Shown: piece by piece, positions 1 to 45,097 of the stretch | How the letters are laid out: each line of letters starts with the position of its first letter | How positions within the stretch are numbered: the stretch's first letter is position 1 | DNA from: Desulfocapsaceae bacterium | Lineage (GTDB): Bacteria; Desulfobacterota; Desulfobulbia; Desulfobulbales; Desulfocapsaceae | Direction of reading: 5' to 3' | Length of the DNA: 45,097 nt | NCBI GenBank assembly: GCA_030653035.1 | Contig: JAUSAB010000006.1 | Coordinates: forward strand, 1-45,097 | Program-made: the position numbers and the translations under genes | The notes under the pieces: model-generated | The model's database searches: none | What the model saw: the letters and a program-made list of their open reading frames with translations, nothing else | Told to the model about the DNA's origin: nothing

Positions 1-1303
1 TAGTCGTTGCATCCAGCCCCAACCGCTCCTTGACATAGGAGAAATCGCCGCCGGCAGAAAGGGTGGCTGAGGTCATGACACAGCTCTGCACCGAGGAGTA
101 GAGGGTCTTTTCCAGTTCTAATGCGACCCGAACAGGGGTGGCAGAAAGAGAGATCGTCCGCTCCCGCCGCTCATACCAGTGGACAAAGCGATCCTCCTCC
201 CCCTTCGCTAGTGGCAGACAGATATGACACAGGTTGACCGCAAGCTCGATTGCCCGCGTACTGAGGATATTCCAGACCTCGCCCTTTGAGGCCTGAGCTG
301 CCAGCAGCTCGGCCAACTGATCAAGACCAACCCCTATCCCCTCAACCTCCTGGGCCCAGGAACCATTGCCGGCAATAATATCCGCCAGCGGATACCTGCC
401 GCGCTGGGCGGGAAAAAGCAGGGTGAATCGCTCCAGGCGCGGCGAAAGACCACGGGCAAAGGCAATAATGGGGTCACGGCTTTTGGCCGGGAGATCAGCC
501 TCGGCCTGCCGCTCAAGATCAGCCAGCAGATCGAGGAGCTGATACTGACTGAAGGTCTTGCCGAAAAATTGGGTGGCCACCCCCTCCAGGTGATGGGCCT
601 CATCAAAGATCACCGCCTGATAGTGGGGCAGGATTTCGGCAAAACCGGCCTGACGCAGGGCCAGATCTGAAAAAAAGAGATGATGGTTAACAATTAGCAG
701 CCGGGCCGATCCCGCCTGTTTCCGTAACTGATTGACAAAACAGGAGGCGCCATCAGGACAATCGTTACCCAGACACTGACTGGATTGCGCCGAGATCTTG
801 GGCCAGAGCAGGGATCCATCCGCCAGCCAGGGAAGTTCGGCCCGATCGCCGCTATTGGTTTTATCCAGCCACTGTTCGATCCTGTTGATGTCACCATCCT
901 CGATCAAAGAGAGCTGCGGCGAACTGCGATACTGATTCCAGCGATAAAGACAGAGATAGTTCTGTCGCCCTTTGACACACAGGGCCGCCGCCGATTGCCC
1001 CAAGACCCGCTCGATCAGGGGGATCTCCTTATTAAGGATCTGGTCCTGAAGATTGATGGTGGCGGTTGAGACCACCACCCGTTGGCCGGAAAGCAGGGCT
1101 GGGATGAGATAGGCCAAGGTCTTGCCGATGCCGGTTTCGGCCTCCACCAGCAATACGCTTGCCCGCTGCCCCTCAACCTCACCCTTTGCACCAGCCGCCA
1201 GGGTTGCAGCCACCGCCTCCGCCATCTGCAACTGGCCGGAACGCGCCTCAAAGGCGGACAGATGACGAGCCAGCAGCCCGCCGCTTGCAAAAATTTCCTT
1301 CAC
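1..1303 (-). CDS. dinG: DinG-family ATP-dependent DNA helicase, 3' end cut by window edge
   Basis: About 434 N-terminal codons of a superfamily 2 helicase of the DinG/XPD type; the C-terminal part lies beyond position 1. Visible are a Walker A box AETGIGKT near residues 55-62, a cysteine set that includes KGRQNYLC near 111-118 and CLGNDCPDGASC further on (the usual four-cysteine iron-sulfur site of DinG/XPD enzymes), a DEAHH Walker B box, and an SATL motif near the edge. These helicases unwind 5'-tailed duplexes, R-loops and forked DNA. The start is GTG at 1301-1303. It overlaps the TGA of the upstream HEAT-like gene as GTGA, with GGAGAAGG just before it, so translation is probably coupled. 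The family call is firm; the exact subfamily (DinG versus a YoaA-like relative) is not settled by the visible part. Confidence 0.9.
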   Translation of the reverse strand, partial: MKEIFASGGLLARHLSAFEARSGQLQMAEAVAATLAAGAKGEVEGQRASVLLVEAETGIGKTLAYLIPALLSGQRVVVSTATINLQDQILNKEIPLIERVLGQSAAALCVKGRQNYLCLYRWNQYRSSPQLSLIEDGDINRIEQWLDKTNSGDRAELPWLADGSLLWPKISAQSSQCLGNDCPDGASCFVNQLRKQAGSARLLIVNHHLFFSDLALRQAGFAEILPHYQAVIFDEAHHLEGVATQFFGKTFSQYQLLDLLADLERQAEADLPAKSRDPIIAFARGLSPRLERFTLLFPAQRGRYPLADIIAGNGSWAQEVEGIGVGLDQLAELLAAQASKGEVWNILSTRAIELAVNLCHICLPLAKGEEDRFVHWYERRERTISLSATPVRVALELEKTLYSSVQSCVMTSATLSAGGDFSYVKERLGLDATT

Positions 1304-1701
1304 GCACCTTCTCCCATGATATCCCTGACCACTTCCGCAACCAAGGGGTCAGGATCTGCAGCCAGAGCCCGTACTGCGGCCATGGCCGCTTCGCTGCCGA
1401 TAATGGCCAGAATACTGACCGCTTCGCCCCGCGCATACGAGGGCGCGGGCGGCACAGCATGCAGAAGAGCCAGAAGCGACGGAATGGCCAGAGCAATCTT
1501 ATCAGGCTGCAAGAGGCGCAATTCCTCAAACAGGACAGAGAGCCCAAGCCGGACCTGAAAACGCGAATCATTGAGGATCTCACCGGTCCAGCCATAGTAT
1601 CGCGGTTCCTGCCGGAACATGGCCATAATATTATCCACATGCCCCATGTCCAGGAAATCCCCAATCACTTTCTTGAGTTCTGCATCACTGACCTCTGCCA
1701 T
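1300..1701 (-). CDS. HEAT-like repeat protein, 133 residues
   Basis: A small, mostly helical protein with alternating Leu/Ala-rich helices that read like degenerate HEAT repeats, for example the segments around VRLGLSVLFEELRLL and AVSILAIIGSEAAMAAVRAL. No catalytic motif is visible. It resembles a small protein family of sulfate-reducing deltaproteobacteria (recalled, not checked). I place the start at the ATG at 1701 because AGGAGAG lies 4 bases upstream; an in-frame ATG at 1731 has no such site. It is the first gene of a two-gene unit with the DinG-type helicase, overlapping it by 4 bases. A scaffold or partner role for the helicase is conceivable but rests only on coupling. Confidence 0.75.
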   Translation of the reverse strand: MAEVSDAELKKVIGDFLDMGHVDNIMAMFRQEPRYYGWTGEILNDSRFQVRLGLSVLFEELRLLQPDKIALAIPSLLALLHAVPPAPSYARGEAVSILAIIGSEAAMAAVRALAADPDPLVAEVVRDIMGEGA

Positions 1702-1934
1702 CACACTCTCCTTTACTCCCTGCAGCATCAAAAGCTCTCAACAAATTTACCCCTAAAAAAACTCTCAGTCTTCACTCTATCTACCTGACCAGAGACCAAA
1801 AATAAATCCTTTGCCCCGGCTTATACGATTTTTCCTTTTATTTTTCAACCAAAGCGGTAAAGTCAAAAAAATTATACTAAGAATAAAACTTTTTCTTACC
1901 CAGTCTCACCCCAGCTTGTGAGGGAAACGACTCT

Positions 1935-3734
1935 ATGCAGCCAATTCCACTTCTTCATCCTGATGAGATTATCGTTGTTGTTGATGATTCACAGGATATC
2001 TTTCTTCTCTTTCAGGATTTTCTGAACAGACAGGGCTTTACCGTCCTTCATGCCACAACCGCCGCAGAATTCTACCACCTGTTGCAGACTAGATATGTTG
2101 CCCTCGCCCTGCTCGACATAGGACTGCCCGACCGCGACGGCATCGAAATCCTGCCAGACTTGGCCCTCCACTACCCGGAACTGGCTATTATCATGATCAC
2201 CGGCACCGCTGACCTGCAAACCGCGCTTTCCTGTCTGCGGCTGGGCGCTGATGACTACCTGACCAAGCCCATGCATCTGGGAGACCTTCATCACGCCATT
2301 AATACCACCCTGGAAAACCGACGACTGGTCGTTGACAACCGTGCCTACCAGCAAAGATTAGAGGCCACCAACGTCCGCACCCAGTTTCTCCATCAGCTCA
2401 ATCTGAAAATGAACAACGCTTATCTGAGCAGTGTGGAACTCAATGACGTGCTCCAGGCCATTCTGGTGGGGATCACCGCCGGCGAAGGACTCCAGTTCAA
2501 CCGGGCCTTTCTCGCCCTCTTTAGCAGGGATCACCAGAAACTGCAGGGACAACTGGCAGTCGGTCCCTCCTCACGGGAAGAGGCGGGACGTGTCTGGGAA
2601 GAAATCAAGATCAAGGATCTGCACTTAAACGACATTATTCAGAATTTCAAGAATTCGCAGCAAGATGCCAATCAAGGCGTGAATCGAGTCATCCGGGAGC
2701 TTTCTATCCCGGCTACCGCCACTGATCATACCCTTATTCGTGCCTGCGCCGAACGAAAAAGTGTCTTCGTCGAGCATGGCCAGGCCCAGAACTACCCCGT
2801 CACCGCCCAGCTTCTTGAACTCTTACAGGCAGACACCTTTATCATTGTCCCTCTTTTTTCTCCCAGTCAATCCCTTGGTGTGCTCATCGCCGACAACTTT
2901 ATTACAAGGCGGCCCATCAGCGCTGGAGATATTAGCGACCTGGAGATTTTTGCCAGTCAGGCCAGCCTGGCCATTGAACACAGTTATCTCTACACCAACA
3001 TGCTCTACAAGATGCAAGAGCTGGAAACTGTCACCCAAGAGCTGGAAAAGAACAAGGACCTGTTGGTTGATGCCGAACGCTATGCAGCCCTTGGTCACAT
3101 GTCGGCGCAACTGGTTCATGCCATCCGCAATCCAATTACTTCCATCGGGGGCACGGCAAGACTACTCACCAAAAAGGTCACTGATCCTGATATCCTTAGA
3201 TTTCTCAATATCATGGCCCAGGACGCGGCCAAGATTGAATCCACCCTCGAAGATCTTTTTAACTTTGTCACTGAAAGCGAGACCGAGAAAACCTGCCAGC
3301 CCTTGTATCCACTGATCCGCAAGAGCGTCATGCTACTCTATGGCACCATGAAAAAACAGGGAATAACATACCAGCTCAACCTCAACGAACCAGGACCAGA
3401 CCTGTACATCGACGGCCAAAAGATCAGACAGATGCTCCTGCACCTGTTCCGTAATGCCGTTGAAGCCATGCCCAATGGCGGTCTCCTCTCTGTCAACATC
3501 AAGCAGGATTCAGAGAATGTCTCTATTCTCATCGCTGACAACGGCACAGGAATCATCAATAGCAATATAGCCAAAGTGACCGACCCTTTTTTTACCACCA
3601 AGATTTATGGCACGGGTATGGGACTGACCCTGGTCAAGAAAATCGTTGCCGAACACCAGGGCACTTTTTTACTCCAACCAGGGCCGATCGGCGGAACCAT
3701 TGCCACCGTAACCTTGCCACTGGATAAGGGGTAA
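1935..3734 (+). CDS. Receiver-GAF-histidine kinase signal protein
   Basis: A 599-residue cytoplasmic signalling protein with no membrane segment. The N-terminal receiver domain (about 10-125) has the acidic pair D17/D18, phospho-acceptor D61 in LLDIGLPDRDG, T89 and K111 in LTKPM. A GAF-like sensor region (about 165-350) ends in a short coiled coil. The kinase core follows: H box with H395 in LVHAIRNPITSIGG, N box FRNAVEAMPNGG, G1 ADNGTGI and G2 GTGMGLTLVKKI. With the receiver first and the kinase last, it probably takes phosphate or a signal from another kinase before acting on an unknown partner. No response regulator is adjacent. GTGAGGGA precedes the ATG by about 9 bases. It is transcribed alone, away from the upstream helicase unit. 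Confidence 0.92.
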   Translation: MQPIPLLHPDEIIVVVDDSQDIFLLFQDFLNRQGFTVLHATTAAEFYHLLQTRYVALALLDIGLPDRDGIEILPDLALHYPELAIIMITGTADLQTALSCLRLGADDYLTKPMHLGDLHHAINTTLENRRLVVDNRAYQQRLEATNVRTQFLHQLNLKMNNAYLSSVELNDVLQAILVGITAGEGLQFNRAFLALFSRDHQKLQGQLAVGPSSREEAGRVWEEIKIKDLHLNDIIQNFKNSQQDANQGVNRVIRELSIPATATDHTLIRACAERKSVFVEHGQAQNYPVTAQLLELLQADTFIIVPLFSPSQSLGVLIADNFITRRPISAGDISDLEIFASQASLAIEHSYLYTNMLYKMQELETVTQELEKNKDLLVDAERYAALGHMSAQLVHAIRNPITSIGGTARLLTKKVTDPDILRFLNIMAQDAAKIESTLEDLFNFVTESETEKTCQPLYPLIRKSVMLLYGTMKKQGITYQLNLNEPGPDLYIDGQKIRQMLLHLFRNAVEAMPNGGLLSVNIKQDSENVSILIADNGTGIINSNIAKVTDPFFTTKIYGTGMGLTLVKKIVAEHQGTFLLQPGPIGGTIATVTLPLDKG

Positions 3735-3796
3735 CTGCTTAAATGGATCGTCCACCAAACCTGACAAATGATCCTCCTGCAACCTCAACAATCTGA

Positions 3797-3943
3797 TTCC
3801 AATTTGCATTCAAACCGGCACCTTCGTCGGCTGCACTGTGCAGCTCCTCACCGGACTACCCGTACTGCTTCGTCGCCGCTCGCTCGTCGGTGAGTCTGCG
3901 CCCACCCACTGCCCCTCGGTGTCAACTTGAATGCTTTTTGGAA
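3797..3943. repeat. Inverted-repeat element with nested stems, 147 bp
   Basis: The ends are 17-base inverted copies, TTCCAATTTGCATTCAA and TTGAATGCTTTTTGGAA, identical except for the central three bases. Inside, CTCACCG and CGGTGAG form a further pair around a CG-rich core. It sits between the kinase gene and the 3' end of the MFS gene. The form fits a MITE-like or REP-like non-autonomous element, or a large bidirectional transcription stop. No coding capacity is visible. Confidence 0.6.
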
Positions 3944-3954
3944 TGAGTAATTTA

Positions 3955-5367
3955 TTACCGACGGCTCGAAAGCAGGGTGCCGGCCATTGCCACTGCTGCT
4001 GCCAGAGCAAAACTTATCCGTAGAGACTGGATAAACGCCGTCGTATGGCCTGAGCTGAAATCTTTCAGATCCAAACCTCCGCTCAAAAGAGAAAAAATCT
4101 CCCCAAAAATAAGCCCGGCCAAGGTAACTCCGGCCAACATCCCCAGGTTCCGGACCGTAGCTAACATTCCGGAAGTAATACCGATTTGATGCGGATGAGC
4201 AGTGGTTAAAACAGAAGCGGTATTGGGAGACAGAAACAACGCCTGACCTGCGCCGAGCAAGACCAACCTCCAGGCAACATCAAATCCCGTTGATCGGTCG
4301 TCAAGCAGACAAAGGAAGATCAAGGCCAGACAACAAAGAGCAAGCCCGGCTGTAGTAAGTAATCTCGCTCCCATCCGGTCATACAACCAGCCGGACAGGG
4401 GGGATACCACAAAAACCGCCACCGGCACCGCCATCATCATCAGACCAATCCGGTCAACTGAGAACCTAAGTACATAATCGAGATAAAACGGCATCAGGAT
4501 CAAGACCACAAACAGCACGGTAAAAGAGAGCGCCGCACAAATCATGGCAATGGCGTAATGGTGATCTCTGAACAAGGTAAAGGGCAGAAGTGGTTCAGCG
4601 GCCTTTTGCTCAACCACCCGAAAGAGAAGAAGCAACAGGCAAAACCCGAAAACCCCGGCCAGCACAATCCACCCGGACAAGGTGCGATAATGGGTCGCGA
4701 CCAGAACGATTGAGACAATCAGCAAGGTCCAGATCAACAGGCCTGGCCAGTCAAATCGCGTTTTTTTCAGACAGCCGGCAGAAGGGGGAGAGGCAGATGG
4801 CAGCAACCAGTACCAGCCCAGCCCAAAACAGGTCAAGCTGACAGGCACAGTGACCAGAAAAAGAACCCGCCAGGAAAAAAACTGAATCAGAAAGCCACTG
4901 ATCACCGGGCCGCTCATCAGACCAATAGAAGTAGCAAGACCAATAAGCCCCAAAGCTCTGCCTAACTGATGTACCGGAAAAACCATCTTCAAAATGGCAG
5001 GCCCTGAAGACATCATCATCGACGCGCCGGAGGCCTGAATAAAACGACAAAAAATAAGCAGGGACAAGGTCGATGCCAGATAGCAGGCAACCGATCCCAT
5101 ACTGAAAACCAACATCCCCAGTAAATACATCTTTCCCTTGCCGAAACGATCGGCAAGACTGCCCCAGATCAGAAGCGTTACGGTTATGGTGAGAAGGTAG
5201 ATCAACGCCACCCATTCAGTCTGGGCCAGAGTCGTGGCAAAGCTGCGCATTATTGTGGGCAGCGCCACATTAACCATACTGCTGTCCATGGTTGAAAGAA
5301 ATACCCCGATGGCCACCAGAAAAAAAAAGTGCCAGGGTCTCGATGCAGAGGCAGCAGGTTGGGACAT
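3955..5367 (-). CDS. MFS drug-efflux transporter, DHA2 (EmrB/QacA-like) family
   Basis: A 470-residue inner-membrane protein with about 14 hydrophobic segments, as expected of the 14-TM DHA2 group. Helix 1 carries FLSTMDSSMVNVALPTIM (motif D1-like) and the first cytoplasmic loop carries GSLADRFGKGKMYLLG (motif A). Members export drugs, dyes or other amphiphiles by proton antiport; the substrate cannot be told from sequence. I use the ATG at 5367; a TTG two codons upstream is possible, and neither has a clear Shine-Dalgarno site. No periplasmic adaptor (EmrA) or regulator is adjacent, so it appears to be a stand-alone gene. Confidence 0.9.
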   Translation of the reverse strand: MSQPAASASRPWHFFFLVAIGVFLSTMDSSMVNVALPTIMRSFATTLAQTEWVALIYLLTITVTLLIWGSLADRFGKGKMYLLGMLVFSMGSVACYLASTLSLLIFCRFIQASGASMMMSSGPAILKMVFPVHQLGRALGLIGLATSIGLMSGPVISGFLIQFFSWRVLFLVTVPVSLTCFGLGWYWLLPSASPPSAGCLKKTRFDWPGLLIWTLLIVSIVLVATHYRTLSGWIVLAGVFGFCLLLLLFRVVEQKAAEPLLPFTLFRDHHYAIAMICAALSFTVLFVVLILMPFYLDYVLRFSVDRIGLMMMAVPVAVFVVSPLSGWLYDRMGARLLTTAGLALCCLALIFLCLLDDRSTGFDVAWRLVLLGAGQALFLSPNTASVLTTAHPHQIGITSGMLATVRNLGMLAGVTLAGLIFGEIFSLLSGGLDLKDFSSGHTTAFIQSLRISFALAAAVAMAGTLLSSRR

Positions 5368-5597
5368 AGCCAAGGGAAAAAAGAGATTAAAGAGCTAAAC
5401 AATGCAGATTATTACCGTGTAAGGTATCACAGCAAACGGAAGACAGCATCTCTTATTTGGATGCCGTTATAAAAATTTTAAATGCAACTCATCACCCGCA
5501 GACCAGAAGAAAAACAACGCACAAGCGCCTTGCTACATCACTCATTCCGTGCATCCAAAATATTTCTGCAAAAAACAATCAAGAAGCGATCTAAGGC

Positions 5598-5626
5598 TTG
5601 ACTTTACCCGTTCTCCATTATATATG
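5598..5626 (+). promoter_or_regulatory. Candidate sigma70-type promoter of the porin gene
   Basis: TTGACT at 5598-5603 is followed, after 17 bases, by the AT-rich run TATATG starting at 5621 (or TATATA at 5619). This would give a leader of roughly 110 bases before the porin start at 5744. The rest of the 375-base gap between the MFS and porin genes shows no gene. Confidence 0.55.
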
Positions 5627-5685
5627 AATATTATGTATAAAATTTTGTACCCGAAGATTTTTTGTACCGGGTCGAAAGAACACAA

Positions 5686-5706
5686 CAGGCGACAGCGGGT
5701 CGCCTG
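5686..5706 (+). promoter_or_regulatory. Leader hairpin upstream of the porin ribosome site
   Basis: CAGGCGAC (5686-5693) and GTCGCCTG (5699-5706) form a perfect 8-bp stem with a 5-base loop, 25 bases before the strong AAGGAGAG site. A weaker ACCCG/CGGGT pair lies just upstream. There is no T-run, so it is not a terminator; mRNA stabilisation or translational control of the porin is an inference. Confidence 0.5.
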
Positions 5707-5743
5707 CAGACTAATCATCCCTGAATATTTAAGGAGAGAAGAG

Positions 5744-7120
5744 ATGAAAAAAGTACTTTCCACCGTTGCAGCCCTCGGCCTCGTGGCCGGCATTGCAACA
5801 AGCGCGTCAGCACTGGAACTCAAGGTAAAAGGCACCTATACCGTTGATGGTTTCTACATGGACAATGGCGCCGGCGCAGCACCCGGCTCAGCAGCCGGTA
5901 CCGCCGCACCTGTTGCTTCCAGCGGTTATGGCCTGCAACTGGCTGGCGATGACACCAACTCTGACGCCTGGTTGCAGCATATGTTCAACATTGATGCCGA
6001 ACTGGTTGTCAATGACAAGATCAGCATGATGAGCCGGGTTCGTCTTATCTCCTGGGGCACCGTCTGGGGCGTACAGGATGACACCAATATCAACGATGGC
6101 AACAACATGTCCGTTGATAAACTGTGGATGGTTTACAAATCACCCATCGGTAAATGGGAAATCGGTCGTCGTAGCGCCGGTGCCTGGGGACTTTCCTTTA
6201 TCGACCAAGATTACGGTGGAGATCGTATATTCTGGGGTTCCGACAAACTGTTTGGCGATGTATTCTCTGCCTATGCATTTTATGAGAAGTTAGTTGAGAA
6301 TGAGGCCTATAGAAACGATACCGACAGCCTGGATTCAGACTATGCTGAACTTGGCGCCACTCTCACCGGCGGCTGGGGTAAAGCCACCATGGCCTATGGT
6401 GTAACCCAGGATAACACCAAGGACAGCATCGATATTCCATTAGACGCCTTTTATGGTTATGAGACCACCACCCATCGGGTCAAGGGTGTCGGTCAGTTTA
6501 AAATTGGCGACACCATGGGAATTAACACCGAATTTGACTACAAGTTTGGTGACAAAGACTTCAATCATAACAGCCTTACCATACAAGACCAGGATATCAG
6601 CCAGTTTGCCTTTCTTGGTGACTTCTACGCCACCATTGCCGGCCTTACCGGTCATGCCATGTACTTTCACACCAGTGGCGATAACGACAGCAAAGATACC
6701 GATCTTGACAACTACTACGGTACCGGCACTGATTTTGAGCCTCTTTATATCCTGACCGGTGTATTTGGCAACATCCTGAACAACAGTTACCAGGGCGGCG
6801 CCTCTGCCAGCGAATTTGGCGATAAGGCCAAAAAAGCAGGTGTCAATGCCGCCGTACTCAGCGCCGACTTTGCCGCCACTCAGGATCTGACCCTCCATGG
6901 TGCTATTGGCTATGCCGAAGCAGACAAGGAACTGGCTAACTATGATAGCGACTACGGCTTTGAGTATAATGCCGGCGCTTCCTACAAGCTGCTTGACAAT
7001 CTGGTCTATGCCGTACATCTGGGTTATCTTGACACCGGTGACTTCTTCAAACTGGGTGGAAAATACAAAGATACCAATTCGATCCTCCTGGCAAGCCATC
7101 ATCTGACCATGAGCTTCTAA
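5744..7120 (+). CDS. Outer-membrane porin-like beta-barrel protein
   Basis: A 458-residue protein. Residues 1-23 are a signal peptide with a KK start, a hydrophobic Ala/Leu/Val core and a likely cut after TSASA. The mature part has alternating polar/hydrophobic strands rich in Gly, Asp, Tyr and Trp and almost no Cys, and the last residue is Phe (LTMSF), the usual signal for barrel assembly by BAM. This fits a general porin of the deltaproteobacterial type; pore substrate is unknown. The start at 5744 is chosen because AAGGAGAG lies 7 bases upstream and the signal peptide begins there; the longer upstream frame has neither. It has its own promoter, leader hairpin and terminator, so it is monocistronic and probably abundant. 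Confidence 0.9.
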   Translation: MKKVLSTVAALGLVAGIATSASALELKVKGTYTVDGFYMDNGAGAAPGSAAGTAAPVASSGYGLQLAGDDTNSDAWLQHMFNIDAELVVNDKISMMSRVRLISWGTVWGVQDDTNINDGNNMSVDKLWMVYKSPIGKWEIGRRSAGAWGLSFIDQDYGGDRIFWGSDKLFGDVFSAYAFYEKLVENEAYRNDTDSLDSDYAELGATLTGGWGKATMAYGVTQDNTKDSIDIPLDAFYGYETTTHRVKGVGQFKIGDTMGINTEFDYKFGDKDFNHNSLTIQDQDISQFAFLGDFYATIAGLTGHAMYFHTSGDNDSKDTDLDNYYGTGTDFEPLYILTGVFGNILNNSYQGGASASEFGDKAKKAGVNAAVLSADFAATQDLTLHGAIGYAEADKELANYDSDYGFEYNAGASYKLLDNLVYAVHLGYLDTGDFFKLGGKYKDTNSILLASHHLTMSF

Positions 7121-7151
7121 TACGTCCTGACGTATAAAAAGCGGTGCTTTG

Positions 7152-7186
7152 ATCCCCTGTCGTTCATTCGACAGGGGATTTTTTTT
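7152..7186 (+). terminator. Intrinsic terminator of the porin gene
   Basis: ATCCCCTGTCG and CGACAGGGGAT form a perfect 11-bp stem with a 6-base loop, followed by a run of eight T. It lies 32 bases after the porin stop codon. Confidence 0.92.
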
Positions 7187-7222
7187 ATTTGATCAATTCC
7201 CGGCGCCCACTGGAACCACATC

Positions 7223-7756
7223 ATGCCCAATTTCTCTCCATACAATAAGACCGAACCTCGACATCTTTTTCTGGCAGCCGGAAACAGTCTCATGCAAGCC
7301 CGTCAACAGGCAGCTCATTTCTTGAACACCACCCAGCTCGTTGTGTATCAGTCAACAACCATCAAGGATGAAGAAATTCAGTCTGGTCTCTGGAAGCATT
7401 TCTGGGCAGAGATGGAGGAGGGAATTGCGGCCAATCGCCTATTCTGTCGCAACCTGCTGAAAGAACTTCAGGAAACTGGCCTGGTCGAACTTGAAGACCT
7501 GCTTGCCATTCAACCAGGATACCCCAGCAAACTGCTGCACATCCTGACCCATATGTTGGATGGTTTTATCGGCACTGATTCTGTTTTTTACAACCTGGTG
7601 GAAGACAGCCACTGGCTGAGTGAACCCCTCCGGACAACCATCCAACAAAGGCCGGAAAACTACTGGCTGGTACCGGTATGGCACGGGGCAGCAACAAGCT
7701 CACTGCTCCACCCCGAAAAGCAGGAAGCAAAGGAACTAAAAGAGATATTGGACTAG
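7223..7756 (+). CDS. Unrecognised 177-residue protein
   Basis: I do not recognise this protein. It is soluble, mainly helical by composition, with one internal Cys (LFCRNLL) and several Trp. It begins after the porin terminator and ends 27 bases before the convergent cytochrome gene. No good ribosome site precedes the ATG. Reading-frame composition looks coding, with long helices such as NLLKELQETGLVELEDLLAI. The fold, partner and role are open, and it could be a lineage-specific gene. Confidence 0.6.
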   Translation: MPNFSPYNKTEPRHLFLAAGNSLMQARQQAAHFLNTTQLVVYQSTTIKDEEIQSGLWKHFWAEMEEGIAANRLFCRNLLKELQETGLVELEDLLAIQPGYPSKLLHILTHMLDGFIGTDSVFYNLVEDSHWLSEPLRTTIQQRPENYWLVPVWHGAATSSLLHPEKQEAKELKEILD

Positions 7757-7783
7757 ACCGTACAGAGAAAACTACAGGTGGGT

Positions 7784-9607
7784 TTATTCTGATTTCTTTC
7801 CGTTCCTCAAGGGTACCTTGTCGCCCCCTCCCTTCTGTGAAGGACATTGGGTCTTAGCGCTATATTCCTTCCATGCCGGATCATTGTATTCAGCATGGCA
7901 CTCAACACAGAGTCCTACCCGCAAAATATTCCGCAGCTCATCGCCGTTAAAGGGCCGCAGATCAGGCCGCGATCCGTGCTGAAGCTGCTGGCCGTCAATA
8001 GTGACAAAGGCATCGAAGCCCACTGTTTTACCGGCAAAGGTGTCCACGCCCTGATCAAGAGGAGCAAATGTCCACTTCCCGTCTTTCTCCGTCACCGTCC
8101 CTTCGCCCAAGCCCACAACCTTGGTTGAGGTATGACAGTCAACGCAAGTTCTGCCCTTAGCCTGGGTGGTATGCGGATTAATGGCAGCCATGGTAAAGCG
8201 GTTAAAGCCACCATCGACCTTCCCCTTTTCATCGACCAGGGTCACAACATCCTGGCAGCCAGGGGTAACAATCACTACTTTATCTTTCCACACAGCCAGC
8301 ATCGGCTTCTCGTAGCGGATATACGAGCGCCCCTCTTCCCACATCCCCGGAGTCTCCTTGAGGGTCAACTTGTCGAGATGGGTCTGGGCCGCATCACGCT
8401 TAGCGTGACAGCCATAACACTGCGGCACCCAGGTAGAATGACAGGCCTCACAACTGACCCGTTTATGGCCGCTGAAATCGCACACTCCCGGTTTCGGTGA
8501 CTGCAGAGGGTGGATCTTCTCGTTCAACTTGCCAGTCAACTGCCATTTCCCTTCTTTTTGGCTAATACTCTTCACCGGATTCCCCTTTCGGGTTTTACCG
8601 GGATCTGCCGAATGACACATCTGACAGGAGATCTCCACCTGCTCTTCGTAATGGGCATAACTCACACCATCACCCATGATCTCATTGCGGGTATGACAAT
8701 CAATACAGGCCAACCCCTTTTTATGATGCACATCCTCGGCAATCTCCAGATAAAAACGGGAACCCGGTAGTTGTTTGGCGCTCAAGCCCCCCTTCTCGTA
8801 AGGGGTGCCGTACCCTTCCGACTCAAAGACTCCGGTATAAGAGATACCAATGCGGCCGGAACGATTATGACACCGGATACAGTTGACATCCTGCACCTTT
8901 TTGATCACCAGGGGATGGACTTTGGCCTTCTCACTCTTGGCGGCATCATCAAACCCGGTCACCGCTTTGCGCACTGTGCCTTCAGGCATGACAAAATGGC
9001 AGGCGGAACAACCGCCGCCCTTCTCATTAAAAAAATCAGGCGCCCCAGGCAGATCATTCTTCTGCTTCCACAGATGACAGGTGGCGCAAAGCTTTCGGAA
9101 ATAATCGAGGGCAAGGGAATTTTTATGGCTGGCCAGCAATTTTTCGACAGTCAGATCCGTATTCTGGCTGGCCGATTCCCCCCAGTAAAAGAGCAGGGTG
9201 CCGATAATCCCCCGATTCGTGGCCATCAAGGAATTCTTGACCTTCAGGACATCCGTGGGATGACAGCCTTCAACCCCACAGGTTTTCTCGACCACCCGCA
9301 GATCTCCGGGGTTCATGACCATTCCGGCATGGGCCTTGCTCTTGTCAATAGCCATGGCATCGCCGAGATGACAGGACGCGCAGCCGATCACCCGGGGATC
9401 ATGGGCCGCATCCAGCTTTTCTTCCTTGTGACAGAAGAGGCACATATCGATGCGGCCACTGGTGGTTATATAGACACGATCAGCACGCTTCATCCGGATC
9501 TCACGAATCACAAGCAGGGCAACTGCCACCACGATGAGGAGCAGAGCAAACTGTTGCCACAGTCGGGAGAGTTTACGCCGCGCGCCTTTTTCTTCCACCA
9601 GGGCCAT
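7784..9607 (-). CDS. Membrane-anchored multihaem c-type cytochrome, 12 haem motifs
   Basis: A 607-residue protein. After a charged start, residues about 18-36 (FALLLIVVAVALLVI) form an uncleaved N-terminal anchor that would place the rest in the periplasm. I count eleven CxxCH motifs (CLFCH, CASCH, CATCH, CSACH, CIRCH, CIDCH, CQMCH, CEACH, CYGCH, CVDCH, CVECH) plus one CGVEGCH, the CX4CH variant known from tetrahaem cytochrome c3. It probably carries electrons between the inner membrane and periplasmic partners; the exact reaction is unknown. The start at 9607 is chosen because CAGGAATAA, which contains the nadE stop codon, serves as its ribosome site; longer in-frame starts would overlap nadE. 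It is the last gene of the HDOD-MBL-nadE unit, an odd association for a cytochrome. Confidence 0.88.
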   Translation of the reverse strand: MALVEEKGARRKLSRLWQQFALLLIVVAVALLVIREIRMKRADRVYITTSGRIDMCLFCHKEEKLDAAHDPRVIGCASCHLGDAMAIDKSKAHAGMVMNPGDLRVVEKTCGVEGCHPTDVLKVKNSLMATNRGIIGTLLFYWGESASQNTDLTVEKLLASHKNSLALDYFRKLCATCHLWKQKNDLPGAPDFFNEKGGGCSACHFVMPEGTVRKAVTGFDDAAKSEKAKVHPLVIKKVQDVNCIRCHNRSGRIGISYTGVFESEGYGTPYEKGGLSAKQLPGSRFYLEIAEDVHHKKGLACIDCHTRNEIMGDGVSYAHYEEQVEISCQMCHSADPGKTRKGNPVKSISQKEGKWQLTGKLNEKIHPLQSPKPGVCDFSGHKRVSCEACHSTWVPQCYGCHAKRDAAQTHLDKLTLKETPGMWEEGRSYIRYEKPMLAVWKDKVVIVTPGCQDVVTLVDEKGKVDGGFNRFTMAAINPHTTQAKGRTCVDCHTSTKVVGLGEGTVTEKDGKWTFAPLDQGVDTFAGKTVGFDAFVTIDGQQLQHGSRPDLRPFNGDELRNILRVGLCVECHAEYNDPAWKEYSAKTQCPSQKGGGDKVPLRNGKKSE

Positions 9608-9611
9608 CTCT

Positions 9612-11261
9612 TTATTCCTGATAATTCTGGACATTGGGATAACGCCTGCCATACCCGAATGCCTTACTGGTCACTTTTAACCCCATAGGCGCCTGCTTCC
9701 GTTTGTACTCATTGAGACGAATCCGGCGCAGGACATCACGCACCACCGACTCATCAAAACCCGCCTGGATGAGCGCCGTCAGCCCAGCCCCCTGCTCCAG
9801 ATGCAGCTCCAGAATCTGGTCTAGGATTGCATAGGGCGGCAGATCGTCCTGATCGCACTGATCTGGTTTAAGCTCGGCAGTTGGCGCCTTGGTCAGAGTA
9901 CGAACAGGGATACGTTCCTGATCGCGGTTCACATACCGGGCCAGCTCATAGACCATCTGTTTGGGCACATCGGAAATCACAGCCAGACCGCCGCTCATAT
10001 CTCCATACAGGGTACAATAGCCAACCGCCATCTCGCTTTTATTGCCGGTTGACAATAAGAGATGACCAAACTTGTTCGACAGGGCCATGAGTAAATTACC
10101 CCGAATCCGGGCCTGAAGATTCTGTTCGGTGAGATCTTCTCCCAAACCGGAAAATAAAGACTGTAAGGTCTGTTGAAAGGATAAAAACAGGGAACTAATG
10201 GGAATAACCTTGAAGGGACAGCCAAGATTGTGAGCCAGGGCCTCCGCATCTTCCTGGGAATCCACAGAGCTGTACGGTGAAGGCAACGCAACCCCCAGCA
10301 CATTTTCAGCGCCCAGGGCGTCAGCGGCAATGGTAGCAGTCAAGGCCGAATCAATGCCACCGGAAAGGCCAAGGACGACGGAACGAAATCCGCATTTGCG
10401 CACATAATCGCGCACCCCCATGACCAACCCCGAATACACAGAAGCCACAGGTTCTTCCTGCACCGGGCCATGCATCTCGCCCCGCCAATTTTCGGTATCC
10501 ACCACCACCATATCCGCGATAAAACCCGCGCCCTTGGCCACAATTTCAGAACTGCTATTCATGGCCAGACTGCGGCCATCAAAAAGAAGGGAATCCTGCC
10601 CCCCCACCTGGTTTACATAAAGGAAAGGGACCTGATATCGTGAGCAGAGGGAACGAAAGATGGCATGACGAATGACTTCCTTGTCACGCTGAAAGGGTGA
10701 AGCGGAGACATTGATCAGACAATCAATCCGGCTCCCATGTTCTTTGGCGCCGGTAAACAGAGATGCCACCGGATCACAACAATAATGACCGGTAGCCTCA
10801 TACCAGATATCTTCACAGACGGTTACGGCAAAGGTCATTCCCCCAAGCTGATACAACTCAGTCTCAGGCCCTGGTTCAAAGTAACGGGTTTCATCAAACA
10901 CGTCATAGGAAGGGAGCAACTGTTTGCGCACCCGATGAACAATTGCTCCATCCTTGGCCACTACTACCGAGTTATATAATGGTTTACCAGGAAGCCCCTG
11001 CCGCTGTTCCAGACAGCCAAACATCACCGCCAAAGAAGGTGGAAGGTCGCTAACCAGTTGCGCAACCGCACGGTCATGGTCCTCAAGAAATGACTGCCGC
11101 TCCAGAAGATCCTGAGGCGGATAGCCGGATACTACCATCTCGGGGAATATCGCCAACTCACAGCCTTGGATCAGGGCCTGTTCTGCGGCAAGAACAATGG
11201 CATGGCAATTTTCCGCAAAATCACCAATCACCGGATTTATCTGCACCAGGGCAATCTTCAC
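9612..11261 (-). CDS. nadE: Glutamine-dependent NAD+ synthetase
   Basis: A 549-residue two-domain enzyme that amidates nicotinic acid adenine dinucleotide to NAD+, with ammonia drawn from glutamine. The N-terminal nitrilase-like domain (about 1-250) shows E41 in FPEMVVSGYPP, the Lys in RKQLLPSYDVFDE and the nucleophile in VCEDIW. The C-terminal ATP-pyrophosphatase domain carries LGLSGGIDSALTA and the STGNKSEMAVGY segment. Length and order match the glutaminase-bearing form. The start is GTG at 11259-11261, overlapping the upstream hydrolase stop as GTGA. The four-base gap to the cytochrome gene suggests cotranscription. nadC lies elsewhere in the window. Confidence 0.96.
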   Translation of the reverse strand: MKIALVQINPVIGDFAENCHAIVLAAEQALIQGCELAIFPEMVVSGYPPQDLLERQSFLEDHDRAVAQLVSDLPPSLAVMFGCLEQRQGLPGKPLYNSVVVAKDGAIVHRVRKQLLPSYDVFDETRYFEPGPETELYQLGGMTFAVTVCEDIWYEATGHYCCDPVASLFTGAKEHGSRIDCLINVSASPFQRDKEVIRHAIFRSLCSRYQVPFLYVNQVGGQDSLLFDGRSLAMNSSSEIVAKGAGFIADMVVVDTENWRGEMHGPVQEEPVASVYSGLVMGVRDYVRKCGFRSVVLGLSGGIDSALTATIAADALGAENVLGVALPSPYSSVDSQEDAEALAHNLGCPFKVIPISSLFLSFQQTLQSLFSGLGEDLTEQNLQARIRGNLLMALSNKFGHLLLSTGNKSEMAVGYCTLYGDMSGGLAVISDVPKQMVYELARYVNRDQERIPVRTLTKAPTAELKPDQCDQDDLPPYAILDQILELHLEQGAGLTALIQAGFDESVVRDVLRRIRLNEYKRKQAPMGLKVTSKAFGYGRRYPNVQNYQE

Positions 11262-12175
11262 AACTCTATGACCTGTCCCTCTCTGGCAAAGAAGACCTCG
11301 GTATTACCATATCGCCCGGGAACGCAATACGTGGCAGCCATCTCATCTATCTGTTGATCAGTCCGATCCGGATCATGATGGAACAAGGCCAGTCTTTTTA
11401 CACCTGCTCGATTGGCCGCGGCAATAGCATGCTCAAAGCTGGAATGTCCCCAGCCGATCCTGGCCTTGAACTCTGCTTCCGTATATTGACTATCGTGGAC
11501 CAGCAGATCAGCCCCCGCAAAGAAGGCCTCCATGGCCAGATTCTGCTCCCTGGCCACCTCTTCACCTTCAACAGCCATGCCCTCATCATAATCAGGATGA
11601 TCAGGATCAGTAATAAAAAGGTTACGGAACGGTTCGAAATCATAACAGGTACAAAAGGACTTCCCCTGATACTCGAAACGATATCCCAGGGCAGTGATAG
11701 GGTGATTCAGAAACTTTGTTGTCAAGACCAGTCCGTTGCCATAATCTCGGCCAGATTCCTCTTGCAGCCGGATATACTCAATCTTTGATTTCAGTTCTCC
11801 CATATTGACCGGGAAGTAACGATATTTCATCTGCCCGCCGACAACCTCCTCCAGAGGGTCCTCCTCAAAGGAAACCGGACCGTACACCTTCAAATGGGTA
11901 CCAGGGACATAGATGGGGACAAAATAGGGAAACCCCATAATGTGATCCCAATGGGTGTGTGAAAGAAAGATCTCAGCCTTGATCGGCCCTTTGGCCAAAT
12001 CGTGCTGCATCAGATGGTTGCCAAGCGGCCTGATGCCGGAACCGGCATCAATAATCACCAACCTGTTCTCCGCACCAATCCTCAACTCAATACAGGCGCC
12101 ATTTCCACCATATTTCTGGGTCAAGGGCCCGGGACAGGGGATCGAACCCCTCACCCCCCAAAATCGAACATTCAT
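11258..12175 (-). CDS. Metallo-beta-lactamase-fold hydrolase
   Basis: A 305-residue protein opening with MNVRFWGVRGSIPCPGP, typical of a bacterial MBL-fold group related to RNase Z and class II cyclic-nucleotide phosphodiesterases. The metal-binding HxHxDH motif is SHTHWDHIMGF; further ligands are likely in LVHDSQY and LFHHDPD. The substrate cannot be assigned. I choose the ATG at 12175, which has GAGAG about 5 bases upstream; an ATG four codons earlier sits too close to its own purine run. It lies 8 bases after the HDOD gene and overlaps nadE by 4 bases, so the three are very likely co-translated. Confidence 0.88.
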   Translation of the reverse strand: MNVRFWGVRGSIPCPGPLTQKYGGNGACIELRIGAENRLVIIDAGSGIRPLGNHLMQHDLAKGPIKAEIFLSHTHWDHIMGFPYFVPIYVPGTHLKVYGPVSFEEDPLEEVVGGQMKYRYFPVNMGELKSKIEYIRLQEESGRDYGNGLVLTTKFLNHPITALGYRFEYQGKSFCTCYDFEPFRNLFITDPDHPDYDEGMAVEGEEVAREQNLAMEAFFAGADLLVHDSQYTEAEFKARIGWGHSSFEHAIAAANRAGVKRLALFHHDPDRTDQQIDEMAATYCVPGRYGNTEVFFAREGQVIEL

Positions 12176-12183
12176 ACTCGCTC

Positions 12184-13044
12184 TCATACCTGTAAAAAGA
12201 TCTGGGCCTTCTGAATCTCATCCTCGACTGTAGTACTAATGGCAGCAAAGACCGGCCAATCAAGCCCTGTCAGTTCAAACAGCTTTTCAACATTCGTATA
12301 TTCAGGAAAAGGATCACCGGCATAGCCGATATCGTGGATATTAACATACATATTGGCCAGGGCAACAATGGCAACCTTGGCCCGATCTGCATCCACGGCC
12401 ATATCGATATCATGATGACAACAGATACAACTGGACATAACATCATTAAGCATCCATTTTGCGGCAATCAATTTTCCGACTTCCTGATGATCAATACCCA
12501 ACAACTCACGCTCAGCCGTAACAAGAGGCCTCTGTTCCTGAAGGGCAACTGACAATACATGGATATACTCATCACCAAAAGGAATCTTGCCAAGATCATG
12601 GAGGAGACCGGCGATAAAAAACTCTTCCCGCTCCTGAATCGGGACCCCACTTGCCACGGCCAGCAGCTTCGCACTCACCCCTACCCCAATGGAATGGGCC
12701 CAGAACTTGGCAGTGGGCAAGGCCTTCGATTTATTAGCACCGGCGACAGAATGGATAATAGCAGTACTGAGGGCCATATTCTTGACCGTATTCATCCCCA
12801 GCATGGTGATGGCACGGGTAAGAGACGTTACCTTGCTTATCAATGAATAATAGGCCGAATTGATGAGCTTCAGCACCTGGCCAGTCAAAACAGGATCAAG
12901 GGAGATGACCTTATTCAGCTCGTTGGGTGACGCATCAGTACGACTGCAGATCTCCAGAACCTTGCCCACTGTTGTTGACAGGCTGGGCATTTTCTGAATA
13001 AATCTTTCTATCTTTTTGCGCTGATTGTCCCTATCAAGATCCAC
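12184..13044 (-). CDS. HDOD-domain signalling protein
   Basis: A 286-residue protein that is essentially one HDOD domain. It opens with the usual IQKMPSLSTTVGKVLEI segment and carries the SLDPVLTGQVLKLINSAYY and AITMLGMNTVKNMAL blocks. Unlike many HDOD proteins it keeps an HD pair in GLLHDLGKIPF and a later CCHHDID, so metal-dependent hydrolase activity is possible. HDOD proteins usually act in regulation, often with c-di-GMP or kinases. The start is GTG at 13044 with AGAGG 7 bases upstream; a TTG three codons earlier touches that site and is less likely. It is the first gene of the HDOD-MBL-nadE-cytochrome unit. Confidence 0.9.
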   Translation of the reverse strand: MDLDRDNQRKKIERFIQKMPSLSTTVGKVLEICSRTDASPNELNKVISLDPVLTGQVLKLINSAYYSLISKVTSLTRAITMLGMNTVKNMALSTAIIHSVAGANKSKALPTAKFWAHSIGVGVSAKLLAVASGVPIQEREEFFIAGLLHDLGKIPFGDEYIHVLSVALQEQRPLVTAERELLGIDHQEVGKLIAAKWMLNDVMSSCICCHHDIDMAVDADRAKVAIVALANMYVNIHDIGYAGDPFPEYTNVEKLFELTGLDWPVFAAISTTVEDEIQKAQIFLQV

Positions 13045-13199
13045 ACCGTCCAACCTCTTAAAAAACTTTAATATCAGATAATTAGCTCACAAAAAGTCTC
13101 TTGAAAATTTTATTGTATCTAAAGTCAGGCAAGAGGTCAAGTAAACATCGGCACCAGCGGACGAAAAAGAAACGCAGTCGGCCACACCGCCCCTCTCGA

Positions 13200-13388
13200 T
13201 CAGCATCCGTGTTTCATAAGAAAATCACGCACCATTTCCTGCATCACATCAAGAGTCTTCCGACCGGTCTCATGAACAATCATCCAGGAACAGCGCTGGT
13301 AGGCAACATAAAGCTCCTGCGGGATCTGGATCTTCAGATCAACCAGCAAAAACGATTCCTCTTTTTCAGAAAACAACTCTTCGTCCAT
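13200..13388 (-). CDS. Small unrecognised protein, 62 residues
   Basis: A 62-residue acidic then amphipathic protein ending in DFLMKHGC. The sequence from VDLKIQIPQELYVAYQ onward reads like a short strand followed by two helices, somewhat like small ribbon-helix-helix proteins, but no family is recognised. It starts 25 bases after hisA on the same strand, so it is probably cotranscribed. The purine run AAAAAAGGA is very close to the ATG. I hold it as real because of operon placement and protein-like composition. Confidence 0.55.
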   Translation of the reverse strand: MDEELFSEKEESFLLVDLKIQIPQELYVAYQRCSWMIVHETGRKTLDVMQEMVRDFLMKHGC

Positions 13389-13413
13389 ATCCTTTTTTAC
13401 TCACTTCAGACCT

Positions 13414-14181
13414 TCACTGTTCTGCCCGATGAAAACGCACGGCCTCGGCATAACGCATATCTGTGCCACCAAAGATATCCAGAGCGCTGCCAACCGTTGC
13501 ATCAAGCCGTCCCTGCCCAAGATCCCGAATCAGTTCCAGATCAGCAATATTGCGAACCCCCCCGGCATAGGTGGCTGGAATGGGAGACCAGGTTGCAAGT
13601 TTTTGAATCAACTCCTGCTCCACCCCCTGACATTGCCCCTCAACATCAGCAGCATGGATAAGAAACTCGGCACAGACCCTGGAAAAATGGGCCAGAACCT
13701 TCTCGCTAATCGCCACTTCGGTAAAACGCTGCCAACGATCAGTAACAATGTAATAGTCATTACCCCGTCTTCGACAGCTCAGATCCAGCACCAGCCGATC
13801 CTTACCAACCGCCTGCACTAAGCGCTGCAGGCGGTCTTCATCAATCATGCCATCCCTGAATACAAAGGAGGTCACAATGACATGGGAAGCCCCATGATCA
13901 AGCCAGTATCGACCATTCTCGGCTGTTATCGCACCGCCAATCTGCATCGCACCAGGCCAGGCGTCAAGCGCTTCAAGGGCAGCCGCATCATTGCCCGGCC
14001 CCAGCTTGATGATGTGACCGCCAGCAAGATTATCTCGCCGGTAGAGCTCAGCAAACCAGGAAGCAGATTGAACGGCGGTAAAATTGACCCGTAACTGCTC
14101 AGGGCGCTCGTCATTTAATGTTGAACCGACAATCTGCTTTACCTTCCCATCATGCAGATCAATACAAGGTCGAAATTTCAT
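13414..14181 (-). CDS. hisA: HisA, eukaryotic (HIS6) type ProFAR isomerase
   Basis: A 255-residue isomerase of histidine synthesis, converting ProFAR to PRFAR. The sequence follows the fungal/plant-type family rather than standard bacterial HisA: FRPCIDLHDGKVKQIVGSTL at the start, FAELYRRDNLAGGHIIKLGP, ASHVIVTSFVFRDG, LDLSCRRRGNDYYIVTDRWQ and TYAGGVRNIADLELI. The barrel keeps the N-terminal Asp in CIDLHDG. No other his gene is visible nearby, so it is outside a his operon. It begins 25 bases after a terminator belonging to the upstream P-loop gene and is followed by a 62-residue gene. It was probably acquired by transfer or retained from an old paralogue; this is inferred. Confidence 0.92.
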   Translation of the reverse strand: MKFRPCIDLHDGKVKQIVGSTLNDERPEQLRVNFTAVQSASWFAELYRRDNLAGGHIIKLGPGNDAAALEALDAWPGAMQIGGAITAENGRYWLDHGASHVIVTSFVFRDGMIDEDRLQRLVQAVGKDRLVLDLSCRRRGNDYYIVTDRWQRFTEVAISEKVLAHFSRVCAEFLIHAADVEGQCQGVEQELIQKLATWSPIPATYAGGVRNIADLELIRDLGQGRLDATVGSALDIFGGTDMRYAEAVRFHRAEQ

Positions 14182-14201
14182 GATTTTTCCACTTTATTTC
14201 C

Positions 14202-14243
14202 AAAAAAAAAACGGGCGCCCCCTCTGTGGAGACACCCGTTTTT
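14202..14243 (-). terminator. Intrinsic terminator after the P-loop ATPase gene
   Basis: On the minus strand AAAAACGGG and CCCGTTTTT pair around a loop that includes a small inner stem, followed by a run of ten T. It lies between the P-loop gene (ending at 14323) and hisA (starting at 14181), separating the two units. Confidence 0.85.
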
Positions 14244-14322
14244 ACACTGTTTTCCGGACAATGCTACCTAAAAAATCAGGCAACACCCTAATCCTGATCA
14301 CCTTCCCCAGACGTCCTCCAGC

Positions 14323-15030
14323 CTAAGCCTTCTGAATCAACATGGTAGAGGGATCAAGGGTCAATGAGGTGCCGGCATTCACCGCACAATTGGTGCACTT
14401 CAGGATCTTCAGATCAATAGCATTATCTTTGGGAGCAATAAACATAACCATATCAAAAAGATCATCAACTTCATGACAGGGAGCAGGGACACCAGCAGCG
14501 CTCTTACGCTCATCATCACGATGGGTAACGGCTGAAAACCAGATCATCTTCAAGCCACGCCGCACCATAAACTCTTTGAATTCCTGAAGGGCCGCATGCG
14601 TACCCTCCTGAAAGTCATATCCATCAATAATCAGACACACTGGTTTATAGATATTCTGTTGCACCAGGTCATCCAATCTTTCTTCAAGCTTTACCTGACT
14701 GAAATTACTTTCCTTGAAAGTCATGATCATCCGTTTCTGCATAATCTCAGTGACGGTGACCTGCATGCTCTCACTTTTCTCTTCGGCAGTCATCAGGGCC
14801 AAGATATCATCATACCATGCCTTGGTCTTATCGATACCCTCACCGATAGAAACATGCAGCACTTTATCTCCCCAGAGCATTGAATCAAGGGCGATCTGTA
14901 CAAGAATAGCTGTTTTGCCAAGCCCGGCACGGGCCATGACCAGCCCCATACCAGCACCATTCTCCTGAACTTTTTTCTCAAGCCCCAAAACACGCAACGG
15001 ATTATTCATTACCAGGTCTTTTTTGCCCAT
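14323..15030 (-). CDS. RecA/KaiC-like P-loop ATPase of unknown role
   Basis: A 235-residue cytoplasmic protein. The Walker A box is ARAGLGKT (33-40) and the Walker B strand is PVCLIIDGYD with D136. The stretch LHVSIGEGIDKTKAWYDDI after Walker A resembles the layout of KaiC/RecA-type ATPases such as RadA or the DnaB core. Near the C-terminus it has a lone CTNCAV pair. I do not recognise a specific function. AGAGG lies 9 bases before the ATG. It is a single gene between fusA and hisA with its own terminator. A CCGGG/CCCGG hairpin lies in the 110-base gap after fusA. Confidence 0.75.
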   Translation of the reverse strand: MGKKDLVMNNPLRVLGLEKKVQENGAGMGLVMARAGLGKTAILVQIALDSMLWGDKVLHVSIGEGIDKTKAWYDDILALMTAEEKSESMQVTVTEIMQKRMIMTFKESNFSQVKLEERLDDLVQQNIYKPVCLIIDGYDFQEGTHAALQEFKEFMVRRGLKMIWFSAVTHRDDERKSAAGVPAPCHEVDDLFDMVMFIAPKDNAIDLKILKCTNCAVNAGTSLTLDPSTMLIQKA

Positions 15031-15140
15031 GGTCGTGTACCTCTTTTATCTATTCATTTGCTTCGTCCATCAAGGGACGATCTGCCGGGCATGGCCCCCA
15101 TACCCGGAACAAAACAACTTTTCCATCAGAGACAAAAAAA

Positions 15141-17225
15141 TCAGGCGTTCTTCTTCTCGCTCTGATATTTCTTGATCAACTCGTCATTCACCGTCTTTGG
15201 CACATGTTTAAAGGCGGAAAACTCCATGGTAAATTCGGCCTTGCCCTGGGTCAAAGAACGCAGGACAGTTGAATAGCCGAACATCTCAGACAAAGGCACG
15301 TCGGCCTCAACCACGGTATAATTGCCCTCTTCCATGGTCCCAATGATCATGCCGCGCCGCTGATTGATACTGCCCATGATTGACCCCTGGAACTCAGTGG
15401 GACCCTCCACAGAGACCTTCATGATCGGCTCCATGATCACCGGTTTGGCCTTCATGTACCCTTCCTTAAAGGCGCCAATGGCTGCCAACTGGAAGGCCAC
15501 ATCCGAGGAATCCACGGCATGAAAGGCGCCATCGTTGATCACACATCGAACACCGGTAACTACCGAGCCGCAAAGCGCACCCTTGACCAGACTCTTCTGG
15601 AAGCCTTTATCACAGGAAGAAATAAACTCCCGGGGAATGGCACCGCCGACAATGGCATCGACAAATTCATACTCGCCCTCTTCCAGCGGCTCCATATAAC
15701 CAGCCACCCGTCCAAACTGACCGGAACCACCAGTCTGTTTCTTATGCGTATAGTTGAACTCGGCCCGAGCGGTAATGGCTTCACGGTAGGCCACCTGGGG
15801 CGCGCCCACCTGGACCTCAGCATTATATTCACGCTTCATCCGCTCGACATAGACTTCCAGGTGCAGCTCGCCCATACCGGAAATAATGGTCTCATTCGTC
15901 TCATGATCGACAAAAGTCTTAAACGTCGGATCTTCCTTGGTAAAACGATTCAGCGCCTTGGACATATTGATCTGAGCCTTATTGTCCACCGGAACAATAG
16001 CCAGAGAAATTACCGGCTCCGGAATATGCATTGAGCTCATGGAGCAGGAGATATCACCGGAGGAAAAAGTGTCACCAGAGGCACAATCCACCCCAAAGAG
16101 GGCGACGATATCACCAGAACCGCAAAAATCGATATCCTCCATCTCATCAGAGTGCATCCGGCACAATCGGCCGATCTTCACCTTCTTGCCAGTCCGGCTG
16201 TTAAAAACAGTATCCCCCTTGCTGAGCTTTCCCTGATAGGTCCGAACATAGGTCAACTGCCCATAGCGGCCGTCTTCAAGCTTGAAGGCAAGCATAATCA
16301 GGGAATCATCAGGATTATTGGAAACAGCAAACTCCTTTTCCTCGTTATTCAGATCAAGGGCCATATTTTCAACATCAGTGGGACAGGGCAGATAGGCGTT
16401 CACCCCATCAAGCATGGGCTGCACCGCCTTATTTTTGTAAGCGGAGCCAACAAATACCGGAGTGAGTTCCAGGGACAGCGTGCCCTTGCGCACCGCAGCA
16501 TGGATCAGGGCTGGATCGATATCGCCTTCTTCCAGCATCACTTCCATCAACTCATCGGAAAACATGGAAACGGCTTCCAGCAGCTCTTCCCGTTTTTCCT
16601 TGGCCCTTTCCTGCAAGGCCGCCGGGATCTCCTCCTCACGAACAACCTCACCATTGTCGCCATCAAAATAAAGGGCCTTCATGGTAACCAGGTCAATAAC
16701 ACCCACCAAATCATTTTCCAGACCGATGGGCAGTTGCATCATATGGGCATTCAACCCCAGCTTCTCCCGTAACTGGGCAGTCACTCGCTCAGGATTGGCG
16801 CCGGTACGATCACATTTATTGATAAAGGCTATACGGGGAACCTTGTACCGGGTCATCTGCCGGTTAACGGTGATAGACTGCGATTGTACACCGCCAACAG
16901 AACAAAGCACCAGAACCGCACCATCCAAAACACGCAAGGCCCGCTCCACCTCAATGGTGAAATCCACATGGCCGGGAGTGTCAATAATATTGATGTCTTT
17001 CCCTTTCCAGTTGCAAAACGTAGCCGCCGACTGAATGGTAATGCCGCGCTCCCTTTCCAGCTCCATGGAGTCCATCTTGGCACCGACACCATCCTTGCCA
17101 CGAACATCGTGAATGGCATGAATCCGGTCCGTATAAAACAGAATGCGCTCAGTCAGCGTGGTCTTTCCTGAATCAATATGGGCACTGATCCCTATATTCC
17201 GTACATTACTTAAATCTACACTCAT
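15141..17225 (-). CDS. fusA: Elongation factor G, mitochondrial/spd type
   Basis: A 694-residue translational GTPase that moves tRNA and mRNA through the ribosome. The G1 box reads AHIDSGKTT (residues 15-23) instead of the usual AHIDAGKTT. The switch I region has [20 protein letters not shown] and the following ITIQSAATF, very close to mitochondrial EF-G1. The later boxes DTPGH and NKCD are present; note NKCD where NKMD is usual. Domains II-V run to the normal end. I use the ATG at 17225, preceded by GGGGA at 8 bases; a GTG at 17243 lacks a site. No rpsL, rpsG or tuf is beside it, so it is outside the str operon. A second, canonical EF-G may exist elsewhere in the genome. Confidence 0.95.
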
Positions 17226-17283
17226 AATTACTATCCCCTGCACCTGAATCTTTTTGCCGGCCGTAAGCCAACCTCAGATAGAA

Positions 17284-17479
17284 TAAAAAAATAAGGAGCC
17301 ACAGAACCTGCAACTCCTCATTCAATGAACATAAAAAACAAACGGTGCCAACAAAGAAACTCCCGCCTGGAAACGACAACTACTCGACAGCACTCTCTTT
17401 TCAACTCACCTTAGAATGGAGAAAGAGTTACCAAAAGACATCTTCGTGGACCGCCAGCGCCTCAAGGAGCAAACAAAAA
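17284..17479 (-). ncRNA. Candidate fusA leader RNA or short terminated transcript
   Basis: Transcription from the promoter at 17486-17514 would start near 17479 and meet the terminator-like hairpin at 17292-17320 about 60 bases before the fusA ribosome site, giving an RNA of about 195 bases if it stops there. A hairpin built from ACTCTTT and AAAGAGAGT is visible inside. No known riboswitch, 6S or tmRNA pattern was recognised. It may be an attenuator of fusA or an independent small RNA. Confidence 0.4.
17292..17320 (-). terminator. Terminator-like hairpin in the fusA leader
   Basis: On the minus strand TGAGGAGTTGCAG and CTGTGGCTCCTTA form a continuous 13-bp stem (with four G-T pairs) around a GTT loop, followed directly by seven T (17285-17291). 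It lies upstream of fusA on the same strand, not downstream of a gene. Confidence 0.7.
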
Positions 17480-17485
17480 CTGTTT

Positions 17486-17514
17486 ATAATACCCAACTAA
17501 CACCGCTTTGTACA
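17486..17514 (-). promoter_or_regulatory. Candidate promoter for the fusA leader
   Basis: On the minus strand TGTACA (17509-17514) and TATTAT (17486-17491) are spaced by 17 bases and match the sigma70 consensus at 4 and 5 of 6 positions. It lies below the tRNA-Phe terminator, so it would serve fusA rather than the tRNA. The 429-base gap between fusA and tRNA-Phe holds this promoter, the hairpin and the tRNA terminator, and no convincing gene. Confidence 0.5.
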
Positions 17515-17584
17515 GTCTTTTTCTTTATATTTCTCCAAAAAGAGAACATCCGCAAGCCAGTACTTTTATCCCCGCGCAACCAGC

Positions 17585-17646
17585 AAAAAAAAAATGACCT
17601 CCAAATACCTCTTGCACATCAAATGCACAGGTACCTACAGGTCATT
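17585..17646 (-). terminator. Terminator of tRNA-Phe
   Basis: On the minus strand AATGACCT and AGGTCATT close a long hairpin with inner pairs AGGTA/TACCT and TGCA/TGCA, followed by a run of T. It starts 9 bases after the tRNA 3' end. Confidence 0.85.
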
Positions 17647-17654
17647 ACAACAAA

Positions 17655-17730
<76 letters not shown>

Positions 17731-17750
17731 ACATCACTTACAACGGAGCT

Positions 17751-17779
17751 TAATTACCCGACATATTTTTTCTTGTCAA
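17751..17779 (-). promoter_or_regulatory. Candidate promoter of tRNA-Phe
   Basis: On the minus strand a perfect TTGACA (17774-17779) is followed after 17 bases by TAATTA (17751-17756), a weak -10 match, about 20 bases before the tRNA 5' end. Confidence 0.5.
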
Positions 17780-17828
17780 TCAATTTCTCTCCTATCGCGA
17801 CATTAACGGATTTTATCAAGACCATCAC

Positions 17829-18569
17829 TCAAGAGAGCGTCAATTCAGGCAGATCATCAGATTCCTTCTTCTGCAATTTTCCACTTCCTTCCCCAAGTGT
17901 TCCCAAATCAAGATCAAAATCCAGGTCATCATCCACCGGACGAGACGGCGACGGCGATGAGGCAACTTCCAAACCGCCAGAGAGATCAATATCATCAAGA
18001 GACAAAAGAGTAAGTTCATTATCATCGGCAGCTGCAGCTGCCTCACTTCCTTTTTCACCGCCAAAGGACAAATCCAAGTCGTCCAACCTCAAATCATCAT
18101 CGTCAAAAGAAACCTCAGGTTCACTCTCAGCTTCTGCTCCAGCAACCGGACGGGCCAAATCAGAAATATCAGCCAACCCTTCCGGCATTTCAAACTGCAC
18201 CGGTTGCGTCTCCTGTACCACCTGCATATTGATTGGCACATCAGTAAACCGGCTGATATCTATCGACAAATCATCCTCATCTAAAGACAGATCATCTTCC
18301 TTTTGATCAGCACCAAAGGCAATCTCAAAATCATCAGCAATAACATTTTCACTATTCTCGTCAGCAAGCAGATCCAGATCAGGGTCAAGGACATCTACCA
18401 TCTCCTCATCGAACCCACTGTTATGGATTTCTTGAGATGGTTGTAGAAAAGTCGGGACAAGAGCAGGACACGTTGTCCCCTTAAACTCAGTCTGAGCTAT
18501 TGGCTTATGACACTTTCGACAACTATCCAGATGATCAAACGAGATATATCCACATTTAGGGCAACGCAT
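17829..18569 (-). CDS. Zinc-ribbon protein with long acidic low-complexity tail
   Basis: A 246-residue protein. The first 25 residues form a zinc ribbon, CPKCG and CRKC with 12 residues between the knuckles. The rest is strikingly acidic, rich in Asp, Glu, Leu and Ser, with repeated DDL/DLD segments such as LDLDDL-like runs and almost no aromatic residues; it is probably disordered. There is no membrane segment. Function unknown; similar zinc-ribbon plus acidic tail proteins occur in deltaproteobacteria (recalled, not checked). The ATG at 18569 is chosen because the zinc ribbon begins there and AAGGA lies about 9 bases upstream. The 275 bases between this gene and nadC show no gene or clear signal. 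Confidence 0.75.
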   Translation of the reverse strand: MRCPKCGYISFDHLDSCRKCHKPIAQTEFKGTTCPALVPTFLQPSQEIHNSGFDEEMVDVLDPDLDLLADENSENVIADDFEIAFGADQKEDDLSLDEDDLSIDISRFTDVPINMQVVQETQPVQFEMPEGLADISDLARPVAGAEAESEPEVSFDDDDLRLDDLDLSFGGEKGSEAAAAADDNELTLLSLDDIDLSGGLEVASSPSPSRPVDDDLDFDLDLGTLGEGSGKLQKKESDDLPELTLS

Positions 18570-18844
18570 AATCGCTTTTCCTTTTTCAAGAGAAATCTGC
18601 CTATAGGAACCGTAACAAAACAACCGTTATTTGTCTGGCCTTTTCATTACGCAGGCCATGAATGGCCTAGTGTTGATCGCTCCCATAAATGGATGAAGAG
18701 CAACCAACTCCTTATGCCGTCTTGGTTATCCAGACGACAACATTATTTTTTACAACAGCTTCAACATTCGCCGGACATGTCTACGATCCTTCCATCAATT
18801 CGATTTAGTATTGCACATTCACGCCTTAAGAATCAAGAAATAAT

Positions 18845-19681
18845 TCAAGCAATCCAATCCATACCGATATCACAGGAAGGGGCTGAGTGAGTCAGTGCAC
18901 CGATAGAAACAATATCTACCCCGCTTCGAGCCACAGCCAGCACCGACTCCAGGGTAATACCACCCGAAGCCTCAACTAGGGCTCGGGTGGCGATGAGGCG
19001 AACGGCCTCCTTCATCATGGCAACATCCATATTATCAAGCATGATAATATCCACCCCACAGGCCAAACACTCGCGCACCTGCTCCAATGTATCGGTTTCC
19101 ACCTCAATGCGTAAGGTATGAGGAATCTTCCGCCGCAGCAGGGACACCGCTTGCGTAATCGATCCACAGGCCGCGATATGATTATCCTTGAGGAGGATGC
19201 CGTCGGCAAGATTAAAACGGTGATTATAGCCGCCACCAACCTGTACCGCATATTTTTCCAGCATGCGCAGACCAGGAGTGGTCTTGCGGGTATCGGTGAT
19301 CCGCACCGGGTACGACCGAACCTGCTCCACAAACCGGGCGGTGAGGGTGGCGATGCCCGAAAGTCGCTGCAACAGATTCAGCGCCACTCGCTCAGCCTTT
19401 AACAGATCCAGGACGGGGCCTGATACCGTAAAAATGATGTCACCGGCATTGACCTGGACGCCATCTGCCACTAAATCTTCCACTACAATGGCCGGATTCT
19501 GGACCCAAAAGACCTCGGCCGCCACCGATTTACCACCAGCGACAACAAAAGATTCCCGAGCAACAATCCGGGCGCACCCTGTCTGATCCTGATCAAAGAT
19601 CGATTCACTGGTCAGATCACCGCGCCCGATATCCTCGGCCAGAAAGGAATGGATCAGGGTATGCAGGGCAGACTTATCCAA
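18845..19681 (-). CDS. nadC: Quinolinate phosphoribosyltransferase
   Basis: A 278-residue enzyme that converts quinolinate and PRPP into nicotinate mononucleotide in de novo NAD synthesis. Recognisable blocks are AEDIGRGDLTSE at the start, ERVALNLLQRLSGIAT, RITDTRKTTPGLRMLEKYAV, GGGYNHRFNLADGILLKDNH, IEVETDT and LVEASGGITL, which carry the Arg, Lys and Glu residues of the active site. The start is TTG at 19679-19681, overlapping the end of valS by 8 bases; no later start keeps the N-terminus. It is the last gene of dgt-valS-nadC. nadA and nadB are not in the window. Confidence 0.95.
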   Translation of the reverse strand: MDKSALHTLIHSFLAEDIGRGDLTSESIFDQDQTGCARIVARESFVVAGGKSVAAEVFWVQNPAIVVEDLVADGVQVNAGDIIFTVSGPVLDLLKAERVALNLLQRLSGIATLTARFVEQVRSYPVRITDTRKTTPGLRMLEKYAVQVGGGYNHRFNLADGILLKDNHIAACGSITQAVSLLRRKIPHTLRIEVETDTLEQVRECLACGVDIIMLDNMDVAMMKEAVRLIATRALVEASGGITLESVLAVARSGVDIVSIGALTHSAPSCDIGMDWIA

Positions 19682-22331
19682 GATTTTTCAACCGTTGCTC
19701 AGCTTCGGCGATTTTAGCCAGGGTCGCATCCAGCTCTTCTTTTTTCTCTTTTTCCTTCATCACCACATCAGCCGGGGCATTATTGAGAAATTTTTCACTG
19801 ATCAGTTTAGCATTGATCTGGGCAAGTTTGACCTCCACCTTCTGCCTCTCGCGGGCCAGTTTGGCCATCTCTTTTTCCACATCCACCAGCCCCTTAAGGG
19901 GGACATAAATCTCCATATCCTTATAAAGATAGGTGGCGGCATCAGCCGGTTTTTCGCCATCGCTAACGACCACCAGGGAGCTGAGCCGGGTCATGTCACC
20001 AATGGTGGCCGCAAAGGATTGCAGGAAGGCAATGCGCTCTTGGGAAGGAGAGAGGATAAAGGCCTCAATCTGCATAGAGGGATGGACATCGGCCTCCGCC
20101 CGGATATTACGAATCCCGGTAATCACCCCCATGAGCAGCTCCACCTCTCCTTCCGCCCCACTGTTCAGCCAGCTTTCGTTTACCTCCGGATAGGCGCTGA
20201 TCATCAGAGTCTTGCGCTCACCGGGCAGGACACTCCAGATCTCCTCAGTGACAAAGGGGATGATAGGATGAATCAGCTTGAGAATGGTTTCCAGAACCAG
20301 CAACAGCACAGCCCGGGCCTGATCCCGAATGATCAGATCCTTGCTGAACAGATCCGGTTTGATCCACTCCAGATACCAGTCACAGAACTCATACCAGACA
20401 AACTGATAAAGGACAGAGGCTGCATCATTAAACCGATAGCCGTCAAGGGCTGCCCGCACCTCGGCCGTAGTGGCAGCAGTACGGCTGAGGATCCATTGAT
20501 GGATCAAAGGCAGCCCCTGAGGATTGCCAACTTCCCCGCTTGCCGTTCCTTCGCACTCGCCAACATGCATCAAGGCAAAACGGGCCGCATTCCAGATCTT
20601 GTTGATGAAAAAACGATAGCCATCGATGCGCTCCTCATCAAGCTTGATCTCCCGTCCCTGGGCGGCAAAGGCGGTGAGGGTAAAACGCAGGGCGTCGGTC
20701 CCGTATTTATCAATCACCTCAAGGGGATCAATGACATTGCCTGTGGACTTGGACATCTTCTTACCATGCTTGTCACGCACCAGGGCGTGGAGATAGACAT
20801 CCCTGAACGGCACCTCATCCATGAAGTGCAGCCCCATCATCATCATCCGCGCCACCCAGAAAAAGAGGATATCAAAGCTGGTGATCAAAACCGAGGTGGG
20901 ATAAAAGGTGGCCAGTTCCTTGGTCTGCTCCGGCCAGCCGAGAGTGGAAAAGGGCCAGAGGGCCGAAGAGAACCAGGTATCAAGCACGTCTGTCTCTTGG
21001 CTCAGGTCAGTAGAACCGCATTTGGGGCAACTGGTCGGATCAACCGAGGCGACAATCATCTCCCCACAGCCCTGACAGGTCCAGGCCGGGACCCGATGGC
21101 CCCACCAGATCTGCCGCGAGATGCACCAATCACGGATATTGTCCATCCAGTTGTAAAAAGTGTTATACCAGGTCTTGGGATAGATATTGATCCGCCCCTC
21201 GCGCACCGCCGCGACTGCCTTGGCCGCCAGGGGTTTCACCGAGACGAACCACTGCAGGGAGGTGGTGGCCTCGACCACGGTCTTGCAGCGATAACACTGA
21301 CCGACTGCGTGATCATAGTCCTCGATCCGCTTCAGAAAACCCTGGACCTCCAGATCTTCAACAATCTTCTTCCGACAGGCAAAACGATCAAGCCCGGCAT
21401 AAACGCCGGCCTGTTCATTCATCACACCACTGCTGTCCATGACCTTGAGGATCTCCAAGTCATGACGGCGACCGATCTCATAGTCATCCCGGTCATGGGC
21501 CGGCGTGACCTTCAAGGCACCGGTTCCGAAATCCTTCTGCACATGATGATCAAAGATAACGGGAATGATCCGGTCGCTCAAGGGCAGCTTGATGCCAACC
21601 CCTGCCAGATGGGCATAACGCTCATCATCAGGATGGACCGCCACCGCCGTATCGCCAAGCATGGTCTCTGGGCGGGTAGTGGCCACGACCACATGGCCGC
21701 TGCCATCGGAAAAGGGGTAACGAAGATGATAGAGCTTGCCCTTCTTGTCCTCGTGCTCCACCTCATCATCGGCCAAAGCCGTCTGGCACCGGGGGCACCA
21801 GTTGACGATATAATCGCCCTTGTAAATCAGCCCCTCATGATAGAGACGGACAAAGACCTCGCGCACCGCCGTCGACAGCCCTTCATCCATGGTGAACCGT
21901 TCCCGGTCCCAGTCACAGGAGGCGCCCAGACGCTTGAGCTGGCGAATAATCGTGCCACCCTTCTCCGCCCGCCAGGCCCAAACCTTTTTGATAAATTCCT
22001 CGCGGCCAACATCATGGCGGGTCTTTCCTTCGGCCGCCAACTGCCGCTCCACCACATTCTGGGTGGCAATACCGGCATGATCGGTGCCCGGCACCCACAC
22101 CGTATTGTCCCCCCGCATCCGATGATAGCGCACCAGCACATCCTGCATGGTATTATTGAGGGCATGGCCCACATGCAGGACCCCGGTCACATTGGGCGGA
22201 GGAATAACAATAGAGAAAGACGGCCGCCCCTCTTCCATAGTAGCCTGAAAACATTTTCCCTCGGTCCAGCGCTGAAGCCACTTTTCTTCGATGCCGGCGA
22301 ACTCGTATCCCTTACTTAATATATTGTTCAT
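19674..22331 (-). CDS. valS: Valyl-tRNA synthetase
   Basis: An 885-residue class I aminoacyl-tRNA synthetase. The HIGH box is HVGHALNN after PPPNVTG, and the second signature is KKMSKSTGN. The editing domain includes TTRPETMLGDTAVAVHP, and a zinc-binding pair is seen in NWCPRCQTAL and TCQGCGEM with CPKCG. The C-terminus ends in the usual Lys/Glu-rich coiled coil (about 820-885). The ATG at 22331 is chosen; a TTG three codons earlier is possible, and GGA lies 5 bases upstream of the ATG. It overlaps nadC by 8 bases and follows dgt by 50 bases. Confidence 0.97.
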   Translation of the reverse strand: MNNILSKGYEFAGIEEKWLQRWTEGKCFQATMEEGRPSFSIVIPPPNVTGVLHVGHALNNTMQDVLVRYHRMRGDNTVWVPGTDHAGIATQNVVERQLAAEGKTRHDVGREEFIKKVWAWRAEKGGTIIRQLKRLGASCDWDRERFTMDEGLSTAVREVFVRLYHEGLIYKGDYIVNWCPRCQTALADDEVEHEDKKGKLYHLRYPFSDGSGHVVVATTRPETMLGDTAVAVHPDDERYAHLAGVGIKLPLSDRIIPVIFDHHVQKDFGTGALKVTPAHDRDDYEIGRRHDLEILKVMDSSGVMNEQAGVYAGLDRFACRKKIVEDLEVQGFLKRIEDYDHAVGQCYRCKTVVEATTSLQWFVSVKPLAAKAVAAVREGRINIYPKTWYNTFYNWMDNIRDWCISRQIWWGHRVPAWTCQGCGEMIVASVDPTSCPKCGSTDLSQETDVLDTWFSSALWPFSTLGWPEQTKELATFYPTSVLITSFDILFFWVARMMMMGLHFMDEVPFRDVYLHALVRDKHGKKMSKSTGNVIDPLEVIDKYGTDALRFTLTAFAAQGREIKLDEERIDGYRFFINKIWNAARFALMHVGECEGTASGEVGNPQGLPLIHQWILSRTAATTAEVRAALDGYRFNDAASVLYQFVWYEFCDWYLEWIKPDLFSKDLIIRDQARAVLLLVLETILKLIHPIIPFVTEEIWSVLPGERKTLMISAYPEVNESWLNSGAEGEVELLMGVITGIRNIRAEADVHPSMQIEAFILSPSQERIAFLQSFAATIGDMTRLSSLVVVSDGEKPADAATYLYKDMEIYVPLKGLVDVEKEMAKLARERQKVEVKLAQINAKLISEKFLNNAPADVVMKEKEKKEELDATLAKIAEAEQRLKNLG

Positions 22332-22381
22332 ATGTTCCAAAATTCAAGATTTAAAATTCCGACAAGATATCACCCTGTCTT

Positions 22382-23476
22382 TTATCGTACATTCCATGGT
22401 TGAGGTAAAAAAATATGTTCATAAAGACTCAGGGCATATCGGTCGGTCATCCCGGCGATAAAATCACAAACCCTTCGATGAGCAATCTTTTCACTGGCCC
22501 AGACATTTTTCTCGGTCTTGAGTTCCCATGAAACTCCGTTACGCTCCATCAGGCCGTGTTCAAGAAAATAATGATACAGATCCCGAATAACCCGCTGGGC
22601 CTTCTCAAATTCATTATGGACCTTGTAGAATCGATACACATTTTCATAGAGAAAAGTCCGCAGATCAGTAATCGCCCTGAGCATTTTATGGCTGATATGC
22701 AACCTGCCATCACCCGCCGCCAGGGTCTCGACAATCAGATCACGAACCATGGCCCCTGTTCTCTTGGAATGACGATCTCCCACCACGGCCTTGATATCCA
22801 CCGGCAGATCATCTTCATGAATGATTCCGGCTCGCAGGGCATCGTCCATATCATGATTGACATAGGCAATGATATCTGCCACCCGCACAACCTGCCCTTC
22901 CATGGTTGCCGGAAGCTCCGAGGTATCATCCGGCAGGATATCATTGCGACCCTTGGAATGCTTGACGATCCCGTTCCTGACCTCAAAGGTGAGGTTTAAC
23001 CCCTTGCCCCGATTCTCCAGGAAATCAACCACCCGCAAACTATGCACGTAATGGCGAAAACCACCTGGATGCAATTCGTTCAGAGTCGATTCTCCCGCAT
23101 GACCAAAAGGGGTATGGCCAAGATCATGGCCAAGGGCAATGGCCTCAGTCAAGGCCTCGTTCAAACAGAGGGCAGCAGCAATCGAGCGCGCAATCTGCGA
23201 AACCTCCAGGACATGGGTCAAACGGGTCCGGTAATGATCACCAGCCGGCGCCAGAAAGACCTGAGTCTTATGCTTCAGCCGGCGAAAGGTCTTGGCGTGG
23301 ATAATCCGATCCCGATCCCGCTGAAACGGCATCCGGATGTCACAGTCATCATCCTCTTCCAGAGACCTGCGGCCCAGCGAGTTTTTATTTAAGGTCGCAA
23401 AAGGGGACAAGATCTCCTCTTCCCTGTCCTCCAACTGATACCGAATCGAGATTCCTACAACTGGTGTATAAGACAT
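22382..23476 (-). CDS. dgt: dGTPase-like HD-domain triphosphohydrolase
   Basis: A 364-residue enzyme of the dGTP triphosphohydrolase family, which splits dNTPs into nucleoside and triphosphate. The HD-domain metal ligands are visible in TRLTHVLEVSQIAR, ALGHDLGHTPFGH and VRVADIIAYVNHD. The N-terminal FQRDRDRIIHAKTFRRLKHKTQVF block is the family signature. The ATG at 23476 is chosen because AGAGA lies 7 bases upstream; a TTG seven codons earlier lacks a site. It is the first gene of dgt-valS-nadC. A 341-base non-coding gap separates it from the upstream iron-sulfur gene. Confidence 0.94.
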   Translation of the reverse strand: MSYTPVVGISIRYQLEDREEEILSPFATLNKNSLGRRSLEEDDDCDIRMPFQRDRDRIIHAKTFRRLKHKTQVFLAPAGDHYRTRLTHVLEVSQIARSIAAALCLNEALTEAIALGHDLGHTPFGHAGESTLNELHPGGFRHYVHSLRVVDFLENRGKGLNLTFEVRNGIVKHSKGRNDILPDDTSELPATMEGQVVRVADIIAYVNHDMDDALRAGIIHEDDLPVDIKAVVGDRHSKRTGAMVRDLIVETLAAGDGRLHISHKMLRAITDLRTFLYENVYRFYKVHNEFEKAQRVIRDLYHYFLEHGLMERNGVSWELKTEKNVWASEKIAHRRVCDFIAGMTDRYALSLYEHIFLPQPWNVR

Positions 23477-23817
23477 GACGTATCTCTTTGAACACAAGAA
23501 AACAACTCATTCCATTTCTCAATTAAGAGTATATTGAGATGGAAACGCGACCGCGGGGCATGGACACCCCGAAGGGAAGTACTCTTAGGGGGCAACGCCC
23601 TTGGCAATCTGAATAAAAAACGACCTATTTTTATTTTTACACATCCCGTCCTGTTCCTGCAAGGGAGAAAGGGATCAGAAAAAACATCTCCTCCGTTCCT
23701 TTTGCAAAACACTTGCGACGACGAAGATGAATAATCAAAGCCGTCGTGCAAAAGCCACTGAACCAGGTAAGCGACGAGGTGAAACCGAGACTCCGGCCAT
23801 GGCACGAAATGAAACGG
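23477..23817. repeat. Structured non-coding gap with repeat-like segments
   Basis: No gene is visible. At about 23512-23542 CTCAAT/ATTGAG arms form a hairpin, followed by CGGGG/CCCCG near 23553-23570 and AAGGG/CCCTT arms near 23573-23605, in a GC-rich block that looks like a folded RNA or a dispersed repeat. From about 23735 a second segment contains AAGCCGTCGT, CAGGTAAGCG, AGACTCCG and ACAGCTCCCAATA. The same words recur in the same order, diverged, at 30727-30850. Confidence 0.4.
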
Positions 23818-25029
23818 CTAGTTCGTGACAGCTCCCAATAATTCAGCCAGATGCAGTACCTGCACCCGACTGTCCGCAACCTCTACCGCCAGGCGCCACT
23901 GCATGAGACAACCGGAACAGGTGCTGGTGATCACATCAGGTCTCAGGGCCAACACCTTTGCCGCCAGGGTATCACGAATCACCGCGGCGATATCGGGCGC
24001 ACCAATATGGAAAAGCCCGCCCTGACCGCAACATTCGGGGCCATCAGGGAGTTCAAGCAACTCCAGATCCGGGTTGCGGCCAAGCGCCTGGCGCGGCTCT
24101 TCGATGATCCTCGGTCCTTGGCGGAAATGACAGGGATCATGATAATAAACACGGACCTTTTTCCCCCCGGCTGCCTGTTTCGCGAGTCCTGGCGGCAGAT
24201 GCTGATCGAGAAAACAACTGAACTCCAACAGACGTGCGAACAAAGCCTCAGCCTTGCTCCGCCAGAGCTGGTCATCTGGAAAAAGTTCCCCGTATCTGCG
24301 CAGATGCGCATAGCAAGAGGCGCAGGAAACGAGAATTGGCCCAGGGCTCTGTTCCAGCGCGATAATATTTTTTCGGGCGTGCCGCTGAGCCTCACCTCTG
24401 TCCCCTGCTGACAGGCCAGCCAGACCACAACAGGACAAACCGTCAGGGACATGCAAGGCATATCCAAGACCGGCAGCAAGAGAATAACAGGATGTGGCAA
24501 TGTCAGGGAAGAGATAGCGAGCAGCGCATCCGGGGAAATAGGTCAGCTGCTCTTTCGGCCGGAGGTCATCAGGAAATGTGTTTTTCTGAACCGGCAAAAC
24601 CGGCATTGCCCCCACGTCCTGCTGAAACAGGGCCAGACGCAATCTAAGCCCACTGTCTGCCGGCAGATATCTTGACAAAAATTCTGCTCCAACCCGGCCC
24701 AGCACCCGCAAGGCAGAAAGAGTCTCAGGATGGACAAGCGCCTTGCGGGCCAGATACTTCTCAAAGCCATGGGCACCATAAACGGAAGGAAAGGCAGCAC
24801 GGGCATCCACCACCTCCCGGCACACATCTATCCCTCGCGGACAGACTGCGGAACAGGCCCCGCAGAGAAGACATTTGGAAAAGATATCCTCAAACACAGT
24901 GCCTTTACCATGCAACTCAGGGATCTGGGTTAGATGGATCTTGCCCCGGGCGGTATGGGCCTCTTGACCAGTAACCCGATAGACCGGGCAGACCACGGAA
25001 CAAGCCCCGCATTTAGCGCAGGCATTCAC
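23818..25029 (-). CDS. GlcF-like (Fe-S)-binding oxidoreductase subunit, N-terminus possibly lost
   Basis: A 403-residue cytoplasmic electron-transfer subunit like the iron-sulfur subunit of glycolate or lactate oxidases. Two 4Fe-4S sites are CAKCGACSVVCP (residues 3-14) and CLLCGACSAVCP; two CCG domains follow with CCGLAGLSAG and ECCGQGGLF. The first cluster begins at residue 4, whereas relatives usually have some 20 residues before it. The start is GTG at 25027-25029; an in-frame TAA sits two codons upstream and no ribosome site is visible. The 5' end abuts a 250-base palindromic repeat, so its original start may have been displaced. The usual FAD-linked partner (GlcD) is not adjacent. Confidence 0.85.
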   Translation of the reverse strand: MNACAKCGACSVVCPVYRVTGQEAHTARGKIHLTQIPELHGKGTVFEDIFSKCLLCGACSAVCPRGIDVCREVVDARAAFPSVYGAHGFEKYLARKALVHPETLSALRVLGRVGAEFLSRYLPADSGLRLRLALFQQDVGAMPVLPVQKNTFPDDLRPKEQLTYFPGCAARYLFPDIATSCYSLAAGLGYALHVPDGLSCCGLAGLSAGDRGEAQRHARKNIIALEQSPGPILVSCASCYAHLRRYGELFPDDQLWRSKAEALFARLLEFSCFLDQHLPPGLAKQAAGGKKVRVYYHDPCHFRQGPRIIEEPRQALGRNPDLELLELPDGPECCGQGGLFHIGAPDIAAVIRDTLAAKVLALRPDVITSTCSGCLMQWRLAVEVADSRVQVLHLAELLGAVTN

Positions 25030-25282
25030 AATTTAAAATCAAATGATCTCGCAGCGAAGCCTGCAAGACGCCAAAAAGTCATCAAAGAGAGGGATGAAAT
25101 AGCTAAGCGAAAAGGCCCAAAGACGAGGCGCGCAAATCCTGAGGAATGCGGGCCGCTCTTTAACCATCCATGGAGCGAGCGGCACTGGGGCGTCCTTGCC
25201 CTGCGCGTACAATAAGTACGCCGCAGTGACGAAGGATGCAGTGCAACGAAGTCTTTGGGCCTTTCCGCGACGCCATCGCCCA
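25030..25282. repeat. Large palindromic repeat between prfB and the glcF-like gene
   Basis: The whole gap is made of nested inverted pairs: AAAGGCCCAAAGAC (25111-25124) with GTCTTTGGGCCTTT (25251-25264), perfect over 14 bases; GCCGCTC with GAGCGGC near 25151-25180; and CTGCGCGTAC with GTACGCCGCAG (25201-25225, one bulge). This is the architecture of a dispersed cruciform or MITE-like element. It touches the glcF-like start codon on one side and the prfB stop codon on the other. Confidence 0.65.
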
Positions 25283-26393
25283 TCATTTTTCCCACAGCAG
25301 ATAGGCCTTGATAAAAGGATCGAGATTGCCATCAAGCACCGCATCCACATTGCCGACCTCGAAATCAGTACGATGATCCTTGATCAAACGATAGGGTTGC
25401 AGAACGTAGGAACGGATCTGACTGCCCCAGGAAATCCCTTTTTTGTCGCCGTGCAGATCCTCATTGGCCTCGGCCTGTTTTTCCCGACCCAGTTCATAGA
25501 GGCGGGAGGTCAGCATCTTCATGGCCGTATCCTTATTGCGATGCTGGGATCGCTCATTCTGACACTGCACCACAATGCCGGTGGGCAGATGGGTAATCCG
25601 AATGGCCGAATCGGTTTTATTGATATGCTGTCCACCGGAACCGCTGGCCCGGTAGGTATCAATCCGCAGGTCTTTATCGATGATATCCACCTCAATGGTA
25701 TCATCAAGCTCAGGCATGACCATGACCGAAGAAAAGGAGGTGTGACGCCGACCACTGGCATCAAAAGGTGAGATGCGCACCAGGCGGTGGATCCCCACCT
25801 CTGAGCGCAGATAGCCATAGGCATTATGCCCTGTGACCATGAGGGTCACACTTTTGACCCCGGCCTCATCACCGGGCAGATAATCAAGGATATCCGCCTT
25901 AAAGCCTTTTATCTCGGCCCAGCGCAGATACATGCGCATAAGGATACTCACCCAATCCTGGGCCTCTGTGCCGCCGGCGCCGGCATGGATATCCATGATC
26001 GCGTTATTGGCATCGTGTTCTCCGCTGAGCATACACTCGACTTCCGCAAGAACAATACGCTCCTGCAACGGGTCAAGACTGGCGGCCACCTCATGCTCCA
26101 TAGCGGAGTCATTATCTTCCGTGGCCAGTTCCAGAAGCATCTCCAGCTCATCCAGCTCTTCCCATTTGCCTTCCCAGCCCTTGACGATTTCCTGGATTTG
26201 ACCATGTTCTTTATGCACCTTCCTGGCAACATCGGCATCGTTCCAGAAATTCGGGGCAAGAGTCTGCTGCTCCAGCCGTTCCAGTTCATCTTTCTTATGA
26301 TCTAAGTCAAAGATGCTCCTTCAAGGCCAGCATCCGCCTTTTGAGTTCCTGTAGCCTTTGCCTCGATATTGCGGCGCCTGTTTCTGTTGACAT
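25283..26393 (-). CDS. prfB: Peptide chain release factor 2, with programmed +1 frameshift
   Basis: RF2 ends translation at UGA and UAA. The gene reads in two frames. The first 28 codons from the ATG at 26391-26393 end at CTT TGA (26307-26312); a +1 shift at CTTTGAC leads into the main frame and a 369-residue product. The core shows the SPF tripeptide that reads the stop codon in RISPFDASGRRH and the GGQ motif in SGSGGQHINKTDSA. GGGAG precedes the ATG. The 5' part has a shorter apparent GTG start at 26218, which would lose the N-terminal helical domain. It is the last gene of corC-lnt-prfB. Confidence 0.96.
26306..26320 (-). promoter_or_regulatory. RF2 autoregulatory frameshift site
   Basis: On the minus strand AGGAGCATCTTTGAC places an internal Shine-Dalgarno-like AGGAG three bases before CTTTGAC, the classic arrangement of the prfB site. 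Low RF2 lets the ribosome slip +1 at the in-frame TGA, so RF2 controls its own synthesis. Confidence 0.95.
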
Positions 26394-26432
26394 ACCAACT
26401 CCCTGTAAAAATATTATAACTATATGTAAATT

Positions 26433-28109
26433 TTAATTATTTCTCGCATTAAGACACCGCTCAGGAAAATGCCTCGACCGGGGATTGCGAAGGACAATCC
26501 AGATCAAAAAACCCATGACCACCCCCAGACATAAAGGTGCAAACAGATACCCCCAGCGCACAAACCAGGTCTCTTCGTCCATAAGCACAACCTCGGCACT
26601 TTCAGCCCAGGGTTCAAACAGCGGAGATACTCTTCGCACCCGGCCCAGAGGATCAACAAATCCAGAGAAACCGGTATTTGCCGCCCGCACCAGACTACGT
26701 CGGGTTTCAACCGCCCGCAACACCGTCATGGCCAGACTGTGATCCGGGGCGCTGGACCGGCCATACCAGGCATCATTGGTCAGATTCACCAGGATATTGG
26801 CCTTGACGCCTACCCATTTGCGGGCAATCTCCGGGAAAATAGATTCAAAACAGATCAATACCCCAATCCTAGCATTCTGACAAGCAAGGGGACGCTGAAT
26901 CACACCCGGACTGAAGTCTCCTATTGCCTCCACTACCGGGGCCAGAAACGGCAGAAATTTTTTCAAGGGGACATATTCGCCAAACGGCACCAAATGGTTT
27001 TTTGAATATCTGCTCGTGATCTGACCACTGGCATCAAAAAGAAGAGCGCTGTTATAGTAGCGTCTCAGCTTCTGGCCACTACCGCCATCCTTGGCTCCCG
27101 CGGCATTAAGCCGTCCCTGGCCGTCACCACTCCCACCATCCTGTTCAACCCAAGGAGAGCCAGTGAGCAGAGATATTTGTCCCTGAACCGCAAGATCACG
27201 CACTGATTGCAGTAAAGGATGGGCAACAGGATAAAATGGCAAGGCTGTTTCAGGCCAGACGACAAGCAAGGGATGGCTCCGCTCAATAAGTCCCCGACTC
27301 TGGCCAATATAGTTCGCCAGAGTCTCCTTCTGCAAGTCAGGAGACCATTTCAAGTCTTGCGCAATATTGCCTTGAACCACGCCAATACGCATGGTTTCAC
27401 TGGCCTGCATCTGTCGTCCGATCTGCTGCCACCGCAGGGATGAATACAACGCAACAACGCTGCAGACCATAAGGACAGGAACAAGCCAGGTAAGCTGCCC
27501 TCTTTTACGAGTAGTCGACAGAAACAACATGGCCATCAGAGTATTGATCAAAACCAGACAATAGCTCAGGCCGTAATGGCCCCACAGATCCGCCGACTGG
27601 ATCAACCATGGCACATTGGCCAGCGCATACGCGGGATCCATCCACGGAAACCCCGTGAACAGAAAAGAGCGGCACCAATCGAGCGCAACCCAGAGACAGG
27701 GAATAACCCACAGGGCAATTTGCCAAGGAAGCCTAACGAAGAATAAACGGGCAAGCAGCGCAAAAACTCCCATATACAGACTCATATACAGGGCCAGGAG
27801 GACAAGAACCGAAATAGACAAGAAAGGTGGCAAGCCACCATAACGACCCAGAACAATGACAATCCAATAAAGCAGCACAAGAAAATGAAACAGACCGGCC
27901 AACACCCCGCAACTAACCGCCTGTCGCGCTGTTTTCGTTTGAATAACAGCCAATAAAAAAGGGACAAGGGCGATAAAAAGCAGGGGCCAGAATCCGCCGC
28001 CGCCAGGAAAGGAGAGCCAAAGGAGACCTGCGGTCAAAAGCGCCACCAGTATTTTCTGCCAAAACACGGTACCTGTTGCTATCACCGCACCGGAATCACA
28101 CCCCTTCAT
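26433..28109 (-). CDS. lnt: Apolipoprotein N-acyltransferase
   Basis: A 558-residue inner-membrane enzyme that adds the third acyl chain to lipoproteins. An N-terminal set of about six hydrophobic segments (to about residue 225) is followed by a nitrilase-fold domain and a final C-terminal membrane segment. The catalytic triad is visible as Glu in WPETALPFYP, Lys in SKNHLVPFGEYVP and Cys in LICFESIFP. The domain contains a Gly/Ser-rich insert near WVEQDGGSGDG that looks like a loop expansion. The ATG at 28109 overlaps the end of corC by 14 bases. corC(ybeX)-lnt pairing is the same as in E. coli. Confidence 0.95.
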   Translation of the reverse strand: MKGCDSGAVIATGTVFWQKILVALLTAGLLWLSFPGGGGFWPLLFIALVPFLLAVIQTKTARQAVSCGVLAGLFHFLVLLYWIVIVLGRYGGLPPFLSISVLVLLALYMSLYMGVFALLARLFFVRLPWQIALWVIPCLWVALDWCRSFLFTGFPWMDPAYALANVPWLIQSADLWGHYGLSYCLVLINTLMAMLFLSTTRKRGQLTWLVPVLMVCSVVALYSSLRWQQIGRQMQASETMRIGVVQGNIAQDLKWSPDLQKETLANYIGQSRGLIERSHPLLVVWPETALPFYPVAHPLLQSVRDLAVQGQISLLTGSPWVEQDGGSGDGQGRLNAAGAKDGGSGQKLRRYYNSALLFDASGQITSRYSKNHLVPFGEYVPLKKFLPFLAPVVEAIGDFSPGVIQRPLACQNARIGVLICFESIFPEIARKWVGVKANILVNLTNDAWYGRSSAPDHSLAMTVLRAVETRRSLVRAANTGFSGFVDPLGRVRRVSPLFEPWAESAEVVLMDEETWFVRWGYLFAPLCLGVVMGFLIWIVLRNPRSRHFPERCLNARNN

Positions 28110-28971
28110 CAATCAACCGGGTAATACGCACCACCTTGATATGCCGCCTGCTTGCCGTCTGCACTAAAAAACGCAACCCGCCGACATCCACCTGATCTCC
28201 GGGAACAGCCAACCGCCCAAGAACATGCACCACCAACCCGCCCACGGATTCGTAAGGACCCTCCGGCATCTCCACGCCAAACCGCTCTTCAACCTCCTCT
28301 ATATCCACCCTGGCCTGCACCAGAATTGTTTCCTGATCAACCTCCTGAATTTCATCGTGATCATCAACATCATATTCATCATCAATCTCACCGACGATCT
28401 CCTCCAACACATCCTCAATGGTAACAAGACCACGAACAGATCCAAACTCATCAGTTACCAGGGCCATATGGATCTTCCGTTTCTGAAACTCCACCAGCAG
28501 ATCGACAATCAGTTTTTTTTCATCAATAAAATAAGGGGGGTTCAAAAGTGCTGAAAGGGGAATATCCCTGGAGTCGGGCTTAAAGATCTTTAACAGATTC
28601 TTGACATGGAGGATGCCGACAATGCGGTCCAAAGTATCCCTGTACACCGGCACCCGGGTAAATCCTTTTTCGATGAAAAGATCCACCAGATCGGCAACAG
28701 AGGTCGACTCTTCCGCCGCCTCAATCTCCACGGCCGGGGTCATAATCTCACCGGCCATGGTATCACGAAAATCGAAGATGGAGTTGATCATTCTCTCTTC
28801 CAGGCTAGTAATCAACCCTTGTTCTTCCCCATCCTCAAGCAGTTCCTGAATCTCATGTTCCAAGGATTCGGTGGTATCTGGGGTTCGCCCAGGCAACAAG
28901 GCGGCCAGACGCTTAAAAACACCTTTATATTCGACCACCTCAGATTGTTCAGATGCTTTTTCCTTATTCAT
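28096..28971 (-). CDS. corC: CorC/HlyC-family CBS-domain protein
   Basis: A 291-residue cytosolic protein of CorC (YbeX) length and layout: an N-terminal linker with HEIQELLEDGEEQGLI, two CBS domains starting at MTPAVEIEAAEE and the second around NPPYFIDEKKLIVDLL, and a C-terminal CorC_HlyC domain ending in RITRLIDEGV. It lacks the N-terminal DUF21 membrane part of larger haemolysin-like relatives. The family is linked to Mg/Co efflux and ribosome maintenance. I use the ATG at 28971; a TTG at 28995 with AGAGAA upstream is a real alternative. It heads corC-lnt-prfB. The 339-base divergent gap to accC shows no further gene and no convincing promoter. Confidence 0.88.
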   Translation of the reverse strand: MNKEKASEQSEVVEYKGVFKRLAALLPGRTPDTTESLEHEIQELLEDGEEQGLITSLEERMINSIFDFRDTMAGEIMTPAVEIEAAEESTSVADLVDLFIEKGFTRVPVYRDTLDRIVGILHVKNLLKIFKPDSRDIPLSALLNPPYFIDEKKLIVDLLVEFQKRKIHMALVTDEFGSVRGLVTIEDVLEEIVGEIDDEYDVDDHDEIQEVDQETILVQARVDIEEVEERFGVEMPEGPYESVGGLVVHVLGRLAVPGDQVDVGGLRFLVQTASRRHIKVVRITRLIDEGV

Positions 28972-29310
28972 ATTTTTTCTATCGCCATTCTCCAATTAAT
29001 AGTTCTCTTACCCATTTGCTCATAATCCTTTGCATATTTCAATGAGATATCAAAGAGAAGCCATTTTGTCATCAACTCTTATTGTTACCACAATCTTCGA
29101 TGCAGGTAAAAGGTCACACGGCAAAATACATTTTTTCTTTTCTAATTGCCATGATATGACTATAGTAAGGTCTGTTTATTCTTTTGTAAAAAGAAAAAAA
29201 GAGTGTCAGAATACGTTGTCGTCATTATTTTATCATTTTCCCTGACTCAACCTGCGTCCATCAACAATTCTGACTGAGCCGATATTAAGCCATTACAACA
29301 TCAAGACAAT

Positions 29311-30726
29311 ATGAGTAACAGTTTGCAAGGAAAGGTCCTCATTGCCAATCGAGGCGAAATCGCAATCCGCATCATGAATGCCTGCAGGGATCTGGGTCTG
29401 GAATATACCGTGGTCTATACCGACGCCGACAAGGATTCCGAACACGTCCACCGCAACCGGATAAGCGGCACCGACCAGAACGCCTGGCGAATTACCAGTT
29501 ACACTGAACCCAATGATATCTTCGCGGTTGCTGACCACACCCATTGTACCGCCATCCATCCAGGGTATGGTTTTTTCTCGGAAGACTATCGTTTTGCCAG
29601 GCGGGCAACTCTTAGGGACCGCCCCCTCACCTTTATCGGGCCAAACTGGGAGGTCATCAAAAGCCTTGGCGACAAAATCAACACCAAACGGGTCGCCAAC
29701 AAACTGGGAATCCCCACCATTCCGGGTACCGACAGCCCCATCTACAATGAGATGGAGGCAGAAGAAATCGCCCAGAGACTCATGGACCACCAACTGGCCC
29801 AGGATATCAAGGGTCCGTCCATCCTGGTCAAGGCCGCAGCTGGCGGCGGCGGCATGGGTATCGAAGAGGTTACTGAAATCGAGCAGTTCCGGCGCATTTA
29901 CCGCCAGGTCCAAAACTATGCCAAACGCCAGTTTGGTGACGGCGGCGTCCTGATCGAACAATGCCTGCGTGACTATAATCATCTTGAGGTGCAACTGGTC
30001 TGTTCCCGGCATGGCGAGCGAATTCATTTTGGTTCCAGGAATTGTACCATCCAGTCAACAGGCCGTCAGAAACGGGTGGAGGCAGCACCAGGATTCCATA
30101 GCTCCTGCTTTATCTATGATTTTGATGAGCAGAAGGTACTGGAACAGATCGTTGACTATTCACTGAAACTGGCAGCCCATGTCCGCTATGATAACGTTGG
30201 CACCTGGGAATGGATTGTCAGCAGATCCGGCCAGCCCTATCTGCTGGAGGTCAACACCCGGATCCAGGTGGAAAATGATGTCTCCGCCCGCATCAGCTAT
30301 CTTGACAATCAGCACCCCAATCTGATTCGCGAACAGATCAGGCTAGGCCTGGGTGAAAAGATCGGCTACAAACAAAAATCCATCGAGTTTAAAGGGGCGT
30401 CCATTGAGCTGCGTATTGTCGCCGAAGACACTCGACGTGGCTTTGCTCCCTGGATTGGTACTATCACCGACTTCCATTTTCCCGAGCATGAATGGTCAAC
30501 CGTCTATTCCCATGTTCCTTCTGATCGGGAATACCGGATCCCCAGTGAATATGACCCCAATTTGGCCCTGGCCCTGGTATGGGGAGATTCCATGGAAGAG
30601 GCCAAGCACCGTGCCGGACAATTTATTGATGAAGTTATCATTCGCGGCCAAGACTCGCATGGAGGCCCCATTGTCACCAACCTGGAATATTTAAAAAACA
30701 ACCTGGATCGTCTGTTGACCTTCTAA
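29311..30726 (+). CDS. accC: Divergent biotin carboxylase subunit of acetyl-CoA carboxylase
   Basis: A 471-residue ATP-grasp enzyme that carboxylates biotin on a carrier protein. Recognisable blocks: VLIANRGEIAIRIMNACRDLG, HPGYGFFSED, the glycine-rich ATP loop KAAAGGGGMGIEEV, HLEVQLV, RNCTIQ and LLEVNTRIQVEN, where the standard enzyme has EMNxRIQVEH; the last His is Asn here. It is long for its class and lacks a biotinyl or carrier domain. No strong ribosome site precedes the ATG at 29311. It is followed 210 bases later by the fused carboxyltransferase, so the pair probably works together to make malonyl-CoA; a BCCP gene is not seen. Confidence 0.92.
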   Translation: MSNSLQGKVLIANRGEIAIRIMNACRDLGLEYTVVYTDADKDSEHVHRNRISGTDQNAWRITSYTEPNDIFAVADHTHCTAIHPGYGFFSEDYRFARRATLRDRPLTFIGPNWEVIKSLGDKINTKRVANKLGIPTIPGTDSPIYNEMEAEEIAQRLMDHQLAQDIKGPSILVKAAAGGGGMGIEEVTEIEQFRRIYRQVQNYAKRQFGDGGVLIEQCLRDYNHLEVQLVCSRHGERIHFGSRNCTIQSTGRQKRVEAAPGFHSSCFIYDFDEQKVLEQIVDYSLKLAAHVRYDNVGTWEWIVSRSGQPYLLEVNTRIQVENDVSARISYLDNQHPNLIREQIRLGLGEKIGYKQKSIEFKGASIELRIVAEDTRRGFAPWIGTITDFHFPEHEWSTVYSHVPSDREYRIPSEYDPNLALALVWGDSMEEAKHRAGQFIDEVIIRGQDSHGGPIVTNLEYLKNNLDRLLTF

Positions 30727-30936
30727 GCCGTCGTTCAGGTAAGCGAAGACTCCGAAAATAACCGTAACATTGAAATGCCGTGGCCGGCATAAAGAGCCTA
30801 ACGAGATGGTCGAAGATATAAGAGTTATTTCATAACAGCTCCTAATAGTCTTGAACTCTTTTTCTCCTGAAAAAGAGAAAAAACTCTGCATCCGTGAACG
30901 CATCAATCACCTGTAACCTGGAACAGCACTCTCTTT
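30727..30936. repeat. Diverged repeat-like gap between accC and accA-accD
   Basis: The gap has no gene. It contains TAAGCCGTCGTTC, CAGGTAAGCG, AGACTCCG and ACAGCTCCTAATA in the same order as the segment from 23735, which points to a shared, decayed repeat. A related short form, TTAAGCCGTTGTTC followed by ATAACTGTAACA, lies between atpC and atpD. Confidence 0.4.
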
Positions 30937-33207
30937 ATGAACGCATTACTTAAACAGCTCCATAAAATCGAAGAACGCATCAACTACCTGATTCAGCTCA
31001 AGGACTACTCCAACTGGGGCAACCTGGACGGATTTAAAGAGACTTGCGACAAACTGAAGCAGACTGTTTATGATCACAGTGAAGACCAGTTTGCCAGTGA
31101 GATCCATAAACTGCACGAATCCATCTGCTTTCTCGAAGAGCGGGCCGAAGAACAGCTTACCCCTATGGAACGGGTACGGATTGTCCGCAGCATCCAGCGT
31201 TTCAGCCTTAAAGATATCCTGGAAAACGTCTACGAGGATTATACCGAACTTGGCGGTGAAGGTGATGCCAATATTGACCCGGCCATGGTTTGCGCCAAGG
31301 CCACCATCGTCAGACGCATCAAGAATAAACCCTATACCGCCTCGGTTATGGTAATTGGCCAGGAAACAGGCCATGGCGAAGAGTTCCGTAATGGCGGTTC
31401 CTGTAGACCCGAAGGCAATGAAAAGGCCCTTCGCTATATGAAGGTCGCAGAAACCGAAGGCATCCCCATACACTTCTATGTCTTCACCCCTGGTTCCTTT
31501 CCGGTGGAAGAGTACCCTGGGGCCGCCCAGCAAATCGCCCGCAATATTTACGCCATGGCCAAATTGAGGGTTCCCATGGTTTCTATGATCTCCGAGGGTG
31601 GTTCTGGGGGAGCTGAGGCCATCGGGCTTTCTGATTATCGGATGATGTGTTCCCACGGCTATTACTCCGTCATTTCACCTGAAGGGGCTGCTGCCATTGA
31701 AGGAAAGGTGAAAGAAGGCAACAAGGTTCCCAAAGAGCTCATTGAGGTCTGCGCAGAGCGGCTCAAGTTGACGGCGACAGATAATTTTGCCTTTGGCACC
31801 ATCGATCATATCATCCAGGAACCACCCCTTGGTGCAAGAAGAGATGATTTTGCCTTTTTTGCCCAGCTTCGCGCCGAGGTTATGCGAGCTACCGACAAGG
31901 TGGTCTTGAGCACCAAAAGTTTCAGAGCCTTTCGCTCCTATGAGATCAAACGAAAGAAGGCGGAAACCGAAGCGCAGGAGCTGCAGGTTGACGTTTCCTG
32001 GGATCTCAATCAGGATGAAATCACCCGTCTGCTGGCCGGGCGCTCCAAGAAATATAGGGAAATGGCTACTTTGGGTTTTAGTGGCCTGCCCACTCCTACC
32101 GGGAAATTCCTCAGACAGCTTCAGGAGGGGGCCGAAAAAGTCTATTATACCATGCGGTATGATATCCTGAAAAATCACCAAAAACAGGTGCAAAAGGTTT
32201 TTAAAGATGTCTCTGGCGAAGGAACCGTAATCCTTAAACGGGTCACATCACCCATCACCAGTGCCTTTGATTTTTTTTCCCAGCAAAAAGACAAAAAATG
32301 CATCCGTCCCCAACTTGCGAGCTCAGAGGGTTCCCCTGCTCCAGGTAATTTGCAGGATCCACTGGAGTTGACAGATACATATACCAGTCCGCTCGCCAAT
32401 GCTGACCGCACCATTACCTGTCCCAACAGCGAAAAATATGGGTGCAAGGATTTATGGGTGCCAGACCTTTTTGGTGAATTTGCTGGAGTCTGTGAGACCT
32501 GTGGCCACCACTTCCCTCTGGAGCATAAGTGGTACCTGAAAAACATATTTGATCCCGATTCTATCCGGATCTTCAACACGGAAATTACTGCTGGCAATCC
32601 TCTGGGATACACCGGGTTTGACGATCGGTTACAATCATCAAAAAAGAAGACCGGACGCAATGCCGGCAACATGACCTTTCATGCCCGGATCATGGATATT
32701 CAGGTTGTAGTCAGTATGCTCTACTCTGATTTCAGAAACGGAACAGTTGGCTCAGCAGAAGGGGAAAAATTCATTCAGGCCTGCGCCGTGGCCAAGCGGA
32801 AAAAACGACCACTGATCTCCTATGTTCACACTACTGGTGGCATTCGTATTCAGGAGGGGACACTGGGGGTCACCCAGATGCCCAAATGCACTATGGCCGT
32901 CCGTGAATATATTGATGCTGGTGGACTCTACATTGTCGTCTATGACAACAATTCCTACGCCGGACCCGTTGCCAGTTTTCTTGGCTGCTCACCATATCAA
33001 TTTGCGATCCGCTCCAGCCGCATAGGATTTGCAGGACACAGGGTCATTCGTGAGACCACCGGTATTGACATTCCGCCTGATTACCATTCTGCCAGAAACG
33101 CCCTTAAACGCGGGCACATTCAGGGGATATGGGATCGCCGTGACTTCCGACGCAATCTGTACAAATCGCTCTTGACTATGGGTAGCCCCCACCTCTATTA
33201 CCGATAA
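30937..33207 (+). CDS. Fused acetyl-CoA carboxylase carboxyltransferase, alpha then beta
   Basis: A 756-residue protein joining AccA-like and AccD-like domains. After a coiled, charged N-terminus (1-80), the alpha part runs from TPMERVRIVRSIQRFSLKDI through the oxyanion segment GGSGGAEA near residues 221-228. The beta part has a zinc ribbon with C495, C503, C519 and C522 (CX7C rather than CX2C in the first knuckle), then HTTGGIRIQEG and IGFAGHRVIRETTGIDIPPD. It transfers CO2 from biotin to acetyl-CoA. The order alpha-beta is the reverse of the beta-alpha order in PccB/AccD-type and eukaryotic carboxyltransferases. Ribosome site weak. A similar alpha/beta protein is, from memory, annotated in Desulfovibrio. 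Confidence 0.9.
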   Translation: MNALLKQLHKIEERINYLIQLKDYSNWGNLDGFKETCDKLKQTVYDHSEDQFASEIHKLHESICFLEERAEEQLTPMERVRIVRSIQRFSLKDILENVYEDYTELGGEGDANIDPAMVCAKATIVRRIKNKPYTASVMVIGQETGHGEEFRNGGSCRPEGNEKALRYMKVAETEGIPIHFYVFTPGSFPVEEYPGAAQQIARNIYAMAKLRVPMVSMISEGGSGGAEAIGLSDYRMMCSHGYYSVISPEGAAAIEGKVKEGNKVPKELIEVCAERLKLTATDNFAFGTIDHIIQEPPLGARRDDFAFFAQLRAEVMRATDKVVLSTKSFRAFRSYEIKRKKAETEAQELQVDVSWDLNQDEITRLLAGRSKKYREMATLGFSGLPTPTGKFLRQLQEGAEKVYYTMRYDILKNHQKQVQKVFKDVSGEGTVILKRVTSPITSAFDFFSQQKDKKCIRPQLASSEGSPAPGNLQDPLELTDTYTSPLANADRTITCPNSEKYGCKDLWVPDLFGEFAGVCETCGHHFPLEHKWYLKNIFDPDSIRIFNTEITAGNPLGYTGFDDRLQSSKKKTGRNAGNMTFHARIMDIQVVVSMLYSDFRNGTVGSAEGEKFIQACAVAKRKKRPLISYVHTTGGIRIQEGTLGVTQMPKCTMAVREYIDAGGLYIVVYDNNSYAGPVASFLGCSPYQFAIRSSRIGFAGHRVIRETTGIDIPPDYHSARNALKRGHIQGIWDRRDFRRNLYKSLLTMGSPHLYYR

Positions 33208-33308
33208 AAAAAATTAAGCTTTTTGCCATTTCTGCCGATCTATACTTAAAGGATAAAAGGTATCGGTAGAGAACGTACGTTATTCTCAAGGGACTGAGGA
33301 GGTGCGTA

Positions 33309-33524
33309 ATGGCAATCTGGAAATTTACGGTAAACGACAAGGATGTTTCTTATGGAGCACGCAATCGTAGGCTCTTAACCCCCAAAGGTTGTAATGAACC
33401 TTTCAAGGAGCGGTACTGGTGCCCGAAGAAGAAGTGGTTTGGCATGGAGGTCTGTCCCTTTATCAACAGACGGGAATGTGAGAACTTCGCCCAGATGAGT
33501 GGTGAAAAGTTTGCAAGCCTCTAA
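33309..33524 (+). CDS. Small four-cysteine basic protein, 71 residues
   Basis: A 71-residue protein with a very strong ribosome site, GAGGAGGTGCGTA before the ATG. Four cysteines (28, 38, 49, 57) sit in a basic, aromatic context (RYWCPKKKWF, MEVCPF, RRECENF), which suggests a zinc- or iron-sulfur-binding knuckle. I do not recognise the family. It lies between the carboxyltransferase and tRNA-Lys. The strong start and conserved-looking cysteine pattern make it very likely real. Confidence 0.75.
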   Translation: MAIWKFTVNDKDVSYGARNRRLLTPKGCNEPFKERYWCPKKKWFGMEVCPFINRRECENFAQMSGEKFASL

Positions 33525-33580
33525 AAGAGTGGCAACGCACGAGACAAACACATTTTCATACATTTTCTTGGCCCTAAGTC

Positions 33581-33609
33581 TTGACGGAAGTACTCCCTTA
33601 TGCTAGATA
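33581..33609 (+). promoter_or_regulatory. Candidate promoter of tRNA-Lys
   Basis: TTGACG (33581-33586) is followed after 17 bases by TAGATA (33604-33609), about 20 bases before the tRNA. The -35 box is strong and the -10 box weak. Confidence 0.6.
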
Positions 33610-33629
33610 AGGTTGACTTTGTATGTGAT

Positions 33630-33705
33630 GGGCCGTTAGCTCAATTGGTAGAGCATTTGACTCTTAATCAACAGGTCCCCGGTTCGATCCCGGGACGGCC
33701 CACCA
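33630..33705 (+). tRNA. tRNA-Lys (CTT)
   Basis: A 76-base cloverleaf with CCA encoded: acceptor GGGCCGT/ACGGCCC, D stem GCTC/GAGC, anticodon loop CTCTTAA giving CTT, T arm CCCGG-TTCGATC-CCGGG. The anticodon stem TTTGA/TCAAC has a T-C mismatch at the outermost pair 27-43. Confidence 0.97.
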
Positions 33706-33726
33706 GTTCAACACTCAAAAACGTGC

Positions 33727-33770
33727 AAAACGCCTCCCAATTTTTTTAAAAAATGTGGAGGCGTTTTTTT
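33727..33770. terminator. Bidirectional terminator after tRNA-Lys and the GltD-like gene
   Basis: AAAACGCCTCC and GGAGGCGTTTT pair over 11 bases and are followed on the plus strand by more T. It lies 22 bases after tRNA-Lys and touches the stop codon of the convergent GltD-like gene, so it can serve both. Confidence 0.85.
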
Positions 33771-35185
33771 TAGTCTAACTGACAAAGAAACTGCCGATCG
33801 GTCATCAGATCCTGACCACTCAAAAAACGCTCAATCGATTCGGCGGCGACCTTGCCATGATACACAGCCTTTGCAGCGGTCTGTGGGCCCAGCACGTTAT
33901 CGCCACCGGCGAAGACCCATTCTACAGTGGTCTGTAAAGTTATGGGATCAGTCTCATAGGTGCCCCAACCAGTCAACTTAAAATCCAATCCCTGATCAGC
34001 TGTATGATCAACATTCTGACTGATAGCGGGGACAATAGAATCCGCCTTGATAATAAAATTAGAGGACTCTTGCACCACCGGCCTCCTTCTTCCCGAGGAA
34101 TCTGGTTCACCAAGATCCATACGCACACACTCGACACCAACAAGCCTTCCGTTCTCGGAAAGAATCTTCACAGGCGCGGCCAACATCTCAATACGGACGC
34201 CCTCTTCCTCAAGATGGTGTACCTCAGCCCGTGATGCCGGCATCTCCTCTTTAGAACGACGATAGAGGACAAAAACGTCAGTCGAACCAAGCCGCAACGC
34301 AGTACGTGCCACATCAATGGCTACATTCCCACCGCCAACAACCACAACCCTCTTGCCAAGATCTATTTTTTCACCAAGATTGATACGGCGCAAATAATCA
34401 ACACCATGGATTACCCCTGCGGTATTCTCCTCATTTTCCAAACCCAATTTACGACTGGCATGGGCCCCAACCCCAAGAAAAATGGCATCAAAACCTTCTT
34501 TTCTCAGATCATCCAGACTTTTATCCCTACCGATGGTAACTCCTTGCAAGATAGTCACCCCACAACTTTTCAGGGCATCAAATTCTGCCTGAATAATATC
34601 ACGAGGCAGCCGAAAGGCTGGAATGCCGACGGTTAACATTCCTCCGAGTTCAGAAAGACTTTCAAAAACCGTACAAGCAAATCCTTTATGCGACAAATAG
34701 TAGGCAACTGACATCCCGGCAGGGCCAGAACCAACAATGGCAACTTTCTTGGGAACCGGTATGGCACAGGGAGTGAATATGTTTTTTTTATTTATCACCA
34801 TCCAGTCCACAACAAAACGTTCGAGCATTCCAATAGCCACAGCCTGCCCCTTCCCTTTACCCCGGATGCACGAGCCCTCACACTGAAACTCATGGGGACA
34901 AACTCGCGAACAAACGGCGGGCATGGAGGATGTCTCCCTGATCTTCCAATATGCTTTTTCAAATTCACCTTCGCGAAGAAGAGCAATAAAACCGGGAATA
35001 TTATTATGGATTGGACAGCCATCTCGACATGCTGGTTTTTTACATTGAAGACAGCGGTTGGCCTCTAAGACTGCTGTATCCGACGAGTATCCCGCCACTA
35101 TTTCATCAAAATTGCGAATACGCTCAGATACGGGCAATTCGACAGGCATCTGTCTGGCAATCGCCATGCGCTCTTGTGGTTTCAT
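33770..35185 (-). CDS. GltD/GltA-like FAD- and NAD(P)H-dependent oxidoreductase
   Basis: A 471-residue flavoprotein of the glutamate synthase small-subunit family. The N-terminal part binds two 4Fe-4S clusters through CLQCKKPACRDGC and CSRVCPHEFQCEGSC. The FAD site is VAIVGSGPAGMSVAYYL and the NAD(P)H site is VVVVGGGNVAIDVARTALRLG. The MKPQERMAIARQ start resembles the homotetrameric GltA/NfnB type. It lacks a large GltB subunit or an NfnA partner beside it, so it may be a stand-alone oxidoreductase, a glutamate synthase-like enzyme, or half of a separately encoded Nfn pair. GGGGAG precedes the ATG. It ends at a bidirectional terminator. Confidence 0.85.
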   Translation of the reverse strand: MKPQERMAIARQMPVELPVSERIRNFDEIVAGYSSDTAVLEANRCLQCKKPACRDGCPIHNNIPGFIALLREGEFEKAYWKIRETSSMPAVCSRVCPHEFQCEGSCIRGKGKGQAVAIGMLERFVVDWMVINKKNIFTPCAIPVPKKVAIVGSGPAGMSVAYYLSHKGFACTVFESLSELGGMLTVGIPAFRLPRDIIQAEFDALKSCGVTILQGVTIGRDKSLDDLRKEGFDAIFLGVGAHASRKLGLENEENTAGVIHGVDYLRRINLGEKIDLGKRVVVVGGGNVAIDVARTALRLGSTDVFVLYRRSKEEMPASRAEVHHLEEEGVRIEMLAAPVKILSENGRLVGVECVRMDLGEPDSSGRRRPVVQESSNFIIKADSIVPAISQNVDHTADQGLDFKLTGWGTYETDPITLQTTVEWVFAGGDNVLGPQTAAKAVYHGKVAAESIERFLSGQDLMTDRQFLCQLD

Positions 35186-35235
35186 ATCTCCCCTTAGCCC
35201 TTTGAATATTTAGAGTTTGGTTATACCTGTGTGAA

Positions 35236-35276
35236 CAAAAAAAAAGGTCGTTCCCTGAGAGGAACGACCTTTTTTA
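35236..35276. terminator. Terminator at the end of the atp operon
   Basis: GGTCGTTCC (35246-35254) and GGAACGACC (35261-35269) form a perfect 9-bp stem with 6-base loop, flanked by A-run and T-run so that it works on both strands. On the minus strand it lies about 20 bases after atpC. Confidence 0.92.
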
Positions 35277-35295
35277 TCACTTATCTTGTGATGAA

Positions 35296-35709
35296 TCAAG
35301 ACATTTTAGAGACCTTCATCCGCGCAAGAGCTCGCTGTAACGCAGCCTCAGCTCGAGTTCTATTAATTAAATCATCATGCTGAGCAGCCGTGGCAAGACG
35401 TTGCTCGGCACGTTCTTTCGCCTTCAGAGCCCTGTCAACATCAATCTGTCGACCAATCTCGGCACTTTCCACCAAAAACGTGATCTTGTTATTGGACACT
35501 TCACAGAAGCCACCACTGATCATGAGATTCTCACGTTTCTTTCCCTGCTCATATGATAACAAACCAATCCTGATTGTGGAAAGAAAGGGAGCATGGTTGG
35601 CAAGAACACCAAAATCGCCACCATATCCTGGAGCATTGACGATATCAACATCTTCACTGACAACTGCCCCATTAGGGGTAACTACTTCAAGTCGTATTTG
35701 TTGAGCCAT
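35296..35709 (-). CDS. atpC: ATP synthase epsilon subunit
   Basis: A 137-residue F1 central-stalk subunit of normal length. The beta-sandwich opens with [13 protein letters not shown] and contains [18 protein letters not shown], and the C-terminal helical hairpin ends near [11 protein letters not shown]. It couples rotation of gamma to the c-ring and can inhibit hydrolysis. AAGAGG lies 8 bases before the ATG. It is the last gene of the atp operon, separated from atpD by a 73-base gap that holds a short repeat-like sequence. Confidence 0.96.
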
Positions 35710-35782
35710 TGATTTGACCTCTTAAGCCGTTGTTCTATAATAACTGTAACAGTTTACTGCCAAAGCCGACATAATGATTAGA

Positions 35783-37204
<1,422 letters not shown>

Positions 37205-37242
37205 TCACCCCTCCTTAAAGTCTTAAAATTGGTAATGGTCTA

Positions 37243-38118
37243 TTATCCCTTAAGGGCTTCAGCGCCACCAACGATATCCATCAACTCACCGGTAACTGCA
37301 GCCTGACGCGCCTTGTTATAAATCAGGGTCAGGTTATTTACTATATCACGACAGGCGGAAGTAGCATTTTCCATCGCCGTCATCCGCGCAGCATGCTCAC
37401 TGGCACCAACCTCGAGCATAGCATGATACAAAATAACATTCAGATACAATGGCTGCATCACATCCATGATCTCTTCCGTCGAAGGCTCATAGATATAGTC
37501 ACCACTCATTCCTTTCTTGGTAGCGCTTGGAGCATCAACTACCGGTTGTACCGGCAACATTTCCTGAACGGCCGGCTGCTGCACAGCCACTGACTTGAAA
37601 TGACCATACAGGACTTCAACCTTATCCGCATTGCCCTTCACAAAATTATCAGCAACATCCTGAGCAATTTCACGAGCATGAAACATCTGGAATGATGCCA
37701 TAATATCCGTATAAGCCTTCCGTACCTTGCCGGTCTTTTTAAGATACTGGTTGCTTTTTTTACCCACACAAACGAAGCTGACTTTTTTTCCTTCCGCTTC
37801 GTAGGCCTTCATCTTCTTCTCTGCAAGTTTATTAATATTTGCATTGAAAGAGCCACACAGTCCACGATCTGAGGTGACAACCACTATTTCCACAGTGGCA
37901 ACATTTCTGACCTCCATCAAGGGAAAGGCAGCGATATTGGCCCCCCCTGACAAATTGGACATCGCCTCATCAAATTTGGAAGAGTAGGGCCGGAAAGCCT
38001 CCATCTTCGTCTGGGCACCACGAAGCCTTGCAGAGGCGACCATATTCATGGCCTTTGTTATCTGCGCCGTCTTCTTAACGCCTGCAATCTTGTTCTTAAT
38101 GTCTTTTAAGCTCGCCAT
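37243..38118 (-). CDS. atpG: ATP synthase gamma subunit
   Basis: A 291-residue rotor shaft of F1. It opens with KDIKNKIAGVKKTAQITKAMNMVAS and ends in the usual C-terminal helix ENATSACRDIVNNLTLIYNKARQA, with the Rossmann-like middle (VVTSDRGLCGSFN). An insert near PVVDAPSATKKGM is a mild local expansion. AGAGGA is about 12 bases before the ATG. It lies between atpA and atpD with small gaps (32 and 44 bases). Confidence 0.97.
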   Translation of the reverse strand: MASLKDIKNKIAGVKKTAQITKAMNMVASARLRGAQTKMEAFRPYSSKFDEAMSNLSGGANIAAFPLMEVRNVATVEIVVVTSDRGLCGSFNANINKLAEKKMKAYEAEGKKVSFVCVGKKSNQYLKKTGKVRKAYTDIMASFQMFHAREIAQDVADNFVKGNADKVEVLYGHFKSVAVQQPAVQEMLPVQPVVDAPSATKKGMSGDYIYEPSTEEIMDVMQPLYLNVILYHAMLEVGASEHAARMTAMENATSACRDIVNNLTLIYNKARQAAVTGELMDIVGGAEALKG

Positions 38119-38150
38119 GGCAGAACTCTATCCTCTCTTGGTTGATACCA

Positions 38151-39674
38151 TTAAATGATACCCTTGGTTGCTTTGAAAGTTGCACCGAAACTGGTCAGAG
38201 CCTTGTTGAGCTTGGCCTTAATCTCATCAGTAAAGACTTCCTGCGCCTTCAAATCGGCAAAGATTGAAGGATCATTGGACTCAATATAATCGAACAACTC
38301 TGCTTCATAGTCCTTGAGAGTATTAATGGGCAGGGTGTCAAGGTATCCATTGGCGCCAGCATAAAGAATGGTCACTTGCTTCTGCATGGGCAGCGGCCGA
38401 TACTGTGGCTGTTTGAGAATCTCAACCAGACGCTCGCCGCGGGTCAACTGAGCTTGGGTTGCGGCATCAAGATCAGAACCAAAAGCAGCAAAGGCGGCAA
38501 GCTCACGATACTGAGCAAGATCAAGGCGGAGGGTACCTGCCACCTGTTTCATAGCCTTAACCTGAGCTGATCCACCAACGCGGGAAACCGAAAGTCCGAC
38601 ATTGATCGCTGGTCGCACACCTGCAAAAAAGAGATCTGGCTGCAGATAAACCTGGCCATCAGTAATAGAGATAACGTTGGTAGGAATAAAGGCGGAAACG
38701 TCACCGGCCTGGGTCTCGATGATGGGCAGGGCGGTCAGAGAACCGGCACCAAGTTCATCACTGAGCTTAGCTGAACGCTCAAGCAAGCGAGAATGGTTGA
38801 AGAAAATGTCGCCAGGATAAGCCTCACGACCTGGTGGACGACGAAGCAGCAGAGACAGTTCTCGGTAAGCGACAGCCTGCTTGGAAAGGTCATCATAAAT
38901 GATCAAAGCATGCTGACCTTTATCCCGATAATACTCACCCATGGAGGTGCCGGCAAAAGGGGCAACATACTGCATTGGTGCTGGATCAGAGGCACAGGCT
39001 GCAACCACGGTGGTATACGCCATGGCGCCATGTTTTCTCAAGGCCTCAACAACCAGTGCTACTGTGGATTTTTTCTGACCAACAGCAACATAGATACAAT
39101 GAACATCGGTTTCTTTCTGGGCAATAATTGCATCAACGCAGAGGGCAGTTTTACCAATCTGACGATCACCTATTATGAGCTCCCGCTGCCCCTTACCAAC
39201 CGGAGTCATGGCATCGACAGCCTTAGCTCCGGTGTAGCAGGGTTGATGCACACCTTTACGGGCAATAACGCCTGGGGCAATAACCTCTATCTTGGAGGTT
39301 TCAGTAGTATTGATTGGCCCCTGACCATCGATAGGCTGACCGATACCATCGACAACACGTCCTTCCATGGCTGGACCAACAGGAACCTCAGCAATCTTGC
39401 CGGTGCGCTTGACGATATCGCCTTCCTTGATTCCTCTGACACTGCCGAGAATCGCACAACCCACATTGTCTTCCTCCAGGTTCAAGGCAAGACCCATAAT
39501 ACCACCGGGAAACTCAAGAAGCTCCATGGCCATACAGTTCTGCACACCGTAAACACGGGCAATACCGTCACCAACGGAGATAACAGTTCCGGTCTCATTC
39601 AAATCAATACTGGCCTCATATTCACCAATCTGATCTTTGATAATTTGACTGATTTCTTCTGCTCTGATTTGCAT
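38151..39674 (-). CDS. atpA: ATP synthase alpha subunit
   Basis: A 507-residue non-catalytic nucleotide-binding F1 subunit. The P-loop is [15 protein letters not shown], and the [18 protein letters not shown]-like segment (here [19 protein letters not shown]) and the [13 protein letters not shown] block are standard. GGGGAGAGAG lies just before the ATG, overlapping the atpH stop codon region; the two genes are 2 bases apart. No oddity in length. Confidence 0.98.
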
Positions 39675-39676
39675 TT

Positions 39677-40222
39677 CTACTCTCTCCCCTTTATGGAATC
39701 TTTTAAACTTGCAAGTTGTGTTCTGATACTACCATCCAGTTCCAAATCCCCGACCTTGGCAATGATGCCACCTATAATTGAAGGATCGACACTAGTGGTC
39801 AGCTCCACCTTCTTGCCAGTAAGCTTTTCTAATGTTGCCCGAACCTTGACCTGCAATGCTTCACTTAACTCAATAGCTGAGACGACACTGCCGTGACTGA
39901 CATTTTTTTCATTGTCAACCATGGCCTGATACTCTTCTGCCACCTCAGGAAGAATCCCGGCTCTTTTTTTCTCCACCAGCAGGTTAAGAAAATTTGACAT
40001 GATTTTTTCAACGCCCATGGAAGCAATCATACCAGCCATTACCTTCTGGCGGATATCCAGGGGATAAAGCGGATTAGTCAGAGCATCGGCCACTTCTGAG
40101 TGCGAGACATAGAGCCCGGCTACTCCTTGAAGTGTCTCATTATACTCTTCAAACTTTCCTTCTTCCTTGCCAACAGCAAAAAGTGCCTTGGCATATCTTC
40201 GTGCTAAGATTGTCTGTTTCAC
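39677..40222 (-). CDS. atpH: ATP synthase delta subunit
   Basis: A 181-residue peripheral-stalk subunit linking F1 to the b dimer. It opens with [16 protein letters not shown] and ends with the family block [25 protein letters not shown]. The start is GTG at 40220-40222, overlapping the atpF stop codon as GTGA, and it is 2 bases from atpA. Standard length. Confidence 0.96.
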
Positions 40223-40944
40223 TGGATGGCCCCTACCTTATCTAAGTAATCTTCCACAATCTTGACCTGATCATCCTCAGTCAGATTCTTCAGGATTAAT
40301 GCCTCCGCCATGACCGCCGCCTTATCCGCAATTTCATTCTTCAGCATCCGCCTGGCAGCAATTACCTCATTAGCAACTGTCATCTGTGCTTGACGCTTGA
40401 TATCTTCCGCCGCCTTTTCAGCCCGCTCAATAATCTTAACTTTTTCAATCTCGGCTTGAGCTATTGCCTTCTCCACGATTAAATCGACATCCTTCTCTAC
40501 AGAGGCAAGTTTTGCCGAAAATTCCTTGTATGAACGTTCCGCCTCAACTTTTTTAGCCTCAAGAGCATCCAAATCCTCCTTGACCTGCCGGCGCCGTCCA
40601 GACAACGCTGCACCAATAGGCTTGGCACCAAATTTAATCAGGATGATCATCAAGACAATAAAGTTCATCACCCTCAGCCCCAGATCTTTCAACTTGGCAG
40701 GTGAAAGACTGTTCCGAACCGCAGGGGCTGCTGCAGCACCATGTGCATCAGGGGCTGCCATTTCTCCATGACCAGCAACAGCTCCTGCTCCATGCTCAAC
40801 AACTGCGGCAGCATGACCTGTTTCGACCTGCGCCCCAGTGCCCTGAACGGCATCAGACGCCCAGACACTGCCCACAGCCAAGGTGAGCCAAAGCGCTACT
40901 GTAACCAGAGCACTTTTTTTGGCTATTTGCGTCACCCTATTCAT
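40219..40944 (-). CDS. atpF: ATP synthase b subunit with N-terminal signal-like segment
   Basis: A 241-residue b subunit, longer than the usual 155-170. Residues 1-31 look like a signal peptide (KKSALVTVALWLTLAVGS with a cut site near VWASDA). A segment of about 50 residues rich in Ala, His and Gly follows. Then comes the expected membrane helix (MNFIVLMIILIKFGAKPI) and the long charged coiled coil to the end. The ATG at 40944 has AGGAG 8 bases upstream. It starts 1 base after the end of the second b-type gene, so the two b subunits probably pair as a heterodimer. The N-terminal extension may be cut off or may cross the membrane as an extra helix. Confidence 0.88.
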   Translation of the reverse strand: MNRVTQIAKKSALVTVALWLTLAVGSVWASDAVQGTGAQVETGHAAAVVEHGAGAVAGHGEMAAPDAHGAAAAPAVRNSLSPAKLKDLGLRVMNFIVLMIILIKFGAKPIGAALSGRRRQVKEDLDALEAKKVEAERSYKEFSAKLASVEKDVDLIVEKAIAQAEIEKVKIIERAEKAAEDIKRQAQMTVANEVIAARRMLKNEIADKAAVMAEALILKNLTEDDQVKIVEDYLDKVGAIQ

Positions 40945-40945
40945 C

Positions 40946-41371
40946 TCAGAAACTCCTTCCCAAAATTTTACTCGCCATGGCAGTTGCGAAACCATCCAGA
41001 TTAGCCTGAAGCTCTTTGCCAGCACTCACAATCTGCACCTTCACCTCTGCCAACTGCGCATCTTTTGCAGCACCGGCCTCAGCCTTTATCGCTGCAAGCT
41101 TTTCATCACCAGCCGCCTGAGCCCCTGCCCTGGCAGAATCCAATGCTGCCTTCGCCCTTCCAGACGCCACTGCCATTTTCTTATTCACATCTTCCTGCCG
41201 TCGACGAGCATTATCCTGCAACTTGGCCACATCATCTTGCATGCCCAGCATCTTCGCAGCACGATCACGTAATATTTTACGCACCGGCTTATAAATAATT
41301 GCATTCAGCAGAAACATTAAAACAAACATGTTTACTATCTGAATCACGAGGGTGATATCCATTGTAATCAT
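40946..41371 (-). CDS. ATP synthase b' (second b-type) subunit
   Basis: A 141-residue membrane-anchored stalk subunit. The membrane helix is TLVIQIVNMFVLMFLLNAIIYKPV, followed by an Ala-, Lys- and Glu-rich coiled coil to the end. It lacks the N-terminal signal-like part of the partner b subunit. Two b-type genes in one operon suggest a b/b' heterodimer. I choose the ATG at 41371, with GGGAG 10 bases upstream; an in-frame ATG at 41362 is also possible. It is the first gene of the operon, behind a promoter with a perfect TTGACA. Confidence 0.9.
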   Translation of the reverse strand: MITMDITLVIQIVNMFVLMFLLNAIIYKPVRKILRDRAAKMLGMQDDVAKLQDNARRRQEDVNKKMAVASGRAKAALDSARAGAQAAGDEKLAAIKAEAGAAKDAQLAEVKVQIVSAGKELQANLDGFATAMASKILGRSF

Positions 41372-41448
41372 TTTTATACGCTCCCGTTCAGCTAAGATAC
41401 CTGATAATTTCATTCAAAATGAATGACGATTCATCAATACGGTGATCG

Positions 41449-41477
41449 GTTGTACATCATAAAATAAGGCATGTCAA
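41449..41477 (-). promoter_or_regulatory. Promoter of the atp operon
   Basis: On the minus strand a perfect TTGACA (41472-41477) and TACAAC (41449-41454) are spaced by 17 bases, giving a leader of about 70 bases before the b' gene. Confidence 0.7.
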
Positions 41478-41520
41478 CTTTTTTTTATGGTGTTTTTATA
41501 GTGAATATTGACGCCTTATT
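41463..41520. repeat. Inverted repeat overlapping the atp promoter
   Basis: AATAAGGC-AT-GTCAA (41463-41477) and TTGACGCCTTATT (41508-41520) pair over 13 bases with a two-base bulge, around a 30-base T-rich loop. The left arm contains the -35 box of the atp promoter. It may be an operator, or the terminator of alaS, which lies upstream on the same strand. Confidence 0.5.
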
Positions 41521-41590
41521 TCTCAACAATAATCACCCTGTTAATTCTTATTCCTTGTTCTGCCACCCAAAATAAATTCCAAGCAATCCC

Positions 41591-44239
41591 TTATCCTGCC
41601 ACAATTTCCCGCACACATTCAGGAACAGCACTGATCGCCCCACTCAATTTATCAACCATTGGTCCACCAGCCTGAGCCATATTCGCTCTTCCTCCACCCT
41701 TGCCACCAACCATAGCGGCAATCTTGCCAACCAATACTCCTGCCGAAATTTTGTCAGTAAGATCATGGGATACTATTGCCAAAAGTGCAACCTTTTCCTT
41801 ATGAACACCACCAAGCACTGCCACTCCTGACCCCATCTGATCCCGCACCCGATCACCTACCTCCCGCAAGGTTTGCGGATTTTCCAAAGCAATCTTTGCT
41901 GCTATCACCTTGATTCCATTCACCTCGACTGGCGAACGAAACAGATCTTTAAGATTAGTGGCAGCAAGTCTGGCAGCAAGTTCCGCCACCTGTTTTTCCA
42001 ACTGTTTCAGGGCCATAACCAGAGATTTAAATTTATCTTGAATCCCTTCCGGTCTGACATTGAGGGCCTGACAAAGTTCCTGCTCACGCTGGCCCATCCC
42101 CTGGACATACGTCACGGCCGCCCGGCCGGTCAGAGCCTCGATACGCCTGACCCCTGAAGCGATACCATTTTCCGACAGAATCTTGAACAAACCAATAAAC
42201 CCAGTTGCTGGCACATGGGTTCCACCACAAAGTTCCTTACTAAAATCTCCTGCCGAAACCACCCGAACCTGGTCGCCATACTTTTCACCAAAAAGGGCAG
42301 TAGCCCCCTGCTGAATGGCCTCATCCCGCGACAGAACCTGCGTATCAACGGGAAGATTTTCACGAATCTTCTCATTGACGCGCTGCTCAATCTTTCTGAT
42401 CTCTTCCTGGCTGAGTGGCGTGAAATGGGTAAAATCAAAGCGTAACCTCTCGTGAGTGACCAGAGACCCCGACTGCTTGACATGATCGCCAAGGATCTCA
42501 CGCATGGCCGCCTGCAACAGATGGGTACTTGTATGATTGGCGGCGGTATCGCCACGCTCACCCTGAGCCACTGTAAGTTCTATCTCCTGGCCGATACGCA
42601 ACACCCCTTCTTCCACCCGCAACTGATGAAGGATAATTCCATCAGCCCCGGTGACAGTGCCTAAAACACCTCCATGGCCGCCCGGCCAGCGTGCAGTCCC
42701 GACATCACCTGCCTGCCCGCCAGATTCCGCATAAAAAGGCGTCTTCAAGACAAAAAGTCGTCCTTCAGCGCCGCAGGCAATCTCCGGAACCTCCAGACCA
42801 TCAACACTCAGCAAGGCCTGAACCCGAACTTTGACCTCCATCTGTTCATATCCGACAAATTCGGCCTTTGCCCCAGATTCAACCAGATCTTTCACCCCCT
42901 GCTCCCGGAGTTTAACCCCATCCCCTTTCCACGATACCCTGGACTTGGTGCGCTGCCGTTCCATGGCCACATGAAATCCCGCCTCATCAAAACCGATCTT
43001 TTTCTCCAGCGAAATATCACGGACAATGTCCATGGGAAACCCATAGGTGTCATATAACCGGAAGATAAAATCACCAGCAATCAGGGGATCACTGTCCTGA
43101 CCAATCCGCTCGATCTCCTCATCCAAGAGGAGAAGACCTTTCTCCAGGGTCTCACGGAAACGCTCCTCTTCATTGACAACCACTTTCTTCAATAATTCGA
43201 CAGCATCAAGTAGGTGCGGATAAGCATGGGCCATAGTTACAACAACCGTTGTCGTCACCTCATCCATAAAGGGTTTGTCAAGCCCGAGGTTCCGACCATA
43301 GCGCACTGCCCGGCGCATGATCCGACGCAGAACATATCCACGGCCTTCATTGGAGGGGAGGACCCCATCCGCCACCAGAAAGGCGGTGGCCCGGGCATGA
43401 TCGGCAATAACCCGCATGGCTGTGGTATCGGCCAGATCCTGCCCATACGTACGTCCCGAAAGCCCTTCCAACCGGCTAATAATTGGATGGAAAAGATCGG
43501 AATCATAGTTGTTGAATTTTCCCTGGAGCACTGCCGCTACCCGTTCCAACCCCATACCGGTATCAATACTGGGCTTGGGCAAGCGAGTCGTAACCCCATC
43601 TGCCGTCCGATTAAACTGCATAAAAACCAGATTCCATAACTCAAGAAACCGATCACAATCACAGCCCAGGGCGCAGTCAGGACGACCGCAGCCCGCAACC
43701 GCTCCCTGATCAATATGGATCTCGGAGCAGGGACCGCACGGACCGGTATCCCCCATGGCCCAGAAGTTATCCTTCTCGCCCATGCGGACAATGCGCCCGG
43801 GCAACAACCCCTCAACCTTTTCCCACAACGCAAAAGCCTCGTCGTCCTCTTCATAGACCGAGACCCAAAGCTGTTCAGGAGGCACACCAAGCTCGCTGAC
43901 AAGAAACTCCCAGGCATAGCGGATGGCATCTTCCTTGAAATAATCTCCAAAGGAAAAATTTCCCAGCATCTCAAAAAACGTATGATGCCGCGCCGTGTAT
44001 CCGACATTTTCAAGATCATTATGCTTGCCCCCGGCCCGCACACAGCGCTGACAGGTGGTGGCCCGCACATAATCCCGTCGGTCTTCACCCATGAAGACCG
44101 TCTTAAACTGGACCATGCCGGCATTGGTAAAAAGCAGTGTTGGATCATCCTGGGGTACGAGAGAAGAACTTTCTACCACGGTATGGCCATGCCTGGCAAA
44201 ATAGTCTAAAAATTTCTGCCGAATTATATTTCCATTCAT
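41591..44239 (-). CDS. alaS: Alanyl-tRNA synthetase
   Basis: An 882-residue class II aminoacyl-tRNA synthetase of standard length. Motif 1 and 2 segments include TLLFTNAGMVQFKTVF and TTCQRCVRAGGKHNDLENVG; motif 3 has TGMGLERVAAVLQG. The editing domain has the zinc ligands HTSTHLL and CGGTHVPATG, and the C-Ala domain ends with GGKGGGRANMAQAGG. The ATG at 44239 has no Shine-Dalgarno site and is preceded by a pyrimidine-rich run. It starts 36 bases after the cysteine hydrolase gene on the same strand. Confidence 0.97.
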   Translation of the reverse strand: MNGNIIRQKFLDYFARHGHTVVESSSLVPQDDPTLLFTNAGMVQFKTVFMGEDRRDYVRATTCQRCVRAGGKHNDLENVGYTARHHTFFEMLGNFSFGDYFKEDAIRYAWEFLVSELGVPPEQLWVSVYEEDDEAFALWEKVEGLLPGRIVRMGEKDNFWAMGDTGPCGPCSEIHIDQGAVAGCGRPDCALGCDCDRFLELWNLVFMQFNRTADGVTTRLPKPSIDTGMGLERVAAVLQGKFNNYDSDLFHPIISRLEGLSGRTYGQDLADTTAMRVIADHARATAFLVADGVLPSNEGRGYVLRRIMRRAVRYGRNLGLDKPFMDEVTTTVVVTMAHAYPHLLDAVELLKKVVVNEEERFRETLEKGLLLLDEEIERIGQDSDPLIAGDFIFRLYDTYGFPMDIVRDISLEKKIGFDEAGFHVAMERQRTKSRVSWKGDGVKLREQGVKDLVESGAKAEFVGYEQMEVKVRVQALLSVDGLEVPEIACGAEGRLFVLKTPFYAESGGQAGDVGTARWPGGHGGVLGTVTGADGIILHQLRVEEGVLRIGQEIELTVAQGERGDTAANHTSTHLLQAAMREILGDHVKQSGSLVTHERLRFDFTHFTPLSQEEIRKIEQRVNEKIRENLPVDTQVLSRDEAIQQGATALFGEKYGDQVRVVSAGDFSKELCGGTHVPATGFIGLFKILSENGIASGVRRIEALTGRAAVTYVQGMGQREQELCQALNVRPEGIQDKFKSLVMALKQLEKQVAELAARLAATNLKDLFRSPVEVNGIKVIAAKIALENPQTLREVGDRVRDQMGSGVAVLGGVHKEKVALLAIVSHDLTDKISAGVLVGKIAAMVGGKGGGRANMAQAGGPMVDKLSGAISAVPECVREIVAG

Positions 44240-44275
44240 AATATATAAGAGGAGTAGAGTGTTAAGGAGAAAAAA

Positions 44276-44833
44276 CTACACAATGTATGGGAGCATGGCC
44301 TTGAATTCTGGAGTTCCGGCGCGGCCCAGCAACTCATAAATGATCATCTCGGCAGGGCCGACAATAGCCCCGGCCGCCGTCAAGCGGGCAAGACCTAATT
44401 CATAATTGGCTCGAGTACGTGAAGAGACCGCGTCCGCCACCACCCAAGGGGTCAGTCCCTGTTCGAGCGCGCCCATGGCCGTCTGATAAATGCAGATATG
44501 GGTTTCCACTCCAGCCAGAATCAACGTAGTCACCGAATCCGGCAATTTATTAACCTGTGCCCGTGTCTCCATATTGGCCAAGGCATTAAACTCGGTTTTA
44601 TCAGGACGAGGAACACCCACCATCATCCCTTCGAGTTCAGGCACATACGGCCCCAATCCTTTTTTATACTGGGTATTGGCAAGGATGGGCATTTTCAAAA
44701 TTCTGGCACATTCCATCAGCCGGACAATATTGGCAATGACCCGATCAGCCTCATGAATATGGGCCATCAGGCTCTGCTGTGGATCAATAATATGAAGACA
44801 ACACTGCTTAGATTGTAAAAGCGAGATAGTCAT
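44276..44833 (-). CDS. Isochorismatase-like cysteine hydrolase
   Basis: A 185-residue enzyme of the isochorismatase superfamily. The catalytic triad is D17 (HIIDPQQ), K79 (RPDKTEFNA) and C114 (VETHICIYQTA), with the cis-peptide region LAGVETH in place. Relatives hydrolyse isochorismate, nicotinamide or other small amides; the substrate here is unknown. Nicotinamide salvage would fit the two NAD genes in the window, but no specific motif proves it. It precedes alaS by 36 bases. The 137 bases upstream show no clear gene. Confidence 0.88.
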   Translation of the reverse strand: MTISLLQSKQCCLHIIDPQQSLMAHIHEADRVIANIVRLMECARILKMPILANTQYKKGLGPYVPELEGMMVGVPRPDKTEFNALANMETRAQVNKLPDSVTTLILAGVETHICIYQTAMGALEQGLTPWVVADAVSSRTRANYELGLARLTAAGAIVGPAEMIIYELLGRAGTPEFKAMLPYIV

Positions 44834-44970
44834 ATTTTTTTATCAACCAAAAAAAGTAAGAAATAAAATTATCACTCAAAAAACTGAATAGTATAAACTT
44901 TACTTCACTCTTGCCACCCTTTTTTCAACACCCTTTTTTCATACTCCGCAAACAACAAATAATTCCAATT

Positions 44971-45097
44971 CTAATTCAAAAGTGAATCTATTATCCATGG
45001 CCAACCGACAATAGAAAGCACTTTTTCCGTATCAGTTTCCATTTCCCGAAGTGCTATTTCCAAATGGTCTTCAAGGGCATCAAGGCTGTCAAATACA
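44971..45097 (-). CDS. 3' end of a gene cut by the right edge, possibly a transposase
   Basis: An open frame of 41 codons ends in TAG at 44971-44973. The sequence FDSLDALEDHLEIALREM followed by KVLSIVGWPWIIDSLLN is coherent protein with a Trp-rich end, and reminds me of the C-terminal tail of DDE transposases (IS630-like). The identification is weak; the gene start lies outside. Confidence 0.4.
   Translation of the reverse strand, partial: VFDSLDALEDHLEIALREMETDTEKVLSIVGWPWIIDSLLN

Follow-up and report, generated by a model that had tools for sequence, protein, structure and literature searches.

The 253-nt gap between prfB and a GlcF-like gene in a 45,097-nt stretch of Desulfocapsaceae DNA (positions 1 to 45,097 of contig JAUSAB010000006.1; the whole stretch is called the window here) is, on good support, a MITE that has decayed; young members of its family carry GATGG...CCATC ends. 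An equally well supported reading of the locus is a single insertion into the prfB stop codon (T^AA) in an ancestor of 11 of the 14 sampled genomes in which the locus was found. The subfamily to which this copy belongs has probably been kept as a domesticated hairpin between cistrons, although several observations given below speak against that last step. The features of the gap are collected in Table 1; genomes and loci are given as G and L numbers.

Table 1. Features of the gap and of its two neighbours, in window coordinates
Feature	Position	Strand	Basis and remarks
Decayed MITE filling the gap	~25042..25284	-	Begins on the left at 25284 with GATGG, right boundary approximate; matches to related copies, 10 orthologous loci, fold
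prfB stop codon TGA, its GA being the first two bases of the element	25283..25285	-	prfB C-termini in 13 congeners
Left hairpin arm with left terminal repeat	25251..25284	-	Short GATGGGC duplication at the extreme end
Right hairpin arm with internal pseudo-terminal repeat (...TTTGGGCCTTTTCGCTTAGCTATT)	25098..25124	-	Arm search, orthologue comparison
Second, independent repeat nested in the upper stem	25150..25205	-	Hits loci that lack the outer element
Tail with a degenerate repeat at its right terminus, split by a small hairpin at 25046-25069	25042..25097	-	Orthologous tails; terminator scan
GlcF-like iron-sulfur protein gene, GTG start at 25029, untruncated	23818..25029	-	Congeners; Pfam CCG and Fer4_8
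In-frame TAA 5' of the GTG, probably the displaced prfB end	25033..25035	-	Origin inferred

The gap runs from the stop codon of prfB on the minus strand to the GTG at 25027-25029. Its palindromic character, pointed out in an earlier note made from the sequence alone, was confirmed: the perfect 14-base arms at 25111-25124 and 25251-25264 widen to a pair of 18 nt at 94% (25107-25124 and 25251-25268). The gap folds better than chance, reaching -111.1 kcal/mol as minus-strand RNA (z -5.7) and -52.8 as plus-strand DNA (z -3.8), and none of 200 shuffles equalled either value. Rfam covariance models gave no match at E<=1 within positions 24000-26500, and a known RNA family was rejected for the element on that ground. 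A scan for intrinsic terminators (short GC stem and T run), which covers stems with short loops and leaves those with long loops outside, found one site where 0.7 was expected by chance, namely the small hairpin of the tail.

The palindrome was found to be multi-copy and nested, two features beyond the description in the earlier note. A search of its own genome returned 50 matches at E<=10, the window copy and weak matches counted, which rules out a single-copy palindrome. These matches form two families: some loci are hit by the two outer parts of the gap, others, at which the outer element is missing, by its middle 55 nt (query positions 121-176, window 25150-25205). One repeat is therefore nested in another. 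Among the 20 loci fetched around these matches (L039-L058), the nested repeat was matched 14 times, with a tandem arrangement of two copies in L049 (L049:160-3728); a module resembling it occurs in G004, where it sits within the left arm of the copy at efp. In the genus-wide search, for which the shorter G015 copy served as query, related copies were present, among the matches listed, in 13 of 17 genomes, with 17 matches in the genome of the window. With that query and among the matches listed, no element match was obtained in G003, G005, G007 (63% complete) and G009. Further elements of about 110 bp, with GATGGTCTCGCAAAAAGTC at both ends, were seen in G000 and G010 (L166, L167, L154, L155 and L157).

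The young members of the family are represented by a burst in G014 (e.g., L059-L078, L149 and L246-L265), whose near-identical copies measure about 155 and 179 bp and are bounded by GATGGCGTCGTAAAAAGTC and GATGGTTTCGTAAAAACTC. Their end pattern was matched in 16 of 17 genus genomes, with 62 forward and 59 reverse matches in G014 (121), against one match in G002 and none in the other genus genomes for the reversed-pattern control. Both ends were present in 41 of 44 sampled young copies of G014, the remaining three having been left out because the right end was not located. The 6-mers flanking these copies were identical in 30 of 41 and agreed at 5 of 6 positions or better in 34 of 41 (shuffled pairs, 8.2); target duplications measure 6-7 bp, with a consensus near AANNTT. 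In addition, a transposon in G012 carries GATGGTCTCGTAAAAA at both ends, a duplication ACTCAT and a 580-aa DDE transposase, and a second one, in G001, shows similar ends with AACTTT as its duplication. The ends of the G012 transposon are those of the MITE, and its transposase scored best against the IS1182 family, at 161.3 bits under an NCBIfam family cut-off of 270 bits; the mobiliser is assigned as IS1182-related only. Related transposases were not found in the G000 and G014 assemblies, so that no mobiliser of the G014 burst was found in its own assembly.

The young G014 copies thus show the terminal inverted repeats and target site duplications of a MITE, and the family lacks a transposase gene and shares its ends with autonomous elements, the transposons of G012 and G001. 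The window copy has a degenerate right repeat and an unclear duplication; the efp site and the prfB site of G015 are consistent with a duplication. Among nine old copies with a good right end, two show a target duplication at 5 of 6 positions, and the general loss of old duplications is one of the points that weigh against the reading of a retained hairpin.

The history of insertion can be followed at two genes. A search with the GlcF-like protein supplied 30 loci; in 28 of them prfB and the GlcF-like gene were both readable, with prfB upstream. The gap is filled by related elements with differing cores in ten congeners (the window included) and also in G016, it is free of the element in G003, G005 and G009, and the locus was not found in G007, G010 and G012. 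In a tree of prfB and the GlcF-like gene with 18 rows, from which G016 was left out because its GlcF-like gene is split between contigs, the ten element-bearing rows lie on one side of a branch with 95/95 support. RF2 ends in ...AYLLWEK in 13 of 13 congeners, followed by TGA in the ten with the element and by TAA in the three without it. The first bases of the element, GA, rebuilt the prfB stop as TGA, so that neither neighbouring protein was altered. The right-hand junction in G015, where CCATC is followed directly by GAAAATAAAAAATTGTG, fits a duplication of GAAAAT with displacement of a TAA, and the in-frame TAA that precedes the GTG in the window is most simply taken as such a displaced prfB end. 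RF2 reads UGA, and it is the final stop of the RF2 gene itself that the element turned from TAA to TGA. An apparent classical +1 frameshift was also noticed in prfB (26307-26393, minus strand; ATG at 26393, CTT-TGA-C after 28 codons), and the open reading frame from GTG 26218 therefore lacks the true N-terminus.

On the 3' side of efp, the element is present in 11 of 15 congeners with the gene. The empty site in G003, G005 and G009 consists of the stop TAA, 5-6 nt and the start of the next gene, and filled sites have AAGAATA 5' of the element and, in several genomes, an AAGAGTA-like sequence 3' of it; in G010, no element was seen within the 110 nt up to the contig end. At L303, in a genome (G052) of another family of the order, an element that starts with GATGGCTAAGCAAAAAG and ends with CTTTTTGCTTAACCATC lies at most 8 nt after the efp stop; it probably inserted independently at this gene end, in the opposite orientation.

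The comparison of filled and empty sites also corrects a misread gene start. The earlier note had placed an in-frame TAA two codons 5' of the adjoining GTG and a cysteine at residue 4 of the GlcF-like protein, both of which hold, the TAA lying at 25033-25035. From these features, with the GTG close behind the element and the TAA just upstream of it, it suggested that the element had inserted at, or recombined with, the 5' end of the GlcF-like gene and had removed about 20 codons. The insertion stands, its site is the stop codon of prfB, and a loss of codons is extremely improbable. Element-free G003, G005 and G009 read ATG-AAT-TCC-TGC where the window reads GTG-AAT-GCC-TGC, so that the start codon falls at the equivalent residue, with a slightly earlier start possible in G009 and G005, where a further ATG lies 3 and 11 codons upstream, respectively. 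Furthermore, in G021, which belongs to another genus and has a gap of 13 nt, a stop one codon 5' of a TTG forces the start at the equivalent residue. Pfam Fer4_8 is matched by the window protein from position 2 of the 68 in its profile, so that the protein has a complete first cluster domain. Together, these three observations led us to discard a truncated N-terminus. The name of the protein is uncertain because its best NCBIfam scores, 209.6 bits for LdhH and 123.7 bits for GlcF, are far below cut-off, all its NCBIfam scores being below; relatives at 67-90% identity are MAG records labelled uncultured Desulfobulbaceae, Desulfocapsa and similar.

The position of old copies relative to genes was examined on 81 copies, among the matches listed, which group by flank similarity into 39 sites. 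These copies were drawn from a similarity-ranked list, so that conserved copies were favoured, and this must be held against the reading of a retained hairpin. A uniform test was applied, in which an open reading frame of at least 100 codons had to stop within 3 nt of the left end of the element. The left end lay at the stop of such a frame in the same direction at 27 of 37 old sites among the matches listed, two of the 39 having been left out for lack of a left end that could be placed, versus 5 of 41 young G014 sites; 0.9% of background positions passed. The mirror test at the right end gave 2 of 37 old sites, among the matches listed, and 7 of 39 young ones. Old copies have decayed on the right, which makes that end difficult to locate; the control is weak for this reason, a point that counts against a retained hairpin as well. 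Young copies exceed the background, as expected from the fact that both ends of the element supply TGA. Part of the stops at element ends therefore arises by construction, a further reservation about retention. With gene calls scored for coding, a left end at a stop was counted at 26 of 39 old sites and at 0 of 41 young ones (among the matches listed), and the contrast from the uniform test was relied on in preference to this one. By these gene calls and among the matches listed, the neighbouring gene turns its 3' end to the element at 33 of 38 old sites on the left and at 9 of 37 on the right, and 26 of 39 old sites lie between two genes in the same direction.

At five sites the flanking genes are partners supported by Pfam, with gene names assigned by us: EF-P and a class II tRNA-synthetase-like protein (efp/epmA-like), a proteasome-type and an AAA protein (hslV/hslU-like), ClpS and Clp_N (clpS/clpA-like), a MoxR-like protein and DUF58, and two nitrogenase-component-like proteins. 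A role as the terminator of prfB was rejected, as the terminator scan lent it no support and related copies sit between partner genes; a complete terminator would be unlikely there, since the partner genes on both sides would both be transcribed.

The same pattern would be expected if the transposase of the old subfamily had preferred stop junctions such as T^AA or T^GA, so that insertion and not retention set the positions. Young targets do end in TT, followed in a number of cases by G or GA, which resembles TGA. However, young copies with the same type of end are not clustered at stops in one orientation, as the left-end and mirror counts indicate, and targeting leaves the conservation of the sequence unexplained; we regard it as quite improbable.

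Conservation was measured against neutral positions of the same loci. Set against fourfold sites in the gene upstream, the element is more alike on average in each of nine orthologous clusters (38 copies) and, pair by pair, in 72 of 77 cases; its core is more alike than the 26 nt that follow it in 70 of 77. The prfB and efp loci, which were gathered by gene and independently of element similarity, gave identities for arms, fourfold sites and tail of 0.839, 0.720 and 0.560 (prfB, 10 genomes) and of 0.886, 0.718 and 0.669 (efp, 11 genomes), with the arms above fourfold sites in 39 of 45 and 53 of 55 pairs, respectively. Gene conversion was considered as a means of keeping copies alike and rejected: orthologues (0.826) exceed paralogues within one genome (0.739), and paralogues match the level of copies whose sites and genomes both differ (0.742); conversion therefore does not explain the likeness.

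These results bear on the view that the element is selfish and without host function, harmful insertions having been purged and stop-codon copies having stayed because they supply a stop and allow no clean deletion. Young copies are indeed scattered, and the ends make TGA unaided. In the prfB copy of G011 (L017), moreover, the core has been largely replaced by an unrelated palindrome (CGCAGAGGCGCAGAGACGC...) with the outer arms remaining, a disruption that was evidently tolerated; given this loss of core in G011 and the repeat nested within the window copy, the copy at this site is not indispensable, which also tells against a retained hairpin. On the other hand, a selfish element is not expected to have core and arms more conserved than fourfold sites and its own tail, nor to show a strong orientation bias when both ends supply TGA. 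We therefore consider selfish persistence unlikely, though deserving of weight. Retention by selection at operon junctions is what orientation, position and conservation suggest when taken together: the subfamily appears to have persisted mainly where the hairpin starts at a stop, lies along transcription and separates genes of an operon, and purifying selection probably holds it there.

What is conserved was asked of 66 cores, L220 being left out. Paired positions of the stem are Watson-Crick in 87% of cases, versus 16-29% in slid controls, and 97 such cases differ from the commonest pair on both sides with pairing kept; palindrome-correcting replication errors could also yield such paired changes. 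Departures of the G-T and A-C kind number 75 and 79 counted per site and 79 and 99 counted per copy. As these are about equal, there is no sign of sense RNA being favoured, a constraint through G-U tolerance is not supported, and the reading of a retained hairpin is weakened. Conservation is 0.910 at unpaired and 0.907 at paired positions, with the central internal loop highest (0.950) and the apical loop lowest (0.810). Tandem G-A pairs could be drawn for the inner loop on its antisense strand.

The equal departures and the conserved loops make a DNA-level or protein-binding role possible, for instance a binding or extrusion site (nucleoid protein, gyrase, cruciform) that needs the inner motif as DNA. 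In keeping with this, unpaired positions are conserved like paired ones, the central loop most of all, and the exact inner motif, with the apical loop left free, was matched in 30 of the 395 genomes sampled from the phylum, which fall in 20 of 246 genera, with no match for the reversed control. Orientation relative to transcription matters at the old sites, however, and is needless for a symmetric DNA site; such a role has, in our estimate, a low probability. In G188 and G250 the inner motif lies within elements with quite different ends, CAGGCTGTTGAAAAA; on the left 6 of 19 of these elements meet a stop, on the right 1 of 19. It is conceivable, though we would not count on it, that a core with the exact inner motif, present in those 20 genera and borne by elements with at least two kinds of terminal repeat (GATGG and CAGGCTG), has been domesticated in the present genus between operon partners, starting at stop codons, the ends being exchangeable carriers and the core the part kept by the host.

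In the most likely, still hypothetical mode of action, the hairpin would stand between the cistrons in the mRNA, where the terminating ribosome could open it, and would tune the stability or processing of both cistrons, by analogy with what is reported for ERIC in Yersinia (PMC2229807). The nearest published systems, as far as the accessible text of the sources goes, are ERIC and the "short RNA elements" of Geobacter (PMC2700814). The latter (Gmet_R1005-type) are multi-copy intergenic palindromes like the family described here; their central palindrome GRCGTAGCGCTGCTACGCC resembles the core GRCGTAC...GTACGCC, a likeness of description that does not imply homology. One of them is reported inside the dapAB-dapL operon, and similar sequences in Desulfotalea psychrophila; the text available for them gives no rule of stop codon and orientation, no ends and no mobiliser, unlike the present family (PMC2700814). 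ERIC, also called IRU or RU-1, is described in enterobacteria as a co-transcribed intergenic hairpin of about 127 bp and is in this respect similar, but it has TA termini in place of GATGG ends, 6-7 bp duplications and an IS1182-related mobiliser (PMC2229807). By its termini, GATGG...CCATC and not TA, and not by sequence alignment, the present element falls outside ERIC. Chunjie of Geobacter uraniireducens, reviewed as an operon-internal MITE with copies of 178-235 bp, comes from the same broad bacterial group and is likened here by description, not sequence (PMC10969869). REPs and CGTC-tagged palindromes are described as short and mostly 3' of genes, and the present core has CGTC before its stem; REPs of 20-40 bp are, however, without the terminal repeats and duplications found here (PMC3733652), and an element of about 155 bp with terminal repeats does not belong with the CGTC-tagged REPs. 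No MITE family defined by stop codons was found in the literature searched, largely subscription-free listings. In these listings no precedent was seen for the rule of stop codon and orientation or for the neutral comparison.

Altogether, MITEs within bacterial operons are easily mistaken for tolerated debris. Filled and empty sites, orientation bias, the stop-codon rule and a neutral yardstick from the same locus jointly point to retention by selection. The effect of the hairpin can be measured at named junctions, prfB/glcF-like, efp/epmA-like, hslV/hslU-like and clpS/clpA-like, for the first two of which natural relatives free of the element exist.
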